64,000 bases of DNA, from NCBI GenBank assembly GCA_028281325.1, contig JANQKC010000035.1:62001-126000 (forward strand). Direction: 5' to 3'. A model generated the notes under the pieces. That model was given only the letters and a program-made list of their open reading frames with translations. It had not been told where the DNA came from and did not search any database. The position numbers and the translations under genes were made by a program. Shown here piece by piece: positions 1 to 64,000 of this stretch. Origin of the DNA: Alphaproteobacteria bacterium. Lineage in GTDB: Bacteria > Pseudomonadota > Alphaproteobacteria > UBA8366. Positions within the stretch are counted from its first letter, which is position 1. Each line of letters starts with the position of its first letter.

Positions 1-54
1 TCGTTTCACGCGGATCACTGTTGCAGGGGAATGCGGGCTTCGCAACGGCGGGCC

Positions 55-933
55 TCAACTGCTTTCGTAAGCCAAGGACAACAGATAGTCGCCGTAACCG
101 GAATTCGCCAGCGGTTCGGCCAGCGCGCGAAGTTGCCGATTGTCGATCCACCCATTGCGCCAGGCGATTTCCTCGATACAAGCGACCATCTGGCCCTGAC
201 GCCGTTCAATGGTCGCGATGTAGTTCGAGGCATCCAGCAGGGAATCGAAGGTCCCGGTGTCGAGCCATGCGTTGCCGCGGCCCAGGAACTCGACGGACAG
301 ATTGCCTTGGTCGAGGTAACTGCGCAGCAGGTCAGGAATCTCCAGCTCGCCGCGCGCCGAGGGCGTGAGCGACCGGGCAACCTGGGCGACCGCGCCGTCG
401 ACGAAATACAGGCCCGTCATCGCCAGGTTGGAGCGCGGGCGGTCCGGCTTCTCGGCGAGCGAGACCGGCACGCCGATCTCGTCGACTTCCACGACGCCAT
501 AGCGCTGCGGATCGGTGACGCGATAGGCGAAGACCGTTGCGCCGTCCCGCCGTTTCGCAACGTCGCGCAACCTGTCGCGCAGACCCTGGCCATAGAAGAT
601 GTTGTCGCCGAGGATCAATGCCGACGGCTGGTCGCGGATGAAGTCCTCTGCGACCACGAAAGCATGGGCGACCCCTTCCGGGTTTTCCTGCTCGCGGTAG
701 CTGAAAGACATGCCGAGCGCCGTTCCATCGCCCAGTATCTGCTCGAACCGGGGCAGGTCCTCCGGCGTGGAGATGAAGAGGACCTCGCGGATTTCGGCAA
801 GCATCAACACGGACAGCGGGTAATAGACCAGCGGCTTGTTGTAGACCGGCAGCAACTGCTTGCTGACACCACGAGTCATTGGGTAGAGCCGCGTCCCTGC
901 GCCGCCGGCCAATACGATCCCCTTGCGAACCAT
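55..933 (-). CDS. rfbA: Glucose-1-phosphate thymidylyltransferase (RmlA/RfbA)
   Basis: 292 residues, the usual length for RmlA, which makes dTDP-glucose from glucose-1-phosphate and dTTP, the first step of dTDP-rhamnose synthesis. The nucleotide-binding loop GGAGTRLYP lies at residues 10-18, GDN at 109-111, EKP at 161-163, GELEI at 195-199 and WLDTGT at 223-228, all family landmarks. The frame stays open further upstream, but MVRKGIVLAGG is the normal N-terminus, so I start at 933. It lies 8 bp downstream of the dehalogenase-like gene on the same strand. No rfbB, rfbC or rfbD is in view; they could lie to the left of the window. Confidence 0.95.
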   Translation of the reverse strand: MVRKGIVLAGGAGTRLYPMTRGVSKQLLPVYNKPLVYYPLSVLMLAEIREVLFISTPEDLPRFEQILGDGTALGMSFSYREQENPEGVAHAFVVAEDFIRDQPSALILGDNIFYGQGLRDRLRDVAKRRDGATVFAYRVTDPQRYGVVEVDEIGVPVSLAEKPDRPRSNLAMTGLYFVDGAVAQVARSLTPSARGELEIPDLLRSYLDQGNLSVEFLGRGNAWLDTGTFDSLLDASNYIATIERRQGQMVACIEEIAWRNGWIDNRQLRALAEPLANSGYGDYLLSLAYESS

Positions 934-941
934 GGTCCGCC

Positions 942-1823
942 TCACGCGTCCGCGAAGAAGACGGACAGTTCGGCAAAGGTCTCGTCCGGCGCCTCCTCGG
1001 CCATGAAATGGCCGCAGGGCAGCCCCTTGCCCTGCAGGTCGGATGCCCAATTGCTCCAAGTTTCCAGAACACGGCGATCCTTATGCGGGCGGCCTTCCCC
1101 GCCCCAAAGCACCAGCGTCGGGCATTCGATCTTGCGCCCCGCAGACCGGTCCGCATCGTCATGCGCGTAATCCGCTTCCGGATTGTTCCGGTAGCAATCG
1201 CAGGTAGCTCGGATGGTTTCCGGATTATTGAAACAACGGAGATATTCCGCCATCGCTTCCGGCGCGCACGGATCCGGCGACGCCGCCCATTTGTCGACGA
1301 GATACCGCAGAAAGAATTCCGGATCCGCCCCGATCATCCGCTCGGGAAAACCCGGCGTTTGCCCCAGGAAATACCAATGGAAGGTCCCATAAGCGGAACT
1401 CGTATCGACCTGTTCGAGCTGTTCCCAGGTCGGCACGATATCCAGCAAGGCCAGCCGCTCGACCCGCTCCGGATGGTCGAAGGCCAGACGGTAGGAGACC
1501 CGCCCGCCCCGGTCATGCCCCGCCAGGCGGAACCGCTCGAATCCGAGCGCGGACATGACCTCGACCATATCCTGCGCCATCGCCCGCTTGGAATAGTTCG
1601 ACGACTTGTCGCCGGACGGGGGTTTGGAACTGTCGCCGTAACCGCGCAGGTCAGGCGCGACGACGGTATAGGTCTCGGCCAAGCGCGGCGCGATGCGATG
1701 CCACATGACATGGGTCTGCGGATAGCCGTGGACCAGCAACAACGGCGGTCCCTCGCCGCCGACGACGAGATTGATCTTTGCGCCGGCGGTTTCTATCTCG
1801 CGCCGCTCGAACTGCTCGAACAT
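942..1823 (-). CDS. Alpha/beta hydrolase, fluoroacetate dehalogenase (haloacetate dehalogenase) type
   Basis: 293 residues, alpha/beta-hydrolase fold. HGYPQTHVMW (32-41) is the oxyanion region and GHDRGGR (102-108) the nucleophile elbow, with Asp104 in place of the usual Ser. The residues described for fluoroacetate dehalogenases are all present at almost the same numbers: Asp104 nucleophile, Arg105 and Arg108 for the carboxylate, Asp128 and His272 for the triad, His149-Trp150 and Tyr211 for the halide pocket. The known reaction is hydrolysis of haloacetate to glycolate; a relaxed 2-haloacid substrate range is possible. It sits between rfbA and an acyl-CoA synthetase on the same strand. Activity on fluoride compounds is an inference from the pocket residues. 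Confidence 0.86.
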   Translation of the reverse strand: MFEQFERREIETAGAKINLVVGGEGPPLLLVHGYPQTHVMWHRIAPRLAETYTVVAPDLRGYGDSSKPPSGDKSSNYSKRAMAQDMVEVMSALGFERFRLAGHDRGGRVSYRLAFDHPERVERLALLDIVPTWEQLEQVDTSSAYGTFHWYFLGQTPGFPERMIGADPEFFLRYLVDKWAASPDPCAPEAMAEYLRCFNNPETIRATCDCYRNNPEADYAHDDADRSAGRKIECPTLVLWGGEGRPHKDRRVLETWSNWASDLQGKGLPCGHFMAEEAPDETFAELSVFFADA

Positions 1824-1851
1824 GAGTGACGGTCTCCTAAAAGTTGAACCG

Positions 1852-3951
1852 CTACTTTAAAACCACAAGCGCATCCGCCGCCACGATTCCCTGTCCCTTC
1901 GGGCGGACGAATAACGGGTTGACGTCGAGTTCCGACAGGCGATTTCGATGATCCCAGGCCATCCGCGACAGGGCCGACAACGCCTCTGCCAAGGCTTGCG
2001 CGTCCAAAGGCGAAGCGCCGCGCACACCGTCGAACAAGGCGCGGGCGCGCAGCTCACCCAGCATCTCATGCGCCTCGTCCGTATCGAAAGGGGCGACCCG
2101 ATAGGTGATGTCGCGCAGCACCTCGGTGAAGATGCCGCCGAGGCCGACGGCGATCGTCGGCCCGAACACCGCATCGTTGATCACGCCGGCCAGGACTTCC
2201 GCCCCGCTCACCATTTCCGACACGATCACCCCGTCGATCTGCGCATCGGGCCGCGCATGCCGCGCCGCCAGCACGATGTCCCCAACTGCTTCGGCCAATG
2301 CTTCCGCATCATCGAGATTTGCCCGCACCCCGCCGACATCGGTCTTGTGCGTGATATCCGGCGACAGAACCTTGGCGATCAACGGATAGGACAATCCCTC
2401 CGCGACGCGCGCCGGGTCGTCGCCCAGATGGACGATCCGGTCTTCGGTGACGGGAATACCGTAGGCCGCGAGCAACGCCTTGCCCGCGACCTCATCCAAC
2501 GCGCCGGCGTCCGGCGGCAGGGCCACGTCGACCGGCGGGCGCTCCGCATCGGGCCTACCGGTCAGCCGCCGTTGCCGGGCCGCGAACTCGGACAGGGTCG
2601 CGGCCGCATCGGCTGCGCGGACCGGCGTCGGCACGATCGGGATACCCGCCGCTTCGAGCACCGCATAAGCTTCCGCCGCGCGTTCGCGGCGCGCCGACCA
2701 GGCGACGATAACCGGCTTGCCCGACGCCTCCGCCGCCCCGACCACCGCCTGCGCCGCCGCTTCCGCCGTCGGGCCGCTGACCGACGCCATCAGGACCGCC
2801 AACTGGTCCACGTTGGGATCGTTGATCACATGGGAAACCGCGCTGGTGAAGTTCTCCACCTGATTGAACAGGTTGGCCGTCGTGTCGACGGGGTTCCCGG
2901 TCGAGCCGAACACGGGAATGATCTTCTCCAACGCCTCCGTCGTGGCGGGCTCGAAGGACGGCAGTTCCAAGCCGCCCTCCACCGCCCGGTCCGCGAAGGC
3001 GATCCCCGATCCGCCGGTGATCGTAATGACGGCGACCCGGTTGCCCGCCGGAAGCCGGCCGGCTTCGAAGGCGAAGAACAAGTCCTGCAACTGCTCCACA
3101 TCGCGGACCTCGACAATGCCCGCCTGCCGGAAGGCAGCCTGATAGATGTCGTATTGCCCGGTCATGTTCGCGGTATGCGAAGCCGCCGCGCGGGCGCCGG
3201 TTTCCGTGTTGCCGATCTTCCAGACGATCACCGGCTTGCCGGCCGACAGGCCCCGGCGGCCGACGCGTTGCAGCGCCCGTCCGTCGTCGACCCCTTCGAT
3301 CATCGCGAAGGCGACCTTGGTTTCGGCGTCGTCCAGGAAGGCGTCCAACAGCTCCGGCGTCTTGATATCCGTCTCGTTGCCGCCGGAGACCAGATAGCGG
3401 AACCCGACGCCCTGCTGTTCGCACAGCAGGGCGATGGTGAAGCCGAAGCCGCCGCTTTGGAAGGCCATCGCGATGCGGCCCGCCCGCATATCCGGCTCCG
3501 CCGCGATCGCGCCGAAGGTGGCGTACATCCGGTCGGTCAGGTTGATCACGCCCTGGCAGTTCGGACCGATCATGCGGATGCCGGTTTCGGCGAGCACCTG
3601 CCGCACCTCGGCTTCCAACGCCGCGCCGTCCGTCCCGCTTTCGCGGTAGCCGCCGCTCAACACCACCGCATAGGGGATTTTCTTGTCGCCGCAGGCCCGC
3701 AACACATCCGGTGTCGCCGCGGCGGCCACGGCGATGATTGCCAGATCGCAAGGACCCGGAATCTCCGACACGTCGCCGTAGCATTTCAGGCCTTGGATTT
3801 CGTCGTATTTCGGGTTCACCGGGTAAATCGATCCGGTAAAACCGTATTCGGCCAACGCCTTGACCGGCGCGCCGCCCACCCGGACGGGATCGGTCGACGC
3901 GCCGACGATCGCGACACCGCGCGGCTGGAACAAACGTTCGAGAGCGCCCAC
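1852..3951 (-). CDS. Acetate--CoA ligase (NDP-forming) family protein
   Basis: 699 residues, with the alpha and beta parts of an NDP-forming acyl-CoA synthetase fused in one chain. An N-terminal CoA-binding Rossmann domain (about 8-130, GVAIVGAST) is followed by succinyl-CoA-ligase-like domains with the phospho-histidine motif ASHTA (His259). A C-terminal ATP-grasp domain starts near residue 490. The family interconverts an acyl-CoA, NDP and phosphate with the free acid, CoA and NTP; the acid cannot be told from sequence. The SDR gene starts this gene group only 10 bp upstream, and the dehalogenase-like gene follows 28 bp downstream, so the three may form an operon for a small organic acid. 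Confidence 0.9.
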   Translation of the reverse strand: MGALERLFQPRGVAIVGASTDPVRVGGAPVKALAEYGFTGSIYPVNPKYDEIQGLKCYGDVSEIPGPCDLAIIAVAAAATPDVLRACGDKKIPYAVVLSGGYRESGTDGAALEAEVRQVLAETGIRMIGPNCQGVINLTDRMYATFGAIAAEPDMRAGRIAMAFQSGGFGFTIALLCEQQGVGFRYLVSGGNETDIKTPELLDAFLDDAETKVAFAMIEGVDDGRALQRVGRRGLSAGKPVIVWKIGNTETGARAAASHTANMTGQYDIYQAAFRQAGIVEVRDVEQLQDLFFAFEAGRLPAGNRVAVITITGGSGIAFADRAVEGGLELPSFEPATTEALEKIIPVFGSTGNPVDTTANLFNQVENFTSAVSHVINDPNVDQLAVLMASVSGPTAEAAAQAVVGAAEASGKPVIVAWSARRERAAEAYAVLEAAGIPIVPTPVRAADAAATLSEFAARQRRLTGRPDAERPPVDVALPPDAGALDEVAGKALLAAYGIPVTEDRIVHLGDDPARVAEGLSYPLIAKVLSPDITHKTDVGGVRANLDDAEALAEAVGDIVLAARHARPDAQIDGVIVSEMVSGAEVLAGVINDAVFGPTIAVGLGGIFTEVLRDITYRVAPFDTDEAHEMLGELRARALFDGVRGASPLDAQALAEALSALSRMAWDHRNRLSELDVNPLFVRPKGQGIVAADALVVLK

Positions 3952-3961
3952 CGGTCGCGCC

Positions 3962-4678
3962 CTAGACCGGCGCCGCGCCGAGCGTCAGCCCGCCGCAGAC
4001 ATACAGAACTTGGCCGGTCACGAAGGACGCGTCATCGGAAACGAGGAACTGCGTCGCCGCCGCGATGTCCGCCGGCTTGCCCATCCGCTTCACCGGAACC
4101 GCCTGCGCGATGTTGTTGTAGGCATCGCTGCCGACGGGATGATGGCGCAGGAACAGGTCGGTTTCGATCGGACCCGGTGCGATGGCGTTCACCGTGATGC
4201 CGTCGGCCGCCAGTTCCAACGCCCAGACGCGGGTGAAGCCGATCAGCCCGGCCTTCGCCCCGGCGTAGCCGGTGCGGTCCTCCTTGCCCAGGACGGACCG
4301 GCTGCTGATGTTGACGATCCGGCCCCGGCCGGCGGCGCGCATCGCCGGCAGGCAGGCCTGCGTGCAGATCAGGGCGCCGCGCAGATTGACCGCGACCTGC
4401 TTGTCGAAGTCGTCGAGGTCGATCTCGCCCAACGGTTGGGGGATCGAGTAGCCGGCGTTGTTCACCAGATTGTCGATGGCGTGAGTCGTCGCGATGTCCT
4501 GCAAGGCCGCCTGCGCCGCCGCCGTGTCTTCCAGGTCGACGCTGTAATACGCGCCGGGGAACGGCCGGTCGGACTCGCTGCGGGCGATCCCCACCACGGT
4601 ATCGCCCGCCTCCGCGAGCCGCTCCGCAATCGCCAACCCAATTCCCTTGCTTGCACCGGTGATCAGGGTCGTCGCCAT
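3962..4678 (-). CDS. SDR family NAD(P)-dependent oxidoreductase
   Basis: 238 residues, classical short-chain dehydrogenase. TGASKGIG near the N-terminus binds the cofactor, NNAG stabilises the sheet, and the catalytic Ser-Tyr-Lys is seen in ISSRS and YAGAK. It is closest in appearance to FabG-like 3-oxoacyl reductases, but such annotation is weak for catabolic clusters. A GGAG motif lies 8 bases before the ATG at 4678; another ATG two codons upstream (4684) is possible. The acyl-CoA synthetase begins 10 bp after its stop, so the two are probably cotranscribed. Confidence 0.88.
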   Translation of the reverse strand: MATTLITGASKGIGLAIAERLAEAGDTVVGIARSESDRPFPGAYYSVDLEDTAAAQAALQDIATTHAIDNLVNNAGYSIPQPLGEIDLDDFDKQVAVNLRGALICTQACLPAMRAAGRGRIVNISSRSVLGKEDRTGYAGAKAGLIGFTRVWALELAADGITVNAIAPGPIETDLFLRHHPVGSDAYNNIAQAVPVKRMGKPADIAAATQFLVSDDASFVTGQVLYVCGGLTLGAAPV

Positions 4679-4838
4679 TCGCATCTCCGCAGCGTTGCGC
4701 CCGCGCGCATTGGCCCGCGTTCGTCAGGTTGGTGGGCCGGCATGACCCCGCGTTGCCGGAACAACGCCGGCAGCGATATGCTGGCACCGAACTTTAGCGA
4801 CAATAAGGCCCGCCCGCCAAATCATTGAGGAAATTCCC

Positions 4839-5636
4839 GTGAACACCGATACCTTTCCCGTCGTCATCGGCACCTGCCTCGACGCCGAGGCGATCTGGTT
4901 CAACAAGATCGGCGAGAACGAACACCGGCCCGTCATGCTGTCGAACGGCGCCTACGCCATCCGCGAAGGGCTCGACCCGCTGCTCGACCTGTTCGACCGG
5001 CACGGCGTCAAATCGACCTTCTTCGTTCCCGGCGTCACGGCCGACCGGTATCCCGACGCCGTCCGGCAGATCGGCAACCGGGGGCACGAGCTGGCGAGCC
5101 ATACCTACAGCCATATGAGCGCCGTCGGCACGACCCGCGAGGCGGAGAAGGAGGATTTGATCGCGGGGATCGACGCCCTGGAAAAGGTCACGGGCGAGCG
5201 TCCCGCGACATGGCGGTCCGCGTCCTGGGAATTCACCGAGAACACGCTCGGCCTGCTGATCGAAGCCGGGATCACCGTATCGGCCAACTACCACGACACC
5301 AGCCGACCCTATCGCCACGAGCGCGACGGCAAGCCCCTGCCGATCGTCGAACTGCCGGTGCAATGGCATCTCGCCGACGCGCCGTATTTCCTCTACGACG
5401 GCGCCCTGCCCGGCCGCATGCCGCGGTCCGCCGCCACCGCCTACGAAATCTGGAGCGAGGAATTCATCGGCTCCTACGAGGACCGGCCCGGCAGCTTCTA
5501 CCACCAGACCCTGCATGTGCAGCTTATCGGTCATCCCGGCCGGCTACGGATGCTCGACCGGTTCCTGACGATGATCAAGGAGCGCGACCGCGCCCGGTTC
5601 TACACCTGCGCCGAACTCGCGGCGACGATCGACTAG
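4839..5636 (+). CDS. Polysaccharide deacetylase family protein (NodB fold)
   Basis: 265 residues. The NodB-fold motifs are visible: Asp15 in CLDAEAIWF instead of the usual TFDDG, FFVPG at about 61-65, and the metal-binding HELASHTYSH with His88 and His92. This arrangement is that of the HpPgdA/PuuE-like branch, which removes acyl groups from sugars or, in PuuE, hydrolyses allantoin. A short cytoplasmic protein with no signal peptide fits this branch better than secreted chitin deacetylases. It is monocistronic, divergent from the SDR, and convergent with the M20 hydrolase across a repeat array. The presence of an M20 allantoate/carbamoyl hydrolase nearby makes a ureide substrate worth considering. 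Confidence 0.8.
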   Translation: MNTDTFPVVIGTCLDAEAIWFNKIGENEHRPVMLSNGAYAIREGLDPLLDLFDRHGVKSTFFVPGVTADRYPDAVRQIGNRGHELASHTYSHMSAVGTTREAEKEDLIAGIDALEKVTGERPATWRSASWEFTENTLGLLIEAGITVSANYHDTSRPYRHERDGKPLPIVELPVQWHLADAPYFLYDGALPGRMPRSAATAYEIWSEEFIGSYEDRPGSFYHQTLHVQLIGHPGRLRMLDRFLTMIKERDRARFYTCAELAATID

Positions 5637-5655
5637 GTTTCTTATCCGACCTGCA

Positions 5656-6041
5656 CCCTCGTGCTGAGCTTGTCGAAGCATGAGCATGCCGAAGCATGCG
5701 GCGGTCGGAGCCGAAACCATCCTTCGACGAGCTCAGGATGAGGACAGAGCATTGCTCCCTCATGCTGAGCCTGTCGAAGCATGCCGGCGGTCGCAGCCGA
5801 AACTATCCTTCGACGAACTCAGGATGAGGACAGAGCATTACACCCTCATGCTTAGCCTGTCGAAGCATGCCGGCGGTCGCAGCCGAAACCATCCTTCGAC
5901 GGGCTCAAGATGAGGACAGAGCATTACACCCTCATGCTGAGCCTGTCGAAGCATGCCGGCGGCCGGAGCCGAAACCATCCTTCGACAGGCTCAGGATGAG
6001 GACCGGGTGCTGCAACCTTATGCTGAGCCTGTCGAAGCATG
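5656..6041. repeat. Tandem array of an 86-bp REP-like palindromic unit, 4.5 copies
   Basis: Units begin near 5656, 5757, 5843, 5929 and 6015; the last three intervals are exactly 86 bp and the first is longer because of a small insertion. Each unit holds a left arm (CTCATGCTGAGCCTGTCGAAG) and, after a short spacer, a right arm that is its near-complement (CTTCGACAGGCTCAGGATGAG), so each unit can fold into a long hairpin. The copies differ by scattered substitutions. The array fills the gap between two convergent genes, where such repeats often act as transcription barriers. Similar CTTCGACAGGCTCAGGATGAG palindromes are known as dispersed repeats in alphaproteobacteria. Confidence 0.85.
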
Positions 6042-6078
6042 CGCTTGTCGAAGCAGTGCCTCTAACGGGATCCCGCTT

Positions 6079-7320
6079 CTAGGCGACCCCGGCGCGGTTC
6101 AGCATTGCGTGCATCAGCACGGTGCATCCCGCCGCCAGATCGGACGGCCGGGCGTTCTCGCGCTCATTGTGGCTGATGCCGTCCTCGCACGGCACGAAGA
6201 TCATGCCGGTCGGCGCGCAGAGCGCCAAGTTGCACGCGTCGTGCCCCGCCCCCGAATAGATTTCGCGATACGGCAGGCCGGCGGTATCGGCGGCATCCGC
6301 GACGGCCTCAACACAATCCCGGTGGAAGACCGTCGACTCCCGCTCGCTGACCAGTTCGACGTCGAGCCCATAGCCACCGTCGCCCGCGATCGTCTCGCAC
6401 GCCGCGCGCATATCCGCCTCGACCGCTTTCAGCGTGTCGTTGTCCGGGTGCCGGCTGTCGATCGAGAAATAGACCTGCCCGGGGATCGTGTTGGGCGAGT
6501 TGGGCCGCACGTTGACGAGGCCGACGGTGATCACCGGATGCGGATCGTATTTGAAGGCGATACCGTTGATTGCATCGATCATCCTGGCCGCGCCCAGCAT
6601 AGCATCGCGCCGCATTTCCATCGGCAGGGTGCCGGCATGCCCTTCCTCGCCCTCGACCGTGACGCGGAAACAGCGCTGTCCCTGCGCGCCCAGCACCACG
6701 CCGATGGGGATGGCGTCGTTCTCCAGGATCGGTCCCTGTTCGATATGCGCTTCGAAGAAGGCTTCGACGGGGATGCCGCCGACCTCTTCGGTCCCCGCGT
6801 AACCGATGGTCTTGAGCGCCTCGCCGAAGGTGACGCCGTCGCCGTCGACGATACCCAAGCCGTAGTCCAGATCGTATTTCCCGGCGAAGACCCCGGAGGC
6901 GACCATCCCCGCGGAGAACCGCACCCCTTCCTCGTCGGTCCAGACCACCACATCGAGGGGAGCGACCGTATCGACCCCGGCGTCATTCAAGCTGCGCACC
7001 ACTTCCAGCCCGGCGAGCACGCCGTAGATGCCGTCGAACTTGCCGCCCAACGGCTGCGTGTCGAGATGGCTGCCCGTCATCACCGGCGGCCGGTCCGCAT
7101 CAAGACCCTGGCGGCGCGCGAAGATATTGCCCATTCGGTCGACGCGAACATCGCATCCGGCGTCCTTGGCCCAGGACACGAACTGATCGCGCGCCTTGCG
7201 GTCATCCTCGGTCAGCGCGATCCGCCCGACGCCGCCGCCGGGCGTGGCCCCGATCTTCGCCAGGTCCATCAAGGTCTGCCACAGCCGTTCTTCGTTCGCG
7301 CGCACAGTGCCGTCTGCCAT
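6079..7320 (-). CDS. Zn-dependent M20 amidohydrolase (allantoate amidohydrolase / N-carbamoyl amino acid hydrolase family)
   Basis: 413 residues, the usual length of the AllC/HyuC branch of peptidase family M20. Metal and catalytic residues appear in GSHLDT (His85), GGKFDG (Asp96), DEEG (Glu130-Glu131), EAHIEQG and a C-terminal SGAGHDA. These enzymes cleave the carbamoyl or ureido group from N-carbamoyl-amino acids, allantoate or ureidoglycine; sequence alone does not separate them. It is preceded by an enoyl-CoA hydratase gene only 3 bp upstream, so the two are translated from one message. The window also holds two HyuA/HyuB pairs and an AllA-like gene, so a role in ureide or hydantoin breakdown is plausible. 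Confidence 0.88.
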   Translation of the reverse strand: MADGTVRANEERLWQTLMDLAKIGATPGGGVGRIALTEDDRKARDQFVSWAKDAGCDVRVDRMGNIFARRQGLDADRPPVMTGSHLDTQPLGGKFDGIYGVLAGLEVVRSLNDAGVDTVAPLDVVVWTDEEGVRFSAGMVASGVFAGKYDLDYGLGIVDGDGVTFGEALKTIGYAGTEEVGGIPVEAFFEAHIEQGPILENDAIPIGVVLGAQGQRCFRVTVEGEEGHAGTLPMEMRRDAMLGAARMIDAINGIAFKYDPHPVITVGLVNVRPNSPNTIPGQVYFSIDSRHPDNDTLKAVEADMRAACETIAGDGGYGLDVELVSERESTVFHRDCVEAVADAADTAGLPYREIYSGAGHDACNLALCAPTGMIFVPCEDGISHNERENARPSDLAAGCTVLMHAMLNRAGVA

Positions 7321-7323
7321 TTC

Positions 7324-8103
7324 TTATCGCCCCTGAAATCTCGGATTCGTCTTGTCGCGGAACGCCTGCGTCCCGATGCGGTAGTCTTCCGTGTCGATAT
7401 AGTCGTAGGCGCCCGCCCGTTCCACCTCGGTCAATGGCGCGGGGTCGGCCAAGCGACGGATCACCTGTTTGCTCCACCGTTGCGACAGCGGCGCGCCGGC
7501 CGCGATCTTCGCCGCAAAGGCCTGCGCCTCGGCCGGCAGATCGGCGGCCGGCACCACGCGATTGGCCAGGCCGATGGCCTCGGCGCGTTCGGCGCCGAAA
7601 TTCTCCGCCGCCAAGACGATCTCCAACGCCCGCGTCCGGCCGACGATGTCGGCGATCCGGCCGAGATACTGATGCGTGACGAAGAGCCCGAGACGGTTGG
7701 CCGGAAGGCCGAAAGTGCTGTCGTCGCTGCAGACCCGCAGATCGCACATCGACGCGATTTCCAGCCCGCCGCCAATACAGTAGCCCCGGATCGCCGCGAG
7801 GGTCGGATGGCGGCAATCGAGAATCTGCTTCATCGCGTCGTCCGCGGCGCCGGCCGCCGCCTGCGCGCCCTCGACGGTGTCGCGGTTGCTGTCGAATTCC
7901 GAGATATCGGCCCCGGCGCTGAAGGCCCGGCCGCCCGCGCCGGTGATCACGATGCAGCGCACACTATCGTCGGCGGAGAGACCGGCCACCATGTCGCCAA
8001 GCTGCGACCACATGGCGCGTGTCAGGGCGTTGTGTTTCTCGGGCCGGTTGAAGGTGATGGTGGCGACGAATTCGTCACGCTTTAGCAGGATGGGATCGGT
8101 CAT
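7324..8103 (-). CDS. Enoyl-CoA hydratase/isomerase family protein
   Basis: 259 residues, crotonase fold. The first oxyanion-hole segment is FSAGAD (61-66) and the second is YCIGGGLE (108-115). The position that carries catalytic Glu144 in classical enoyl-CoA hydratase (motif FxxPE) reads FGLPA here, so a simple hydratase reaction is doubtful and another crotonase activity (isomerase, lyase or hydrolase) is possible. It is the promoter-proximal gene of a pair with the M20 hydrolase and is divergent from the DHA2 exporter gene. Confidence 0.87.
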   Translation of the reverse strand: MTDPILLKRDEFVATITFNRPEKHNALTRAMWSQLGDMVAGLSADDSVRCIVITGAGGRAFSAGADISEFDSNRDTVEGAQAAAGAADDAMKQILDCRHPTLAAIRGYCIGGGLEIASMCDLRVCSDDSTFGLPANRLGLFVTHQYLGRIADIVGRTRALEIVLAAENFGAERAEAIGLANRVVPAADLPAEAQAFAAKIAAGAPLSQRWSKQVIRRLADPAPLTEVERAGAYDYIDTEDYRIGTQAFRDKTNPRFQGR

Positions 8104-8241
8104 AGGCGCTCCGGGAAGTGGCCGTCGGAAGCTCTACTCTGAGCCGCTCGCGTCCGGATTCCAATGGCGTTTTTTCGGACGGTCGCGATGGGCGGGAACC
8201 GAGCGCGGGCATGAGGTGTCACACCCGCTGAATTCAGATAT

Positions 8242-9783
8242 ATGAGTCATGACATGGCCACAATGACCATCGCCAAGATCGCCACCGGCCCGTTCACGTC
8301 GGGCGAGCGCATGCTGATCACCGTGCCGGTGCTGATCGCATCGATCCTGCATTCCCTGGCGATGACCACGGCCTATATCGCGCTGCCCAACATGAAGGGC
8401 AATCTGGCGGCGACCCCGGACCAGGCCGGCTGGATCATCACCTCCTTTCTGGTGTCGAACGCGATCGGCGTGGCGGCGACCGGCTGGTTCAGCGTCCGTT
8501 TCGGCCGAAAGCTGGTTTTTCTAATCGCCGTCGGCGGTTTCACGCTCAGTTCGATGCTCTGCGCCACCGCCGACACGCTGGAACAACTCGTCCTCTATCG
8601 CGTGTTGCAAGGCCTGCTCAGTGCCCCGATCCTGCCGCTGTCGCAAGCGATCATGCTGGATACCTACCCCCGCGAGCGGCATAGCTTCGCGATGACGACC
8701 TGGAGCATCGCCATGATCCTGGGCCCGGTGCTCGGCCCCAGCGTCGGCGCCTATCTGACGGAGGTGTTCAGCTGGCGAGCGATCTTCTACATCAACATTC
8801 CGTTCGGCGTGGTCGGCTTCATCGGCTGCCTGCTCACCGTGCCGGAGACCGAGAAAAAGGAACAGCATCTCGACTGGCTCGGTTTCTTGAGCCTAGCGGT
8901 CGCGGTCGGCGCGTTCCAGCTTATGCTCGACCGGGGCGAACGCAACGCCTGGTTTCAGTCGACCGAGATCGTCATCACGGCGGCGCTTGCGGCATTGGCC
9001 TTCTACCTGTTCATCGTCCACAGCGCGACGACACGGCGGCCCTTTCTCAACTTCGCCCTGTTCCGGGACCACAACTACGTGATCGGGATCATCCTAATCT
9101 TCCTGTTCGGCCTGAACATCTTCTCCGCGCTTCTGCTGCTGCCGTTGTTCCTGCAGGACATTCAGGGCTACCCGGTGATCACCGCCGGCATCGTCATCTC
9201 GTTACGCGGCATCGGCACCGCCATCGGCATGGTGCTGTCCGGACGCCTCGCCGCCCGGTTCGGCCACCGCAACCTGATCGTGGCGTCGCTGATCCTGATC
9301 GCCGTCCCCAGCGCCTATATGGCGACCTGGACCGAAGAGGTGCCGGTGTTCGACGTGATCGCCGTCAACAGCGTCACCGGCCTGGCCATCGGCCTGCTCT
9401 GGGTGTCGCTGACCACCGTGACCTTCTCGACGTTGCCGGCGGCCCTACGCACCGAAGGCGCCTCGCTCTTCGCCCTGACCCGGGTGGTCGGGGCCAGCAT
9501 CGGCGTCTCGGTCTTCGTCGCGGTGCTGGCCCGCAGCACGCAGGTGAACTACGGTGTCCTGGTCGAGAACATCAACCAATTCAACGACGCGCTGGCCCAT
9601 CTGCAAGCCAGCGACTTCTGGAGCACTGACAGCGTCACCGGCCTGGCGCAGCTAAGCCAGGCGGTCGCGCATCAGGCGCAAACCATCGCCTTCCTGAATG
9701 ACTTCAAGCTGCTGGTCGCGACCAGCCTGATCGGCATCCCGCTGGCCCTGCTGCTGAAGACACCGCCCAAGACAACCGACTAA
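8242..9783 (+). CDS. MFS transporter, DHA2 (EmrB/QacA) family exporter
   Basis: 513 residues with about 14 hydrophobic segments, typical of the 14-TM DHA2 drug:H+ antiporters. The motif-A-like loop FSVRFGRKLVFLIA follows TM2, and the motif-C region LGPVLGPSVGAYL is in TM5. The start at 8242 gives a 20-residue cytoplasmic N-terminus; ATGs at 8254 and 8263 are alternatives. No membrane-fusion partner (EmrA) is adjacent. A CaiB-type CoA-transferase follows 18 bp downstream in the same direction. The substrate cannot be named from sequence. Confidence 0.9.
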   Translation: MSHDMATMTIAKIATGPFTSGERMLITVPVLIASILHSLAMTTAYIALPNMKGNLAATPDQAGWIITSFLVSNAIGVAATGWFSVRFGRKLVFLIAVGGFTLSSMLCATADTLEQLVLYRVLQGLLSAPILPLSQAIMLDTYPRERHSFAMTTWSIAMILGPVLGPSVGAYLTEVFSWRAIFYINIPFGVVGFIGCLLTVPETEKKEQHLDWLGFLSLAVAVGAFQLMLDRGERNAWFQSTEIVITAALAALAFYLFIVHSATTRRPFLNFALFRDHNYVIGIILIFLFGLNIFSALLLLPLFLQDIQGYPVITAGIVISLRGIGTAIGMVLSGRLAARFGHRNLIVASLILIAVPSAYMATWTEEVPVFDVIAVNSVTGLAIGLLWVSLTTVTFSTLPAALRTEGASLFALTRVVGASIGVSVFVAVLARSTQVNYGVLVENINQFNDALAHLQASDFWSTDSVTGLAQLSQAVAHQAQTIAFLNDFKLLVATSLIGIPLALLLKTPPKTTD

Positions 9784-9801
9784 CCGACAAGGAACCAAGC
9801 C

Positions 9802-10989
9802 ATGCCCCGCCCCTTCGAAGGCATCCGCGTTATCGACATCACGCACGTCCTGGCCGGTCCGTTCGCCGCCTATCAGTTGGCGCTGCTCGGCGCGGACGTG
9901 ATCAAGGTGGAGCGGCCGGGCGACGGGGATCAGAGCCGGTATAGCGGGCCGGACAAAGACCTCAACGCGATCAAGATGGGCACGGCCTATCTGAACCAGG
10001 GGTCCAACAAGCGCAGCATCACGCTCGACCTGAAGACCGCCGACGGCCAGGCGATCCTGAAGAGGCTGGCGGAAGGCGCGGATGTCCTGATCGAGAATTA
10101 CCGGTCCGGGGCGCTGGCCGCGCTCGGCCTCGGCTATGACGACTTGCGAAAGATCAACCCGCGCCTGATCTACTGTTCGCTGACGGCCTGGGGCCAGGAC
10201 GGACCGCGCGGGCAGCACACCGCCTACGATCAGGTCATCCAGGGCTATGCCGGCGTGATGTCGATCACCGGCCGGCCGGACACGGGCCCACTCCGCACCG
10301 GCCCGCAGGTGCTCGACTTCGGCACCGGCACCACCGCCGCCTTCGCCATCTCGGCGGCCCTGTTCCAGCGGGTGCAGACGGGCGAAGGCCAGCATATCGA
10401 CGGCTGCCTGACCGACACCGCCGGCATCCTGATGAGCGCGCAGGTCACCGGCTACATGCGCACGGGCAAGGAACTCGGCCCGCAGACCACCGACCGCGGA
10501 CATGCGAGCCACAGCAGCTACGACACCAAGGACGGCATGCTGATGGTCGGCGCCAGCAACACCGAACAGCACGCCCGCCTGTGGAAGGCGCTCGGCAAGC
10601 CCGAGATGGGCAACAAAAGCTATGCCTACCGCGCCGAACACCGCGACGAGGAAGCCGCGATCCTGCGCGAGGTTTTCGCCACGCGGACGGCGCAGGAGTG
10701 GGAAGACTTCCTGCAAGCCCGCCACGTGCCCGCGGCCCGCGTGCGCACGGTGGCGGAAGCGGTTCACGATCCGCAGGTGGAGACGCGCAATATGTATCAT
10801 CGCCACGCGGCGGTGCCCGGCATCAATGGCGCGGTCACGGTCCCTGTCGCGGCCTTCAAATTCGCCAAGGACGGGCCTCGGGTCGATACGCCGCCGCCGA
10901 CGCTCGGCGCGCATACCGACGAAATCCTCAAGGAACTCGGATACGCGGACCCCGAGATCGCTCGCTTCCGCAAGGACGGCGCCGTGTAG
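9802..10989 (+). CDS. CaiB/BaiF family CoA-transferase
   Basis: 395 residues, family III CoA-transferase. The N-terminus carries the family pattern VIDITHVLAGPFAAYQLALLG then ADVIKVE; ENYRSG lies near 95. The catalytic Asp is expected in HTAYDQVIQG. These enzymes move CoA between carboxylic acids such as oxalate/formate, carnitine or succinate; the donor and acceptor are not evident. It follows the MFS exporter by 18 bp, so transport and activation of one compound may be linked. Most of its strong opposite-strand open frame is codon shadow. Confidence 0.93.
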   Translation: MPRPFEGIRVIDITHVLAGPFAAYQLALLGADVIKVERPGDGDQSRYSGPDKDLNAIKMGTAYLNQGSNKRSITLDLKTADGQAILKRLAEGADVLIENYRSGALAALGLGYDDLRKINPRLIYCSLTAWGQDGPRGQHTAYDQVIQGYAGVMSITGRPDTGPLRTGPQVLDFGTGTTAAFAISAALFQRVQTGEGQHIDGCLTDTAGILMSAQVTGYMRTGKELGPQTTDRGHASHSSYDTKDGMLMVGASNTEQHARLWKALGKPEMGNKSYAYRAEHRDEEAAILREVFATRTAQEWEDFLQARHVPAARVRTVAEAVHDPQVETRNMYHRHAAVPGINGAVTVPVAAFKFAKDGPRVDTPPPTLGAHTDEILKELGYADPEIARFRKDGAV

Positions 10990-11260
10990 CAATGGCCGTG
11001 GCTTCGTCTCGGATCGCCGCGACGGGCGCGATTTCGCGGATTATCGAAAGTATAGGTTTCGTCGAATGGCCGGACCGCCGATCCCGACCGATTGGCCGGG
11101 ACAGACGTTACATCGTCGGCCGGCTCCTTACGGTCAAATATCTATTTAAAATCAATAGAATATCGCGCGCCCTGCCAGCTAGTACGATTGGACTAGTCAA
11201 AAAGCACTGCCGCAAAAGGACGAGTTTCCATAACTTTCTGGATAGTTCGTTTTGGTCATT

Positions 11261-11313
11261 CTCGTCCATGGGGAGAAGACCGAAAATGACTTTGCATAAC
11301 CCACATGGACGAG
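11261..11313 (+). promoter_or_regulatory. Long hairpin in the leader of the 88-residue gene
   Basis: CTCGTCCATG at 11261-11270 is perfectly repeated in inverse at 11304-11313, and GGG/CCC next to it extends the stem to about 13 bp with one bulged A. The loop is about 27 nt. It lies 38 bp before the ATG at 11352 and after an AT-rich stretch (about 11110-11260) likely to hold the promoter. It may be a structured 5' leader or a small RNA; there is no T-tract, so it is not an obvious terminator. The rest of the 362-bp gap 10990-11351 shows nothing else that I can name. Confidence 0.5.
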
Positions 11314-11351
11314 CGGCGGTTTCGGCCGCCCAACGAATGGAGACAAGACCC

Positions 11352-11618
11352 ATGGCCGGCAAACGCAAAGACTTCGACATCGGCGATCTGGTTCGCAAGG
11401 CGAACTCCACCAATTGGATTTGGCAGGTCGCGGAATTCGTCACCCCCACGGGCCACCAACCGCACGCGCGGCTGATCCGGGTGAACAACCCGTCGGATAG
11501 CCGCATTTTCGCGATCGCGGCCCTCAAGGACCGTCGCCTGTTCGTCAACGCAGGCGACGTAAGCAACGCCGCCGGCACAGCCATGCCGCTGCGGTGGGAC
11601 GCCGAGCAACACGCCTAG
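11352..11618 (+). CDS. Hypothetical protein, 88 residues
   Basis: Begins MAGKRKDFDIGDLVRK and is preceded by GGAG about 8 bases before the ATG, which decides the start over in-frame upstream codons. The middle reads as a small beta-rich domain (WIWQVAEFV, ARLIRVNN, RIFAIAAL, RLFVNAG), soluble, with no signal peptide or membrane segment. I do not recognise the family. It stands alone after an AT-rich leader with a long hairpin, and a shorter hairpin follows its stop, so it looks like an independently expressed unit. Confidence 0.6.
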   Translation: MAGKRKDFDIGDLVRKANSTNWIWQVAEFVTPTGHQPHARLIRVNNPSDSRIFAIAALKDRRLFVNAGDVSNAAGTAMPLRWDAEQHA

Positions 11619-11641
11619 GCGACGGGTACGGGTATCGGCGC

Positions 11642-11661
11642 ATGCGGGGGGATCCCCGCAT
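11642..11661 (+). terminator. Hairpin after the 88-residue gene, possible terminator
   Basis: ATGCGGGG and CCCCGCAT form a perfect 8-bp stem with a GGAT loop, 24 bp after the stop. No T-run follows, so a factor-independent terminator is uncertain. The region also lies downstream of the convergent exported-protein gene. Confidence 0.35.
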
Positions 11662-11707
11662 CGCGACGAACCGTTCAAAGTCGACTGTCCGGGATTCGAA
11701 TCCGCGT

Positions 11708-12151
11708 CTATTCCAACCCGCAGGCCCAGCGCGAAAATTCGTCGTTGAGCGTCCGGGAGTGTTCCGACGGCGCCACATGCGATAGACGCAGCATCATCGA
11801 CCAGCGCGATCCATTCACTTCCGCAACGTCTTCAATGATGCTGCCCCAGTTGCCCGCCCCCTTTTGAAAGGGACGACTGGGTCGAATCAGAACCGGCTGC
11901 GCGTTGCGGATACGGCGCCCTGTCTTGGAGTCCACCGGGTACAAACTGATCCAGTGCTTCTGGTCCCATTCGACGGGTCCATCGGTCACGTATAACGACT
12001 GTTCGCTCTTAAAGGCGAGCGTCTTCGGTTCAACCAGATAGCCCCAGCCTTGCCAGCATTCCGCCGCCGATGCGGGGACCACGGCAAGCAAGCCGATGCT
12101 TATCAAACACAGTTTCAGAACAAGGAATCGGATGGTGCGAGGGGTTTTCAT
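11708..12151 (-). CDS. Exported hypothetical protein, 147 residues
   Basis: The chosen start MKTPRTIRFL gives a clear Sec signal peptide: positive n-region, hydrophobic core LVLKLCLISIGLLAVV, then an ASAAEC cleavage region near residue 30. The mature part is about 115 residues, rich in Trp and aromatic residues, with three Cys (two in the mature part, in ECWQGW and WACGLE near the two ends) that could form a disulphide. An in-frame extension to 12223 is open but would bury the signal peptide. Function unknown; likely periplasmic or secreted. It is downstream of nothing obvious and convergent with the 88-residue gene. Confidence 0.65.
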   Translation of the reverse strand: MKTPRTIRFLVLKLCLISIGLLAVVPASAAECWQGWGYLVEPKTLAFKSEQSLYVTDGPVEWDQKHWISLYPVDSKTGRRIRNAQPVLIRPSRPFQKGAGNWGSIIEDVAEVNGSRWSMMLRLSHVAPSEHSRTLNDEFSRWACGLE

Positions 12152-12333
12152 GATCCTGGTATCCGCAATCGCGTTTTCAAGCCGATAGTGCAAGCGCCAC
12201 CCGGCGCCCGACGACTTTGACACTCCCCAGCATCAGACACGCAATCATTCCGCATTAAGCGGAAATGCGCAACGGCGGCCCTTTCGGACCGCCGCCAACG
12301 CATTCTTACCGAAAGGCTGCCGCCCCACGCCAT

Positions 12334-13563
12334 TTAGGCGCGGCGCTTGGCCATCCGGCTGTAGACAACGGGGCGACGCCGGCTCGCGGTCTTACGGACC
12401 GAGCTGCGACGGGCCTTCGTGGCCTTGCGCGCCGTCGACTTACGGGCGACCTTACGAACCGGCTTCCGGGCCGTGGTCTTCCGCTTCATCGTCTTACGCG
12501 CGACCTTCCGCTTCGCGGGCTTGCGAGCGGCCGGCTTCCGGCGAACGGTCTTGCGCGCCGTCGACTTGCGGGCAACCTTACGGGCCGGCTTCCGGGCCGT
12601 GGTCTTCCGCTTCACCGTCTTACGCGCGACCTTCCGCTTCGCGGGCTTGCGAGCCGCCGGCTTCCGGCGAACCGTCTTGCGCGCCGTCGACTTGCGGGCG
12701 ACCTTACGGGCCGGCTTCCGGGCCGTGGTCTTCCGCTTCACCGTCTTACGCGCGACTTTCCGCTTCGCGGGCTTGCGAGCGGTCGTCTTCCGGCGAACGG
12801 TCTTGCGAGCCGTCGTCTTACGCGCCGGCGACTTACGAGCCGTCGACTTACGCTTCACAGTCTTGCGGGCCGGCGACTTGCGAGCGGTGGTTTTCCGCTT
12901 AGCCGGCTTACGAGCCGTAGTCTTCCGCTTGACGGTCTTACGGGCGGTCGACTTGCGAACAACCTTACGGGCCGGTTTCCGGGCCGTGGTCTTCCGCTTC
13001 ACCGTCTTACGGGCCGTCGACTTACGCGCCGGCGACTTGCGAGCGGTGGTTTTCCGCTTAATCGGCTTACGAGCCGTCGTCTTCCGCTTGACGGTCTTAC
13101 GGGCGGTCGACTTGCGAACGACCTTGCGGGCCGGCTTCCGGGCCGTGGTCTTCCGCTTCACCGTCTTACGGGCCGTCGACTTGCGCGCCGGCGACTTACG
13201 AGCGGTGGTTTTCCGCTTAACCGGCTTACGGGCCGTCGACTTGCGAACGACCTTCTTCGCAGGCTTACGCGCAGTCGTTTTCCGCTTCACGGTCTTGCGG
13301 GCCGTCGACTTACGAGCAACCGTCTTCTTCGCAGGCTTACGGGCCGTGGTCTTCCGCTTCACAGTCTTGCGAGCAGTCGACTTACGAGCCGTGGTCTTCT
13401 TGGCGGGTTTACGAGCCGTAGTCTTGCGGGCCGTGGTCTTGCGCGCCGTGGTCTTACGGGCGGTCGACTTACGAGCAGCCGAAGGTTTACGACGCGCCGC
13501 CGTAGCTTTGCGGACCGGACGCTTGCGCGCCGTGGTCTTTCGCGTCTTCGATTTAACAGGCAT
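12334..13563 (-). CDS. Histone H1-like repetitive Lys/Arg/Thr/Ala protein
   Basis: 409 residues made almost wholly of K, R, T, A, P, S and V in short blocks such as KTTARKP, KSTARK and KTVKRK. It has no hydrophobic core and a huge positive charge. This composition is that of bacterial histone-H1-like proteins (AlgP, HctB-type C-terminal tails), which bind DNA without sequence specificity and compact the nucleoid. The gene itself is built of longer repeats: a 126-bp unit three times (starting near 12471, 12597, 12723) and a 159-bp unit about twice (near 12860-13180). It starts MPVKSKTRK at 13563 and ends MAKRRA. Copy number probably varies between strains by slippage or recombination. The opposite strand is also open only because of the repeat. 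Confidence 0.85.
   Translation of the reverse strand: MPVKSKTRKTTARKRPVRKATAARRKPSAARKSTARKTTARKTTARKTTARKPAKKTTARKSTARKTVKRKTTARKPAKKTVARKSTARKTVKRKTTARKPAKKVVRKSTARKPVKRKTTARKSPARKSTARKTVKRKTTARKPARKVVRKSTARKTVKRKTTARKPIKRKTTARKSPARKSTARKTVKRKTTARKPARKVVRKSTARKTVKRKTTARKPAKRKTTARKSPARKTVKRKSTARKSPARKTTARKTVRRKTTARKPAKRKVARKTVKRKTTARKPARKVARKSTARKTVRRKPAARKPAKRKVARKTVKRKTTARKPARKVARKSTARKTVRRKPAARKPAKRKVARKTMKRKTTARKPVRKVARKSTARKATKARRSSVRKTASRRRPVVYSRMAKRRA
12471..13180. repeat. Internal tandem repeats of the histone-like gene (126-bp and 159-bp units)
   Basis: The string CCGTGGTCTTCCGCTTCA recurs at 12471, 12597 and 12723, exactly 126 bp apart, inside near-identical units. A second unit, marked by GGGCCGTCGA at 13011 and 13170, recurs at 159 bp. 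Both lengths are multiples of three, so gain or loss of a unit keeps the reading frame. Confidence 0.8.
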
Positions 13564-13957
13564 TTTAATTCCCTCGTTAGTGCGGTGATCACCTTGGCCA
13601 GTAACCGCAATACAAATAAAGCTGTGATCAAATAACTTCTAATACGCGGTCGTAAATGGCCAATAACCGCGGTTACGCAACCGTGCAATAAGAGGTTTTC
13701 GTTACCAAAACGTTACCAAAACAGAGCGCGTATTTTTTCACTCCGCTTGTTTTGTCAAACGATTACTCGCTCAACACAGACGTTGTTTTATTAATGTTTG
13801 GGGGAATACGCGCGCCGTCGCATCGGCATTCACAGCGTGTGCATATCGAATGCAGTCACCATCCGCACAACACGATGCAATACAGGGATCGGCAAAAGAC
13901 GCCTGTTCGGCGGATTGCCGCTGAAAGGCGCAGATTTGCGCGATTCTTTCGCTGCCG
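13564..13957. other. 394-bp intergenic region with AT-rich promoter-like sequence and repeats
   Basis: No gene is supported here. Next to the histone-like start are a perfect palindrome GGTGATCACC (13583-13592), two similar boxes GGCCAGTAACCGC and GGCCAATAACCGC, and a tandem GTTACCAAAAC GTTACCAAAAC near 13700-13720. These sit where operators of the histone-like gene (leftward) would be expected. The right part, next to the AllA-like stop, is featureless. Confidence 0.4.
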
Positions 13958-14632
13958 CTAACGCCGCCGCAGCGGAACCGAAAGATAACAGCCAAACTCT
14001 TCAACGAAGTTGCAACTGATGCAGGCGTGCACGCGTCCTTGCTTACCGTCGAAAACCGCCGAACTCTTTAACGGATACATCGGCTGATGCCACACACCCG
14101 GCCGAATTGTTACGCCAAATCGGCCATCGAAAAAAAATGCAATAAAGTCTTCCGGACGAATATTTTCGCCGGGTTTTGCCAATAAGGCGACGAACGGCCC
14201 GGTGTCGCGCGGGAAGAAAGTTTGGCTACTGTCGGGATGATAATTCGCTTCGCAAACGAGCACGCGGGATACATCAGCCGTCGTCGACTCGTTCGATGCC
14301 CGCGCAGGATCGGCAAACCACCCGATTATATAGTCGCCGTCGACGGCGAGATTGCGCGCGCGAAACACATCGCCTTCATGCCAGTATTCGAACACCCCCG
14401 ACGTGACGCCGCCACCCGTGCCGGTGCCCGCATCGATCGGACGCCACCCCGGCGCAGGCCAGGTCACGATTTCCACCTCGGCGGCCTCGAACGAGGTTTC
14501 CAACTGTCCAAAGCCTGCGAGGTTTTCCGCCGTCGCCTCGGAGAGCGGCACGTCAAAAATCGACACGTCGCCGCCAGCGATCGAGGGCAGCGCAATCGCG
14601 GCGTTGTTTTCCATCTGCCCGGAAACTGTCAT
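13958..14632 (-). CDS. Ureidoglycolate lyase (AllA) family protein
   Basis: 224 residues from the ATG at 14632. The C-terminal half has the AllA-like cupin pattern: FFFDGRFGVTIRPGVWHQPMYPL, where the His of VWHQP and neighbouring acids are expected in the active site. AllA releases urea from ureidoglycolate to give glyoxylate. At 224 residues it is longer than AllA (about 160-170), with an extra N-terminal part, so the exact reaction is uncertain. The ATG overlaps the stop of phnW by 4 bp (ATGA), so it is translationally coupled to a PhnW-type transaminase, which is unusual company for AllA. Confidence 0.7.
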   Translation of the reverse strand: MTVSGQMENNAAIALPSIAGGDVSIFDVPLSEATAENLAGFGQLETSFEAAEVEIVTWPAPGWRPIDAGTGTGGGVTSGVFEYWHEGDVFRARNLAVDGDYIIGWFADPARASNESTTADVSRVLVCEANYHPDSSQTFFPRDTGPFVALLAKPGENIRPEDFIAFFFDGRFGVTIRPGVWHQPMYPLKSSAVFDGKQGRVHACISCNFVEEFGCYLSVPLRRR

Positions 14633-15756
14633 CGCCGCGGCCCGAGTTCGGAAACACCCATCGTCTTGACGACATCTTGTATCGCCTCCAACGCGGCATG
14701 GATCTGTTCGACGCCCAGCCGGCCGATGCATCCGATACGGAATGTCGGCGCAACCGTCAACTTGCCGGGATAGAGCAGGAACCCCTTCTCGCCGACGCGG
14801 CGGTAAAAATCCTCGAAGTCGAACGCCGGATCGGCCGGCATGTGGAAGGTCACGATGATCGGCGCCTGAAGATTGTCGGACAGGAGCGGCGCGAAACCCA
14901 TCTTCTTCATGCCGTCGATCAAGGCGCGGCAGTTTGCCGAATATCGGCCGCCCCGGCCCTCGACACCACCTTCTTCCTCATGTTCCTTCAATGCCTGATC
15001 GAACGCGGCGAGCACATGAGTCGGCGGCGTGAACCGCCATTGCCCGTTGCCCTCCAATCCCTGCCATTGATCGTAAAGATCGAGGCTCAGGGAATGGGAA
15101 TTGCCCTGGCACCGTTCCAGCGCGGATTTCCGGAAGACCGCGAAACCGATGCCCGGCACCCCTTCGATGCACTTGTTGCTGGAAGCGACGACCGCATCGA
15201 ACGGCACCGTCGCCGCATCCAGCGGCAACGCGCCGAACGCGCTCATCGAATCGATCAGCAAGGAGCGGCCATGTTTCTTCACGCAAGCGGCGATTTCGGA
15301 GATCGGATTGAGGATGCCCGAGGTGGTTTCGCAATGCACCGCCGCGACATGGGTGATCGACGCATCGCGTTGCAGCAGCGCGTCCAATGCCGCGACATCG
15401 CTCGGCACGTCTTCCGGCGTCTCCAGCGTCACGCTTGCGCGGCCGAGATAGTCGCAAATCTTGACCATCCGCTGACCGTAGGCGCCATTGATCAGAACAA
15501 GCAGCTTGCCGTCGCGCGGCAGCATCGTCGCGATCGCGGCTTCGACGACAAACGTACCGCTGCCTTGCAACGGCACGCAGACATGGTCGTCGCCGCCGCC
15601 AAGTAGGTCGACCAGCCGGTTCCGGACACGCGCGGTCATCTCGATAAAGGCTGCGTCGCGCGACCCCCAATCGTGCAGCATCGCCTGCTTGATCGATAAA
15701 GAGGTGGTCAGCGGCCCCGGGGTCAAAAGCCACGGATCATTGGTTTCGGATAACAT
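14629..15756 (-). CDS. phnW: 2-aminoethylphosphonate--pyruvate transaminase
   Basis: 375 residues, class V aminotransferase. It matches PhnW in LLTPGPLTTS at the N-terminus, QGSGTFVVEA, HCETTSGILNPI, SMSAFGALPLD, the PLP lysine in SSNKCIEGVPG, SLSLDLYDQW, YPGKLT and FRIGCIG. PhnW converts 2-aminoethylphosphonate and pyruvate to phosphonoacetaldehyde and alanine. The start MLSETNDPWLL at 15756 fits the family; the frame is open upstream but without homology. No phnX or phnA/phnY is nearby, so the next phosphonate step must be encoded elsewhere. Its partners are an AllA-like gene downstream (4-bp overlap) and an FAD-GcvT dehydrogenase upstream (88-bp gap). Confidence 0.9.
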   Translation of the reverse strand: MLSETNDPWLLTPGPLTTSLSIKQAMLHDWGSRDAAFIEMTARVRNRLVDLLGGGDDHVCVPLQGSGTFVVEAAIATMLPRDGKLLVLINGAYGQRMVKICDYLGRASVTLETPEDVPSDVAALDALLQRDASITHVAAVHCETTSGILNPISEIAACVKKHGRSLLIDSMSAFGALPLDAATVPFDAVVASSNKCIEGVPGIGFAVFRKSALERCQGNSHSLSLDLYDQWQGLEGNGQWRFTPPTHVLAAFDQALKEHEEEGGVEGRGGRYSANCRALIDGMKKMGFAPLLSDNLQAPIIVTFHMPADPAFDFEDFYRRVGEKGFLLYPGKLTVAPTFRIGCIGRLGVEQIHAALEAIQDVVKTMGVSELGPRR

Positions 15757-15844
15757 GCAACGTCTCCTACAGCGTCCGGCGTTTCTTCCGCTATGAATAG
15801 GCCGGCCGCGCCGTGAATCAAATAGCCTTCCCGTATGACCACCG

Positions 15845-18292
15845 CTACCGGCGCACCCGCGCGGATGTCGGGTCATACGGCGCGCGCAGATGCGCCATCG
15901 CGTCGTAACGCTCCCCGGCAATCTCGATCTGGAAATGGCCGGCCAGCAGATCCGAGTCGCTTTGTCCCGGTTCCCGTTTGACGAATCCGCTGCCGACGGA
16001 CCGGCCCAGCGTGTGACCGTAGGCACCGGACCGGACATCGCCGATCGGCTCGCCGTCGCGCAGGATCATCTCGCCGCCCCATAAGACGGGGCCGGGGTCA
16101 TCGACGGTGAACATGACGAGACGCCGCGCCGGCTCGCCCGCGTCCAAGGCGCGCAAGGCGTCGCGGCCGATAAAGGCCACCTCTTTTTCAAGACGCAAGG
16201 CGAAAGCCAACCCCGCCTCGAAGGGCGTCACATCCGGCGACAGCTCATGGCTCCACGACCGGTATCCTTTCTCCAGCCGCAGGCTTTCCATCGCATAGTA
16301 ACCGGCGTCGCGCAGCCCGAGATCGGTCCCCGCCGTTTCAAGGGCCGCGTAGACACAGGCGGCAACCCCAGCCGGCATATACAACTCCCACCCAAGCTCG
16401 CCGACATAGGTGATGCGCACGGCCCGGATCGGCGCATCGGCAATAAAGACTTCCTGCATCGTGGCGAAGGGAAAGGCGTCGCTTGAGAAATCCGCCTCGC
16501 AAACCCGCGACAACAGGTCACGAGACTTCGGCCCCATGACGCCGAGCACCGCATAGTCATCGGTCACATCGGTGAGTTTGGCGTCCGCGCCCGGCGGGAT
16601 ATGGCGCGACATCCAATCGAAATCGCGAATGGCCTGGGCCGATCCGGAAACGACCAGATATTGTTCCTCGGCCAAGCGCGTCACGGTGATATCACTTTCG
16701 TAGCCGCCGCTCGGGTTCAGCATTCCCGTATAGACCGTGCGGCCGGGGACGACGCCAACATCGTTCGCGCACAAGGTCTGCATTACTGTCTCCGCGTCGC
16801 GGCCCTGCATCAGGAATTTCGAAAAGGACGTCTGATCGAAGACGCCGACGGCTTCCCGCACCGCCTTGCACTCGGCGGCGACGTTCGGGAACCAATTCTG
16901 GCGATCATAGGAATAGTCGAGGATCGGCGGCGTCCCGCCCTCGGCAAACCAGACCGGGCGTTCCCATCCCATCCTGCTGCCGAAACACGCACCCTTCTCC
17001 TTCAAGCGGTCATGGAAGGGCGAGGTGCGCAGCGGCCGACCGCTTTCCAGCTCCCGATTGGGCCAGGGCATCGCATAGTGCATGCCGACGACTTCGCTGA
17101 CCCGGCTGCGCAACCAAGTCTCGTCGTTGTGGAAGGGTGCAAAGCGGCGGATATCGACGGGCCAGAGGTCGAGCGTCGGCGACCCGTTGACGATCCACTC
17201 GGCCAAGGCCTTGCCCGCGCCGCCGGCGCTGGCGATCCCCATCGAATTGAACCCGGCCCCGACGAAGAACCCGGACAGGCCCGGCGCCTCGCCCAGAATG
17301 TAGTTCGCGTCCGGTGTGAAACTCTCCGGTCCGTTGATGAACTGCCGCACCTCGACCGTCTCCAACGCCGGCACGCGATGCATCGCGTTCTTCATCAGGA
17401 TTTCGAACTGATCCCAATCGTCGGGAAGGAGCGAGAACTCAAAGTCGTCGGGAATGCCATCCATGCCCCATGGCTTCGCGGACGGTTCGAAGCCACCCAT
17501 CACCAAGCCGCCGACCTCTTCCTTGAAGTAGATCATGCCGTCGTAATCGCGCATGACCGGCAGGTCCGGCGTAACGCCCTCTATCTGGCGGGTGACGATA
17601 TACATGTGCTCGCAGGAATAGAGCGGGACGTCGACGCCGCACATCGCGCCGACCTTGCGCGCCCATTGCCCGCCGCAATTGACGACCACATCGGCTTGGA
17701 TATCGCCGCCGTCGGTCGCCACGCCCTGCACCACGCCATCCCGCGTCTTGATATCCGTCACCCGGACCCCTTCGACGATTTTTGCGCCGCCCTGCCGGGC
17801 GCCCTTCGCCAGAGCCTGGGTCAAGTCGGTCGGATTGGCCTTGCCGTCGCCGGGAATCCAGACGCCGCCCTGCAGATCGTCGCTGCGCATCACCGGCCAA
17901 CGGCGGGCCGCCTCTTGCGGGCCGACCAATTCCGCATCCACGTTATACGCTGCGGCCATCGCCGCCGTTCGCCGCAGCGCCATCATTCGATCCGCCGTGC
18001 GGGCGATGGCCAGGCTGCCGCATCGCTTCCAGCCGGTGCCCAGACCCGTTTCTTCTTCCAGCGATTCATAGAGTTGCGTGCTGTATTGGATCAGCCGGGT
18101 CAGGTCTTCGTTGACCCGAAGCTGGCCGACCAACCCGGCCGCGTGCCACGTGGTGCCGCCGCTGAGCCGCCCCTGTTCGAGCAGCACAACATCTTTCCAA
18201 CCCAGCTTGGTGAGGTGATAAGCGACACTGCATCCGACGATGCCGCCGCCGATAATGACGACCTGGGCATGGCTGGGCAGAGTGTTGTTCAT
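15845..18292 (-). CDS. FAD-dependent dimethylglycine/sarcosine dehydrogenase with GcvT domain
   Basis: 815 residues. The N-terminal half is a DAO-type FAD oxidoreductase: VVIIGGGIVGCSVAYHL dinucleotide loop and the GGTTWHAAG segment that in this family carries the His-linked FAD. The C-terminal half (about 430-810) is a GcvT/aminomethyltransferase pair that binds tetrahydrofolate (GELGWELY, GYYAMESLRLEKGYR). Known members oxidise dimethylglycine or sarcosine and pass the methyl carbon to folate. It lies upstream of phnW and the AllA-like gene on the same strand, so an N-methylated amine, perhaps an N-methyl aminophosphonate, is a possible substrate. Start taken at MNNTLPSHAQ; an ATG 15 bp upstream is also possible. 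Confidence 0.88.
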   Translation of the reverse strand: MNNTLPSHAQVVIIGGGIVGCSVAYHLTKLGWKDVVLLEQGRLSGGTTWHAAGLVGQLRVNEDLTRLIQYSTQLYESLEEETGLGTGWKRCGSLAIARTADRMMALRRTAAMAAAYNVDAELVGPQEAARRWPVMRSDDLQGGVWIPGDGKANPTDLTQALAKGARQGGAKIVEGVRVTDIKTRDGVVQGVATDGGDIQADVVVNCGGQWARKVGAMCGVDVPLYSCEHMYIVTRQIEGVTPDLPVMRDYDGMIYFKEEVGGLVMGGFEPSAKPWGMDGIPDDFEFSLLPDDWDQFEILMKNAMHRVPALETVEVRQFINGPESFTPDANYILGEAPGLSGFFVGAGFNSMGIASAGGAGKALAEWIVNGSPTLDLWPVDIRRFAPFHNDETWLRSRVSEVVGMHYAMPWPNRELESGRPLRTSPFHDRLKEKGACFGSRMGWERPVWFAEGGTPPILDYSYDRQNWFPNVAAECKAVREAVGVFDQTSFSKFLMQGRDAETVMQTLCANDVGVVPGRTVYTGMLNPSGGYESDITVTRLAEEQYLVVSGSAQAIRDFDWMSRHIPPGADAKLTDVTDDYAVLGVMGPKSRDLLSRVCEADFSSDAFPFATMQEVFIADAPIRAVRITYVGELGWELYMPAGVAACVYAALETAGTDLGLRDAGYYAMESLRLEKGYRSWSHELSPDVTPFEAGLAFALRLEKEVAFIGRDALRALDAGEPARRLVMFTVDDPGPVLWGGEMILRDGEPIGDVRSGAYGHTLGRSVGSGFVKREPGQSDSDLLAGHFQIEIAGERYDAMAHLRAPYDPTSARVRR

Positions 18293-18479
18293 GATGAGGC
18301 GTCCCACGCGGCGATGACGGACTGACGGTTAAGCAAGGAGAACGGTAGCGCCGCCGGATCGGTACTGTCCAATGATTCCGGTCAAACGGCCCAATTCAAG
18401 CCCGGCCTTATCCCGTCGTACGCTTTGTGTTTATATCGCAGTCTCACGTCGCCGCACCGAACCACACGACAAAAGACCC

Positions 18480-19679
18480 ATGAGCAACAGCACCGGCATT
18501 CTCAACGGCATCCGCGTCCTCGACCTTGGCCGCATCATCGCGGGACCGTTCTGCGGCCAGATTCTCGGCGACCTCGGCGCGGAGGTGATCAAGGTCGAGC
18601 ATCCGGACGGCGACGACACGCGCCATTGGAAGCCACCCGCCGTCGGCGGCGAGGCGGCGTATTTCTTCGCGATGAACCGGAACAAGTCCAGCATCTGCCT
18701 CGACCTGGCGAAGCCCGAAGGGCTACAGATCCTGAAAGACCTGGTGGCACAGTCCGACGTCGTGATCGAGAATTTTCGCCCCGGCGTCACCAAACGCCTC
18801 GGCATCGACTACGAGGCCCTCTCGGCGGTGAACCCGAAACTGGTCTATTGCTCGATCTCCGGCTTCGGCCAGGAGGGGCCGATGGCCGGCCGCGCGGCCT
18901 ATGATTATGTCATCCAAGCGATGTCAGGGCTGATGTCGGTGACCGGCGAGCCGGAGGGCACGCCGATCCGGTGCGGCGGCGCGGTCGCGGACTACCCGAC
19001 CGGCCTATGGGCGACGATCTCGATCCTCGCGGCCCTGATGGCGCGGCAGCAGACCGGCAAAGGCCAGCATATCGACCTGTCGATGCATGATTGCACGTTG
19101 ATGCTGATGAGCCAGTTGGCGGTCCAATTCCTCGCGTCGGGCAAACCGCCCGTTCGGGTCGGCAACGGGCATGGCAGCGTCGTTCCCTTCTATGTCTACG
19201 ACACCGCCGATCAGCCGCTGATGGTGCTGTGCGGCAATGACGCGATGTTCGCACGCATGGCCGAGGCGATCGGCAGGCCGGACATGGCGGCGGACCCCCG
19301 CTACGAAACCAATGCCGCCCGCGTCGAGAACCAAGCGGCGGTGCATACGGAAATCGGCGCGGCCCTCGCGAAAGACAAGCGCGATACCTGGATCGAACGG
19401 CTCGGCGCGGCGAACGTGCCGATCGCGCCGATCCGCAGCTTCCCCGAGGTATTCGCCGCCCAAGAAGTGCTGGACCGCGACATGGTGCTCGACATCCCAC
19501 ACCCCACGGCGCGAACGATCAAGGCGCTCGGCAGCCCGCTGAAATTCTCGGACACGCCGGTGGTGCCATCCACCGCGCCGCCCCTGCTCGGCCAGCATAC
19601 CGACGAGATCTTGTCCGACATCCTCGATCTCGAAAACGATGCCATTGAACGTTTGAAATCCGCGGGTATCATCGCCTAG
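18480..19679 (+). CDS. CaiB/BaiF family CoA-transferase
   Basis: 399 residues, family III CoA-transferase with VLDLGRIIAGPFCGQ, GAEVIKVEHPDGDD, ENFRPGV and the active-site region RAAYDYVIQAMSG. It shares the family with the gene at 9802 but only as a distant paralogue. Start at MSNSTGIL (18480); the upstream extension has no homology. It diverges from the FAD-GcvT dehydrogenase (187-bp gap) and is followed after 133 bp by an aldehyde dehydrogenase in the same direction, which could supply or remove the acid it activates. Confidence 0.92.
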   Translation: MSNSTGILNGIRVLDLGRIIAGPFCGQILGDLGAEVIKVEHPDGDDTRHWKPPAVGGEAAYFFAMNRNKSSICLDLAKPEGLQILKDLVAQSDVVIENFRPGVTKRLGIDYEALSAVNPKLVYCSISGFGQEGPMAGRAAYDYVIQAMSGLMSVTGEPEGTPIRCGGAVADYPTGLWATISILAALMARQQTGKGQHIDLSMHDCTLMLMSQLAVQFLASGKPPVRVGNGHGSVVPFYVYDTADQPLMVLCGNDAMFARMAEAIGRPDMAADPRYETNAARVENQAAVHTEIGAALAKDKRDTWIERLGAANVPIAPIRSFPEVFAAQEVLDRDMVLDIPHPTARTIKALGSPLKFSDTPVVPSTAPPLLGQHTDEILSDILDLENDAIERLKSAGIIA

Positions 19680-19812
19680 CTGAAAAAACCTTTGCGGGAG
19701 TTTTTGGCCTCAAGGGTCGGCGAAACGGCACGCGAACCCCATATCATACCGACGACACCGAACTCGGCGAAACCAGCGGCCCGACGCCGCGTACACTTCG
19801 AAGGAAATCTCC

Positions 19813-21243
19813 ATGTACGAAAAGCTCGAACTTCTCATCGACGGCGAATGGCGGGCCGGTAGCGACGGCAAGACCGAGCCGGTCATCAACCCGGCGACCG
19901 AGGAAACCATCGGCGACCTGCCGCATGCGTCGGCGCAGGACCTGGACCATGCATTGGCCGCCGCCGAACAGGCTTTCCCGATCTGGCGCGACACCGCCCC
20001 CTACGACCGCGGCAAGGTCATGCAGAAGGCCGCCGCGCTGATGCGGGAACGGTCGAAGGAAATCGCCGAGACCCTCGTCCTGGAAGAAGGCAAGGTCTTT
20101 GCGGAAGCGCATATCGAAGTGCTGGTCAGCGCCGACATCACCGACTGGTATGCCGAGGAAGGCAAGCGCACCTACGGCCGCATCATCCCCGGCCGGATGC
20201 CGGGCATGCGCCAGTTCGTCTATAAGGAGCCGGTCGGCCCCGTCGCCGCCTTCACGCCGTGGAACTTCCCCGCCGTCACGCCGATCCGCAAGATGGCCGG
20301 CGCGATCGCGGCGGGCTGCCCCTGCATCATCAAGGCGTCGGAAGAGACGCCCGGCACCTGTATCGCCCTCGCCCGCGCTTTCCAGGATGCGGGCCTGCCG
20401 AGCGGCGTGCTGAACGTCGTCTTCGGCGTACCGGCCGAGGTGTCGAAACACATCATCGCCTCGCCGGTCATCCGCAAGATTTCCTTCACCGGGTCAATCC
20501 CGGTCGGCAAGCTGTTGATGGCGCAGGCGGCCGAAGGCCTGAAGCGAACCACCATGGAACTCGGCGGCCATTCGCCGGTCATCGTGTTCGACGATACCGA
20601 CGTGGAAAAGGTCGTGAAGACCGTGGTCGGCGGCAAATACCGCAACGCCGGACAGGTCTGTATCTCGCCGACGCGGTTCTACGTGCAGGACTCGCACTAC
20701 GCGAAATTCGTGAAATCCTTCACCGAGACGGCCAAGGCGATGAAGGTCGGCAACGGCATGGAAGACGGCATGCAAATGGGCCCGCTGGCCAACCCACGCC
20801 GCTTGGAAGCGATGCAGGAATTCGTCGCCGACGCGCGCGACCACGGCGCCAAAATCGAAGCCGGCGGCGAGCGCATCGGCAACAACGGCTACTTCTTCGA
20901 GCCGACGATAATCTCCGACGTGCCGGACGACGCCCGCGTGATGTATGACGAGCCGTTCGGCCCGCTCGCCCCGATCAGCCGGTTCAAGGATTTCGACGAA
21001 GTGATGGAGAAAGCGAACGGGCTTGAATACGGCCTCGCCGCCTATGCCTTCACGTCATCGGAAAAGACCGCGGCCGCGGTGTCCGAAAAGCTGCAAAGCG
21101 GCATGGTCGGCGTGAACAGCCTAGCGATCTCGATGCCCGAAACCCCGTTCGGCGGCGTCAAGCAAAGCGGCCATGGATCGGAAGGCGGCATCGAGGGCCT
21201 AGAAGCCTATCTCAACACCAAGTATGTCGCGCAGCAGAGCTAA
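19813..21243 (+). CDS. NAD(P)-dependent aldehyde dehydrogenase (succinate-semialdehyde dehydrogenase-like)
   Basis: 476 residues, ALDH superfamily. FTPWNFPAV, the catalytic Glu in MELGGHSP and the catalytic Cys in GQVCISPTRF are all present, and the C-terminus has the usual FGGVKQSGHGSEGG. Length and the CISPTR context resemble the GabD/AldA-like branch, which oxidises succinate semialdehyde or lactaldehyde; the aldehyde cannot be fixed from sequence. A strong terminator follows its stop. It may be cotranscribed with the CoA-transferase upstream. Confidence 0.93.
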   Translation: MYEKLELLIDGEWRAGSDGKTEPVINPATEETIGDLPHASAQDLDHALAAAEQAFPIWRDTAPYDRGKVMQKAAALMRERSKEIAETLVLEEGKVFAEAHIEVLVSADITDWYAEEGKRTYGRIIPGRMPGMRQFVYKEPVGPVAAFTPWNFPAVTPIRKMAGAIAAGCPCIIKASEETPGTCIALARAFQDAGLPSGVLNVVFGVPAEVSKHIIASPVIRKISFTGSIPVGKLLMAQAAEGLKRTTMELGGHSPVIVFDDTDVEKVVKTVVGGKYRNAGQVCISPTRFYVQDSHYAKFVKSFTETAKAMKVGNGMEDGMQMGPLANPRRLEAMQEFVADARDHGAKIEAGGERIGNNGYFFEPTIISDVPDDARVMYDEPFGPLAPISRFKDFDEVMEKANGLEYGLAAYAFTSSEKTAAAVSEKLQSGMVGVNSLAISMPETPFGGVKQSGHGSEGGIEGLEAYLNTKYVAQQS

Positions 21244-21265
21244 GCGCGGGGATACTAATTGTTTG

Positions 21266-21298
21266 GGCGCGGCGGTGGGTTCCATCGCCGCGCCTTTT
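21266..21298 (+). terminator. Rho-independent terminator after the aldehyde dehydrogenase
   Basis: A 13-bp stem beginning GGCGCGGCGG with a 3-nt loop is followed by TTTTCT. It starts 22 bp after the stop codon and ends against the stop of the convergent binding-protein gene. The leftward side lacks a T-run. Confidence 0.9.
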
Positions 21299-22003
21299 CT
21301 ATTCGATGCCGGCCGCCAACAGAATGTCGCGCGCAACATCGGAGTCCAGAAAGCCCAGGAACTGTCCGGCGGCGTCCTCGTGCCCGCCGGCCCGGATCGC
21401 CGCGGCATAGGTCGTCGACTTCGCCAGACTACCCGGCAACGGCCCCGCCAACCGGGCGCCCAGATGGGCGAGCCGCTGAATCTCGGTACTCTGCCCGAAG
21501 CCGATCACCGTCTTGTCGCTGTTCTCGGCAACGGTCTCGATAACCGCCGACCCCGTGGGTGTGCAGACGGTCTTGTCCGCGATGTCGGGGGCGATGCCCA
21601 TATCCTCGATCATCGTCTTGATGTATTGCCCGCTGGACGCGACGTTATGGACCACCATGTCCGCCGCGAGCAGCGACCGCCGCAGGTCCTCCGGCGTACC
21701 GATTTCAGGGTCCGGGGCATCCGCCGGCACGACGATGCCCGCCCGGACAGACCCGACCGGCGCGCGGCGGCCGGGCAATACCGCACCCGCCGCCTCGAAA
21801 CCGTCGAGTACGGGCACCGGCGCCACGACAACGTCGCCGGTCCAGTCGCCGCCGGTCACCTTGTCGCGCAGCACCGGCGCGGTCGCGAACTGCACATCGG
21901 TCGGCAGGCCCGAGGATTCCGCAAAGACCTCCACACAGCCCGTAACGCCATTACGCGGCGCACCCGCGCTCAACACTTCCAGTTCGAACTCGCCCGTCGC
22001 CAT
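21299..22003 (-). CDS. Substrate-binding protein, ModA-like, without signal peptide
   Basis: 234 residues. The order of elements resembles the molybdate/phosphate-type periplasmic binding fold (VEVFAESSG, VVVAPVPVL, RAGIVVPADAPDPEIGTPEDLRRSLL, IGFGQSTEI, ARDILLAAG). Unlike a true ModA it has no N-terminal signal sequence, so it may be cytoplasmic, and no ABC permease or ATPase lies beside it. The start is the ATG at 22003; upstream GTG/TTG codons are less likely. It is convergent with the aldehyde dehydrogenase and divergent from a crotonase gene. A role in binding a small ligand is inferred from the fold only. Confidence 0.7.
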   Translation of the reverse strand: MATGEFELEVLSAGAPRNGVTGCVEVFAESSGLPTDVQFATAPVLRDKVTGGDWTGDVVVAPVPVLDGFEAAGAVLPGRRAPVGSVRAGIVVPADAPDPEIGTPEDLRRSLLAADMVVHNVASSGQYIKTMIEDMGIAPDIADKTVCTPTGSAVIETVAENSDKTVIGFGQSTEIQRLAHLGARLAGPLPGSLAKSTTYAAAIRAGGHEDAAGQFLGFLDSDVARDILLAAGIE

Positions 22004-22132
22004 GTTTACCACCAAGTTATTGCCCGATCATCATACCGCCCGGAAAAGGTCACCGCACCACCGATTGCGCCCCAACATCCGCGCGGCGTATGGTCGAACC
22101 GCACCGACACAGCAGAACCGGAGACCGCGACC

Positions 22133-22933
22133 ATGACTTCCGTCATCAAGACCGAACAGGACGGCCACGTCCGCACCATTACCCTCAACCGACCGGAAAA
22201 GATGAACGCGCTGAGCGACGAGCTCGCCTGGGGTATCGTCAATGCGGTGGAGGACGCGGCCCAGGACGATTCGGTCTGGGTCATCGCGCTTACGGGCACC
22301 GGAAACGCCTTCTGCGCCGGCCTCGACCTGACGGCGGACCGTGACCCGGAACAGTCGCCGCTGCCGCCGCAGGACCGCCAACTCGACGACATCAGTTGGG
22401 TCGGCCGGTTCCTGCTCGTCCTGCGCCAGCGCTGCGACAAACCGGTCGTCGCCGGCGTAAACGGCGCGGCGGTCGGCGCCGGCCTGTCGCTGGCGATGGC
22501 GGCGGATATGCGGATCGTCTCGCGCAACGCACGGCTGATGGCGGGCTATACCCGGATCGGCGGCTCGCCGGACGGCGGGCTGAGCTGGTCGCTGTCGCAA
22601 GCGATCGGCTACGAGCAGGCGATGCGCTTCATGCTGGAGAACCGCACCGTCATGGGCGAGGAAGCGGTGCAACTGGGCATGGCGGGCGAGATGGTCGAGG
22701 ACGAGGACATGCCGACGCGGCTCGCGGAATACTGCCAATCGCTCGCCAAATGGTCGCCGATCACCACGCGGCTGACGAAGCGGGCGATCGGCAAGGCGAC
22801 CACGTCGATCGACCTGGAAACGCATCTTCGGTTCGAACTGGCGACGATCCACCGCGCCTTCGCCAGCGAAGACGCCAAGGAAGCCCGAAAGGCCTTCATA
22901 GAGAAACGCGAGCCGGTGGTTCGCGGGCATTAG
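22133..22933 (+). CDS. Enoyl-CoA hydratase/isomerase family protein
   Basis: 266 residues, crotonase fold. NRPEKMNALS at the N-terminus, FCAGLDL for the first oxyanion-hole strand and NGAAVGAGLSLA for the second. Around the active site it reads YTRIGGSPDGGLSW, with Asp in the position of Glu164 and no PE motif, the pattern of isomerase-type crotonases such as PaaG. Start MTSVIKTEQ at 22133. A MITE-like element follows 51 bp after its stop. Confidence 0.9.
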   Translation: MTSVIKTEQDGHVRTITLNRPEKMNALSDELAWGIVNAVEDAAQDDSVWVIALTGTGNAFCAGLDLTADRDPEQSPLPPQDRQLDDISWVGRFLLVLRQRCDKPVVAGVNGAAVGAGLSLAMAADMRIVSRNARLMAGYTRIGGSPDGGLSWSLSQAIGYEQAMRFMLENRTVMGEEAVQLGMAGEMVEDEDMPTRLAEYCQSLAKWSPITTRLTKRAIGKATTSIDLETHLRFELATIHRAFASEDAKEARKAFIEKREPVVRGH

Positions 22934-22984
22934 AGCGGCATTGAAATGTCCCGCCGGACTCGCCCAAAACGACCCGTTTTCGCC

Positions 22985-23142
22985 CTAGCAGTTTGCTGAA
23001 AAAGTCACGGTGTTAGGTTTCCATGGTTCGAGACGGCGCGATCGCGCCTCCTCACCATGAGGCTTATGCTTGTTGTCCTCATCCTCAGGAGGGCCGGTAG
23101 GTCCTTCTCGAAGGATCAAATGACTTTTCAGCAGCCTGCTAG
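22985..23142. mobile_element. MITE-like element, 158 bp, with terminal inverted repeats
   Basis: The ends CTAGCAGTTTGCTGAAAAAGTCA (22985-23007) and its imperfect inverse (23121-23142) form terminal inverted repeats of 22-23 bp, both finishing in CTAG. No open frame is inside. The interior holds a REP-like palindromic stretch (CTCATCCTCAGGAG) related to dispersed repeats of alphaproteobacteria. The right end provides the TAG stop of the neighbouring VOC gene. The size, termini and lack of a gene fit a non-autonomous element; the partner transposase is not in the window. Confidence 0.65.
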
Positions 23143-23543
23143 CCGGCGTCCTCGGGGCACATCTCATCACTCGGTGTCATGAGGGCCACCGCGCCGCCGC
23201 TGGGATCGGCGATCACCGCGATCCGGCCCACCCCGGGCACGTCGAATGCCGGGGCTTTCACCGAACCGCCCAATTCCTGCGCCTGGGCAACGGCGGCGTC
23301 CACGTCATCCACATGGATGTAGGACATCCAATGCGGCGGAATCCCGGCAAATTGCTCGCCCTCCATCTTAAACATGCCGGCCGCGGGCGTATCGCCAGCC
23401 TTGAAGACGGTATAGACCCCGGACATATCCGGCATCGGCATTTCCTCGGACGTCCAGCCCAGCAGCTTTTGATAGAAGGCCGCGCAGGCCTCCGGATCGG
23501 TGGTCGCCAACTCGTTCCACATGAAGGTCCCGTGACCAGACAT
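23139..23543 (-). CDS. VOC family protein (glyoxalase/bleomycin-resistance fold)
   Basis: 134 residues, two babab modules. The N-terminal module has WNELATTDPEACAAFYQKLLGW and the second has YIHVDDVDAAVAQAQELGG followed by GRIAVIADPSGGAVAL, as in many two-module VOC proteins acting as dioxygenases, glyoxalases or unknown enzymes. Start MSGHGTFMW. The stop codon TAG lies inside the end of the MITE-like element, so the present C-terminus (CPEDAG) may be set by the insertion. Function cannot be specified. Confidence 0.85.
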   Translation of the reverse strand: MSGHGTFMWNELATTDPEACAAFYQKLLGWTSEEMPMPDMSGVYTVFKAGDTPAAGMFKMEGEQFAGIPPHWMSYIHVDDVDAAVAQAQELGGSVKAPAFDVPGVGRIAVIADPSGGAVALMTPSDEMCPEDAG

Positions 23544-23645
23544 GGTCGCTCCTTTCGCTCGAAAGTGAATCAGCAGTCAGGCTACGAAAGTTTCGTGCCG
23601 AAAACGATATCAATTCGATGACATTCGTCTGGCCAACAGACGGTG

Positions 23646-24101
23646 CTACCGCTCGAGGTCTTCCTCGGCGATGTTCAGCGCCTCGGTCTTGTTGAAGCGC
23701 CCTTCGTACACCGGACGCCCGCCGGTGGTCGGGCCCTGGTACTGCACGAAGAGGATCTTGCAGCCGTTCTCGGTATGCATGTCGTATTCGAAATGCGGGT
23801 CCTGCAGATACACCATGTCGCCGCTACGCAGCGTGTCGGGCCCGAAGCGGCACTCCCCTTCGAGGACGTACCAGACCTGGGCGAAGTCATGCTTATGCAG
23901 CGGGAAGCTCGCGCCCGGGAGGTAGGTCAGCACACCGGCGTTGGGCTCCGTCGGCGCGTCCTCCGTCGGATGGAACACCATCTGCGTCGTATTGGCGAAA
24001 CGCCCCATCTCCGGCGCGTGCTCGTCGGGCCGCCGGATGATGGGCGCATGGTGGGTCTTCGACGCCTCTTCGATCGTGGGGGTTTTCTTCGCAACCGCCA
24101 T
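23646..24101 (-). CDS. Cupin domain-containing protein
   Basis: 151 residues. A single cupin barrel: the first motif is FPLHKHDFAQVWYVLEGE with metal-type His-His, the second is GDMVYLQDPHFEYDMHTENGC. It lacks signal or DNA-binding parts. Small cupins of this kind act as dioxygenases, isomerases or ligand sensors; which is unknown. The Fe-S protein gene lies 24 bp upstream on the same strand, so the two may be one transcript. Confidence 0.82.
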   Translation of the reverse strand: MAVAKKTPTIEEASKTHHAPIIRRPDEHAPEMGRFANTTQMVFHPTEDAPTEPNAGVLTYLPGASFPLHKHDFAQVWYVLEGECRFGPDTLRSGDMVYLQDPHFEYDMHTENGCKILFVQYQGPTTGGRPVYEGRFNKTEALNIAEEDLER

Positions 24102-24125
24102 GTCGGTCCTCCCGGGTTTAGGGCG

Positions 24126-25466
24126 CTATCCCGCCGGTAACGGGTTCGGATGTTCGGCCCGGTCGATGGGCAGCATTTGGTCGTCGAGGATGTCACGCAG
24201 GATGACGTCGCGCACTTCCTCGGGATCGAGCTTGTGCAACTCGATCATGTCCTGGGTGTCGGCGATGATGGCGTCCACGTCCTGCATCAGCTTGAGGCGC
24301 TTGAAGATGTCCTCGCGATGCAGCCCCATGCTCGCGCCGATCAACTCCATGAAGTTCACAACCTCGAACGACCACTGGTTTTCGTGCGACGACAGCTCCC
24401 GATGGTCGGAATGGTAAATGCCCGCCAGCGCGGTGACGCCCGCCTCCTCGGCCGCCGCAAGCTCTGTCGCGATCAACTGCTGCCGGAAATCCGGCACCGG
24501 GGCGAGCGAGGTCAGCATATAGCCGACCTGCGGCATCTCCAGGTCGACAAGCTCCAATTCCGGGATCGACGACAGCAGGTCCTTGACCGACGACGCCACG
24601 CCCTCCGCACCCGGATGCTCGTGCAGCGCCACTTTCTTCGGCACCGGCCGCGTCATCATCGGCCGTAACGCGTCGATCCGCCGCGCCAGATAGACCGCGA
24701 ACATCGTCATGTCGAAATCGGGATCGTTGCCGCTGTGGTTCGGTAAGGCGGTTTCGCCGAATTGAATCTGGCAGGTCGGGCACCAGGAAAGGACTTCCGA
24801 GGTCTTGGTCTGCGAGAACCGCTCGATGGTCTTATACGCCTGCCGCCCCGCATTGGCGTCGTCCCCCGGCCGCATCTGCAGGATGCCGCAGCAATTCGCC
24901 GGCCCGCCGTAGACTTCATAGCTGACGCCCAGCCGGTCGAGCACATCCAGGCACAGCAGGCCGATATGCGGCGTCCGCAGCATGTTGCAGCCGGTATAGA
25001 AGATCAGGTCGGGCGCCTCGTCACGCTCCGGATGCGAGGACGGGTTCAGCCGCGCCAGCAGTTCGGGCGGAAGCTGCAGCCGGGAGAGAATCCGCACCCC
25101 TTGGCTCATCTTCTTGAAGCCCTGCTTTCCGGCGTCGCGGCGCGTCTCGACCGCCTCGCGTTTCTTCATCGCGCGGCGCGCCAACGAGAGCATGAAACGG
25201 GGATTCACGCCGTCGTTGCAAACCTCGATGCAGTGGCCGCTGCTGGTGCAGGCGGTCGCCCAGGTCTCGGAGTCGGCGGGGCCGCTGCCCTCGCGCAGGA
25301 TGTCCAATACGCCGGACACGATCCGGCCGGGATCGGACGCGTCGACGCCGACAATCCCCGGCATGGGGCACACGTCGACGCATTTCCCGCATTGGGAGCA
25401 GGCATTCAGAATGGAGTCGGCTCTGGCGTCGAGCGACGAGAGAAAATCATTGGGTTCTGTGCTCAT
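24126..25466 (-). CDS. (Fe-S)-binding heterodisulfide-reductase-like protein
   Basis: 446 residues. The first ferredoxin-like motif is complete: CSQCGKCVDVC (Cys23, 26, 29, 33). The second reads CTSSGHCIEVC, so the second Cys of a CxxCxxCxxxC set is replaced by Ser76. Two CCG-type cysteine domains follow (YTGCNMLRTPH...NCCGI, and WCPTCQ). This is the plan of GlcF/HdrD-type subunits that pass electrons from a flavoprotein dehydrogenase. The window's flavin enzyme at 15845 is not adjacent, so the partner is unclear. Cytoplasmic, no membrane segment. The redoxin gene lies 78 bp upstream. Confidence 0.85.
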   Translation of the reverse strand: MSTEPNDFLSSLDARADSILNACSQCGKCVDVCPMPGIVGVDASDPGRIVSGVLDILREGSGPADSETWATACTSSGHCIEVCNDGVNPRFMLSLARRAMKKREAVETRRDAGKQGFKKMSQGVRILSRLQLPPELLARLNPSSHPERDEAPDLIFYTGCNMLRTPHIGLLCLDVLDRLGVSYEVYGGPANCCGILQMRPGDDANAGRQAYKTIERFSQTKTSEVLSWCPTCQIQFGETALPNHSGNDPDFDMTMFAVYLARRIDALRPMMTRPVPKKVALHEHPGAEGVASSVKDLLSSIPELELVDLEMPQVGYMLTSLAPVPDFRQQLIATELAAAEEAGVTALAGIYHSDHRELSSHENQWSFEVVNFMELIGASMGLHREDIFKRLKLMQDVDAIIADTQDMIELHKLDPEEVRDVILRDILDDQMLPIDRAEHPNPLPAG

Positions 25467-25544
25467 ACACGAACCTTAATGCCCCCGCCGCCCGATTGGC
25501 CAGAACCATTCCCGGACCACCCGTCCGAACCAATCCGCCAGGGA

Positions 25545-26018
25545 TCAGCTCTTCTTGGATTCCAGGAAGGTGATGTAGGTCACGGCCTCTTCGGCGTTGA
25601 TGCGGCCGACCGGCCCCGCCGCATACATCAGGTTGAGGACATTGCCGTCCCCATCCAGGATGAATTCGGAAGGCTGGATGATGCTGCGCCGGTCCTCCCA
25701 GAACGCGCCGAGCATGTCGGCCTGTTCCTTGGTGACGCCATGCGCCATCGGGTAGGAAAGATCGGCGGCGATTTCACCGGCCTTTTCCACGTCATCGACG
25801 CTGCCGGCGATGACGCTCACATCGAGGGCCTGAAGTGCCGTTAGCTGCTTTTCGAAGCCGGCCAACTGCCGGCGGCAGTAGGGTCACCAATGGCCGCGAT
25901 AGAACAGGATGATCGAGTAGTTGGAGCGGTGGTCGTCAGGGACCGTAACCGTATCCCCGCCGACCAGATTCAGGGTCATCGATGGGAATCGATCCCCTAT
26001 GTCGAGCTTGTTTGCCAT
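25545..26018 (-). CDS. Redoxin (AhpC/peroxiredoxin-like) with in-frame UGA at the active site, probable selenoprotein
   Basis: 157 codons read through one internal UGA. The chain begins MANKLDIGDRFPS and reaches FYRGHW, then UGA (25884-25886), then PYCRRQL. In this family the motif is RGHWCPYC, so the UGA replaces exactly the first, catalytic Cys (position 45), leaving Cys48 as the resolving residue: a UxxC redox site. Homology and reading frame continue without break on both sides, up to the C-terminal FLESKKS. A hairpin fitting the bacterial SECIS lies 11-27 nt after the UGA. Selenium at this site would raise peroxidase rate; the substrate is unknown. A simple nonsense mutation is the alternative. 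Confidence 0.8.
25857..25873 (-). promoter_or_regulatory. Candidate bacterial SECIS hairpin
   Basis: On the coding strand the 6-bp stem GCCGGC/GCCGGC closes the 5-nt loop AGUUG. The stem begins 11 nt after the UGA and the loop 17 nt after it, with G as second loop base followed by U. That fits the general bacterial SECIS rules (short stem, apical G near the loop start, 16-37 nt from UGA) and the 11-nt spacing of E. coli fdhF. It lies inside the coding sequence, as bacterial SECIS elements must. Confidence 0.6.
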
Positions 26019-26342
26019 CCGTCATGCTAGGCGGATTAAAGAATCCCGGTCAACGAAAGATTAAAACAGACCAACGCCGCCTCCACCGCGCATCCAAAAA
26101 GTGACGGCGATCCCGGAATTACAATCAAGACATGCAAAATTTCTGCAAAAAACAACAAACCGGCAAATTTATGTAAAGAAACGCAAAAACAGGAGTGAAT
26201 TCTTACTAAATATTAATGTTAAGGTTAATTATACTACTTTTTATCCTAATAAATCCGAAAATGTGATGAAAATCACTGAGGTATTTTAGATAAAATTTGT
26301 ACAACTACTTTGTTGTTAGGTCGTACAATTAGGATTAGTCGG
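26019..26342. promoter_or_regulatory. AT-rich 324-bp divergent intergenic region with CRP-like site
   Basis: This stretch is much more AT-rich than the rest of the window and separates the redoxin gene from the TadG-like gene. At 26262-26277 lies TGTGATGAAAATCACT, which is TGTGA-N6-TCACT, one base from the CRP consensus TGTGA-N6-TCACA; the window's own CRP/FNR regulators make it a reasonable operator for the rightward gene 66 bp away. No gene is seen in it; a short open frame at 26101-26289 has no RBS or homology. Confidence 0.5.
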
Positions 26343-27608
26343 ATGGATGCACTGACTTGGGTTTCCCGCTTCTTCGGCGCACTGAAACGCGATCAACGCG
26401 GCAGCACCGTCACCTTGATCGCCGCGGCAGCCGTGCCGCTGGTGGCGTTCGTCGGCCTGTCGGTCGATACGGCGCGCGGCTACCTACTCAAGCAACGGAT
26501 GGGCTTCGCACTCGACGGCGCGGTGCTGGCCGCAGCCACCCTCCCCAACGCCTCCGAAGACGAAGTCAAGGCGATGGGTAAGAAATTTTTCGACGCCAAT
26601 TTCCCATCCGGTTACATGGGCATCGGAACGGTTACACCGACATTCACGTTGAGTACCGACAAGACAACGGTGACCGGCGACGTCACGGCCGACATGCCGA
26701 CCGCGCTGATGAGCGTCGTCGGCCTGGACACGGTGGATATTGGATCGAACGCCGCAGCGCAACGGCAATCCAAGGGCTTGGAACTCGTGCTCGCGTTGGA
26801 CAATACCGGTTCAATGTCCAATGCAGATATCCGCGACTTGAAGGACGCATCGGAAGCCCTTCTAGACGTGCTCTACGGCGATCGCGAGACTGTCGATAAC
26901 CTCTGGGTCGGCTTGGTTCCATTCGACTTGCGGGTGAACTTGGCGAATTATCCAAGCATCATGGGATTTACCGCCACTAACCCGAACCACGTTTGCGCAA
27001 ATCAGCGAAGCGGTCACGAAACGGACGATGCCACGCCATCCACGAGCCCCTTCGACACCGAATACAATACAGAATACAGCCTTGAAGAAGAGTGGGGATG
27101 CCAAGCGGCACCTGCGCTTGCCCTGACGAAAGAGCGGTCCACGCTGGACGCTACCTTGGAAGAAATGGACGACCTAGGCGGCACCCGCATCGATATCGCC
27201 GCCGCCTGGGCCTTCCGCATGATCTCGCCGAAGTGGAAGGGACTTTGGGGCGACCCGGACACGCCCAAACCTTACGATGAACCGCTCATGGAAAAGGCTG
27301 TGATTATCATGACGGACGGCGAGAACGCTCCCCATCCGATTCGTAGTCCATCTCACTGGAAATACGATCCAAACGTTCCGTCGGCGGCCACGGCGAATGC
27401 CCGATTGACGGCAACCTGCACCGCGATGAAGGATAAGGAAATCATCGTTTATACAATTCAATTCAATAAGACGAGCACATCGCTGAGAAACCTACTCACG
27501 AACTGCGCTACGAGTCCCGATCATTACTATCACGCGGCCTCGGACGAATTGGACGACGTCTTTGTCGAAATTGCCAACAAGCTGAGCAATCTGCGCCTGC
27601 TCAACTAA
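26343..27608 (+). CDS. TadG-like protein with von Willebrand factor A domain
   Basis: 421 residues. A short basic N-terminus (RDQRGS) precedes one membrane helix (VTLIAAAAVPLVAFVGLSV) and the TadE/G-type segment DTARGYLLKQRMGFALDGAVLAAA. From about residue 145 a VWA domain begins with the metal-ion site DNTGSMS and has TDGEN later. TadG-like proteins are anchored in the inner membrane and work with Flp/Tad pili, or stand alone with unknown surface roles. No other tad or cpa gene is in the window. The VWA region has codon use closer to AT-richer genes. Start taken at MDALTWVSRF; a terminator follows. Confidence 0.85.
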   Translation: MDALTWVSRFFGALKRDQRGSTVTLIAAAAVPLVAFVGLSVDTARGYLLKQRMGFALDGAVLAAATLPNASEDEVKAMGKKFFDANFPSGYMGIGTVTPTFTLSTDKTTVTGDVTADMPTALMSVVGLDTVDIGSNAAAQRQSKGLELVLALDNTGSMSNADIRDLKDASEALLDVLYGDRETVDNLWVGLVPFDLRVNLANYPSIMGFTATNPNHVCANQRSGHETDDATPSTSPFDTEYNTEYSLEEEWGCQAAPALALTKERSTLDATLEEMDDLGGTRIDIAAAWAFRMISPKWKGLWGDPDTPKPYDEPLMEKAVIIMTDGENAPHPIRSPSHWKYDPNVPSAATANARLTATCTAMKDKEIIVYTIQFNKTSTSLRNLLTNCATSPDHYYHAASDELDDVFVEIANKLSNLRLLN

Positions 27609-27648
27609 CGACCACCATTTTACCGCCCTCGGGCTGATCACCCAACGG

Positions 27649-27678
27649 AACGCCCCTGCCTCAGCGTAGGGGCGTTTT
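27649..27678 (+). terminator. Rho-independent terminator after the TadG-like gene
   Basis: AACGCCCCT and AGGGGCGTT form a perfect 9-bp stem around a 10-nt loop, ending in TTTTCG. It is 40 bp after the stop codon. Confidence 0.88.
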
Positions 27679-27818
27679 CGCGTGTGCGATCCATGTACAT
27701 AAATCTTGTGAATGGTATTATATTATTTATCAATTTTATTAATGTACTATCTTCCCCTACGCTTGTCTCGAAGACGGGAACGCCGAACGGACGGCCCGAA
27801 TAATGCGAGGAGGCAGCG

Positions 27819-28532
27819 ATGCCAAGCACCGCCAACGACATTCTGAAACGCGAACTGAAGGTGCTGACCTTCGATCAATACGGCACCATCGTCGACATGC
27901 AGACCGGCCTGACCGAGGCCGTGACGCCGTTCCTGCGCGACAAGGGATGGGACGGCGCGCCGCACCGGTTCGTCACCTGGTGGCGGCGCACCCATTTCGA
28001 GAATTCGATGATCGATTCCCTATGCGACCGCGGTCACACGCCCTATCGGGAGATCGGCCATCGCGCGGTTTCCTACGTGATGGACCGGCTCGACATCTCC
28101 TACAGCCAGGACGAGGTGCGGTGGCTCGTTTCCCTGATAGAACAATTGCGCCCCTTCGACGACGTGGTGGAGGCGCTGGAGCGGCTCGGCGAGCGATACA
28201 CGCTGGTGATCCTGTCGAACGGCGACCGCGACATGCTGGAGAACGCGAAACCGTATCTCGGCTACGCTTTCGACCATACGATTTCCGTCGAGGAGGCCGG
28301 CTACTTCAAACCGCATATCGAGACCTATGCGACGACGGCGCGGCTGCTCGACGTCGACCGCTCGTCGATCATGCATGTCGCCAACCACGCCTTCGACTGT
28401 ATCGGCGCCAAGGCGTATGGCATGCGCACGGCCTTCGTCGACCGGCGCGGGCGGCCTTACGGCGAAACGCCGCACCAGCCCGACCTCGTGGTCCGCAACT
28501 TCGAGGAATTGGCCGACAGCCTGCTGGAATGA
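27819..28532 (+). CDS. HAD superfamily protein, haloacid dehalogenase type II-like
   Basis: 237 residues. LTFDQYGTIVD holds the nucleophile Asp19 and Thr23; LSNGDRDM is motif II, GYFKPHIETY motif III with the conserved Lys, and a conserved Asp ends HAFD. In 2-haloacid dehalogenase the last block is SSNAWD, with Ser and Asn that contact the substrate; here it is ANHAFD, so those two are not kept. It may therefore be a phosphatase-like or other HAD enzyme rather than a true dehalogenase. The LysR gene begins 22 bp downstream in the same direction. Confidence 0.82.
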   Translation: MPSTANDILKRELKVLTFDQYGTIVDMQTGLTEAVTPFLRDKGWDGAPHRFVTWWRRTHFENSMIDSLCDRGHTPYREIGHRAVSYVMDRLDISYSQDEVRWLVSLIEQLRPFDDVVEALERLGERYTLVILSNGDRDMLENAKPYLGYAFDHTISVEEAGYFKPHIETYATTARLLDVDRSSIMHVANHAFDCIGAKAYGMRTAFVDRRGRPYGETPHQPDLVVRNFEELADSLLE

Positions 28533-28554
28533 GCGCTGAACCGCCGGAGACGAC

Positions 28555-29502
28555 ATGAACCTGCGCCAGATCGACCTGAACCTCCTCGTCATCTTCGACG
28601 CGTTGATGCGGGAAAAAAGCGTGACCCGCGCGGCGCTGCATATCGGCGTGACGCAGCCCGCCGTCAGCAACGCGCTCAATCGGTTGCGGCATCTGTTCAA
28701 GGACGACTTGCTGGTGCGCACGCCGACCGGCATGGAGCCGACCCGGCGGGCCGAAGAGCTGGCGCCCGCCATCGATCAAATCCTGCGTGCGATCAACGGA
28801 TTGGTCGATAACCCTCATGCGTTCGATCCGCCTACGGCGGACCTGACATTTCATATCCGGTTATCGGACGTGCTCGCTTTCCTCCTGCTCCCGCGACTGG
28901 CGCATAGCATTGCCGCCGCGGCCCCGGCGGTGCATGTCGAAACCGTCCACCTTTCGCCGCATCGAACGGTCGACGCCTTGGAGTCCGGCGCGATCGATAT
29001 CGCCGTCAGCACGGGGCTGCATGGGTCGAGCGCCATCCGCGAGCAGCCGCTTTTCGACGACCGGCTGATTTGCCTCGCGCGCGCCGGACATCCGCGGATC
29101 GGCGCAGAACCCGATCTGGAGGGCTTTCTCGCCGCGCGGCATATTCGGGTCGCGCAGAGCCCGATAGACGACCGCTTCGTGGACAACTGGCTGACGGCGC
29201 ACGGGCTCCGACGTCAGGTCAGCCTGACCGTCCCGCATTGGCTCAGCGTGCCCCATGTCGTGCGGGAAACCGACTTGATCGCGGTGATGTCGGAACGCGC
29301 CGCGACGCGACTTGCCCAGGCGCCCGACGTCCAACTCGGCACGCTGCCAGTTCCCGATTGCGCCTTTACATGGTCGCTGTATTGGCACAAACAGCATCAA
29401 TCGAACCCGGCGCAGCGATGGCTGCGGGATCGTGTGACCGACGCCGCAGCCCCGCTCGCCGCGGCGACCACCGCATCCGGCGCAAAACACGCTAACGGAT
29501 AA
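28555..29502 (+). CDS. LysR family transcriptional regulator
   Basis: 315 residues. The N-terminal winged helix-turn-helix is typical: MNLRQIDLNLLVIFDALMREKSVTRAALHIG then TQPAVSNALNRLRHLFKDDLLVRT. The remainder (about 90-300) is the periplasmic-binding-like effector domain. Of the NodD/SyrM-like N-terminal type (DLNLL). It lies 22 bp after the HAD gene and likely shares its transcript, so it may regulate that gene or a distant catabolic locus. The effector is unknown. Confidence 0.92.
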   Translation: MNLRQIDLNLLVIFDALMREKSVTRAALHIGVTQPAVSNALNRLRHLFKDDLLVRTPTGMEPTRRAEELAPAIDQILRAINGLVDNPHAFDPPTADLTFHIRLSDVLAFLLLPRLAHSIAAAAPAVHVETVHLSPHRTVDALESGAIDIAVSTGLHGSSAIREQPLFDDRLICLARAGHPRIGAEPDLEGFLAARHIRVAQSPIDDRFVDNWLTAHGLRRQVSLTVPHWLSVPHVVRETDLIAVMSERAATRLAQAPDVQLGTLPVPDCAFTWSLYWHKQHQSNPAQRWLRDRVTDAAAPLAAATTASGAKHANG

Positions 29503-29524
29503 ACGACCGCGCCGGCACAAACGC

Positions 29525-30253
29525 TCAGGCGCAAAGACGAGCGTCCATGTCGCCATCGGCCAGCACCGCCAGGGCAGCGTCATCGCATACTTCGATTTCA
29601 TGCGGATCCGCAAAAGAGACGATCCCTTGCGCCTTGAACTGGCTGAATATCCGGCACACCGTCTCATGGGTGAGACCGAGATAGTCGGCGATATCGACCC
29701 GCGTCATCGGCAAGACGACGACATGGCTCTCGCCGCCTTGGCGCAGGGCTTGCTCGGTCAGTGCAACGAGGAAACTCGCGACCCGTTCCGATGCCGATTT
29801 GCGGCCCAGCAACAAAAGCTGGTTCTGAGCTGCGTTCAACTCGTCCCGGATCGACGCGAATACCGCGCGCCGGAGGGTCGAGCTTTCCTCCATGCAGGCC
29901 TCCAGATCGGCTCGCCGGAAGCGTTGAACCGTTACTTCGTTCAGCGCATCGGCCGTGTATGGATAGGCGGCGTTCGCACTCAGTCCGATGAAATCGCCGG
30001 CATGGCAAAAGCGGGAAACCTGACGACGGCCATCAGGCAACAACTTATAGAGGCAGACAGTGCCGCGAACGACACGATAGTGAAAGTCGGCCTGATCGCC
30101 TTCCCAAAACAATGATTCTTTCGGTGCATAGGTCGCCACTCCGCCGATGCTTTCGAAGGCGGCACAATCCCTACGGCGCATGCCATCATCCCCGTGCGGA
30201 ACGATGGTTACCGGACGTTTCGTCTCGATTGCTATTGGTGCTATTGGCCTCAT
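29525..30253 (-). CDS. fixK: Crp/Fnr family regulator, FixK type
   Basis: 242 residues. A cNMP-binding-like barrel (about 35-140, ESLFWEGDQADFHYRVVRGTVCLYKLLPDGRRQV) precedes a long helix and an HTH with VDIADYLGLTHETVCRIFSQFKAQGIV, whose ETVCR recognition helix is the FNR/FixK form that reads TTGAT half-sites. The N-terminus has no FNR-type cysteine cluster (only a single Cys in RRRDCAAF), so it is a FixK rather than an FNR oxygen sensor. It lies downstream of a receiver gene, fixJ and fixL on the same strand, the usual cascade that induces high-affinity oxidase genes in low oxygen. Confidence 0.88.
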   Translation of the reverse strand: MRPIAPIAIETKRPVTIVPHGDDGMRRRDCAAFESIGGVATYAPKESLFWEGDQADFHYRVVRGTVCLYKLLPDGRRQVSRFCHAGDFIGLSANAAYPYTADALNEVTVQRFRRADLEACMEESSTLRRAVFASIRDELNAAQNQLLLLGRKSASERVASFLVALTEQALRQGGESHVVVLPMTRVDIADYLGLTHETVCRIFSQFKAQGIVSFADPHEIEVCDDAALAVLADGDMDARLCA

Positions 30254-30345
30254 CGCGTACCCCCTAACCCTGAATGTTCATGGTCTTGCGATGACGCTAT
30301 AGTCAGCGACAGACGCCGCTGGAAAAATTCGGATTTATACGTACG

Positions 30346-30359
30346 GGATAACCCTTACA
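30346..30359 (-). promoter_or_regulatory. Candidate FixJ binding site upstream of fixK
   Basis: On the fixK strand the sequence GTAAGGGTTATCCC resembles the FixJ site of Sinorhizobium fixK as I recall it (GTAAGTAGTTTCCC), 10 of 14 bases. It lies about 93-106 bp before the fixK start, overlapping the end of the receiver gene. The match was read by eye, so it is tentative. Confidence 0.3.
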
Positions 30360-30729
30360 CCGGCATCAATCGAAAAATGATGCGAAGAAGTTCGACCGTA
30401 TCAAATGGCTTTTCGATCATGGCGGATGCGCCCGAACGCTTAAGAAGCTCGGCGGAATTGTCATCCCTGTAACCCGTCATAACAATGATCCCGGTGTGGC
30501 TCCAGGATCGGCGGAACCGAAGCAACAATTCCAAGCTATCCTCGACCGGCGGCTGCAGTTCCGCCAGCAGGCACGATTTCTCGGGCGGCCGAAAACGTTC
30601 CAACACCGTCGGCAATGAGGCGAACGTCCGAGCCGCGAATCCCTCGATTTCCAAAACCAGCCGAAGCGAGTCGCGCACGGCATCGTCATCGTCGACGATA
30701 CAAATCGTTGGAGCCACAATCTCTGACAT
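30355..30729 (-). CDS. Single-domain receiver protein lacking the phospho-acceptor Asp (pseudo-receiver)
   Basis: 124 residues, a lone CheY-like receiver with no output domain. The acidic pocket (DDDD at 13-16), the Thr of VMTGY and the Lys of MIEKPF are all kept. The acceptor Asp is not: FixJ-type CVLLDVRMP reads CLLAELQPP, so Glu57 stands where Asp should be. A Glu there cannot be phosphorylated and can mimic the phosphorylated state. It lies between fixK and fixJ on the same strand, the position of FixT-like FixL antagonists, some of which are receiver-like. It has two Cys (10, 53). Start at ATG 30729; a GTG 9 bp upstream is possible. Confidence 0.8.
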   Translation of the reverse strand: MSEIVAPTICIVDDDDAVRDSLRLVLEIEGFAARTFASLPTVLERFRPPEKSCLLAELQPPVEDSLELLLRFRRSWSHTGIIVMTGYRDDNSAELLKRSGASAMIEKPFDTVELLRIIFRLMPV

Positions 30730-30850
30730 TTCTTGCACTGCTTGTTGGTCGATCGAAGTCTCCTACTTTACTCATAAGCGCAATGACTGTCTGCAACCAT
30801 ACGGATTGTTACGTATTTTTGAACGACATTGGCGAGCGGCGGGTTCGAGT

Positions 30851-31474
30851 TCACGACCAATCCGGATCGATACCCGCGGCAAGCGACAACCGAACCAGAT
30901 GCGACAGGCTCCGCGCTTTCATCTTTTCCATGATCCGCGCCCGATGGATTTCCACGGTTCGCGGACTACAGCCTAGCTCATGGGCGATGACCTTGTTCGG
31001 GCGTCCAATAACCAGATGTTCCAGCACGTCCCGCTCGCGCGGCGTCAGCCGCTCAAAGCATCGCTTCGCGCTGGTGCTCATGGCATGCTGACGATCGGAC
31101 TGCTCGGCGCGCTTCAGGGCGGTATCGATGCTCTGAAGCAGGGTGTCCTCATGGAACGGCTTCTCCACAAAGTCCACCGCCCCCGCCTTCATCGCGCCCA
31201 CGGCCATCGCGATATCGCCATGCCCGGTGATGATGATGACCGGCAGATCGGGCCGCACCGCCCGCAGCCGTTCCTGCACTTCCAAGCCGTTCATCTTGGG
31301 CATCCGCACGTCGAGCAGGACACATCCCTTGAAATCGGCGTCGCATGCATCAAGGAAATCCGGCCCGCAGGCGAACGCTTCGGTCTCATATCCGACGGCA
31401 TCCAGCAGAATCCGCAACGAGTCACGCACCGCCTCGTCATCATCGACGATGTATATGGTGTAGATCTGCTCCAT
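30851..31474 (-). CDS. fixJ: Response regulator FixJ
   Basis: 207 residues. Receiver domain with DDDE at 11-14, phospho-acceptor Asp55 in CVLLDVRMPKMNGLEV, Thr in ITGHGDI and Lys in FVEKPF. A LuxR-type HTH occupies about 140-200 (RLTPRERDVLEHLVIGRPNKVIAHELGCSPRTVEIHRARIMEKM). FixJ phosphorylated by FixL activates fixK in low oxygen. It starts 11 bp after the fixL stop, so the pair is one operon. The upstream in-frame extension (to 31513) overlaps fixL and lacks homology. Confidence 0.95.
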   Translation of the reverse strand: MEQIYTIYIVDDDEAVRDSLRILLDAVGYETEAFACGPDFLDACDADFKGCVLLDVRMPKMNGLEVQERLRAVRPDLPVIIITGHGDIAMAVGAMKAGAVDFVEKPFHEDTLLQSIDTALKRAEQSDRQHAMSTSAKRCFERLTPRERDVLEHLVIGRPNKVIAHELGCSPRTVEIHRARIMEKMKARSLSHLVRLSLAAGIDPDWS

Positions 31475-31485
31475 CGCTCTCGTCG

Positions 31486-32997
31486 CTAGTCGACCAACGG
31501 CAAGGTAAACCAAAACTCGACGCCCGCGTCGGGACAGGGTGCAACGTCGATGCGCCCACCATGATCTTCCACGATCGAGCGGCTTATCGACAACCCGATA
31601 CCCATTCCATTCGGCTTGCTGGTATTGAAGGATTGAAAAAGCTTCTCGGCAATTTCCTTGTCGAGCCCCGGCCCATTGTCGGCGACCGACACGCGGACTA
31701 TGCCCCTATCCTGACGCGTCGTCACCCGGATCGCCGCATCCGACTGCCCTTCCAGGGCATCGATGCTGTTGCGCAGTAGGTTCACCACGACTTGCTGAAT
31801 TTGTACGCGATCGATCATCACCGACGGCAACGCCTCTTCCAACTGCGTGGTGATGACGATTCCGTCCGTCTGCGCGCCCACCAACGCCAGATCGCAGGCT
31901 TCTGTCACGACCTCATTGATGGCGTCGGGCATCTTTTCCGTTTCGCCGCGCGCCACAAAGCTTCGCAGCCGGCGGATGATTTCGCCCGCCCGATGCGCTT
32001 GAGCCGACGCCTTCGACAGCACGTCTTCGATTTTCTCCCGGGCGTCGGGACGATCCGATTTCAGGACACGCCGGCCCGCCTGCACATAGTTCATCATGGC
32101 GGTCAGCGGCTGATTCAGCTCATGCGCCAATGTCGCGGCCATTTCGCCCATCGCGCTAAGACGGGAGATATGGGTGAATTCCGTTTGAATCTCCTGAATA
32201 CGCTGCAGGCTGTTTCGAAGCTGGTCTTCGGCCTCGCGACGTTTGGTGATATCCCGGATAAATCCGGTGAAGCGCCGCTGGTCGCCCAATTCGACCTCGG
32301 CCACCGCCAGTTCGATCGGAAAGGTGGTGCCGTCCTTGCGCAGACCGATGACTTCACGCCCAATTCCGATGATGCGCTTCTCGCCGGTCTCCTGGTACCG
32401 GTGCATGTACCCGTCGTGTTCCGACCGGTACGGCTCGGGCATCAGAACATGGACATTCTTGCCGATGACGTCGCCGGCGGCGTAGCCGAACATACTTTCC
32501 GCCGCGGTATTGAACGATTCGATCCGGGCCAGATGGTCGATCGTGATGATTGCATCCGGCGAGGTCGCGATCATCGATTGCAAAAGCGCACGGTTCCGTC
32601 GCAGCGCCGACTCCACGGCCAGACGATCGGTGATATCGATCCCGGTCCCGATGACGTAATGGACATGGCCTTGGTCCCCCGTCGAGACCGTATTGGACCA
32701 GGTAATACGCCGCCGCTCACCATCCTTGGTGATCCAATCGTTCGTGTGACTGTTCGGCCGGCCGCTCTTACGGAGTTCATCGAAAACGGCGCTGACCGTC
32801 TCGGCGTCGCTTTCCGCAACCAGCACATCCCAAATCGGCTTACCGACGACGTTGGCTTCCCGATAGCCGGTCAGTTCCTCGCACGCCCGGTTGAACCGGA
32901 CGAGCCGGCCGTCCGTATCGAGCACGACCACAAGCGCGCCGAGAACGTCGAGCAAATCGTCCAGCGACACCGGACTAGAGGGAGTACATCGCGACAT
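31486..32997 (-). CDS. fixL: Oxygen-sensor histidine kinase FixL (heme PAS)
   Basis: 503 residues, like rhizobial FixL (about 505). Two PAS domains (about 10-125 and 135-255) precede HisKA and HATPase_c. In the second PAS the heme-ligating His194 lies in RSEHDGY and the distal Arg214 in IIGIGR, the same numbers as in Sinorhizobium FixL, so this is a heme sensor for oxygen. The phosphorylated His292 is in ATLAHELNQPL; the ATP-binding N box NLLRNSIDAL and G boxes DNGPGL and GMGIGLSIS follow. There are no membrane helices, so it is soluble. The first PAS has no known ligand. Start at MSRCTPSS; a longer frame upstream is not typical. Confidence 0.95.
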   Translation of the reverse strand: MSRCTPSSPVSLDDLLDVLGALVVVLDTDGRLVRFNRACEELTGYREANVVGKPIWDVLVAESDAETVSAVFDELRKSGRPNSHTNDWITKDGERRRITWSNTVSTGDQGHVHYVIGTGIDITDRLAVESALRRNRALLQSMIATSPDAIITIDHLARIESFNTAAESMFGYAAGDVIGKNVHVLMPEPYRSEHDGYMHRYQETGEKRIIGIGREVIGLRKDGTTFPIELAVAEVELGDQRRFTGFIRDITKRREAEDQLRNSLQRIQEIQTEFTHISRLSAMGEMAATLAHELNQPLTAMMNYVQAGRRVLKSDRPDAREKIEDVLSKASAQAHRAGEIIRRLRSFVARGETEKMPDAINEVVTEACDLALVGAQTDGIVITTQLEEALPSVMIDRVQIQQVVVNLLRNSIDALEGQSDAAIRVTTRQDRGIVRVSVADNGPGLDKEIAEKLFQSFNTSKPNGMGIGLSISRSIVEDHGGRIDVAPCPDAGVEFWFTLPLVD

Positions 32998-33079
32998 ACG
33001 ATAATACTGGCTGAATCGGCACGCGGCGGCAATCGGGCGAAACCGCACACAACAGGATACGCGCTCGGTACGCATCGGA

Positions 33080-33093
33080 TTGATCCCCATCAA
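33080..33093. promoter_or_regulatory. FNR/FixK box, perfect palindrome TTGATCCCCATCAA
   Basis: The sequence matches the anaerobox consensus TTGAT-N4-ATCAA at all ten specified positions, with A and T flanking it symmetrically. It lies 83 bp upstream of fixL (leftward) and 62 bp before the start of the rightward small gene at 33155. A FixK or FNR protein could thus control either or both; the distance fits a class-II position for a promoter of the small gene. Confidence 0.85.
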
Positions 33094-33154
33094 TGTCGCG
33101 ATGCCGGGAACCAAGCACTCTAAAGTCGAATCAGTCTTCGACGTGGAGGAAAGG

Positions 33155-33334
33155 ATGCGGGAAACGGAAATCATCGACTATGCAAAACGGTTGCTTGATG
33201 CGCATGGCAAAGAGGCGGAACGGGAAGCGGCCCAGAAAGCACGTAAGTATTCAGAGAAAAACGATCCGGAGCAGGCGGGAACGTGGCGCAAGATTCGATC
33301 CGCCATTGGCGAACTGCGCAGTTCGTCGCCCTGA
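33155..33334 (+). CDS. Small hypothetical protein, 59 residues
   Basis: Begins MRETEIIDYAKRLLDAHG, a predicted helical, charged and soluble protein with many Lys, Arg and Glu, ending IGELRSSSP. A strong RBS (GGAGG, 5-6 bases before ATG) decides this start over a more upstream in-frame codon. The perfect FNR/FixK box 62 bp upstream suggests oxygen-controlled expression. Function unknown. The stop is 6 bp from the stop of the convergent gene. Confidence 0.72.
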   Translation: MRETEIIDYAKRLLDAHGKEAEREAAQKARKYSEKNDPEQAGTWRKIRSAIGELRSSSP

Positions 33335-33340
33335 GTCGGC

Positions 33341-33562
33341 CTAGGACGGCGTGGCCTGCCGAATGATCGCCATGGCCCGTGATTCGAGCCGGCGAGCTTC
33401 GGCAAGCCGGCCCGCCTCGCAAAGCCGACGAATCTCGGCCCGCATTTCGGTGACTTCGTCGAATTGGCGCTCGGGGATCATTGCGCCGGCGGCGGTCTCC
33501 AGCGCAGCATCGATATTCTGAAGAAGCGCCGCGCAGGTGTCCCTGTTCTGGCCGCTAGCCAT
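33341..33562 (-). CDS. Small hypothetical protein, 73 residues
   Basis: MASGQNRDTCAALLQNIDAALE, mainly helical and soluble, with no signal peptide. I do not recognise it. It is convergent with the 59-residue gene, and an FNR-like site lies about 190 bp upstream, so the two may both be oxygen-regulated. The gap 33563-33807 (245 bp) beyond it holds no supported gene. Confidence 0.6.
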   Translation of the reverse strand: MASGQNRDTCAALLQNIDAALETAAGAMIPERQFDEVTEMRAEIRRLCEAGRLAEARRLESRAMAIIRQATPS

Positions 33563-33754
33563 GGCGGATTGCGTCCCTTCCCAGGGTGCGGCGGCTACCT
33601 AAGGTAACGACAGCAACAACGGTCTTCTTGATTAGCGCCGCAAGTGTCGGCGGCGCCGAATCCGCAACATCTCGTGTGGTCGCTTCCGATCTGAATCGCA
33701 CGGCACGTCCAATCGCTTCCCAAAAACGAATAATGGGAAGCGCGGGCCGTCACA

Positions 33755-33768
33755 TTGATCTGCGTCAC
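33755..33768. promoter_or_regulatory. FNR/DNR-like box, one mismatch
   Basis: TTGATCTGCGTCAC fits TTGAT-N4-GTCAA with one mismatch at the last base. It is in the gap between the 73-residue gene and the ABC ATPase stop, about 193 bp from the former's start, so its target is uncertain. Confidence 0.4.
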
Positions 33769-33807
33769 TCCGGCCGTATCGAGCCGACGTTCAGCGCATG
33801 AATCTTC

Positions 33808-34758
33808 CTATTCCACCGCAACCAAATGGGCGGGATCGACTTCCTTGTACTCAAGCACGCCCGGAACGTAGTCGAGCGGCCGGGCGGCGCTGGGAATCTC
33901 GTCCGACAGGAGCTGCCTTTTCGGTCGCTCGAATGTCGGATCGGCGACCGGCACCGCGTTAAGTAGCTTCTTGGTGTAGGAATGCTGCGGATTTTCGAAT
34001 ATGGCCGCGCGCGGCCCGATCTCCACGATCCGTCCGAGATACATCACGGCGACACGATGGCTGATCCGCTCTACCACCGCCATATCATGCGAGATGAACA
34101 GATAGGACAATCCGAACTCTTCTTGCAGATCCATCATCAAATTGACCACCTGCGCCTGGATTGTCACATCAAGCGCCGATACCGCCTCATCGGCGATGAT
34201 CAATTTCGGCCCCAGCCCAAGCGCCCGCGCGATACAAATTCTTTGCCGCTGCCCACCGGAGAATTCATGGGGAAACCGATCGTAATGCTCGCGACCCAGG
34301 CCTACCTTTTGGAGCAAGTCGACAACCATATCGTCAAGCTCCTTTCCTTCCGCCAGTCCGTGCACCCGAATTGGTTCAGCGATGGCGGCGCCGGCCGTGA
34401 TGCGTGGATTCAACGACGCAAACGGATCCTGAAATATCATTTGGATATTCCGCCGGATCGGCTGAAGATCTTTGGTCGATAGCGCGGTCAATTCCTGTCC
34501 GGCAAACCGCACCGAGCCGGACGTCGGCTGGTCCAACCTGAGTATGCTGCGGCCGGTCGTCGATTTACCGCAACCACTCTCGCCGACAAGCGCCAAAGTC
34601 TCGCCGGCTTCGAGCGAGAAACTGATATCCTCGACCGCGTGGACACGCGCAACGGCGGCGCCGAAAATCCCGGCGGTAATGTCAAACCGTGTCGTCAACC
34701 CCTCTACGGCCAGCAAGGGGGCCGATCGGTCGGGGCCTTTCGTTCGTTCCGCAGTCAT
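33808..34758 (-). CDS. Oligopeptide/dipeptide-type ABC transporter ATP-binding protein (OppF/DppF)
   Basis: 316 residues. Walker [11 protein letters not shown]-loop MIFQDP, ABC signature LSGGQ-like FSGGQRQR, Walker [13 protein letters not shown] and the H-loop SHDMAV are visible, and the C-terminal ~50 residues resemble the oligopeptide branch. It couples ATP hydrolysis to import of peptides or nickel-like solutes. The start overlaps the stop of the partner ATPase by 4 bp (ATGA). No permease or binding protein gene lies in this window beside the pair, which is unusual for this transporter type. Confidence 0.93.
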
Positions 34759-35669
34759 TGCGCGCCCTCCATGCTTTCCGCTTGTCGTGCTTCGGCAAAG
34801 GTTCCTCGAACCGAGACGTTCACGAATTTTTCAGGATCGGATTTTCCTTTCATGCTGCCGAGCCGCGGAACGGCGTTCAGTAAAGCTTTCGTGTAATCAT
34901 GCTTCGGCGTTTTGAAGACCTCGACGGCCGTTCCTTCCTCGACCTTGTTGCCCTCCAACATGACGACGACGCGATCCGCAATCTCAGCAACAACTCCCAT
35001 ATCGTGGGTGATGAACAACACGGCCATGCCGATCTCTTGCTGCAGCATTTTGATGAGATCCAGAATCTGGGCTTGGATCGTTACATCCAACGCCGTCGTC
35101 GGCTCATCGGCGGTCAGCAAGCTGGGACGGCAAGAAAGCGCCATTGCAATCATGACGCGCTGCCGCATGCCACCGGACAGATGATGTGGATACTGATCAA
35201 GGCGTTTTTCCGCTTCCGGCATGCGGACGAGCTGCAACAACTCAAGCGCCATGGCACGCGCTTCTTCTTCCGGCTTTCCCTGATGCCGGATGATCGCTTC
35301 CATGATCTGGAAACCGATAGGAAGAACCGGATTGAGCGATGTCATCGGTTCCTGGAAAATCATCGAGATATGCTTACCGCGGACGTCCTGCATCACCTTG
35401 AGGGGGGCGGAGGCGATATCGATCGTCTCCTCGTCCGAAAGATGGAGGTCTATCTCTCCCTCCGGCATGATGCCGTTGGCATTCTCATTCAATCGCATGA
35501 TCGCCATGGCCGTGACCGATTTCCCGGATCCGGACTCGCCCACCACGGCAAGCGTTTCGCCCCGGTTTATCTTGAACGACACCCCGCGCACGGCCCGAAC
35601 CAGCCGCTTGCCGTCCATCGGGAAATGAACGTGGAGATTCTTGACATCAATCAGCGTTCTATCCTGCAC
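34755..35669 (-). CDS. Oligopeptide/dipeptide-type ABC transporter ATP-binding protein (OppD/DppD)
   Basis: 304 residues with [11 protein letters not shown] (Walker A), [12 protein letters not shown] (Q-loop), HLSGGMRQR signature and [12 protein letters not shown] (Walker B). Forms the second ATPase of a peptide-type importer with the OppF-like protein. It overlaps that gene by 4 bp. Upstream are only two small unknown genes, so the permeases are elsewhere. Confidence 0.93.
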
Positions 35670-35738
35670 CTTTTCCCACCCCTTCTCCTTTAGGATTCGT
35701 ATTGTTAGGATTCGTATTGTCGGACGTTGGATTTCGGA

Positions 35739-36248
35739 TCATGCCGGCCGTACGACGCGAAGCCGCTGGGACGCGGCCCATGCCGCGCTCCTGCGGCGAT
35801 TCTCGGACAAGACTTTGTCATTCAATTCGGCAGCCTCAAGCACCAAACCGTTCGCGCGCAAGATCGATGCGAACACCCGCAGATTGGCCTTGAATGCACG
35901 GCTGCCCTCCGAGCGGACCAACCAGTGCGTATGCGCGTCGACGGCCGCACTCCTACGCTGCCGCGCCGCTTCGACGCATTGAAGCAACGCCACTTCATCC
36001 GGCGTAAGCGGCGGCCAACCCGGGTCCCCGACTTCCATCGGACGGCGCCCGTGACGCTGAAGGCAAAGGTCGATTTGCAGAAAGACCAAATACGCCGAAC
36101 GTCCGGCTTTAGGGCCGAGTAGATCGGAAAACTTTTGCCGCACACCGACGTCATTCAAACGGGCGAGCCGGATCGAATCCACGACCAACCGCCCAGAGGG
36201 CGGCAAACAAACTGCTGAGAACAGCTCATCAAGCTCAACGAAATTCAT
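35739..36248 (-). CDS. Hypothetical protein, 169 residues, possible paralogue of the divergent gene
   Basis: Starts MNFVELDELFSAV and is helical, without membrane segment or signal. It has a segment TPDEVALLQCVEAARQ and an upstream RLNDVGVRQKFSDLL. The divergent protein has GDDEARLLFSIALVGG and an upstream ARLHTAQLRGIFLPL, in the same order and spacing, so the two look like distant paralogues. No known domain is recognised. The start at 36248 places the operator-like palindrome 66 bp upstream. A 9-bp-longer start (36257) is possible. Confidence 0.6.
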   Translation of the reverse strand: MNFVELDELFSAVCLPPSGRLVVDSIRLARLNDVGVRQKFSDLLGPKAGRSAYLVFLQIDLCLQRHGRRPMEVGDPGWPPLTPDEVALLQCVEAARQRRSAAVDAHTHWLVRSEGSRAFKANLRVFASILRANGLVLEAAELNDKVLSENRRRSAAWAASQRLRVVRPA

Positions 36249-36313
36249 GGCTGACATATGCGATCTCGTGGAACACCGATCCCCCATACCTTTTCCTGTT
36301 ACAAACAACATAC

Positions 36314-36344
36314 ATTGATAATGCGACTCATTTGCATTATCAAT
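36314..36344. promoter_or_regulatory. Perfect 11-bp inverted repeat between divergent genes, operator-like
   Basis: ATTGATAATGC (36314-36324) and GCATTATCAAT (36334-36344) are perfect complements with a 9-bp spacer. The site lies in the 121-bp AT-rich gap between the starts at 36248 and 36370, which is where a shared operator would be. The ends carry TTGAT/ATCAA but with a wider spacing than an FNR box. Confidence 0.6.
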
Positions 36345-36369
36345 ACCTGATATTTTCTTCGGAGGAGTC

Positions 36370-36885
36370 ATGCATTCCTGTATATCGGAAAGCCGGGACA
36401 TTGCTCCCTTGACGTCGCTAGACGCCACTGAACGGTTGCTTATCTGGTCGGTTCGGCGCTGGATTGATGGCTTTAAGGTCGGACAGAATGCGGATGACGC
36501 AATTATCGCGAGACTGCATACGGCTCAATTGCGGGGCATTTTTCTGCCCCTCGACGCGCTCATGCAAACCATCAGCGATACGGCGACCCGCCATGTCGAC
36601 ATGCGATGCCGGGACTGCCCAGGTGTCGGCGACGACGAGGCCCGGCTTCTGTTCAGTATTGCGCTCGTGGGTGGCCAAAAATTTCCGCCTGCGCGTCGCT
36701 TGCTCTCGACCTTCCTACCGCCTGTACAAAGCGACGGCGCGTTGCAGTTGATTGCGGCGATCGAACAAGACCTATCCGAAGCGCACCGTAGCCTGCCGCA
36801 ACGGCGATGGTTCTTCGAAGAATTGTTGACCGACCCTGCGTTCACGCCGGACCAGTCGGCGCGCATTATCCGGATCGAGGATTGA
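36370..36885 (+). CDS. Hypothetical protein, 171 residues, possible paralogue of the divergent gene
   Basis: Starts MHSCISESRDIAPLTSLDATERLL and is soluble and helix-rich, with Cys-x-x-Cys-like CRDC near residue 80. The DEARLLFSIALV segment and the preceding ARLHTAQLRGIF match the layout of the divergent protein. No domain is recognised. Expression is probably controlled from the perfect palindrome 26 bp upstream of its start. Confidence 0.6.
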   Translation: MHSCISESRDIAPLTSLDATERLLIWSVRRWIDGFKVGQNADDAIIARLHTAQLRGIFLPLDALMQTISDTATRHVDMRCRDCPGVGDDEARLLFSIALVGGQKFPPARRLLSTFLPPVQSDGALQLIAAIEQDLSEAHRSLPQRRWFFEELLTDPAFTPDQSARIIRIED

Positions 36886-36922
36886 GGCGGAGCGCCCGTC
36901 ACCACACGCTCAAGGGGACGGG

Positions 36923-38560
36923 CTATTTGCCGCGATAGGTATCAGGATCGGTGATATAGCCCTCTTCCAGGTCGTGGCGCAGAACGTCCGCGTCCCGACC
37001 GTGCGGGTCGCCATGGCCGCCACCGCCGGGGGTCGACAATTGAACCGTATCGCCATGCTTCAAGACATATTGCCGCTTGGGATCGGTCTTCTCGCCATTC
37101 ACTTCCAGTTCCCCGGTCGCGCCCGCGCTGCCGCCCTGAATTCCGAAGGCCGGAAAGATCGTCCGTTCCGCCAAGAAGGAGACGGCGATCAAACTCTCGG
37201 ACCGGCTTTCGATCAGGATTTCCTGACCCAGGCCGCCGCGATACCGTCCCGGCCCGCCGGAATCGGGCCGCAACTTCTTGTGATGGAAGCGCAGCGGGGC
37301 GATCTGTTCGGACAACTCGACCGAGGTCGACGAGACGTTGCTCGGCCAGCTTAGACATGTCGGCCCATCCCGCCGGAAGGTCGCCCCCATGCCGCCGTTG
37401 TAGAAGAACATGTTGGCGTATGGCTTGCCGCCCGCATCGACGCCCGATTGGTTCATGCCCCACATCGGCGATCCGCAGGCCGCGATCACGCGCTCGGGCA
37501 CCACATCGCCCAAACAGCCGAAGACCAGCATCGGCAGATAGTGGCCGATCAGCATCCGCGATCCGCCCGACGCGGGGAACACCGGGTTGACGATGCAACC
37601 GTCCGGGCCGCGTACCGTGATCGGCCGGAAAGCGCCTTCGTTATTGGGCAGGTTCGGGCTGGTACAGCATTTCACGCCGTACACGCTCATCGCGTAAGTG
37701 TAGCACATGGCGCAGTTGATCGCGCGGTCGACCTGCGGATCGGTCCCGGCATAGTCGATGTCGATCGTGTCGCCATCGACCGTCAGCGTCATCTTGATCG
37801 AGATCGGCGTGTCCGCGACGCCGTCGGTCTTCAGCTCGCTGCGGTAGACGCCGTCCGGCAATTCGCGGATCGCCTTCCGCATGGCGCGCTCGCACCGGCC
37901 CTGCATTTCCGCCGCCAGGGGGGCCAACTCCGCCAAGCCGTACTGGTTCATGAGATGCACCAGGCGGTTTTCCATCAGATCGAGCGCGACCACCTGCGCC
38001 CACAGGTCGCCCATGGTTTGATCCGGCGTCCGCACATTCTTGCGGATCAGTTTCTCAAGCGTGCGGTCGATCTCGCCGGCCCGCAGAAACTTCATGATGG
38101 GAATCTGCAATCCCTCCTCGAAGACCTCGCGGGGTTCCGGCGAACGGATTTTGCCGCCGATGTCGGGGGCGTGCGCGGTAGTCGCCGCGAAACCGATCAA
38201 CCGGTCCTCGAAGAAGATCGGCTTGGCCAGCGTGATATCCGGCAGATGGCCGGTGCCTTGATAGATGTCATTCGTGATCAGCACGTCGCCGGGGCGCAGC
38301 CGCTCCGCCGGGTATTCGGCGATGAAATGCTTCACCGTCGCGGGCAGCGTTCCGATGAAGGACGGAATGCTCTCCGTCGCCTGGACCAACGATTGCCCGT
38401 GCTCGTCCGTGATGATGCAGGAGAAATCGTAGGATTCACGCACCAGCGTCGAAAAAGACGTGCGGACCAATGCGGCCGCCGCCTCGTCAACGGCGGAGAT
38501 CAACCGCCGCCAAAGGATTTCCAGCGTTACGGAATCGAATGGGGAATCGTCTTTGGGCAT
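36923..38560 (-). CDS. Hydantoinase/oxoprolinase subunit B family protein (HyuB-like)
   Basis: 545 residues. It begins FDSVTLEILWRRLISAVDEAAAALVRTSFS, the usual start of HyuB/AcxB-type subunits, and contains NDIYQGTGHLPDI, GFAATTAHAPDIGG, DYAGTDPQVDRAINC and the C-terminal LSTPGGGGHGDP. The B subunit works with an ATP-dependent A subunit to open cyclic amides such as N-methylhydantoin or 5-oxoproline. The A gene ends 5 bp upstream. The real substrate is not determined by sequence. Confidence 0.92.
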   Translation of the reverse strand: MPKDDSPFDSVTLEILWRRLISAVDEAAAALVRTSFSTLVRESYDFSCIITDEHGQSLVQATESIPSFIGTLPATVKHFIAEYPAERLRPGDVLITNDIYQGTGHLPDITLAKPIFFEDRLIGFAATTAHAPDIGGKIRSPEPREVFEEGLQIPIMKFLRAGEIDRTLEKLIRKNVRTPDQTMGDLWAQVVALDLMENRLVHLMNQYGLAELAPLAAEMQGRCERAMRKAIRELPDGVYRSELKTDGVADTPISIKMTLTVDGDTIDIDYAGTDPQVDRAINCAMCYTYAMSVYGVKCCTSPNLPNNEGAFRPITVRGPDGCIVNPVFPASGGSRMLIGHYLPMLVFGCLGDVVPERVIAACGSPMWGMNQSGVDAGGKPYANMFFYNGGMGATFRRDGPTCLSWPSNVSSTSVELSEQIAPLRFHHKKLRPDSGGPGRYRGGLGQEILIESRSESLIAVSFLAERTIFPAFGIQGGSAGATGELEVNGEKTDPKRQYVLKHGDTVQLSTPGGGGHGDPHGRDADVLRHDLEEGYITDPDTYRGK

Positions 38561-38565
38561 GTCAG

Positions 38566-40656
38566 TCAGCTCTCATCCACGGGCAGGGTGACGATCAGGT
38601 TGCCGGACGCGTCGGCGGTGCAGACGGCGCCGGGACCAATCACGAAGGTCGATTCATTCTCTTCGAACACGGCGGGGCCGGTGATTTCATACCCCGCCGG
38701 CACCTTGTAACGGTCGTAGACCGGGGTATCGGCGAAACCGTCCGTCTCGGCGAAATAGACCGGGCGGGCGCCCTTCTCCATGCCCTGCTGGGCATCCCGC
38801 GCCATACCCATTTCCAGCGTGGCGTCGGTGACCGGCGCCGACAAGGCGACACGCAGGTTGACGATCTGGATCGGCACGCCGGGCCGGGTCCGGGTAAAGA
38901 GTTGGCGGTAGCGGTCCTCGAAGCGTTTACAAATGTCATCCGCCGCATCGGCCGAGTAGGGTCCGGGCTGCAACGCCACCACGATTTCCGACCCCTGCCC
39001 CAGATACCGCATGTCCGCCGACCGGCGGAGCTGCAGCTTGTCCAGGTCCGCGCCGGTTTCGTCCAGCACCTGCTTGGCCTCGTCTTCCAGCGATGTGAAC
39101 AACGCCTCCGTCCGGTCCCAATCGAGCGAATCCACACGGCCGACGAGCGACGCCGCGCGGTCGACCCGCGCAGGGGCCATCAGCAAGCCGATCGTCGACC
39201 CGACACCGGCCGCCGACGGACAGATCAGCCGGCGCAGGTTGAGTTTGCGGGCAAGGGTGTAAGCGTGCACCGGGCCCGCGCCGCCGGTCGCCAACAGCGC
39301 GTAGTCGCGCGGATCCTCGCCGCGCTGGGCAATCTCGACCCGGGCGGCGCTCGCCATATTCTCGCACACCACGTCATGGATGCCCCAGGCCACGTCGGCG
39401 AGACTCAACCCGGTCTTGTCCATGACCGGCTGCATCGCCGCCTCCGCCGCGGCGAGATCGATCGCCATTTCGCCGCCCAGGAAGAAGTCCGCATTCAGAT
39501 AGCCCAACAGAAGATCCGCATCGGTGACCGTCGGCGCGGTTCCCCCCTTGCCGTAACAAGCCGGTCCCGGCACCGCGCCCGAACTGCGGGGCCCGACCTT
39601 GAGCAGGTCGAGTTCGTCGATCGCGGCAATCGAGCCGCCGCCCGCGCCGATCTCGATCAACTCGATCGTCGAAATCTTCAAGGGCAGCCCGCTGCCGTCG
39701 GCGAACCGTTTCGTCCGCGCGGCTTCGAAGGAATAGGCGATGGACGGATCGCCGTCGCGGATCAGGCTGAGCTTGGCGGTGGTACCCCCCATGTCGAAAG
39801 CCAGGACCTCGCTGTCGTTGCTGCGCGCGCCGAAGAACGCGCCGGCCAACGCGCCGGCGGCCGGGCCGGATTCAAGCAGTCTTACGGGGCTTTCCTTCGC
39901 CTCGTCGATATGCGTCAAACCGCCGTTCGACAGCATCAGGAAGAACGGACCGGGAATACCCAACTCGCGTATCTGCCGCGCCAGGCTGTCGAGATACCGT
40001 TCGGCCAATGGCTTGATATAGGCGTTGGCGACGGTCGTCGAACTGCGTTCGTATTCTCGGATTTCCGGCGCCAACTCATGCGACGCCGACACCGAGATAT
40101 CGGGATAGGTCTTACGGATGTAAGCCGCCGCCGCCGCCTCATGGTCGGCATTCGCATAGGAGTGCAGGAAGACGACAGCGATCGATTCGACGCCCTGCGT
40201 CACCAGATCGGCCGCATGTTCCGCCACCGCCGCCTCGTCGAGCGGCTGCTCGACCGCGCCGGTTTCGGCCATCCGCTCCGGAACCTCGCGCCGCCAGGAT
40301 CGTTTCACCAGAGGGTCCGGCATCTCGATGAACAAGTCGTAAAGTTCGTATTTACGCTCGCGCGCGATCTCCAGCACGTCGCGAAACCCAGCGGTCGTGA
40401 TCAGACCCGTCTTCGCCCCTTTCCGTTCGATCAGAGCGTTCGTGAACAAGGTGGTCGCATGAACGACGCGCCCGATCGTCGCCGGGTCGATACCGGACGA
40501 TTCGATGAGACGCTTGGTGCCGGTAATCGCACCGCGCGCCGGATCGTCCGGCGTGGTCGGTTCCTTCCAGATGAGGCGGCGCGCCGTATCCGGCTCATAG
40601 ATGACGATATCGGTAAAGGTGCCACCGATATCGATGCCAAGTGAAAGCTCTGTCAT
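38566..40656 (-). CDS. Hydantoinase/oxoprolinase subunit A family protein (HyuA-like)
   Basis: 696 residues. The N-terminal actin-like ATP site is GIDIGGTFTDIV, with ATTLFTNALIERKGAKTGL next and the family motif FDMGGTTAKLSLI near residue 280. ATP use is required to open the ring. Partner of the HyuB gene downstream. It is divergent, with 281 bp between, from the TAXI-type TRAP binding protein, whose operon has a second HyuA/HyuB pair. That gap has a high A+T stretch near 40740-40880 and no gene. Confidence 0.93.
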   Translation of the reverse strand: MTELSLGIDIGGTFTDIVIYEPDTARRLIWKEPTTPDDPARGAITGTKRLIESSGIDPATIGRVVHATTLFTNALIERKGAKTGLITTAGFRDVLEIARERKYELYDLFIEMPDPLVKRSWRREVPERMAETGAVEQPLDEAAVAEHAADLVTQGVESIAVVFLHSYANADHEAAAAAYIRKTYPDISVSASHELAPEIREYERSSTTVANAYIKPLAERYLDSLARQIRELGIPGPFFLMLSNGGLTHIDEAKESPVRLLESGPAAGALAGAFFGARSNDSEVLAFDMGGTTAKLSLIRDGDPSIAYSFEAARTKRFADGSGLPLKISTIELIEIGAGGGSIAAIDELDLLKVGPRSSGAVPGPACYGKGGTAPTVTDADLLLGYLNADFFLGGEMAIDLAAAEAAMQPVMDKTGLSLADVAWGIHDVVCENMASAARVEIAQRGEDPRDYALLATGGAGPVHAYTLARKLNLRRLICPSAAGVGSTIGLLMAPARVDRAASLVGRVDSLDWDRTEALFTSLEDEAKQVLDETGADLDKLQLRRSADMRYLGQGSEIVVALQPGPYSADAADDICKRFEDRYRQLFTRTRPGVPIQIVNLRVALSAPVTDATLEMGMARDAQQGMEKGARPVYFAETDGFADTPVYDRYKVPAGYEITGPAVFEENESTFVIGPGAVCTADASGNLIVTLPVDES

Positions 40657-40937
40657 GTCATCCTGTCGGCACCGTCATTCAAGGAGAATACTCTCGCGGC
40701 GGGCCGAATTCTTGCGGGTTGAGTGAGCCGCTAAAAGAGCAGATTTTTAACCGAAGGCCAAATCGAATGACGTTCAAACCGCAATTTACAACCCGTGATT
40801 TGACAGGGAACCGATTTCCGCCGACCTCCAGCTACAAAATGCGGTTCACGATTAGGTGATTCTGCAGAACCGCGATTATGCTGTCAGAAACAAGAAGGGT
40901 TTTCCCGGGGAACCACACTTCGATGGAGTTCAAGAAA

Positions 40938-41900
40938 ATGAGACATCTAAACCTACTGACCCGCACCACCGTTGCCGCGATCGCCATTGCGATGCCTTTT
41001 ACGATGGCGCACGCAGCCGACGGCAAGAAGCCGAGTCAAGTTACCATCAGCGTCGGAAACCCCGGCACGCCGTGGAGCGTGGTCGGCGCTACGATCAGCC
41101 AGATCATGGCAAAGAACGGCGTCAAGTCGAACACCGAACTTGGCGGCGGACTGTCGAATGTCGTGACCGTCTCCAACAATCGCACCAACACCGGGTTCAC
41201 GATGGCGGCCGTGCTGCCGATGGCGCGCGAGGGCAAAAAACCGTTCCCCAAAAAGATCGATAATATCCGGGCGATCGGATCGTTCATGACCAACGCGACC
41301 CACGTCATGGTCCGGCAAGACGCCGGCGTGAAAAGCTATGCCGACCTCAAGGGCAAGGCCTTCGCGACGCAGCCCATCGGGAATGTCACGACCCTCGCCT
41401 TTCAGATCTTGCTGGAAGCCGCCGGCCTGTCGGAGAAAGACCTGAAGATTTCGCGCGGCGGACAGAACTTCGGCGCCAACCAGTTGAAAGACCGCAAGGT
41501 GGTGGGCTTCACCGCGACCACCGGCTATCCGGCGGCGGCGTTCCTCGACGCGGCGCAAACCATCGACGTCACCTTCCTGCCGATCGACGACCAAATCCTT
41601 GCCAACGTGCAAAAGGTCAACTCGGGTTTCGTCCGGCATGAACTGCCCGCCAAACTGTATCGCGGACAAGACACGCCGGTGCCGACCATGGCGACCCAAT
41701 CCATGCTGATCACGAACACCAACGTGACGGATGACGAAGCCTACTTCATCACCAAGACGATCGTGGAAAACCTGGGCACGATCAAAAAGGTGCATGCATC
41801 CGTAAGGCATGTAACGCCCGAGTTCATGGCGACGCCACCGGCCGTCGAGCTGCATCCCGGCGCGAAGCGCTACTACATGGAAAAGGGTTACCTGAAATAG
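40938..41900 (+). CDS. TAXI family TRAP transporter substrate-binding protein
   Basis: 320 residues. Signal peptide MRHLNLLTRTTVAAIAIA, cleaved near AHA-AD (about residue 27). The mature protein has the TAXI layout: SVGNPGTPWSVVGATISQIMAKNG, TELGGGLSNVVTVSNNRTNTGFT, PIGNVTTLAFQILLEAAGLS, GFTATTGYPAAAFLD. It binds a solute in the periplasm and hands it to the fused TRAP permease. Start uncertain by 15 bp; an ATG at 40923 is also in frame. A strong hairpin follows its stop, likely to reduce transcription into the permease. Confidence 0.9.
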   Translation: MRHLNLLTRTTVAAIAIAMPFTMAHAADGKKPSQVTISVGNPGTPWSVVGATISQIMAKNGVKSNTELGGGLSNVVTVSNNRTNTGFTMAAVLPMAREGKKPFPKKIDNIRAIGSFMTNATHVMVRQDAGVKSYADLKGKAFATQPIGNVTTLAFQILLEAAGLSEKDLKISRGGQNFGANQLKDRKVVGFTATTGYPAAAFLDAAQTIDVTFLPIDDQILANVQKVNSGFVRHELPAKLYRGQDTPVPTMATQSMLITNTNVTDDEAYFITKTIVENLGTIKKVHASVRHVTPEFMATPPAVELHPGAKRYYMEKGYLK

Positions 41901-41909
41901 GACCCTTGA

Positions 41910-41938
41910 AACGGGATCGGCCGGAGGCCGGTCCCGTT
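41910..41938 (+). terminator. Strong hairpin between binding protein and permease genes
   Basis: AACGGGATCGGCC and GGCCGGTCCCGTT make a 13-bp stem with one wobble around a GGA loop. Few T residues follow (CCTTG), so it could act as a partial terminator or mRNA stabiliser that keeps the binding protein in excess over the permease. Confidence 0.6.
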
Positions 41939-42017
41939 CCTTGCCATTGACCGAGCCCCACACCCTGACTCGGGTGTTCGGGAACGACAGTAGTCACTCA
42001 ATCGTCGAGGATTGTGG

Positions 42018-44204
42018 ATGACGGATTCTGCGCTGCGCCTTGTGCAACGATTCGGCCTGAAAGGACTTGTGGCCATCGTCGCCTTTACTATGTCGGCCTA
42101 CCACCTGACGGTCGGCTATCTGGGTGAGCCGGTCGCCGAAGTGCATCGGCCGGTCCACGTCCTGTTCGCCCTGCTCATCTTGTTCTGGGCCTCCGAGCGC
42201 AGTGACGATCCGGCCAAGCGCCGCAGTCAACTTGTCATCGACCTGTCTTTGTCCGGCTTGCTGCTGGCCGCCTGCGGCTACCTTTTCATCAACGCGGTCT
42301 ATATCAGCGAGCGCATGATCTACGTGACGCCGCTGACGCCGGTCGAGATTACCATGGGCGTCGCGCTGATCCTGTTGATCCTGGAGGCCGCCCGCCGGTC
42401 GGTGGGATGGGTGCTCGTGATCGTCGGCGGCGTGTTCCTGATCTATACCCAGATCGGCCCATACATGTCGGGGCCGTTCTGGCACAACGGGTACAGCATC
42501 GAACAGACCATCGAGCATATGTACCTGACGACCTACGGTATATGGACGACGCCGGTCGCGGTCACCGCCAGTTTCGTCTTCCTGTTCGTCCTATTCGGAT
42601 CGTTGCTGCTTTCGTCCGGCGCCGGCGATTTCTTCACCGACCTCGCCAAGGCGCTGACCGGTCGGCAGATCGGCGGCCCCGCGAAGACCGCCGTCGTCGG
42701 CAGCGCCTTCATGGGCACGCTGTCGGGCAGTTCGGCCGCCAACGTGGTGACCACCGGCTCCTTCACGATTCCCGCCATGAAGCGCGCCGGGTATCGCGGG
42801 CATTTCGCAGCCGGCGTCGAGGCCTGCGCGTCCTGCGGCGGACAACTGACGCCGCCGATCATGGGCTCCGCCGCCTTCATCATGATGGAATTCGTCGGCA
42901 TCTCCTATGTCGAGGTCATGAAAGTCGCGATCATCCCCGCCATGCTGTATTTCATCGCGTGTTTCGGCATGGTCGACCTGGAAGCGCGCCGGGCCGGCAT
43001 AAAGCCACTCCCGCCGGAGGGCATTCCGACCGTTTGGTCCGTCCTCAAGCGGCGCGGCTATCTGCTGCTCGCGATCATCGCGTTGCTCTACTATCTCTTC
43101 GAAGGCTACACGCCGTCGACCGCGGCCTTCTGGGCGATCATCTATCTCGCCAGCCTCGTCGTCATCTTCGATGAAGAAACCCGCCGGCCGTGGGTGTTCG
43201 CCCTGATACCTGTGCTTTCCTTCGCCTGGTACCTGGCGCCCGGATTCACCGCGATCAATGCGTTGTCCGGTGGGTTGATCACGACCGCATTGGTCGTGCT
43301 CGGACTCGATCACGCCGTCCGGATGCGGTTCGTCAAGATCGTGTGGACCGCCGCCGTCGAGGCGCCGAAACTGATCGCCCCGGTCACGGTGGCCTGCGCG
43401 GTCGGCGGTATCATCATCGGCGTCATCTCGCTGACCGGCCTCGGCGAGCGCATGAGCGCCATCGTCCTGGAATTCGGCGGCGGCTATCTCTTCTTCACCT
43501 TGTTCCTGACCATGGTGATGGCCGTGTTCCTCGGCATGGGCATGCCGACATCGGGCGCGTATGTGGTGCTGGCCACGCTTCTCGTGCCGGCGTTGGAAGG
43601 CATGCTGGTGCCGCACTACGGCAGCGTCTTCGGCCTGCCGGAAGCCGACGCCAGCAAGATCGCCATCGTGGCATCGCATATGTTCATCATCTATTGCGCG
43701 TCGAAGTCGTCGCTGACGCCCCCCGTGGCGATCGCGTCCTATGCCGCCGCCGCCGTGGCGAATACGGACCCGTGGAAGACCAGCATGACCGCCTTCCGTA
43801 TCGGTCTGCCGATTTTCATCATCCCCTATATGTTCATCTACGGACCGGAACTCCTTTGGTATCTCAGTCCGGCGCAGATCATCCTCTCGACATTGACGGC
43901 GATCATCGGCGTGCTCACCCTGTCCGTCACCTGTATCGGCTGGCTGATCGTGCCGTTGAACTTGATGGAACGCGGCATCTCGATGGTCGCCGCGTTGTTC
44001 CTCATGTTCTCGGGCTGGCGAACCGACCTTGTCGGACTGGCATTGGTTGCGATTCTCATCGCCATAGCCTATTGGCGATACAAGCGCGCCGAGGCCCGCG
44101 GCGAAAACCTGCAGCACTATGCCGGCGATATGGCGGTCGATGAGGATGATAGCATCGAAGACGCCTCCGCGTCGGCCGTGCGCGGCAACCCACCGGGGGA
44201 TTGA
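42018..44204 (+). CDS. TRAP transporter fused permease (4TM/12TM) subunit, TAXI type
   Basis: 728 residues, highly hydrophobic throughout. It fuses the small (about 1-130) and large (about 150-700) TRAP permease subunits. Landmarks include GAGDFFTDLAKALTGRQIGGPAKTAVVGSAFMGTLSGSSAANVVTTGSFTIPAMKRAG and ACASCGGQLTPPIMGSAAFIM, characteristic of the fused family. It imports a solute with Na+ co-transport. The acidic, hydrophilic C-terminus DEDDSIEDASAS is cytoplasmic. Start at ATG 42018, preceded by GAGG. Confidence 0.94.
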   Translation: MTDSALRLVQRFGLKGLVAIVAFTMSAYHLTVGYLGEPVAEVHRPVHVLFALLILFWASERSDDPAKRRSQLVIDLSLSGLLLAACGYLFINAVYISERMIYVTPLTPVEITMGVALILLILEAARRSVGWVLVIVGGVFLIYTQIGPYMSGPFWHNGYSIEQTIEHMYLTTYGIWTTPVAVTASFVFLFVLFGSLLLSSGAGDFFTDLAKALTGRQIGGPAKTAVVGSAFMGTLSGSSAANVVTTGSFTIPAMKRAGYRGHFAAGVEACASCGGQLTPPIMGSAAFIMMEFVGISYVEVMKVAIIPAMLYFIACFGMVDLEARRAGIKPLPPEGIPTVWSVLKRRGYLLLAIIALLYYLFEGYTPSTAAFWAIIYLASLVVIFDEETRRPWVFALIPVLSFAWYLAPGFTAINALSGGLITTALVVLGLDHAVRMRFVKIVWTAAVEAPKLIAPVTVACAVGGIIIGVISLTGLGERMSAIVLEFGGGYLFFTLFLTMVMAVFLGMGMPTSGAYVVLATLLVPALEGMLVPHYGSVFGLPEADASKIAIVASHMFIIYCASKSSLTPPVAIASYAAAAVANTDPWKTSMTAFRIGLPIFIIPYMFIYGPELLWYLSPAQIILSTLTAIIGVLTLSVTCIGWLIVPLNLMERGISMVAALFLMFSGWRTDLVGLALVAILIAIAYWRYKRAEARGENLQHYAGDMAVDEDDSIEDASASAVRGNPPGD

Positions 44205-44324
44205 AACCGCGATGGAAGGTAGCGTCGGCTCATCCATTGCGGTCACGGTCAATACACCGATTGATCCCCGCGTCCGGGAAAATGCAACATCCGCACAACA
44301 CGAGAAGACAGGAAAACTGCGTAC

Positions 44325-46400
44325 ATGAATGGTGGTAACAGATTAGCGGTCGACATCGGCGGCACGTTTACCGACGTCGTCGTGGAAAGCGGCAGCGAGC
44401 GGTTCAGCACCAAGGTGCTGACGACGCCGCAAGCACCCGAGCAAGGCGTCCTCGACGGGGTCAACCGCATCCTGACGGAGTCGGGTATCGCGCCCGGCAG
44501 TCTCGACCTGGCGATCCATGGCACGACGCTCGCCACCAATGCGCTGATCGAACGCAAGGGCGCGCGCACTGCTTTGGTAACGACCGACGGGTTCCGGGAT
44601 TCAGTCGAGATCGCCTACGAGCACCGCTTCGAGCAATACGATGTCTATATGGAGCGGCCGACTCCATTGGTGCCGCGCTACCGGCGCCTCACGGTCCCCG
44701 AGCGGATCGCGGCGGACGGTACGGTCCTGCGCGAGCTGGACGAAGACGCGGTCAAGGCATTGGTGCCGGTGCTGCAAGAACAAGGCGTCGACGCCGTCGC
44801 GGTCTGCCTGCTGCACAGCTATGTGAACCCGGACCACGAAACGCGGGTACGCGACATCCTCGCCGCCGCCCTGCCCGGCGTCGCGATCACCTTGTCCTGC
44901 GAAGTCTGCCCGGAGATTCGCGAATACGAACGCACCTCGACCGCCTGCGCCAACGCCTATGTCCAACCGATGATGGCGGGATATCTCGACCGGCTGCGCA
45001 CGGGATTGAAGGATATCGGCGTCGCGTGCCCGCTGCTGCTGATGATGTCCAGCGGCGGCGTCACGACGGTGGAGACCGCCATGGCCTTCCCGATCCGCTT
45101 GGTCGAATCCGGACCGGCCGGCGGGGCGATCCTGGCGCTCAACATCGCCGCCGAAAACAGCATCGAAAAGGCGCTGTCTTTCGACATGGGCGGCACGACC
45201 GCGAAGATCACTCTGATCGACGACTACCGGCCGCAACTGTCCCGTCACTTCGAGGTGGCGCGCATGTATCGCTTCCTAAAGGGCAGCGGCCTGCCGATCC
45301 GCATTCCCGTAATCGACATGGTCGAAATCGGCGCGGGCGGCGGGTCGATCGCGTCGCTCGACGAGTTGCAACGCATCACCGTCGGTCCCGAAAGCGCCGG
45401 GTCCGATCCCGGGCCGGCCGCCTATGCGCGCGGCGGCGCAGAACCGACCGTCACCGACGCCGACGTCGCGATGGGCAAGATCGATCCCGCGAAGTTCGCC
45501 GGCGGCAAGGTCACCATCGAACCGGCGCGGGCGAAAGAGGCGGTCGACCGGGTCGTCGGCGGTCCCCGCGACATGACGACCGAGATCGCCGCCGCCGGCA
45601 TTTCCGAAATCGTCACCGAGAACATGGCCAACGCGGCCCGCGTCCATGCGATCGAGAACGGGAAGGAAACCGCCGACCGTACGCTGATCGCCTTCGGCGG
45701 CGCCGCCCCGCTGCACGCCGCGCGCCTTGCCGGAAAGCTCGGCGTCGACCGGATCATCGTGCCGCAGGGGGCGGGCGTCGGGTCCGCCGTCGGCTTCCTC
45801 CGCGCACCGATCGCCTACGAGGTGGTGCGCACGCGGTTCATGTCCCTGCCGAAGTTCGACACGGCCTTCGTCAACGACCTGTTCCGGGACATGCGCGCGG
45901 AGGCGGAGTCCGTCGTTCGCATGGGCGCGCCGGACGAGGAACTCGTTGAAGTGCGCACCGCCTTCATGCGGTATCGCGGCCAGGGACACGAGATCGCCGT
46001 CACCTTGCCGTCGCGGGACTACGGACCGGAAGACGCGTCGATCTTCGAAGACGCATTCGACCGCGAGTATCAATCGCTTTATTCCCGCGTCATTCCCAAC
46101 CTCGAGATCGAGGTGCTGAGCTGGACGCTGTCTTTGGCCACGGACCAACCGCTCCCCGACGCGGCCGACCCGCCGGATGAGCAATACGCTGCGAAGGCCG
46201 ACGGCGCGCGGTCGGTCCTCGATATCGATAGCGGCGTTATGGTCGATGCGGCGATTTTCCATCGCGACGCCCTTCGTCCGGGCGCCATGGTCCCCTCGCC
46301 GGCGATCATCGTGGAAGACGAAACATCGACTTTCGTGCCGGACGGATTCAGCGCAACCGTGAACCAACTCGGCCAAATCGTCATAACCCGGGAGGCGTAA
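44325..46400 (+). CDS. Hydantoinase/oxoprolinase subunit A family protein (HyuA-like), second copy
   Basis: 691 residues. AVDIGGTFTDVVVESGSE is the N-terminal ATP motif, AIHGTTLATNALIERKGARTAL follows, and FDMGGTTAKITLIDD lies near residue 287. It is a clear paralogue of the gene at 38566, and the two share the same partner and orientation logic around the TRAP genes. Together with the downstream HyuB it forms the second ATP-dependent ring-opening complex of the cluster. The frame begins at MNGGNRLAVDIGG; a 38-codon open frame that ends on this ATG has no support. Confidence 0.93.
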   Translation: MNGGNRLAVDIGGTFTDVVVESGSERFSTKVLTTPQAPEQGVLDGVNRILTESGIAPGSLDLAIHGTTLATNALIERKGARTALVTTDGFRDSVEIAYEHRFEQYDVYMERPTPLVPRYRRLTVPERIAADGTVLRELDEDAVKALVPVLQEQGVDAVAVCLLHSYVNPDHETRVRDILAAALPGVAITLSCEVCPEIREYERTSTACANAYVQPMMAGYLDRLRTGLKDIGVACPLLLMMSSGGVTTVETAMAFPIRLVESGPAGGAILALNIAAENSIEKALSFDMGGTTAKITLIDDYRPQLSRHFEVARMYRFLKGSGLPIRIPVIDMVEIGAGGGSIASLDELQRITVGPESAGSDPGPAAYARGGAEPTVTDADVAMGKIDPAKFAGGKVTIEPARAKEAVDRVVGGPRDMTTEIAAAGISEIVTENMANAARVHAIENGKETADRTLIAFGGAAPLHAARLAGKLGVDRIIVPQGAGVGSAVGFLRAPIAYEVVRTRFMSLPKFDTAFVNDLFRDMRAEAESVVRMGAPDEELVEVRTAFMRYRGQGHEIAVTLPSRDYGPEDASIFEDAFDREYQSLYSRVIPNLEIEVLSWTLSLATDQPLPDAADPPDEQYAAKADGARSVLDIDSGVMVDAAIFHRDALRPGAMVPSPAIIVEDETSTFVPDGFSATVNQLGQIVITREA

Positions 46401-46404
46401 CCCG

Positions 46405-48126
46405 ATGACCGACAACCGACTGCACGAAATCCGCCATGAGGTGATGTGGAACCGCCTGATCTCCGTCGTCGAGGAACAGGCCCAAACGCTTGTGCGCACC
46501 GCGTTCAGCACCTCGACCCGCGAGGCGGGCGACGTGTCCGCCGGGGTCTTCGACTGCGACGGCCAGATGCTGGCCCAGGCGGTGACCGGCACGCCCGGAC
46601 ACGTGAATTCGATGGCGCGCGCGGTGGTTCACTTCCTGGACGTGTTCCCGGCCGACCAGATGAAGGAAGGCGACGCCTACATCACCAACGACCCTTGGAA
46701 GGGCACCGGGCATCTGCACGACCTGACGGTCGTGTCGCCGACCTTCAAGGACGGCAAGCCGGTCGCCCTCTTCGCCTGCACCAGCCATCTGGTCGACATC
46801 GGCGGCATCGGCCTCGCGCCCGACGGCAAGCAGGTCTATCACGAAGGTCTGTTCATCCCGATCATGCCGCTGGCGCGCGGCGGCGAGATGGATGAGTGGC
46901 TGCTGACCCTGATCCGCGCCAATGTGCGCGAACCCGTCCAGGTCGAAGGCGATATCTACGCCCTGGTCGCGTGCAACGAAACCGGCAGCCGGCGCTTGCT
47001 CGCCATGATGGACGAATACGGCCTCGACGCGTTGGACGACCTCGGAATGTATATCATCGAGCAAAGCCGTATCGCGATGAACGAGGCCATCGGCAAACTG
47101 CCGAAAGGCACCTGGACCAGCAGCATGCGGATCGACGGCTACGAGGAACCGATCGACCTCTGCGCGGCCGTCACTATCGACGAAACGGAAATCCGCGTCG
47201 ACTACGACGGCACCTCGGGCACCTCCGACCGCGGGATCAATTGCCCCATGTGCTACACCGAGGCCTATACGGCCTTCGGCATCCGTTGCATCGTGGCGCC
47301 GCGCGTGCCGAACAATGCCGGGTCGCTGGATTCGATCAAGGTCACCGCCCCGGAGAACACCATCGTCAACGCGCCGCATCCCTGCGCCGTCGTCGCCCGC
47401 TCGACGATCGGCCATATGCTGCCGGACGTGGTGTTCGGCGCGATCCACCAGGCGATGCCCGACCGCGTGCCGGCCGAGGGCACGTCGAACCTCTGGAACC
47501 TCAAGCTCGGCGCGGGGCACGGCATCACCGGCAGCGGCGCCGACGGGTCGACGGCCTTCATGGTCACCAGTTTCCACAGCGGCGGCGCGGGCGCGCGGCC
47601 CAAGCAGGACGGCCTCTCCGCCACGCCCTTCCCCAGCGGCGTCCGCAACGTCCCGGTCGAGATCACCGAGGCGATCACCCCGATCGTGATCTGGCGCAAG
47701 GATTACCGCACCGATTCGGGCGGCGCGGGCGCACAACGCGGCGGCCTCGGCCAGACCATGGAACTGACCAATCGCGAGGACGTTGCCTTCGGCATCTTCG
47801 CTAGTTTCGAACGTGTCGTCTTCCCGGCCCGCGGCCGCGACGGCGGCGCACCTGGCGAGAAGGGCCGGCTACGGCTCGATTCCGGCGCGGAACTTCGCAA
47901 CAAGGGCTTTCAAGTCGTCCCCGCCCTGGACCGTTTGATCGTGGAGATGCCGGGCGGCGGCGGGTATGGCGATCCGATGACGCGCGATGCCGCGCAAGTC
48001 GCGGACGATGTGCGAAACGGCCTGGTCACCGCCGAAGCGGCAAAACGGGATTACGGCGTCGTCACCATGCCGGACGGCAGCCTCGACGCCACGGCGACCG
48101 AGTCCCTGCGCGCGAAACCACGCTGA
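46405..48126 (+). CDS. Hydantoinase/oxoprolinase subunit B family protein (HyuB-like), second copy
   Basis: 573 residues, starting 4 bp after the HyuA stop. It has LHEIRHEVMWNRLISVVEEQAQTLVRTAFS, ITNDPWKGTGHLHDLTVV, DYDGTSGTSDRGINCPMCYTEAYTAFG, and the C-terminal MPGGGGYGDPMTRDA, all family-typical. Paralogue of the gene at 36923. The HpcH aldolase follows after 24 bp, so a carbon-chain cleavage may follow ring opening. Confidence 0.92.
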   Translation: MTDNRLHEIRHEVMWNRLISVVEEQAQTLVRTAFSTSTREAGDVSAGVFDCDGQMLAQAVTGTPGHVNSMARAVVHFLDVFPADQMKEGDAYITNDPWKGTGHLHDLTVVSPTFKDGKPVALFACTSHLVDIGGIGLAPDGKQVYHEGLFIPIMPLARGGEMDEWLLTLIRANVREPVQVEGDIYALVACNETGSRRLLAMMDEYGLDALDDLGMYIIEQSRIAMNEAIGKLPKGTWTSSMRIDGYEEPIDLCAAVTIDETEIRVDYDGTSGTSDRGINCPMCYTEAYTAFGIRCIVAPRVPNNAGSLDSIKVTAPENTIVNAPHPCAVVARSTIGHMLPDVVFGAIHQAMPDRVPAEGTSNLWNLKLGAGHGITGSGADGSTAFMVTSFHSGGAGARPKQDGLSATPFPSGVRNVPVEITEAITPIVIWRKDYRTDSGGAGAQRGGLGQTMELTNREDVAFGIFASFERVVFPARGRDGGAPGEKGRLRLDSGAELRNKGFQVVPALDRLIVEMPGGGGYGDPMTRDAAQVADDVRNGLVTAEAAKRDYGVVTMPDGSLDATATESLRAKPR

Positions 48127-48150
48127 CGCATCCCGATCAGGAGAGAAGAC

Positions 48151-48939
48151 ATGATCAAATCCAACCCGGTCCGCGAAATCCTGCAGGACGGTAAACCCGC
48201 CATCGGCACATGGGTCACGCTGTGCCCGCATCCCCGGATCATCTCCCTCTATACGGCCTGCGGCTTCGATTTCGTCATCATCGAGATGGAGCACACGGAT
48301 TTCGGCCTCGATACGGTTGGCCCGCTGCTGCTGACGGCACGCGAAGCGGGGCTGACGCCCTTCGTCCGCCCGCCGGGCACGCGCGACCCGCACGACTTGA
48401 CGCGCTTGCTCGACTCCGGTGCGCAGGGGTTGGTCTTGCCGTCGATCGATACAGTGGAGCAGATTCAGACGATCCTGGCGGCGACCAAGTTCCATCCGAT
48501 GGGGCATCGCCCGCTCAACCTGCGCGGGCCGCACACGGATTACATCTCGGGTGATACGGACGCGATGACCAAGCATCTGAACGCCCACACGCTTTCGGTC
48601 GTGATGATCGAGAGCCAGACCGGCGTCGCAAACCTGGCCGACATCTGCGCGGTCGACGGCGTCGACGCGATCATGATCGGCCCGGACGACCTGTCGCAGG
48701 ATATGGGTATCCCAGGCGAACTGGAGCATCCGGACCTTCTGGCCGTGATCGATACAATATTCGCAACATGCGAGAAGGCCGGCATGCCCTGTGGATTGAC
48801 CAGCCACACCGTTGAGAAAGCGACCCATTGGCTCGGCAAGGGCGCACAGTGGATGCCCTATTCCAATGACGCCGCCATGGTGTTCAACGCCGCCAAAATG
48901 GCGCTTCCGACGCTGAAGAAAGCGGCGGGACGCGACTAG
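48151..48939 (+). CDS. HpcH/HpaI aldolase/citrate lyase family protein
   Basis: 262 residues, TIM-barrel class-II aldolase. It has MIKSNPVREILQDGKPAIGTWV, EMEHTDFGLDTV with the metal-region Glu/Asp, QGLVLPSIDTVEQ, MIESQTGVANL and DAIMIGPDDLSQDMG. Such enzymes split hydroxy-acyl compounds into pyruvate plus an aldehyde or acetyl unit. Its position as the last gene of the TRAP-HyuAB operon suggests a step after ring opening. A weak terminator is 70 bp downstream. Confidence 0.91.
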   Translation: MIKSNPVREILQDGKPAIGTWVTLCPHPRIISLYTACGFDFVIIEMEHTDFGLDTVGPLLLTAREAGLTPFVRPPGTRDPHDLTRLLDSGAQGLVLPSIDTVEQIQTILAATKFHPMGHRPLNLRGPHTDYISGDTDAMTKHLNAHTLSVVMIESQTGVANLADICAVDGVDAIMIGPDDLSQDMGIPGELEHPDLLAVIDTIFATCEKAGMPCGLTSHTVEKATHWLGKGAQWMPYSNDAAMVFNAAKMALPTLKKAAGRD

Positions 48940-49008
48940 GGCTAGAGGGTCGAGAGAGTAAACGACGCTCGCGAACCGAAAACATGGTCCGTCGCGGAGC
49001 GGTTAACG

Positions 49009-49044
49009 AAGGGTTACCGGCAGGACACACGCCGATAACCCTTT
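49009..49044. terminator. Hairpin between the aldolase gene and the 48-codon gene, possible bidirectional terminator
   Basis: AAGGGTTA and TAACCCTT (8 bp), extended inward by CGGC/GCCG after one mismatch, flank a 9-nt loop. Rightward reading leaves TTTG, leftward TTCGTT, so U-tracts are short. Both neighbouring genes end at this point. Confidence 0.45.
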
Positions 49045-49064
49045 GACGCATATGCGTCCCAACT

Positions 49065-49211
49065 TTAGTGATCAGAGTGAATTTCAGCGAGCAATTCGAG
49101 GTGGCGCACTTCGTCGGCTGCCTGAGCGGCGGTTTCGAACGACCCGATCTGGTGCAGCATCGCGATCTGCTGGGTCAGCATTTGCGCCATCATCTGAGCG
49201 GTATCGGCCAT
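49065..49211 (-). CDS. Small hypothetical protein, 48 residues
   Basis: MADTAQMMAQMLTQQIAMLHQIG, then FETAAQAADEVRHLELLAEIHSDH: an amphipathic, helix-rich protein with no signal. The Shine-Dalgarno GGAGG, 7-8 bases before the ATG, is near perfect and is the main support that this tiny frame is real. Codon use fits the genome. The spacing of hydrophobic residues suggests helix-helix or coiled-coil contact. No function is recognised. Confidence 0.65.
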   Translation of the reverse strand: MADTAQMMAQMLTQQIAMLHQIGSFETAAQAADEVRHLELLAEIHSDH

Positions 49212-49375
49212 TTGTTCATCCTCCGTAAGATCGTTACCTCTCTATACGGGACGGAATGAGCGTCGGATCAGCGATCGGAGACAATACCGGGTGAAAATGA
49301 TCGCCATGTCCCGACCATTCCAGGAAATCCAATAGCCGGCCCTGTTCGTATGCCTGATAGAAAGGCAGTATTCGT

Positions 49376-49672
49376 ATGGACCAACTTCACCACATTGCAA
49401 TTCCCGTTACAGACATCGCGGCGGCCGTCGAGTGGTACCAAACCCGCTTCGACGTTGCCACCGCCTACCAGGACGACAGTTGGGCGCTGCTCAAGTTCGA
49501 CAATATTGCGCTTGCCCTTGTCCTACCGGACCAGCACCCGGCGCATTTCGCGATCGAGCGGAAGGATGCGGAAAGCTATGGAACGCTGACACCGCACCGC
49601 GACGGCACCGCCTCGGTATATGTCGAAGACCCCTGGCGCAATGTCATCGAAATCCTGGCGTCTTCCGAATGA
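49376..49672 (+). CDS. VOC family protein, single module
   Basis: 98 residues, a single VOC module: MDQLHHIAIPVTDIAAAVEWYQTRF at the start and VYVEDPWRNVIEIL at the end. Active members dimerise to make a metal site; the first ligand could be the His of HHIAIP and the last Glu is in IEIL. The next gene overlaps its stop by 4 bp (ATGA), so VOC and DCC proteins are made together. Confidence 0.82.
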   Translation: MDQLHHIAIPVTDIAAAVEWYQTRFDVATAYQDDSWALLKFDNIALALVLPDQHPAHFAIERKDAESYGTLTPHRDGTASVYVEDPWRNVIEILASSE

Positions 49673-50076
49673 CAAGCAGATCGGCTGATACTCCCGGTGC
49701 GGTCACGGTTTTTTATGACGGTGCGTGCCCGCTCTGCGAGCGCGAGATCGCCTTCTACCGGAAGTGCCGAAACGCCGACGCGATCGATTGGGTCGACGTG
49801 AGCCAATGCACGGCCGACGAGGTGACGCCCGGTCTGTCGAAGGCGGACGCGTTGGCCCGCTTCCACGTCATCGGCGCCGAGGGCGAGTTGGTTTCCGGCG
49901 GCACCGCTTTTCGAGAAGTCTGGACCGTGCTGCCGGCCTTCCGGATTTGGGGCCGGCTGTTTCGCGGCCGCCTCCCATCGTGGCTGCTCAACAAAGCCTA
50001 CGACATCTTCCTAAGGGTTCGGCCCGGACTTCAAGCAGTCTTGCTGCGCCGGGCGGCCACCGAGAGATCCCCTTGA
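49669..50076 (+). CDS. DCC-family thiol-disulphide oxidoreductase-like protein (DUF393)
   Basis: 135 residues. The DUF393 motif DGACPLCEREIAFYRK holds the CxxC pair, in a thioredoxin-like fold; a GG(T/A)xAFxExW-like stretch is GGTAFREVWTVLPAFRIWG, typical of the family. Members are proposed oxidoreductases of unknown partner. It overlaps both neighbours, the VOC gene upstream (4 bp) and the SDR downstream (TTGA), so the three are one operon. Confidence 0.82.
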   Translation: MTSRSADTPGAVTVFYDGACPLCEREIAFYRKCRNADAIDWVDVSQCTADEVTPGLSKADALARFHVIGAEGELVSGGTAFREVWTVLPAFRIWGRLFRGRLPSWLLNKAYDIFLRVRPGLQAVLLRRAATERSP

Positions 50077-50831
50077 CGGGTTCTCCAGTCCTAAGCTCCT
50101 TCGGCGATCGGTTGAACGTGGCGGTCATCGGATCGTCGGGCGGCCTCGGCGGCGCATTCGCGGATCATCTCGAAAACGGCGCGACGGTCGCCACCGTCGC
50201 CCGGCTGTCGCGCGCCGAACGAGCCGCCACGCACCACAAAAGCCGCGCGTTCCGTCTCGATCTTCGTGACGAAGACTCCATCGCCACCGCCGCCGCCGAC
50301 CTCAAAAGGTCCGTCGGCGACCTCCATCTCATCCTGGTCGCGACGGGCGTGCTGCATGACGGCGACACGTTGCAGCCAGAAAAAACTTGGCGGTCTCTTT
50401 CCGCGACCGCACTGGAAGAAGCGTTCCGGATAAACACCATCGGACCGTCCCTCGTCGCGAAACACTTCCTTCCGCTGTTGGCGCAGAACCGAAAAACGGC
50501 CTTTGCGGTCTTGTCCGCCCGCGTCGGCAGCATCGGGGACAATCGACTGGGCGGGTGGCATGCCTACCGCGCCTCGAAGGCGGCGCTCAACATGATCATC
50601 AAAACGCTTTCGGTCGAATTGAGCCGGCGCAACCCCCATGCGCTCTGCGTCGCGCTACACCCCGGAACCGTCGAGACCGCGTTATCAGAGCCGTTCAAAG
50701 CAGGCGTCCCGCGTGACGCCCTGTTCCAACCTGCCCATGCCGCCGGGGCTTTGTTGCAGGTTCTCGATGGGCTGGCTCCGGACGCATCGGGCAATGTATA
50801 TGCCTGGGACGGCGCCCGCATTCCGTTCTGA
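50073..50831 (+). CDS. SDR family oxidoreductase (CsgA/C-factor-like)
   Basis: 252 residues if it starts at TTG 50073, which overlaps the DUF393 stop. Cofactor loop GSSGGLGGAF and the active-site tyrosine and lysine in YRASKAALN; the Ser is in VLSARVGS. The pattern GGWHAYRASKAALNM is that of the short SDRs called C-factor or CsgA-like. No ATG is near the N-terminus, so an alternative GTG (50117 region) is possible. Substrate unknown. Confidence 0.82.
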   Translation: MTGSPVLSSFGDRLNVAVIGSSGGLGGAFADHLENGATVATVARLSRAERAATHHKSRAFRLDLRDEDSIATAAADLKRSVGDLHLILVATGVLHDGDTLQPEKTWRSLSATALEEAFRINTIGPSLVAKHFLPLLAQNRKTAFAVLSARVGSIGDNRLGGWHAYRASKAALNMIIKTLSVELSRRNPHALCVALHPGTVETALSEPFKAGVPRDALFQPAHAAGALLQVLDGLAPDASGNVYAWDGARIPF

Positions 50832-50935
50832 CCGGACCCCGCCACGCCGGTTCCGCACGCGGTTCTCGAAAACGCAAGATGAATGCACGCGGCCTATTAG
50901 GGCGCCGAAGCGTAGGGAAGTGGCGGAGGCGGCGC

Positions 50936-51763
50936 TTACGCCGCGACTGTCGTTTGGGCCGTCACCTGTTTCTCGAGTTCCGCGACAAGCTCCGGCGGAA
51001 GCGCCAGCCGTTGGGCAAGAGTATCGAGATAGACACGCTCGGCAGGATCGTCGACGTCGATCGCCATGCGGGACACCAGGTAAATCTCCGTGGCCTGCTC
51101 CACCCCGTCGGCAAGACCGGCGATCTCTTCGAGCGAGGACGGACTCATAAGCGCCTCGAAGACGAAGGACTTGTCGTCGGCATCCAGGTTCAAAGAAGAC
51201 ATATGCGAGAAAATCGTCTTGCGCTCTTCCTCGCACAAATGCCCGTCCGCATTGGCGGCCGAGATCATCGCCCGCACCAACGCAAGCTCGAACGGACGCC
51301 CGTCCCGCCCGACGGCGGCGGACGGTGCGAAGCGGACCTCATCCGCCGCCGGCGTCGCCAGCGCCGGCGCGGCGGAAGGCCCACCAACATAAGAAGATTG
51401 CGGCGGCGGCGCGCTCGCAGGCGCCCTCTGCGCCGGGGCGGCATGTCCAGGTGCAGGATGCGCCGCGCCCGCCGATGCGGTTTCCGCTTTCTGATCCTGC
51501 CACTTCCGGTACGCGCTATGCGCAAGCGCGCCCAACGCCGCGGCGCCGCCATACCCGACGACCCCGCCCGCGAGTTTGCCCACCTTCTTGCGGGTTTTCT
51601 TGCTGCCCATCAACAGGCCGAGCAACCCGCCGGCGGCCAGCCCGCCCAACGCGGCCTTCCCGCTCGAACCGGACAACGCACCGGTCGCCGACCGCAGCTT
51701 ATCGTTCGCGGCAGCGCCCGACTGCGGGCCCAAGAACTGTTCCAGAAGCGACTGGGGATTCAT
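50936..51763 (-). CDS. DUF533 family protein (YebE/TerB-like)
   Basis: 275 residues. An N-terminal Gly/Ala-rich stretch with two weakly hydrophobic segments (GLAAGGLLGLLMGSKK, GGVVGYGGAAALG) precedes a Pro/Ala-rich linker and a C-terminal TerB-like helical domain (LVRAMISAANADGHLCEEERKTIF), whose acidic residues are those of the TerB metal site. Inner-membrane association is likely. Monocistronic, divergent from the hsd operon. Confidence 0.82.
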   Translation of the reverse strand: MNPQSLLEQFLGPQSGAAANDKLRSATGALSGSSGKAALGGLAAGGLLGLLMGSKKTRKKVGKLAGGVVGYGGAAALGALAHSAYRKWQDQKAETASAGAAHPAPGHAAPAQRAPASAPPPQSSYVGGPSAAPALATPAADEVRFAPSAAVGRDGRPFELALVRAMISAANADGHLCEEERKTIFSHMSSLNLDADDKSFVFEALMSPSSLEEIAGLADGVEQATEIYLVSRMAIDVDDPAERVYLDTLAQRLALPPELVAELEKQVTAQTTVAA

Positions 51764-51862
51764 GTTCTACCTCATGTCTTGCATCGACGGGCAGCGGACC
51801 GCACCGCATCGAAAGTTAGGTGGTAGAGCGACCGCAAAAGGTCTAATCGCGGAGAACGGGAC

Positions 51863-51887
51863 TTTTGATAGGAATTCGCTATCAAAA
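51863..51887. promoter_or_regulatory. Perfect 9-bp inverted repeat upstream of hsdM
   Basis: TTTTGATAG (51863-51871) and CTATCAAAA (51879-51887) flank GAATTCG. The gap is AT-rich and lies between the divergent DUF533 and hsdM genes, 132 bp before hsdM. It has the form of an operator for a dimeric repressor. A candidate sigma-70 promoter, TTGCCG-N17-GATACT, lies at about 51935-51963. Confidence 0.45.
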
Positions 51888-52018
51888 TACACGCACAACG
51901 ATAAAGAACATTTCCGGCAGCCGCCGGACAGATATTGCCGCCGCGCTGGATTAGCGGGATACTTATAATAGCTTAGGCGAACAACCATTAGCGATAATCA
52001 ACCGGGGAGACGACCTGT

Positions 52019-53635
52019 ATGCCACGCGGACGACCGCGAAAACGCGCCGACAAGAAGGACAAGAAGGACATGAACAACGGGGCCAATCTCGGTTTCGAGG
52101 CGCAGCTCTGGGCCGCGGCGGATAAGCTGCGCGGCAATATGGAGCCGTCCGACTATAAGCATGTCGCCCTCGGCCTGATCTTCCTGAAATATATTTCGGA
52201 CGCCTTCGAGGCGAAGCGGGCGGCGTTGCTGAAGGAGGAACTGGCCGACGCGGAGGACCCGGAAGAGTATGTCGCCGAGAACGTCTTCTGGGTGCCGAAG
52301 GAGGCCCGCTGGTCGCACCTGCAAGCCAACGCCAAGCAGCCTACGATCGGGACGCTGATCGACGAGGCGATGCAGGCCCTCGAAACGAAGAACGACAGCC
52401 TGAAAGGCGTGCTGCCGAAGGATTACGCCCGCCCCGCCCTCAACAAGATCATGCTGGGCGAGTTGATCGACCTCGTCAGCGGCATCGGCATGGGCGAGGA
52501 AGCGGATCGCTCCCGCGACATCCTCGGCCGCGTCTACGAGTATTTCCTCAGCGGGTTCGCCGGCGCGGAAGGCAAGCGCGGCGGCGAGTTCTACACCCCG
52601 CAATCCGTCGTCCGGCTTCTGGTCGAGATGCTGGAGCCCTATAAGGGCCGCGTCTACGACCCCTGCTGCGGCTCCGGCGGCATGTTCGTCCAGTCCGAAC
52701 GGTTCGTCGAGGAACATGGCGGACGCCGGGGCGACATCGCCGTCTACGGGCAGGAGAGCAATTATACCACCTGGCGGCTGGCCAAGATGAACCTGGCCGT
52801 GCGCGGCATCGACGCCGACATCCGCTGGAACAACGAGGGCAGCTTTCACAAGGACGAACTGCCGGACCTCCGGGCCGACCACGTCCTCGCCAATCCGCCC
52901 TTCAACATCTCGGATTGGGGCGGCGACCGCCTGCGCGACGACCTGCGCTGGAAATTCGGCTTGCCGCCCGTGGGCAACGCCAATTACGCCTGGCTCCAGC
53001 ACATCTATCACCACCTGACCCCGACCGGCACGGCGGGCGTGGTGCTCGCCAACGGCTCCATGTCCTCCGGTCAATCCGGCGAAGGCGACATCCGCCGCGC
53101 CATGGTCGAGGGCGACGTGGTGGACTGCATGGTCGCCCTGCCCGGCCAGCTTTTCTACGCGACCCAAATCCCCGCCTGCCTGTGGTTCCTGACCCGCAAC
53201 AAGAATCCCGGCGCGTCCTCAAGCAGCGATGCGGCAGGACAGGAAAGCGCCTGGCGCGACCGGCGCGGCGAGGTACTGTTCATCGACGCCCGCAAGCTCG
53301 GTCATCTGGTCGACCGGACACGGCGGGAGTTCGCCGACGAGGACATCGCCAAGATCGTCGAGACCTACCACGCCTGGCGCGGCGAACCCGGCGCTGGCGC
53401 CTACGCGGATGAGCCGGGATTCTGCAAAGCCGCGACGTTGGAAGAGATCAGGAACCACAACCACGTCCTGACGCCGGGCCGCTATGTCGGCGCGGCGGTG
53501 GCAGAGGTCGACGATGTGCCCTTCGAGGAGCGATTTACGGCGTTGAAGAAGACGCTTGCGGCGCAGTTTGCCGAGGCTGAGGAGCTAAGCGCCACCATCC
53601 AGACGAAGCTGGAAGAGGTGGATGCGCATGGGTGA
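52019..53635 (+). CDS. hsdM: Type I restriction-modification system, DNA methyltransferase subunit HsdM
   Basis: 538 residues. The N-terminal helical domain (about 20-150) is followed by the methylase domain with motif [12 protein letters not shown] and motif IV NPPFN in [12 protein letters not shown], so it methylates adenine N6 using S-adenosylmethionine. It begins [16 protein letters not shown], an unusually basic tail. It forms a 2:1 complex with HsdS. The start has GGGGAG 9 bases upstream. HsdS begins inside its end by 8-14 bp. Confidence 0.96.
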
Positions 53636-54923
53636 GTGGCGGCAAGTGCGGCTTGGTGATTTAGGTGAGGTGAACCGTGGACGGTCTCGACACCGTCCGC
53701 GTAATGCCCCACACCTCTATGGCGGGCCGTACCCGTTCATTCAGACCGGCGACATCAAAGGGTCCAACGGCCGAATTACGAGACACTCCCAGAACTATTC
53801 AGAAGTGGGGTTGGCCCAGAGCAGACTGTGGCCGGAGGGAACGATGGTGATCACCATCGCTGCAAACATAGCTGAGACCGCGATCCTCACCTATCCAGCC
53901 TGTTTTCCGGATAGTGTTGTTGGTTTTATTGCTGATCCGAAGAAAGCAAATGTCCGCTTCATTGAGTATCTGTTTCGATACCACAAACAGCAGATTCAAC
54001 ACGAAAACGTTGGGACCGGAAGCGTCCAAGACAACATCAATCTGCAAACTTTTGAACGCTTGATTCTGGGTGTCCCTGACCTTGAAGAACAAGGCCGGAT
54101 CGTGAGTGTCCTCGGTGCTCTCGACGACAAGATCGAGTTGAACCGGCGGATGAACGAGACACTGGAGGCGATGGCGCGGGCGATCTTCAAGGACTGGTTC
54201 GTCGATTTCGGCCCCACCCGCGCCAAGGCCGAAGGCCGCGCCCCCTACCTCGCCCCCAACCTCTGGAACCTGTTCCCCGACACCCTCGACGACGAGGACA
54301 AACCGGTTGGCTGGGAGATGCGACCTCTTAAAGATTTCTTTTCAATCATTGGCGGTGGCACTCCCAAAACTTCAATCGAAGAGTATTGGAACGGTGAGAT
54401 TCCATGGTTTTCTGTGGTCGACACGCCACCCAAGGGCAGCGTCTTTGTGATTGGGACGGATAAGTCGATCACACAACGCGGATTAAAGGAAAGTTCAGCT
54501 CGCCTTATCCCTGAGGGGACGACAATAATTTCAGCGCGCGGAACGGTAGGCAATTTGGCCATGGCCGCGCAGGAGATGGCTTTTAATCAGTCTTGTTATG
54601 CTTTGCAGTGTAATGAAAACACAGGAGACTGTTTCGTATACTTAGCTGCCGACCAAATGGTTAGCCAACTCCAATCGATGGCCCATGGGTCGGTCTTTTC
54701 TACGATTACGCGACAAACCTTTGAAGCCATTTCTATGGCGATGCCTTTGAGTTCTAATATGAACGTCTTCGAGGACATCGTCGTACCGTTATTTCAGCGA
54801 ATTGGGTCGAACGTTGCAGAGTCCCGCTCCCTCGCCCAGACCCGCGATCTCCTCCTCCCCAAGCTCATGTCCGGTGAAATCCGCCTCGCCGAGGCCGAGA
54901 AAGTCGTGGAGGCCGTGGCATGA
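53628..54923 (+). CDS. hsdS: Type I restriction-modification system, specificity subunit HsdS
   Basis: 431 residues, two target-recognition domains each followed by a conserved helical spacer. TRD1 is about 2-155, spacer 1 ([40 protein letters not shown]) about 156-200, TRD2 about 230-370, spacer 2 to the end. Both TRDs are clearly more AT-rich than the spacers, as expected for exchanged [18 protein letters not shown] is the usual N-terminus, so I use ATG 53628; an ATG at 53622 is also in frame. The recognition sequence cannot be read from the protein. Confidence 0.95.
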
Positions 54924-55915
54924 GCGAATACCGTCTCGGAACCCTGCAACGTGTCGAGCTTCGCGACATCTGGCTCAGCGAAGCGGCCGACTTCACGCCC
55001 TGGCTCGCGCGCGAAGAAAATCTTGCCATCTTGGGCGAGACAATCGGCGTGGAATTGGAGTTGGAGGCACAAGAGAAGAATGTCGGGCCGTTCCGCGCCG
55101 ACATCCTTTGCAAGGACCCAGACACCGACAATTGGGTCTTGATCGAGAATCAGCTCGCGCGCACGGATCACAGCCATCTCGGGCAACTTCTCACCTATGC
55201 GGCGGGTTTGCAGGCGGTGACGATCGTCTGGGTTGCCGCACCCTTCATCGACGAGCATCGCGCGACGCTCGACTGGCTCAACGAGATTACCGACGGACGC
55301 TTTCGCTTTTTCGGCCTCGAAGTCGAGCTATGGCGGATCGGTGACTCGCCGCCCGCGCCCCGTTTCAATGTCGTCTCCAAACCGAACGACTGGACACGGT
55401 CGGTCGGCCGCGCCGCGCGACAGATTGATGAAATGCCGACGACCGAGACGAAGGCACAGCAACTCCGTTATTGGCAGGCGCTGAACGCCCATATCGAGGC
55501 CCGGCAAGCGGACATCCGCACGCGTACGCCGCGGCCCCAGCACTGGACGACATTCAGCATCGGAAGATCGGGCTTCCAACTGGCGGCCAAGGTCAACACC
55601 GTCGACAATCGAATCGGCGTTGAACTTTTTATTCGGGGAGATGACGCCAAGGGCTATTTCTTCCTGCTTCGTGAACAAAAAGAGGAAATCGACCGGGCTG
55701 TCGGAGAGGCGCTAAGTTGGGAAGACCTGCCCGAGCGAATCGGCTCCCGCATCGCTCTCTACAAAGAGAGTGTCGACCCGACCGACGAGGCGGATTGGCC
55801 CGCCCAACATGAGTGGATGACCGATGCCTTGGTGCGCCTGGATGGCGCGTTGCGCCAGCGTGTCCGCGCATTGGACATCGAAGAAGTCCGAGAGTCGGCG
55901 AAGGATTCGGGATGA
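54920..55915 (+). CDS. DUF4268-type protein with PD-(D/E)XK nuclease-like core, within the hsd operon
   Basis: 331 residues, placed between hsdS and hsdR and overlapping both by 4 bp (ATGA). The N-terminal half carries a PD-(D/E)XK-like core: Asp61 in [11 protein letters not shown] and Glu76-x-Gln78 in WVLIENQ, then [11 protein letters not shown], the helix that follows in many of these folds. The C-terminal half (about 165-331, [40 protein letters not shown]) looks like the DUF4268 domain. Such proteins are found beside defence genes; a second nuclease or a modulator of the HsdR complex is my inference, not known. Confidence 0.82.
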
Positions 55916-58900
55916 ACAGATTCTCGGAGGATCATGTCGAGCAGGCTGCTCTCGAATGGCTCTCCGGGCTCGGTTACGGCGTTGCGCACGGGCCGGATAT
56001 CTCGCCGGACGGGCCGACGCCGGAGCGGATCAGCTATGACGCGGTGGTCCTGATCGCCCGGCTGCGCGCCGCCCTCGAACGACTGAACCCGCACCTGCCG
56101 GCGGCGACGTTCGAGGAGGTGCTGCGCAAGGTCCAACAGGTCGAGACACCCTCGCTTGTCGAAGAGAATCGGCGGCTGCATCGGTTCCTGGTCGAGGGCG
56201 TGCCGGTCGAGGTGCCGCGGGAGGACGGCAGCATCGCCGGCGATACGGCCTATCTGATCGACTTCGACGACCCCGACCGGAACGACTGGCTGGCGGTCAA
56301 CCAGTTCACCGTGATCGAGAATAAGAACAACCGGCGACCCGACGTGGTCGTGTTCGTCAACGGCCTGCCGCTGGCCGTGATCGAATTGAAGAACCCCGGC
56401 GACGAGAACGCCACGCTCGACGGGGCCTATAACCAGCTTCAAACCTACAAGAATCAGATACCGTCGCTGTTCCGAACCAACGGCGTGATCGTCACGTCCG
56501 ACGGGATCAAGGCGCGCGTCGGATCATTGACCGCCAACATCGAACGGTTCATGCCGTGGCGCACCACGGACGGCGCGACGATCGCACCGAAAGATGCGGC
56601 CGAGTTGGATACGCTGGTGGAAGGTGTTTTCGAACGTGGGCGTTTCTTGACCTTGCTTCGGGATTTCACCGTGTTCGGCGACACCGGCGGCGGGCTTGTG
56701 AAGATCGTCGCGGGCTATCACCAATTTCACGCCGTCGAGAAGGCGGTAAGGGCGACGATCCGGGCGATGCCGGCCCCGCTATCGGCCGGTCGCGATCCTG
56801 CGCCGGGCCTGCGCGAAGACCCGGCCGTCTACGGCCTGCCCGACGCCCGGGATCATCCCAGAGGCGACAAGCGCGTCGGCGTCATCTGGCATACGCAAGG
56901 GTCGGGCAAGAGCCTTCTCATGGCGTTCTACGCCGGGCAGTTGGTGCGCCAGCCCGCGCTGGAGAATCCCACGATCGTCGTCGTCACGGACCGCAATGAT
57001 TTGGACGACCAGCTCTTCACCACCTTCTCGATGTGCCGCGACCTGATCCGCCAGACGCCGCAGCAAGCGGTGGATCGCGCCGATCTGCAAAAAGTCCTGA
57101 CCCGGCCGTCCGGCGGCGTGATTTTTACCACCATTCAGAAGTTTTCGCCCGAGCCGGGCGAGACGGACTATCCGGTGCTGACCGACCGCCGGAACGTGGT
57201 CGTGATCGCCGACGAGGCGCACCGCAGCCAATACGGATTCAGCGCGAGGATGAACCGCAGGACCGGTGCCATTGCGCACGGCTTCGCGAAATACCTGCGG
57301 GACGCCCTGCCGAACGCTTCCTTCATCGGCTTTACCGGCACGCCGATCGAGAAAGAGGACGTGAACACGCCCGCCGTCTTCGGCAACTATATCGACGTGT
57401 ACGATATCAACCGCGGCGTCGAGGACGGTGCGACGGTACCGATCTATTACGAGAGCCGCCTCGCCCGGATCGAGTTGGACGACGATGCGACGGCGACGAT
57501 CGATGACGATGTCGCCGACCTTACCGAAGACGAGGCGCAAGACGAGCAGGAACGACTAAAGCGAAAATGGGCGACCATCGAGGCGGTCGTCGGGGCAGAG
57601 AATCGCCTTGCGATCGTCGCGAACGACCTGGTGCGGCATTTCGAGGACCGCATCGTCGGCATGGACGGTAAGGCCATGATCGTCTGCATGAGCCGCCGAA
57701 TCTGCGTCGCGCTCTACGACCAAATCGTAAAACTGCGACCGGAGTGGCACAGCGACGACGACGAAGCTGGCGTTTTGAAGATCGTCATGACGGGTGCGGC
57801 GTCCGACCCGCCGGAATGGCAGCCGCATATCGGCGGCGCGGCCCGCCGCGAACTGCTCGCCAAGCGGGCCAAAGACCCGAAGGACGCGCTCAAGCTGGTG
57901 ATCGTGCGGGATATGTGGCTGACCGGCTTCGATGCGCCCAGCATGCACACGATGTATATCGACAAGCCCATGCGCGGCCATGGGCTGATGCAGGCGATCG
58001 CCCGCGTGAACCGGGTGTTCCGCGACAAGCCCGCCGGACTGATCGTGGACTACATCGGCATCGCGCAGAACCTCAAAACAGCGCTTGGCCAGTATTCGCG
58101 GGACGACCGGAAACACGCCGGCATCGACGAGCGCGCGGCCGTCGCCTTGATGCGGGAGAAATACGAAATCGTCCGCGACATGTTCCATGGGTTTGATTAC
58201 CAGGCCGGGCTGACCGGGCCGCCGCAAGCCCGGCTGGCCGCTCTTGCCGGCGCGATGAATTGGGTCCTCGACATGCAGCAGCGCGCGGCGGCCGAGGAAA
58301 AGACCGAGGACGGCAAGAAACGTGCGCACCGCCGTTTCAGCGATGCCGTGCTCGAATTGTCGAAAGCGTTCGCGCTCGCCGCCGCGAGCGACGACGCGCG
58401 GGACATCCGGGATGAAGTCGGTTTCTTTCAAACCGTCCGAGCCGCGCTCGCGAAAAACACGCCCGGTGACGGCACGACATCCGCCGAGCGCGATTTCGCC
58501 GTGCAGCAGATCGTCAGCCGCGCGGTCGTCTCAACGGAGATTGTCGATATCCTCGAAGCCGCCGGACTGGAGACGCCGGATATTTCGATCCTATCCGATG
58601 AATTTCTCGCCGAGGTTCAAGGGATGGAAAAGAAGAATCTGGCCATGGAAGCGCTGCGCAAGCTGCTGAACGGCGAGATTCACTCACAAAGTCAGATCAA
58701 TGTTGTGCAAACGCGCGCCTTTTCAGAGCGGCTTGAGGAAGCGATCGCCCGGTACCACTCAAACGCGATTACAACGGCGGAAGTCATCCAAGAACTAATC
58801 AAACTGGCGAAGGACGTTCGCAACGCACGCCGACGCGGCGAGGAAGAGGGGCTGAGTCAGGAAGAGATTTCGTTCTATGACGCCTTGGCCGAGAACGATA

Positions 58901-59136
58901 GCGCGATCGAAGTCATGGGCGACGAGCACCTGCGCGTGATTGCGCATGAACTGCTGAACAGCCTGAAAAACAACGTTACGGTGGACTGGGTACACCGTGA
59001 ATCCGCCCGCGCCCGCATGCGGATTTTGGTCAAGCATATCCTCCGCAGGCACGGTTATCCGCCCGACCTCCAGGATGCCGCCGTTCAGACGGTGCTGCAA
59101 CAAGCCGAAGTCTTGTCTGCACAATGGGCTGCGTAA
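55912..59136 (+). CDS. hsdR: Type I restriction-modification system, endonuclease/translocase subunit HsdR
   Basis: 1074 residues. The N-terminal nuclease domain has the catalytic PD-(D/E)XK residues in [20 protein letters not shown]. The SF2 motor follows: Walker [14 protein letters not shown], motif [12 protein letters not shown], motif [13 protein letters not shown] and motif V-VI in the [31 protein letters not shown] stretch. A C-terminal helical domain binds HsdM/S. Translocates DNA and cleaves unmethylated sites. ATG 55912 overlaps the stop of the DUF4268 gene. Confidence 0.95.
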
Positions 59137-59166
59137 AGGCCCAACCATCTGAAAGAAAAGAAAAAA

Positions 59167-59242
59167 TGGTGCCCAGGGGCTGACTCGAACAGCCGACACG
59201 CGGATTTTCAGTCCACTGCTCTACCAACTGAGCTACCTGGGC
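59167..59242 (-). tRNA. tRNA-Phe (anticodon GAA), CCA encoded
   Basis: 76 nt including the CCA end. The acceptor stem is GCCCAGG/CCTGGGC, D arm GCTCAGTTGGTAGAGC, anticodon loop CTGAAAA and T loop TTCGAGT with stem GGCTG/CAGCC. It ends 31 bp after hsdR, on the opposite strand; a T-tract (TTTTTTC) follows its 3' end. The housekeeping block continues to the right. Confidence 0.97.
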
Positions 59243-59320
59243 ACGGCGCGGAACGCGCGGACCGCATTTCATAGTCAAATCCCGGTCGCGTGTCCACCGT
59301 CAAGTATACCGGAACAGGCG

Positions 59321-59506
59321 TCAGTCGCCATTCTCGCGGCGCTCGAACGGCACGATCTCGGCGGAATCCGCCGGTTCGTCCGTGGGGACGCGGTAGGAAT
59401 CGTTGAGCCAACGGCCGAGATCGAGGTCCGCGCAGCGTTTGGAACAGAACGGTCTGAATTCCTGCTCCCGCGGCTTTCCGCAAACCGGGCACTTCTTTTC
59501 CGCCAT
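59321..59506 (-). CDS. yacG: DNA gyrase inhibitor YacG
   Basis: 61 residues from ATG 59506. The zinc knuckle KKCPVCGKP and PFCSKRCADLDLGRWLNDSYRVP are the YacG family signature; the four Cys bind Zn2+. YacG binds GyrB and inhibits gyrase. The start overlaps the stop of the RNase G-like gene by one base (TGATG), so it is coupled to it. Confidence 0.93.
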   Translation of the reverse strand: MAEKKCPVCGKPREQEFRPFCSKRCADLDLGRWLNDSYRVPTDEPADSAEIVPFERRENGD

Positions 59507-60882
59507 CACGACCTTCCCTCTCGCATCACTTCAAACCCCTCGCAAGCCGGATCGGCCCGCACGTCCAGCGGCTGGCCGAGCCGCCGCACCGTTTCGTCGA
59601 GCGCGCCCTTGAGCGGCCCGTCCAAGGCCGCCGCGATGCCCGGCGCGCAGCGCAAGACCGGACGGCCCGCGCCGAGCTGCCGCAACACGGCCCGCAGCGC
59701 CGCGCAGGCCTGGGCGTCGGGCCGCAACGGCGCATCCGTCCGGCGCGCGTCCAGCATCAGGCCGGACAGGGCCACGCCCCGGCGCTGCCGCGTCACCTCC
59801 ACCAAGCCGGCCGAGGTCATGCCGAGGACATCCACGGTCACCCGGTCGCGGGCAAAGGCGCGGCGGACCGATTCCACCAGCTTTCGATTGTTCGCCTTGC
59901 TGCGCATCGTCACGAAGTCGATGACGATCAACCCCGCGATATTGCGCAGCATGACCTGACGGGCGACGATCTCGGCCGCCGCGCGATTGAGCGACAGCAC
60001 GGCATCCTCGCCACGGCGGCCGCCCCCGGCCGCGCCCATATTCACATCGATCGCCGTCAGCGCCTCGACCTCGTCGAACACCGCCGTGCCGCCGCGCGGC
60101 AAGGCAACGGTGCGGGAGAGGGCTTCATCGATCTGTTCTTCCGCGCCCAAGGCTTCGAACAAGGGCGTCGGATCGTCATGAAACGCGATCCTGCCCGCCA
60201 GGTCCGGCGTGGCGGCCGCAGCCTTGGCGGCGGTATCGGCGACCTGCCGCCGGTCGTCCAGAATGATATCGCCCGTCGGGGCTTCGTCCCGGAGAACACG
60301 GTCGATCAGCCCAGCCGCCGGCTGAAGCACCCCGGGCGCGTCGGCCATGGCCTCGATCTCGGACCAGCGCGTGCGCAGCCTTTCCGCCTCCGCCAACAGG
60401 TCCTCGGCCGAGGCCAGCTCGGCGTTACGGCGCACCGTAAAGCCTTCGCCGTCGCGCACGGCCGACCGGACCGACGGCTCCAGGTCTGTCCTGACCCGGT
60501 TGGGGATCGAACGCGGCCATCGCAGATCGCTGTCGTCGGGCTTGAACACGAGATAGCGCCCGGTCAGCGACGGCGACCGCCCGACCGCGGGCCCCTTTTC
60601 CCCCCAACCGTCGCGCATGACCTGAACGATCAGGTTCTGTCCCTCATGCAGCCCCTTGGCGCGCGGCAGAAAGGCGGCGTCCGCCAAACCGCAATTCAGG
60701 AACGCCCCTTGAGTCGCCTTCTCAACACGGGTTACGCGGCCCCGGCAGATCGTCCCGACGAGGCTCGTCGCGCCGAGCCGGTCGATGTGCAGGCCGACCA
60801 GCGCGCCCTCGTCGTCCAGCATCGCCGCCCGCGTTTCGCCGGGCGAACATTCGATCAGCACATCATGCACGCGGCCGGTCAT
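59506..60882 (-). CDS. Ribonuclease E/G family protein (RNase G-like)
   Basis: 458 residues. An S1-like N-terminal domain is recognised in GALVGLHIDR, GRVTRVEKATQGAFLNCGL, DAAFLPRAKG. The catalytic region has the metal Asp residues in TAIDVNMGA and GLIVIDFVTM. The CxxC zinc link of RNase E is absent, and there is no long unstructured C-terminal tail, which points to the short RNase G form. Cleaves single-stranded RNA in rRNA/tRNA and mRNA decay. Start MTGRVHDVLIE (60882) overlaps maf by 4 bp. Confidence 0.9.
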   Translation of the reverse strand: MTGRVHDVLIECSPGETRAAMLDDEGALVGLHIDRLGATSLVGTICRGRVTRVEKATQGAFLNCGLADAAFLPRAKGLHEGQNLIVQVMRDGWGEKGPAVGRSPSLTGRYLVFKPDDSDLRWPRSIPNRVRTDLEPSVRSAVRDGEGFTVRRNAELASAEDLLAEAERLRTRWSEIEAMADAPGVLQPAAGLIDRVLRDEAPTGDIILDDRRQVADTAAKAAAATPDLAGRIAFHDDPTPLFEALGAEEQIDEALSRTVALPRGGTAVFDEVEALTAIDVNMGAAGGGRRGEDAVLSLNRAAAEIVARQVMLRNIAGLIVIDFVTMRSKANNRKLVESVRRAFARDRVTVDVLGMTSAGLVEVTRQRRGVALSGLMLDARRTDAPLRPDAQACAALRAVLRQLGAGRPVLRCAPGIAAALDGPLKGALDETVRRLGQPLDVRADPACEGFEVMREGRS

Positions 60883-61469
60883 CGGTAGCCGATCCCCTTC
60901 AGGAGTTGCGCGGTTTCGAATAAAGGAAGACCGACCACGTTGCTGTAAGACCCGTTGATCGAGCGGATAAAGGCGGCGGCCAGTCCTTGAATGGCGTATC
61001 CGCCGGCCTTGCCCTGCCATTCGCCGGAGGCGAGATAGCGGACGATCTCCCGCTCCTCCAACCGATTGAAGATCACCGCGGTCTCAACGAGCCGTTCCCG
61101 CACGCAACCGTCCGGCGCAACGAGCGACACCCCGCCATAGACGCGATGCCGCCGGCCGGACAATCGGATGAGGCATTGGCGTGCTTCCTCGGCATCCGAC
61201 GGTTTCGGCACGATCCGCCGGCCGCAGGCAACGACCGTATCCGCCCCGATCACGACCGCGCCGGCATGACGCGCCGCCACCGCCAACGCCTTGGCCTTGG
61301 CCAGCCGCGCCGCATGCGGCCGCGGCAGCTCCCGCGCCGCCGGCGTTTCGTCGACATCCGCGGGATCGATCACGTCCGGCACCACACCGATCTGCGCCAG
61401 AAGATCGCGACGCCGGGGCGATGCGGACGCGAGAACCAGCGGAGGCCTAGTTTCTTCACCGTCCGTCAT
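60879..61469 (-). CDS. maf: Maf family nucleotide pyrophosphatase
   Basis: 196 residues. LVLASASPRRRDLLAQIGV holds the family's N-terminal site and VVIGADTVVACG the metal-binding region. Maf proteins hydrolyse modified or canonical nucleoside triphosphates and are thought to protect DNA or delay septation. The ATGA overlap to the RNase G-like gene shows coupling. Confidence 0.93.
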   Translation of the reverse strand: MTDGEETRPPLVLASASPRRRDLLAQIGVVPDVIDPADVDETPAARELPRPHAARLAKAKALAVAARHAGAVVIGADTVVACGRRIVPKPSDAEEARQCLIRLSGRRHRVYGGVSLVAPDGCVRERLVETAVIFNRLEEREIVRYLASGEWQGKAGGYAIQGLAAAFIRSINGSYSNVVGLPLFETAQLLKGIGYR

Positions 61470-61500
61470 GGCGCGATAGGACCCGGCGTTTCATCGCGCG

Positions 61501-61947
61501 TCAAGTATCGGACACCGAGGCAACGGGAAACCGCGCCTGTATCCGCGCGAACAGGTCGTCCCGGACCTGCCGGTAAGCGTCCAGCCGCATATCCCGGCTG
61601 CCCTCGATCATACTGGGATCGAACGTGCCCCAATACTCCAACTCCGCCGCCGAATGCCGCGTCAACTCGACCGCGCCGTGCTGCGCTTCGGGCGACAGAC
61701 TGATGATAAGGTCGAAGGATGTATCCTCCAGATCGGCAAAGGATTTCGATGCATGACTGCCGATTTCGATGCCGATTTCCGCCATCACCTCCACGGCGAA
61801 ACCGTCCACATCGCCGGTCCGGACTCCGACCGAATCGACATAGACATGGTGGCCGTGCAAATGCTTCAGCATCGCTTCCGCCATCGGCGACCGAAGCGCA
61901 TTTCTTGTACACGCGAACAATACCGAACCGGGAATTTGCTCGACCAT
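61501..61947 (-). CDS. Low-molecular-weight protein-tyrosine phosphatase family protein
   Basis: 148 residues. The phosphate loop CTRNALRSPMAEA is the CX5R signature, preceded by the strand SVLFA, and a conserved Asp lies in WGTFDPS near the end. Members act as tyrosine phosphatases or arsenate reductases. The neighbour on each side is a housekeeping gene; this gene has the same place in other alphaproteobacteria. Start MVEQIPGSV. Confidence 0.88.
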   Translation of the reverse strand: MVEQIPGSVLFACTRNALRSPMAEAMLKHLHGHHVYVDSVGVRTGDVDGFAVEVMAEIGIEIGSHASKSFADLEDTSFDLIISLSPEAQHGAVELTRHSAAELEYWGTFDPSMIEGSRDMRLDAYRQVRDDLFARIQARFPVASVSDT

Positions 61948-61961
61948 GACGCCGGCCCCGC

Positions 61962-62435
61962 TTAGGCCCGGATGTGCAGAACGCAGATGAGCGTGAAGAG
62001 ACGCCGCGCCGTCTCTTCGTCGACGTCGATCTTTCCCTCCAACCGCTCGACCAGCAATTGCGATCCTTCATCGTGCAGCCCGCGACGGGCCATGTCGATC
62101 GTCTCGATCTGCGACGGCGACAGCCGTTTGATCGCGTCATAGTAGCTTTCGCAAATTTGGAAATAGTCGCGCACGATGCGCCGGAAAGGCACCAACGGCA
62201 ATGTGACACGGCCCTGCTCGCCGCCGTTGGTCCCGCTGATTTGAAAGACCAGTCGGCGGCGGTCCTCGATGCTCAGAAAAACGTGGAAGGGCCCCTGGAA
62301 CTTCCCCAGCGGTGCAAACTCGTTGCGTTCCAGGATGTCGTAGATCGCCACATTGAGCTCGTGCTCAACCTCCGGGCTGCGCCGCACCACCGTCCGGTCG
62401 TCGAGGGAGATATCGACGATGCAATTCCTAGACAT
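61962..62435 (-). CDS. UPF0262 family protein
   Basis: 157 residues, matching the conserved alphaproteobacterial UPF0262 family: MSRNCIVDISLDDRTV and EHELNVAIYDILERN at the start, GPFHVFLSIEDRRRLVF and SYYDAIKRLSPSQIETIDMARRGLHDEGS later. Function unknown; helical and soluble. Always next to hisD in this group, and here 6 bp after it. Confidence 0.92.
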   Translation of the reverse strand: MSRNCIVDISLDDRTVVRRSPEVEHELNVAIYDILERNEFAPLGKFQGPFHVFLSIEDRRRLVFQISGTNGGEQGRVTLPLVPFRRIVRDYFQICESYYDAIKRLSPSQIETIDMARRGLHDEGSQLLVERLEGKIDVDEETARRLFTLICVLHIRA

Positions 62436-62441
62436 GCCGCC

Positions 62442-63746
62442 TTAGCCGGAGCTCTCCTCGTCAAGCCGGATCGAGACGGACAACGCGTGCGCTTCGAGCC
62501 CTTCCGCCGTCGCGAGCGTCACCGCCGGCGGGCCGATCCGCGACAGGCTGCCGGCATCGCAACCGACAAGCGATGTCCGCTTCATGAAATCCAGTACGCT
62601 GAGTCCGGAAAAAAACCGGGCGCTGCCCGATGTCGGCAGGACATGGTTCGGCCCCGCCACATAATCGCCGACCGCTTCGGGCGTGTGCCGGCCCAGGAAA
62701 ATCGCACCGGCGTGCTGAATCCTCTCCGCCAAGGCTGCGGGGTCGGCCACGGCCAATTCCAGATGCTCCGGCGCGATCCGGTCGACCAGCCGCACGGCCT
62801 CGTCCCAATCCCGCACCACGATGATGCCGCCATGCTCGCGCCAACTTTCCGTGGCGATCTCACGGCGCTTCAGCCGCTGCAACAGCGCGTCGACCGCCGT
62901 CCCGACGGCGTCCGCGAAGTCCGCGTCGTCGGTAATGAGGACCGACTGCGCGGCGGTGTCGTGTTCCGCCTGCGACATCAGGTCGGCCGCGATCCATGCC
63001 GGATCGTTTTCCGCGTCCGCCACGACGAGAATCTCCGACGGGCCGGCGATGAGGTCGATCCCGACGCGGCCGAAAACCTGCCGTTTCGCCGTCGCCACAT
63101 AGGCGTTGCCCGGCCCGACGATCTTATCGACGGCGCCGACGGAGTCGGTTCCGTAGGCGAGCGCCGCCACCGCCTGCGCCCCGCCGACACGATGAATCTC
63201 CTCGATGCCCGCGATATGCGCCGCCGCCAGGACCAACGGGTTGATCTCGCCATGGGGTGTCGGCACCACCATGGCGATCCGCGGCACGCCCGCCACCCGG
63301 GCCGGCAGTGCATTCATCAGAACCGAACTGGGGTAGGCCGCCAAGCCGCCGGGAACATAGAGACCGACGGAGGATAACGGCGTCCATCTGGCGCCCAGCG
63401 TCACGCCCGCGGGATCGGTATACAGGGAGTCATCGGGAATCTGACGGCGGTGATAATCCTCGATGCGATCCGCCGCCGCCTTCAACGCATCCAGCGTCGC
63501 CGGCTCGCATTCTTCGGCCGCGCCGGCGATCTCATCCGCGGAGAACCGAAACCCGACCGCCGACAGGTCAACATGATCGAAGCGCCGGGTGTATTCCACC
63601 ACCGCCGCGTCGCCGCGCGTCCGAACGGCCGCCAGAATCTCGGCGACGACATCTTCGACATTCGCTTCCGTATCGCGCTTCAGCGCAAGGAAGGCGTCGA
63701 AGGCATCTTCGAATCCCGCATCGGATGTGGTCAGCCTACGCGGCAT
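62442..63746 (-). CDS. hisD: Histidinol dehydrogenase
   Basis: 434 residues. Known HisD motifs are present: [79 protein letters not shown] and catalytic His in APEHLEL. Oxidises histidinol to histidine, the last step of histidine synthesis, using NAD+ twice and Zn2+. The hisG stop overlaps its start by 11 bp. Confidence 0.96.
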
Positions 63747-64000
63747 CGGCTACCTCGTGGAACCGGTCGATCCAGTGCCCCAGCTCCTCCGGGCGCGTCT
63801 TGAGCGCGGTCCGGTTCACAACGAACCGGCTCGTGACATCCGCGATCTTCTCGACTTCGACCAGGCCGTTCTCCTTCAGCGTCTGTCCGGTGGACACCAG
63901 ATCGACGATACGGCGGCACAGCCCCAGCATGGGCGCGAGTTCCATCGCGCCGTTCAATTTGATGCATTCGGCCTGAACCCCGCGGGCGGCGAAATGACGG
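63736..64000 (-). CDS. hisG: ATP phosphoribosyltransferase, C-terminal part (cut by the window end)
   Basis: About 88 codons at the right edge. The readable part, [23 protein letters not shown] then [22 protein letters not shown], matches the C-terminal end of the short (HisZ-dependent) form of HisG, which starts histidine synthesis from ATP and phosphoribosyl pyrophosphate. The rest lies outside the window. It overlaps hisD. Confidence 0.88.

Follow-up and report, generated by a model that had tools for sequence, protein, structure and literature searches.

Does the in-frame TGA that interrupts a redoxin gene in an alphaproteobacterial contig end translation, or does it encode selenocysteine (Sec), and, if the latter, what kind of enzyme would the gene specify? 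We examined this question in a window of 64,000 nucleotides, by which we mean the whole stretch of DNA that was analysed (C24:62001-126000 of a 5.1-Mb, 41-contig draft genome that is 98.9% complete). Taken together, the data are with high confidence best explained by a selenoprotein gene in which UGA45 is decoded as Sec and whose product is a thiol-redox enzyme with a UxxC active site.

The redoxin gene and its product

The gene occupies positions 25545..26018 on the minus strand and starts with an ATG at 26018. Although a plain ORF call returns only a 106-aa fragment, translation with TGA as Sec yields a frame that is otherwise open over 157 residues (MANKLDIGDRFPSMTLNLVGGDTVTVPDDHRSNYSIILFYRGHW-U-PYCRRQL...ESKKS), in agreement with the preliminary description of this DNA, which had reported a frame open on either side of a single in-frame TGA. 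This TGA is codon 45 (25884..25886, minus strand) and lies within the motif FYRGHW-U-PYC, whereas the terminal TGA stop is located at 25545..25547 on the same strand; full-length orthologs terminate within a few codons of this stop, with TAA, TAG or TGA. As predicted, the product would carry one Sec, at position 45, and Cys48 is its sole cysteine. Pfam recognizes an AhpC-TSA domain (PF00578; 2.1e-20, 73.3 bits against a cut-off of 26) as well as Redoxin (3e-12). The AlphaFold2 model (pLDDT 95.8, pTM 0.91) shows a peroxiredoxin-like domain, and its best match among PDB structures is Bcp4 (3hjp, TM 0.87).

Active site and putative mechanism

The preliminary description had proposed a UxxC redoxin selenoprotein with the UGA at the peroxidatic Cys. 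The first part of this proposal was upheld, and the second had to be given up. In our profile alignments, the peroxidatic Cys (CP) of peroxiredoxins corresponds to Cys48 and their catalytic Thr to U45, while the two cysteines of the ResA CxxC motif fall in register on U45 and Cys48. (The two top PDB profile rows, 'Tako8', were ignored as summed sub-threshold repeat matches.) These correspondences, with Cys48 at CP and U45 at either Thr or the first Cys of the ResA motif, do not support the assignment of U45 as the peroxidatic residue. Because of the same alignments, a thioredoxin-like mechanism is likely.

The protein might still act as a true peroxiredoxin-type peroxidase, in which peroxide would react at Sec45 or Cys48; we consider this possible but unlikely. 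Peroxiredoxins give the top matches in both sequence and structure, and the redoxin alignment has an invariant Arg139, as would suit such an activity. However, the peroxiredoxin signature PxxxTxxC reads RxxxUxxC in this protein, with CP on Cys48 and Thr on U45, and the CxxC motif of ResA also lines up with UxxC, which argues against a peroxidase.

Returning to the thioredoxin-like mechanism, we provide a putative sequence of events. UGA codon 45 would be decoded by SelB and Sec-tRNA-Sec rather than ending translation, as the presence of the corresponding genes suggests, and the hairpin just 3′ of the UGA would direct this decoding. The product would adopt a peroxiredoxin/thioredoxin fold in which a helix begins with the UxxC active site. 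Its Sec45 would most likely be the attacking nucleophile, and Cys48 would resolve it as an intramolecular selenenylsulfide, which would then be reduced by a cellular thiol system. Judging from the fold and the motif, the activity is likely to be disulfide or peroxide reduction.

Relation to known redoxins and selenoproteins

Thiol-disulfide oxidoreductases of the ResA/StoA type act outside the cytoplasm. Their CxxC aligns residue for residue with the UxxC of the window redoxin, whereas the latter begins with MANKLDIGD and has no visible signal sequence. The Cys forms with YRGHWCPYC, which are peroxiredoxin-like and presumably of the cd02970 type, have a Cys where the window redoxin has Sec, at the first position of the motif CxxC. 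A selenoprotein described under cd02970 has UxxS, not UxxC (PMC13188914).

The redoxin has a closer counterpart in the Prx-like thiol:disulfide oxidoreductase selenoproteins ('Prx-like 1' in the GOS survey), which have UxxC where Sec-peroxiredoxins have TxxU (PMC1088965, PMC2398784, PMC13188914). The PF00578 domain and UxxC are common to both, and the same redox role is predicted for both. By fold and motif the redoxin fits this kind, whose published representative is WP_010940744.1. In contrast to 'Prx-like 1', the present clade bears the signature YRGHWUPYC and is found in Alphaproteobacteria. With PrxU, the TxxU Sec-peroxiredoxin, the redoxin shares a peroxiredoxin fold with an active-site Sec, but its Sec is at the Thr position rather than at CP, and it scores only 23.9 bits against NCBIfam peroxi_PrxU, far below the cut-off of 270 bits; the Sec at the peroxidatic position that marks the PrxU type is absent here. 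Overall, an additional lineage of an already described selenoprotein kind, and not a new system, is a well-supported conclusion. FdhA was the only selenoprotein known in Alphaproteobacteria at the time of a 2006 survey (PMC1794560); compared with that early picture of Sec-FdhA alone, a lineage of UxxC redoxin selenoproteins is now documented across several alphaproteobacterial families.

Conservation of the TGA codon and of the downstream frame

We sampled 385 alphaproteobacterial genomes for orthologs (match threshold E <= 1e-15). Redoxin matches were obtained in 23 of them, 21 with an internal TGA and two stop-free. The TGA was always at the position of codon 45, where the Cys homologues carry TGC or TGT, and all 10 aligned Cys homologues have Cys in the U45 column. 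An in-frame UGA aligned with the Cys of homologues is a hallmark of bacterial selenoproteins, and the earlier suggestion that the TGA replaces the conserved Cys of an RGHWCPYC motif, to be checked against homologues with Cys at position 45, is borne out by this comparison.

The simplest objection is that the TGA is a true stop, the product of a nonsense mutation, and that the redoxin gene is dead. An in-frame TGA taken alone, with an ORF call of 106 aa, does look like a pseudogene. Nevertheless, we regard this explanation as very improbable, given that the codon TGA is kept in 22 Sec sequences of the class, most of which are only 45-63% identical, that the frame downstream of it shows purifying selection and that the TGA form is associated with SelA. 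Downstream of the TGA, the window gene and its counterpart in the sister MAG OFTM110 (L041) differ with a dN of 0.028 and a dS of 0.34 (dN/dS about 0.08), and by this measure the region is under purifying selection in close pairs. Decay in the same clade, which the preliminary description had named together with frameshifts as an adverse sign, was not found among the class orthologs. SelA is present in 21/21 TGA genomes compared with 56/385 overall (Fisher p = 6e-20, a value that overstates the case, since the genomes are not independent, although the 21 TGA genomes span about ten family groups), and both Cys-homologue genomes among the 385 are without SelA. We conclude that the gene, although cut short by a plain ORF call, is very probably functional.

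A sequencing or assembly error at a TGC or TGT codon might be suspected in a draft genome of 41 contigs, but we give it practically no credence, as the same TGA recurs in OFTM110, which was separately assembled and is 96% identical, and in 20 other genomes.

A further 398 genomes sampled from the phylum contributed only one additional homologue, which is stop-free. Cys homologues with YRGHWCP[YF]C come from Chloroflexota, Thermomicrobiota, Actinomycetota and one Gammaproteobacterium. In a 30-sequence tree, the Sec forms lie on one side of a single branch (support 86/79, recovered in 86% of bootstrap trees), a topology that favours, without proving, that the Sec form arose once.

The Sec machinery of the genome

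The preliminary description had assumed that the organism possesses SelA, SelB, SelC and SelD, and all four were located in the genome, as expected for a bacterium that makes selenoproteins. SelA (C24:191793-192908, E 6e-164), SelB (C24:189843-191732, 3.6e-135) and tRNA-Sec (C24:188565-188655, 76.7 bits; called tRNA-SeC with anticodon tca by ARAGORN) are grouped within 4.4 kb at C24:188565-192908, on the redoxin's own contig. SelD is encoded at C17:10982-11911, and here too a TGA falls in frame within the active site, GGGUGCK. A change of the genetic code, with TGA read as Trp or Cys instead of Sec, would likewise leave the redoxin frame open, yet it can be dismissed as next to impossible in view of the gene's own TGA stop, the TGG codon of the adjacent Trp44, the use of all three stops by the orthologs and the presence of SelA, SelB, tRNA-Sec and SelD. 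From the sequence comparisons and this gene set we infer that the TGA at codon 45 is almost certainly read as selenocysteine.

Several side observations concern this machinery. The SelD locus (L121:1483-2430 in our extract of C17) is itself a Sec-type gene, and a second, stop-free SelD-like match lies in an 819-aa frame at C33:123515-124432. The tRNA-Sec gene (L144:1977-3811, near 188.5 kb of C24) has a CMD-family gene on one side and an MR/MLE-family gene on the other, and is not nested in selB; a nested tRNA-Sec has been reported for other Alphaproteobacteria, as cited in PMC9312934. Another member of this neighbour's CMD family follows the redoxin in three other genomes (G300, G210 and G378). 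No Sec-type formate dehydrogenase was found in the window's own genome, where TIGR01553 gave no match above its cut-off and none with an internal stop.

A conserved SECIS-like hairpin

Downstream of the UGA, at 25857..25873 on the minus strand, lies a bacterial SECIS-like hairpin, GCCGGC-AGUUG-GCCGGC, with a stem of 6 bp, a loop of 5 nt (AGUUG) and an energy of -11.5 kcal/mol. The spacing from the UGA to the apical loop is 16 nt, and the second loop base is G. Bacterial SECIS elements are expected to have a loop of 3-9 nt, a stem of 4-16 bp, a G at one of the first two positions of the loop, a distance of 16-37 nt from the UGA and a minimum free energy at or below -7.5 (PMC13188914). All of these features fall within the published limits, and the earlier claim that the hairpin conforms to the bacterial rules was therefore confirmed. 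In one sequence alone, however, such a hairpin is weak evidence, as about 0.3-0.4% of the window's positions have a 6-bp/5-nt hairpin, and it is cross-species conservation that makes it significant. Rfam at gathering scores did not find SECIS in the window. Our argument rests on the comparison of species because the single-sequence fold of 51 nt was no better than its shuffles (z = -0.06).

Among the 22 Sec sequences, all six pairs form in 17 and five pairs in the other 5. This amounts to 127/132 pairs, compared with 96 +/- 4 and a maximum of 114 in 2000 draws of random synonymous codons. Two of the six stem pairs show two-sided, compensatory changes. The covariation score of 0.326 exceeded all 500 shuffled values (0.176 +/- 0.026) and those obtained when the alignment was slid (<= 0.125), in shuffle controls that leave the kinship between sequences in place. 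The loop AGUU is invariant across the 22 sequences, and Leu52, whose codon lies in the loop, is encoded by TTG or TTA in 22/22, whereas CTN predominates at the gene's remaining conserved Leu positions. Taken by itself, the hairpin does not reach -7.5 kcal/mol in 9/22 Sec sequences. For several orthologs, among them L020-L022 and L031, the minimum-energy 45-nt fold is a different, more stable hairpin, so that the SECIS-like hairpin is a probable rather than a certain form of the active RNA.

Genomic neighbourhood and possible role

The redoxin lies less than 7 kb from selA in 7/21 genomes, which represent four family groups, and this frequent proximity to selA-selB is a hint at its role. In three of these seven (G210, G378 and G113), the redoxin is flanked by a member of a deiodinase-like family. 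In G210 and G113 this flanking gene was read with an in-frame TGA, in the motif SYTUPPFR, and the G210 protein is recognized by Pfam T4_deiodinase (9.6e-23). These genes (L131:5657-6361 in G210, the L138:4182-5048 region in G113) are close to selA-selB, and the deiodinase-like gene is likely, by sequence, a second Sec gene in the same cluster. A deiodinase search of the window's own genome was empty, and its controls gave no match either.

One could speculate that the Sec system is kept in these bacteria for a few thiol-redox selenoproteins rather than for formate dehydrogenase, and that the redoxin serves selenium or selenoprotein metabolism. We hold this to be rather improbable. If it were true, the small set would comprise this redoxin, Sec-SelD and, in some genomes, the deiodinase-like protein, and a role in selenium or selenoprotein metabolism would fall to a redoxin repeatedly encoded beside selA-selB.

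Within the window, the gene directly downstream of the redoxin, on the same strand after a gap of about 80 bp, encodes a heterodisulfide-reductase-like Fe-S protein with 4Fe-4S dicluster and CCG domains (24126..25466, minus strand; Pfam CCG 6.9e-9, Fer4_8 4.5e-6). The two genes are perhaps co-transcribed. As a fixed partner of the redoxin this protein was dropped from consideration, since it does not recur beside the orthologs. On the other side, a TadE/G-like Flp pilus protein (26310-27608, plus strand; Pfam Tad 7.8e-6) is encoded divergently from the redoxin, and farther along, at 29525-33174 on the minus strand, a run of regulatory genes (one of the Crp/Fnr type, two for response regulators and one for a PAS histidine kinase) resembles a FixK/FixJ/FixL-like set.
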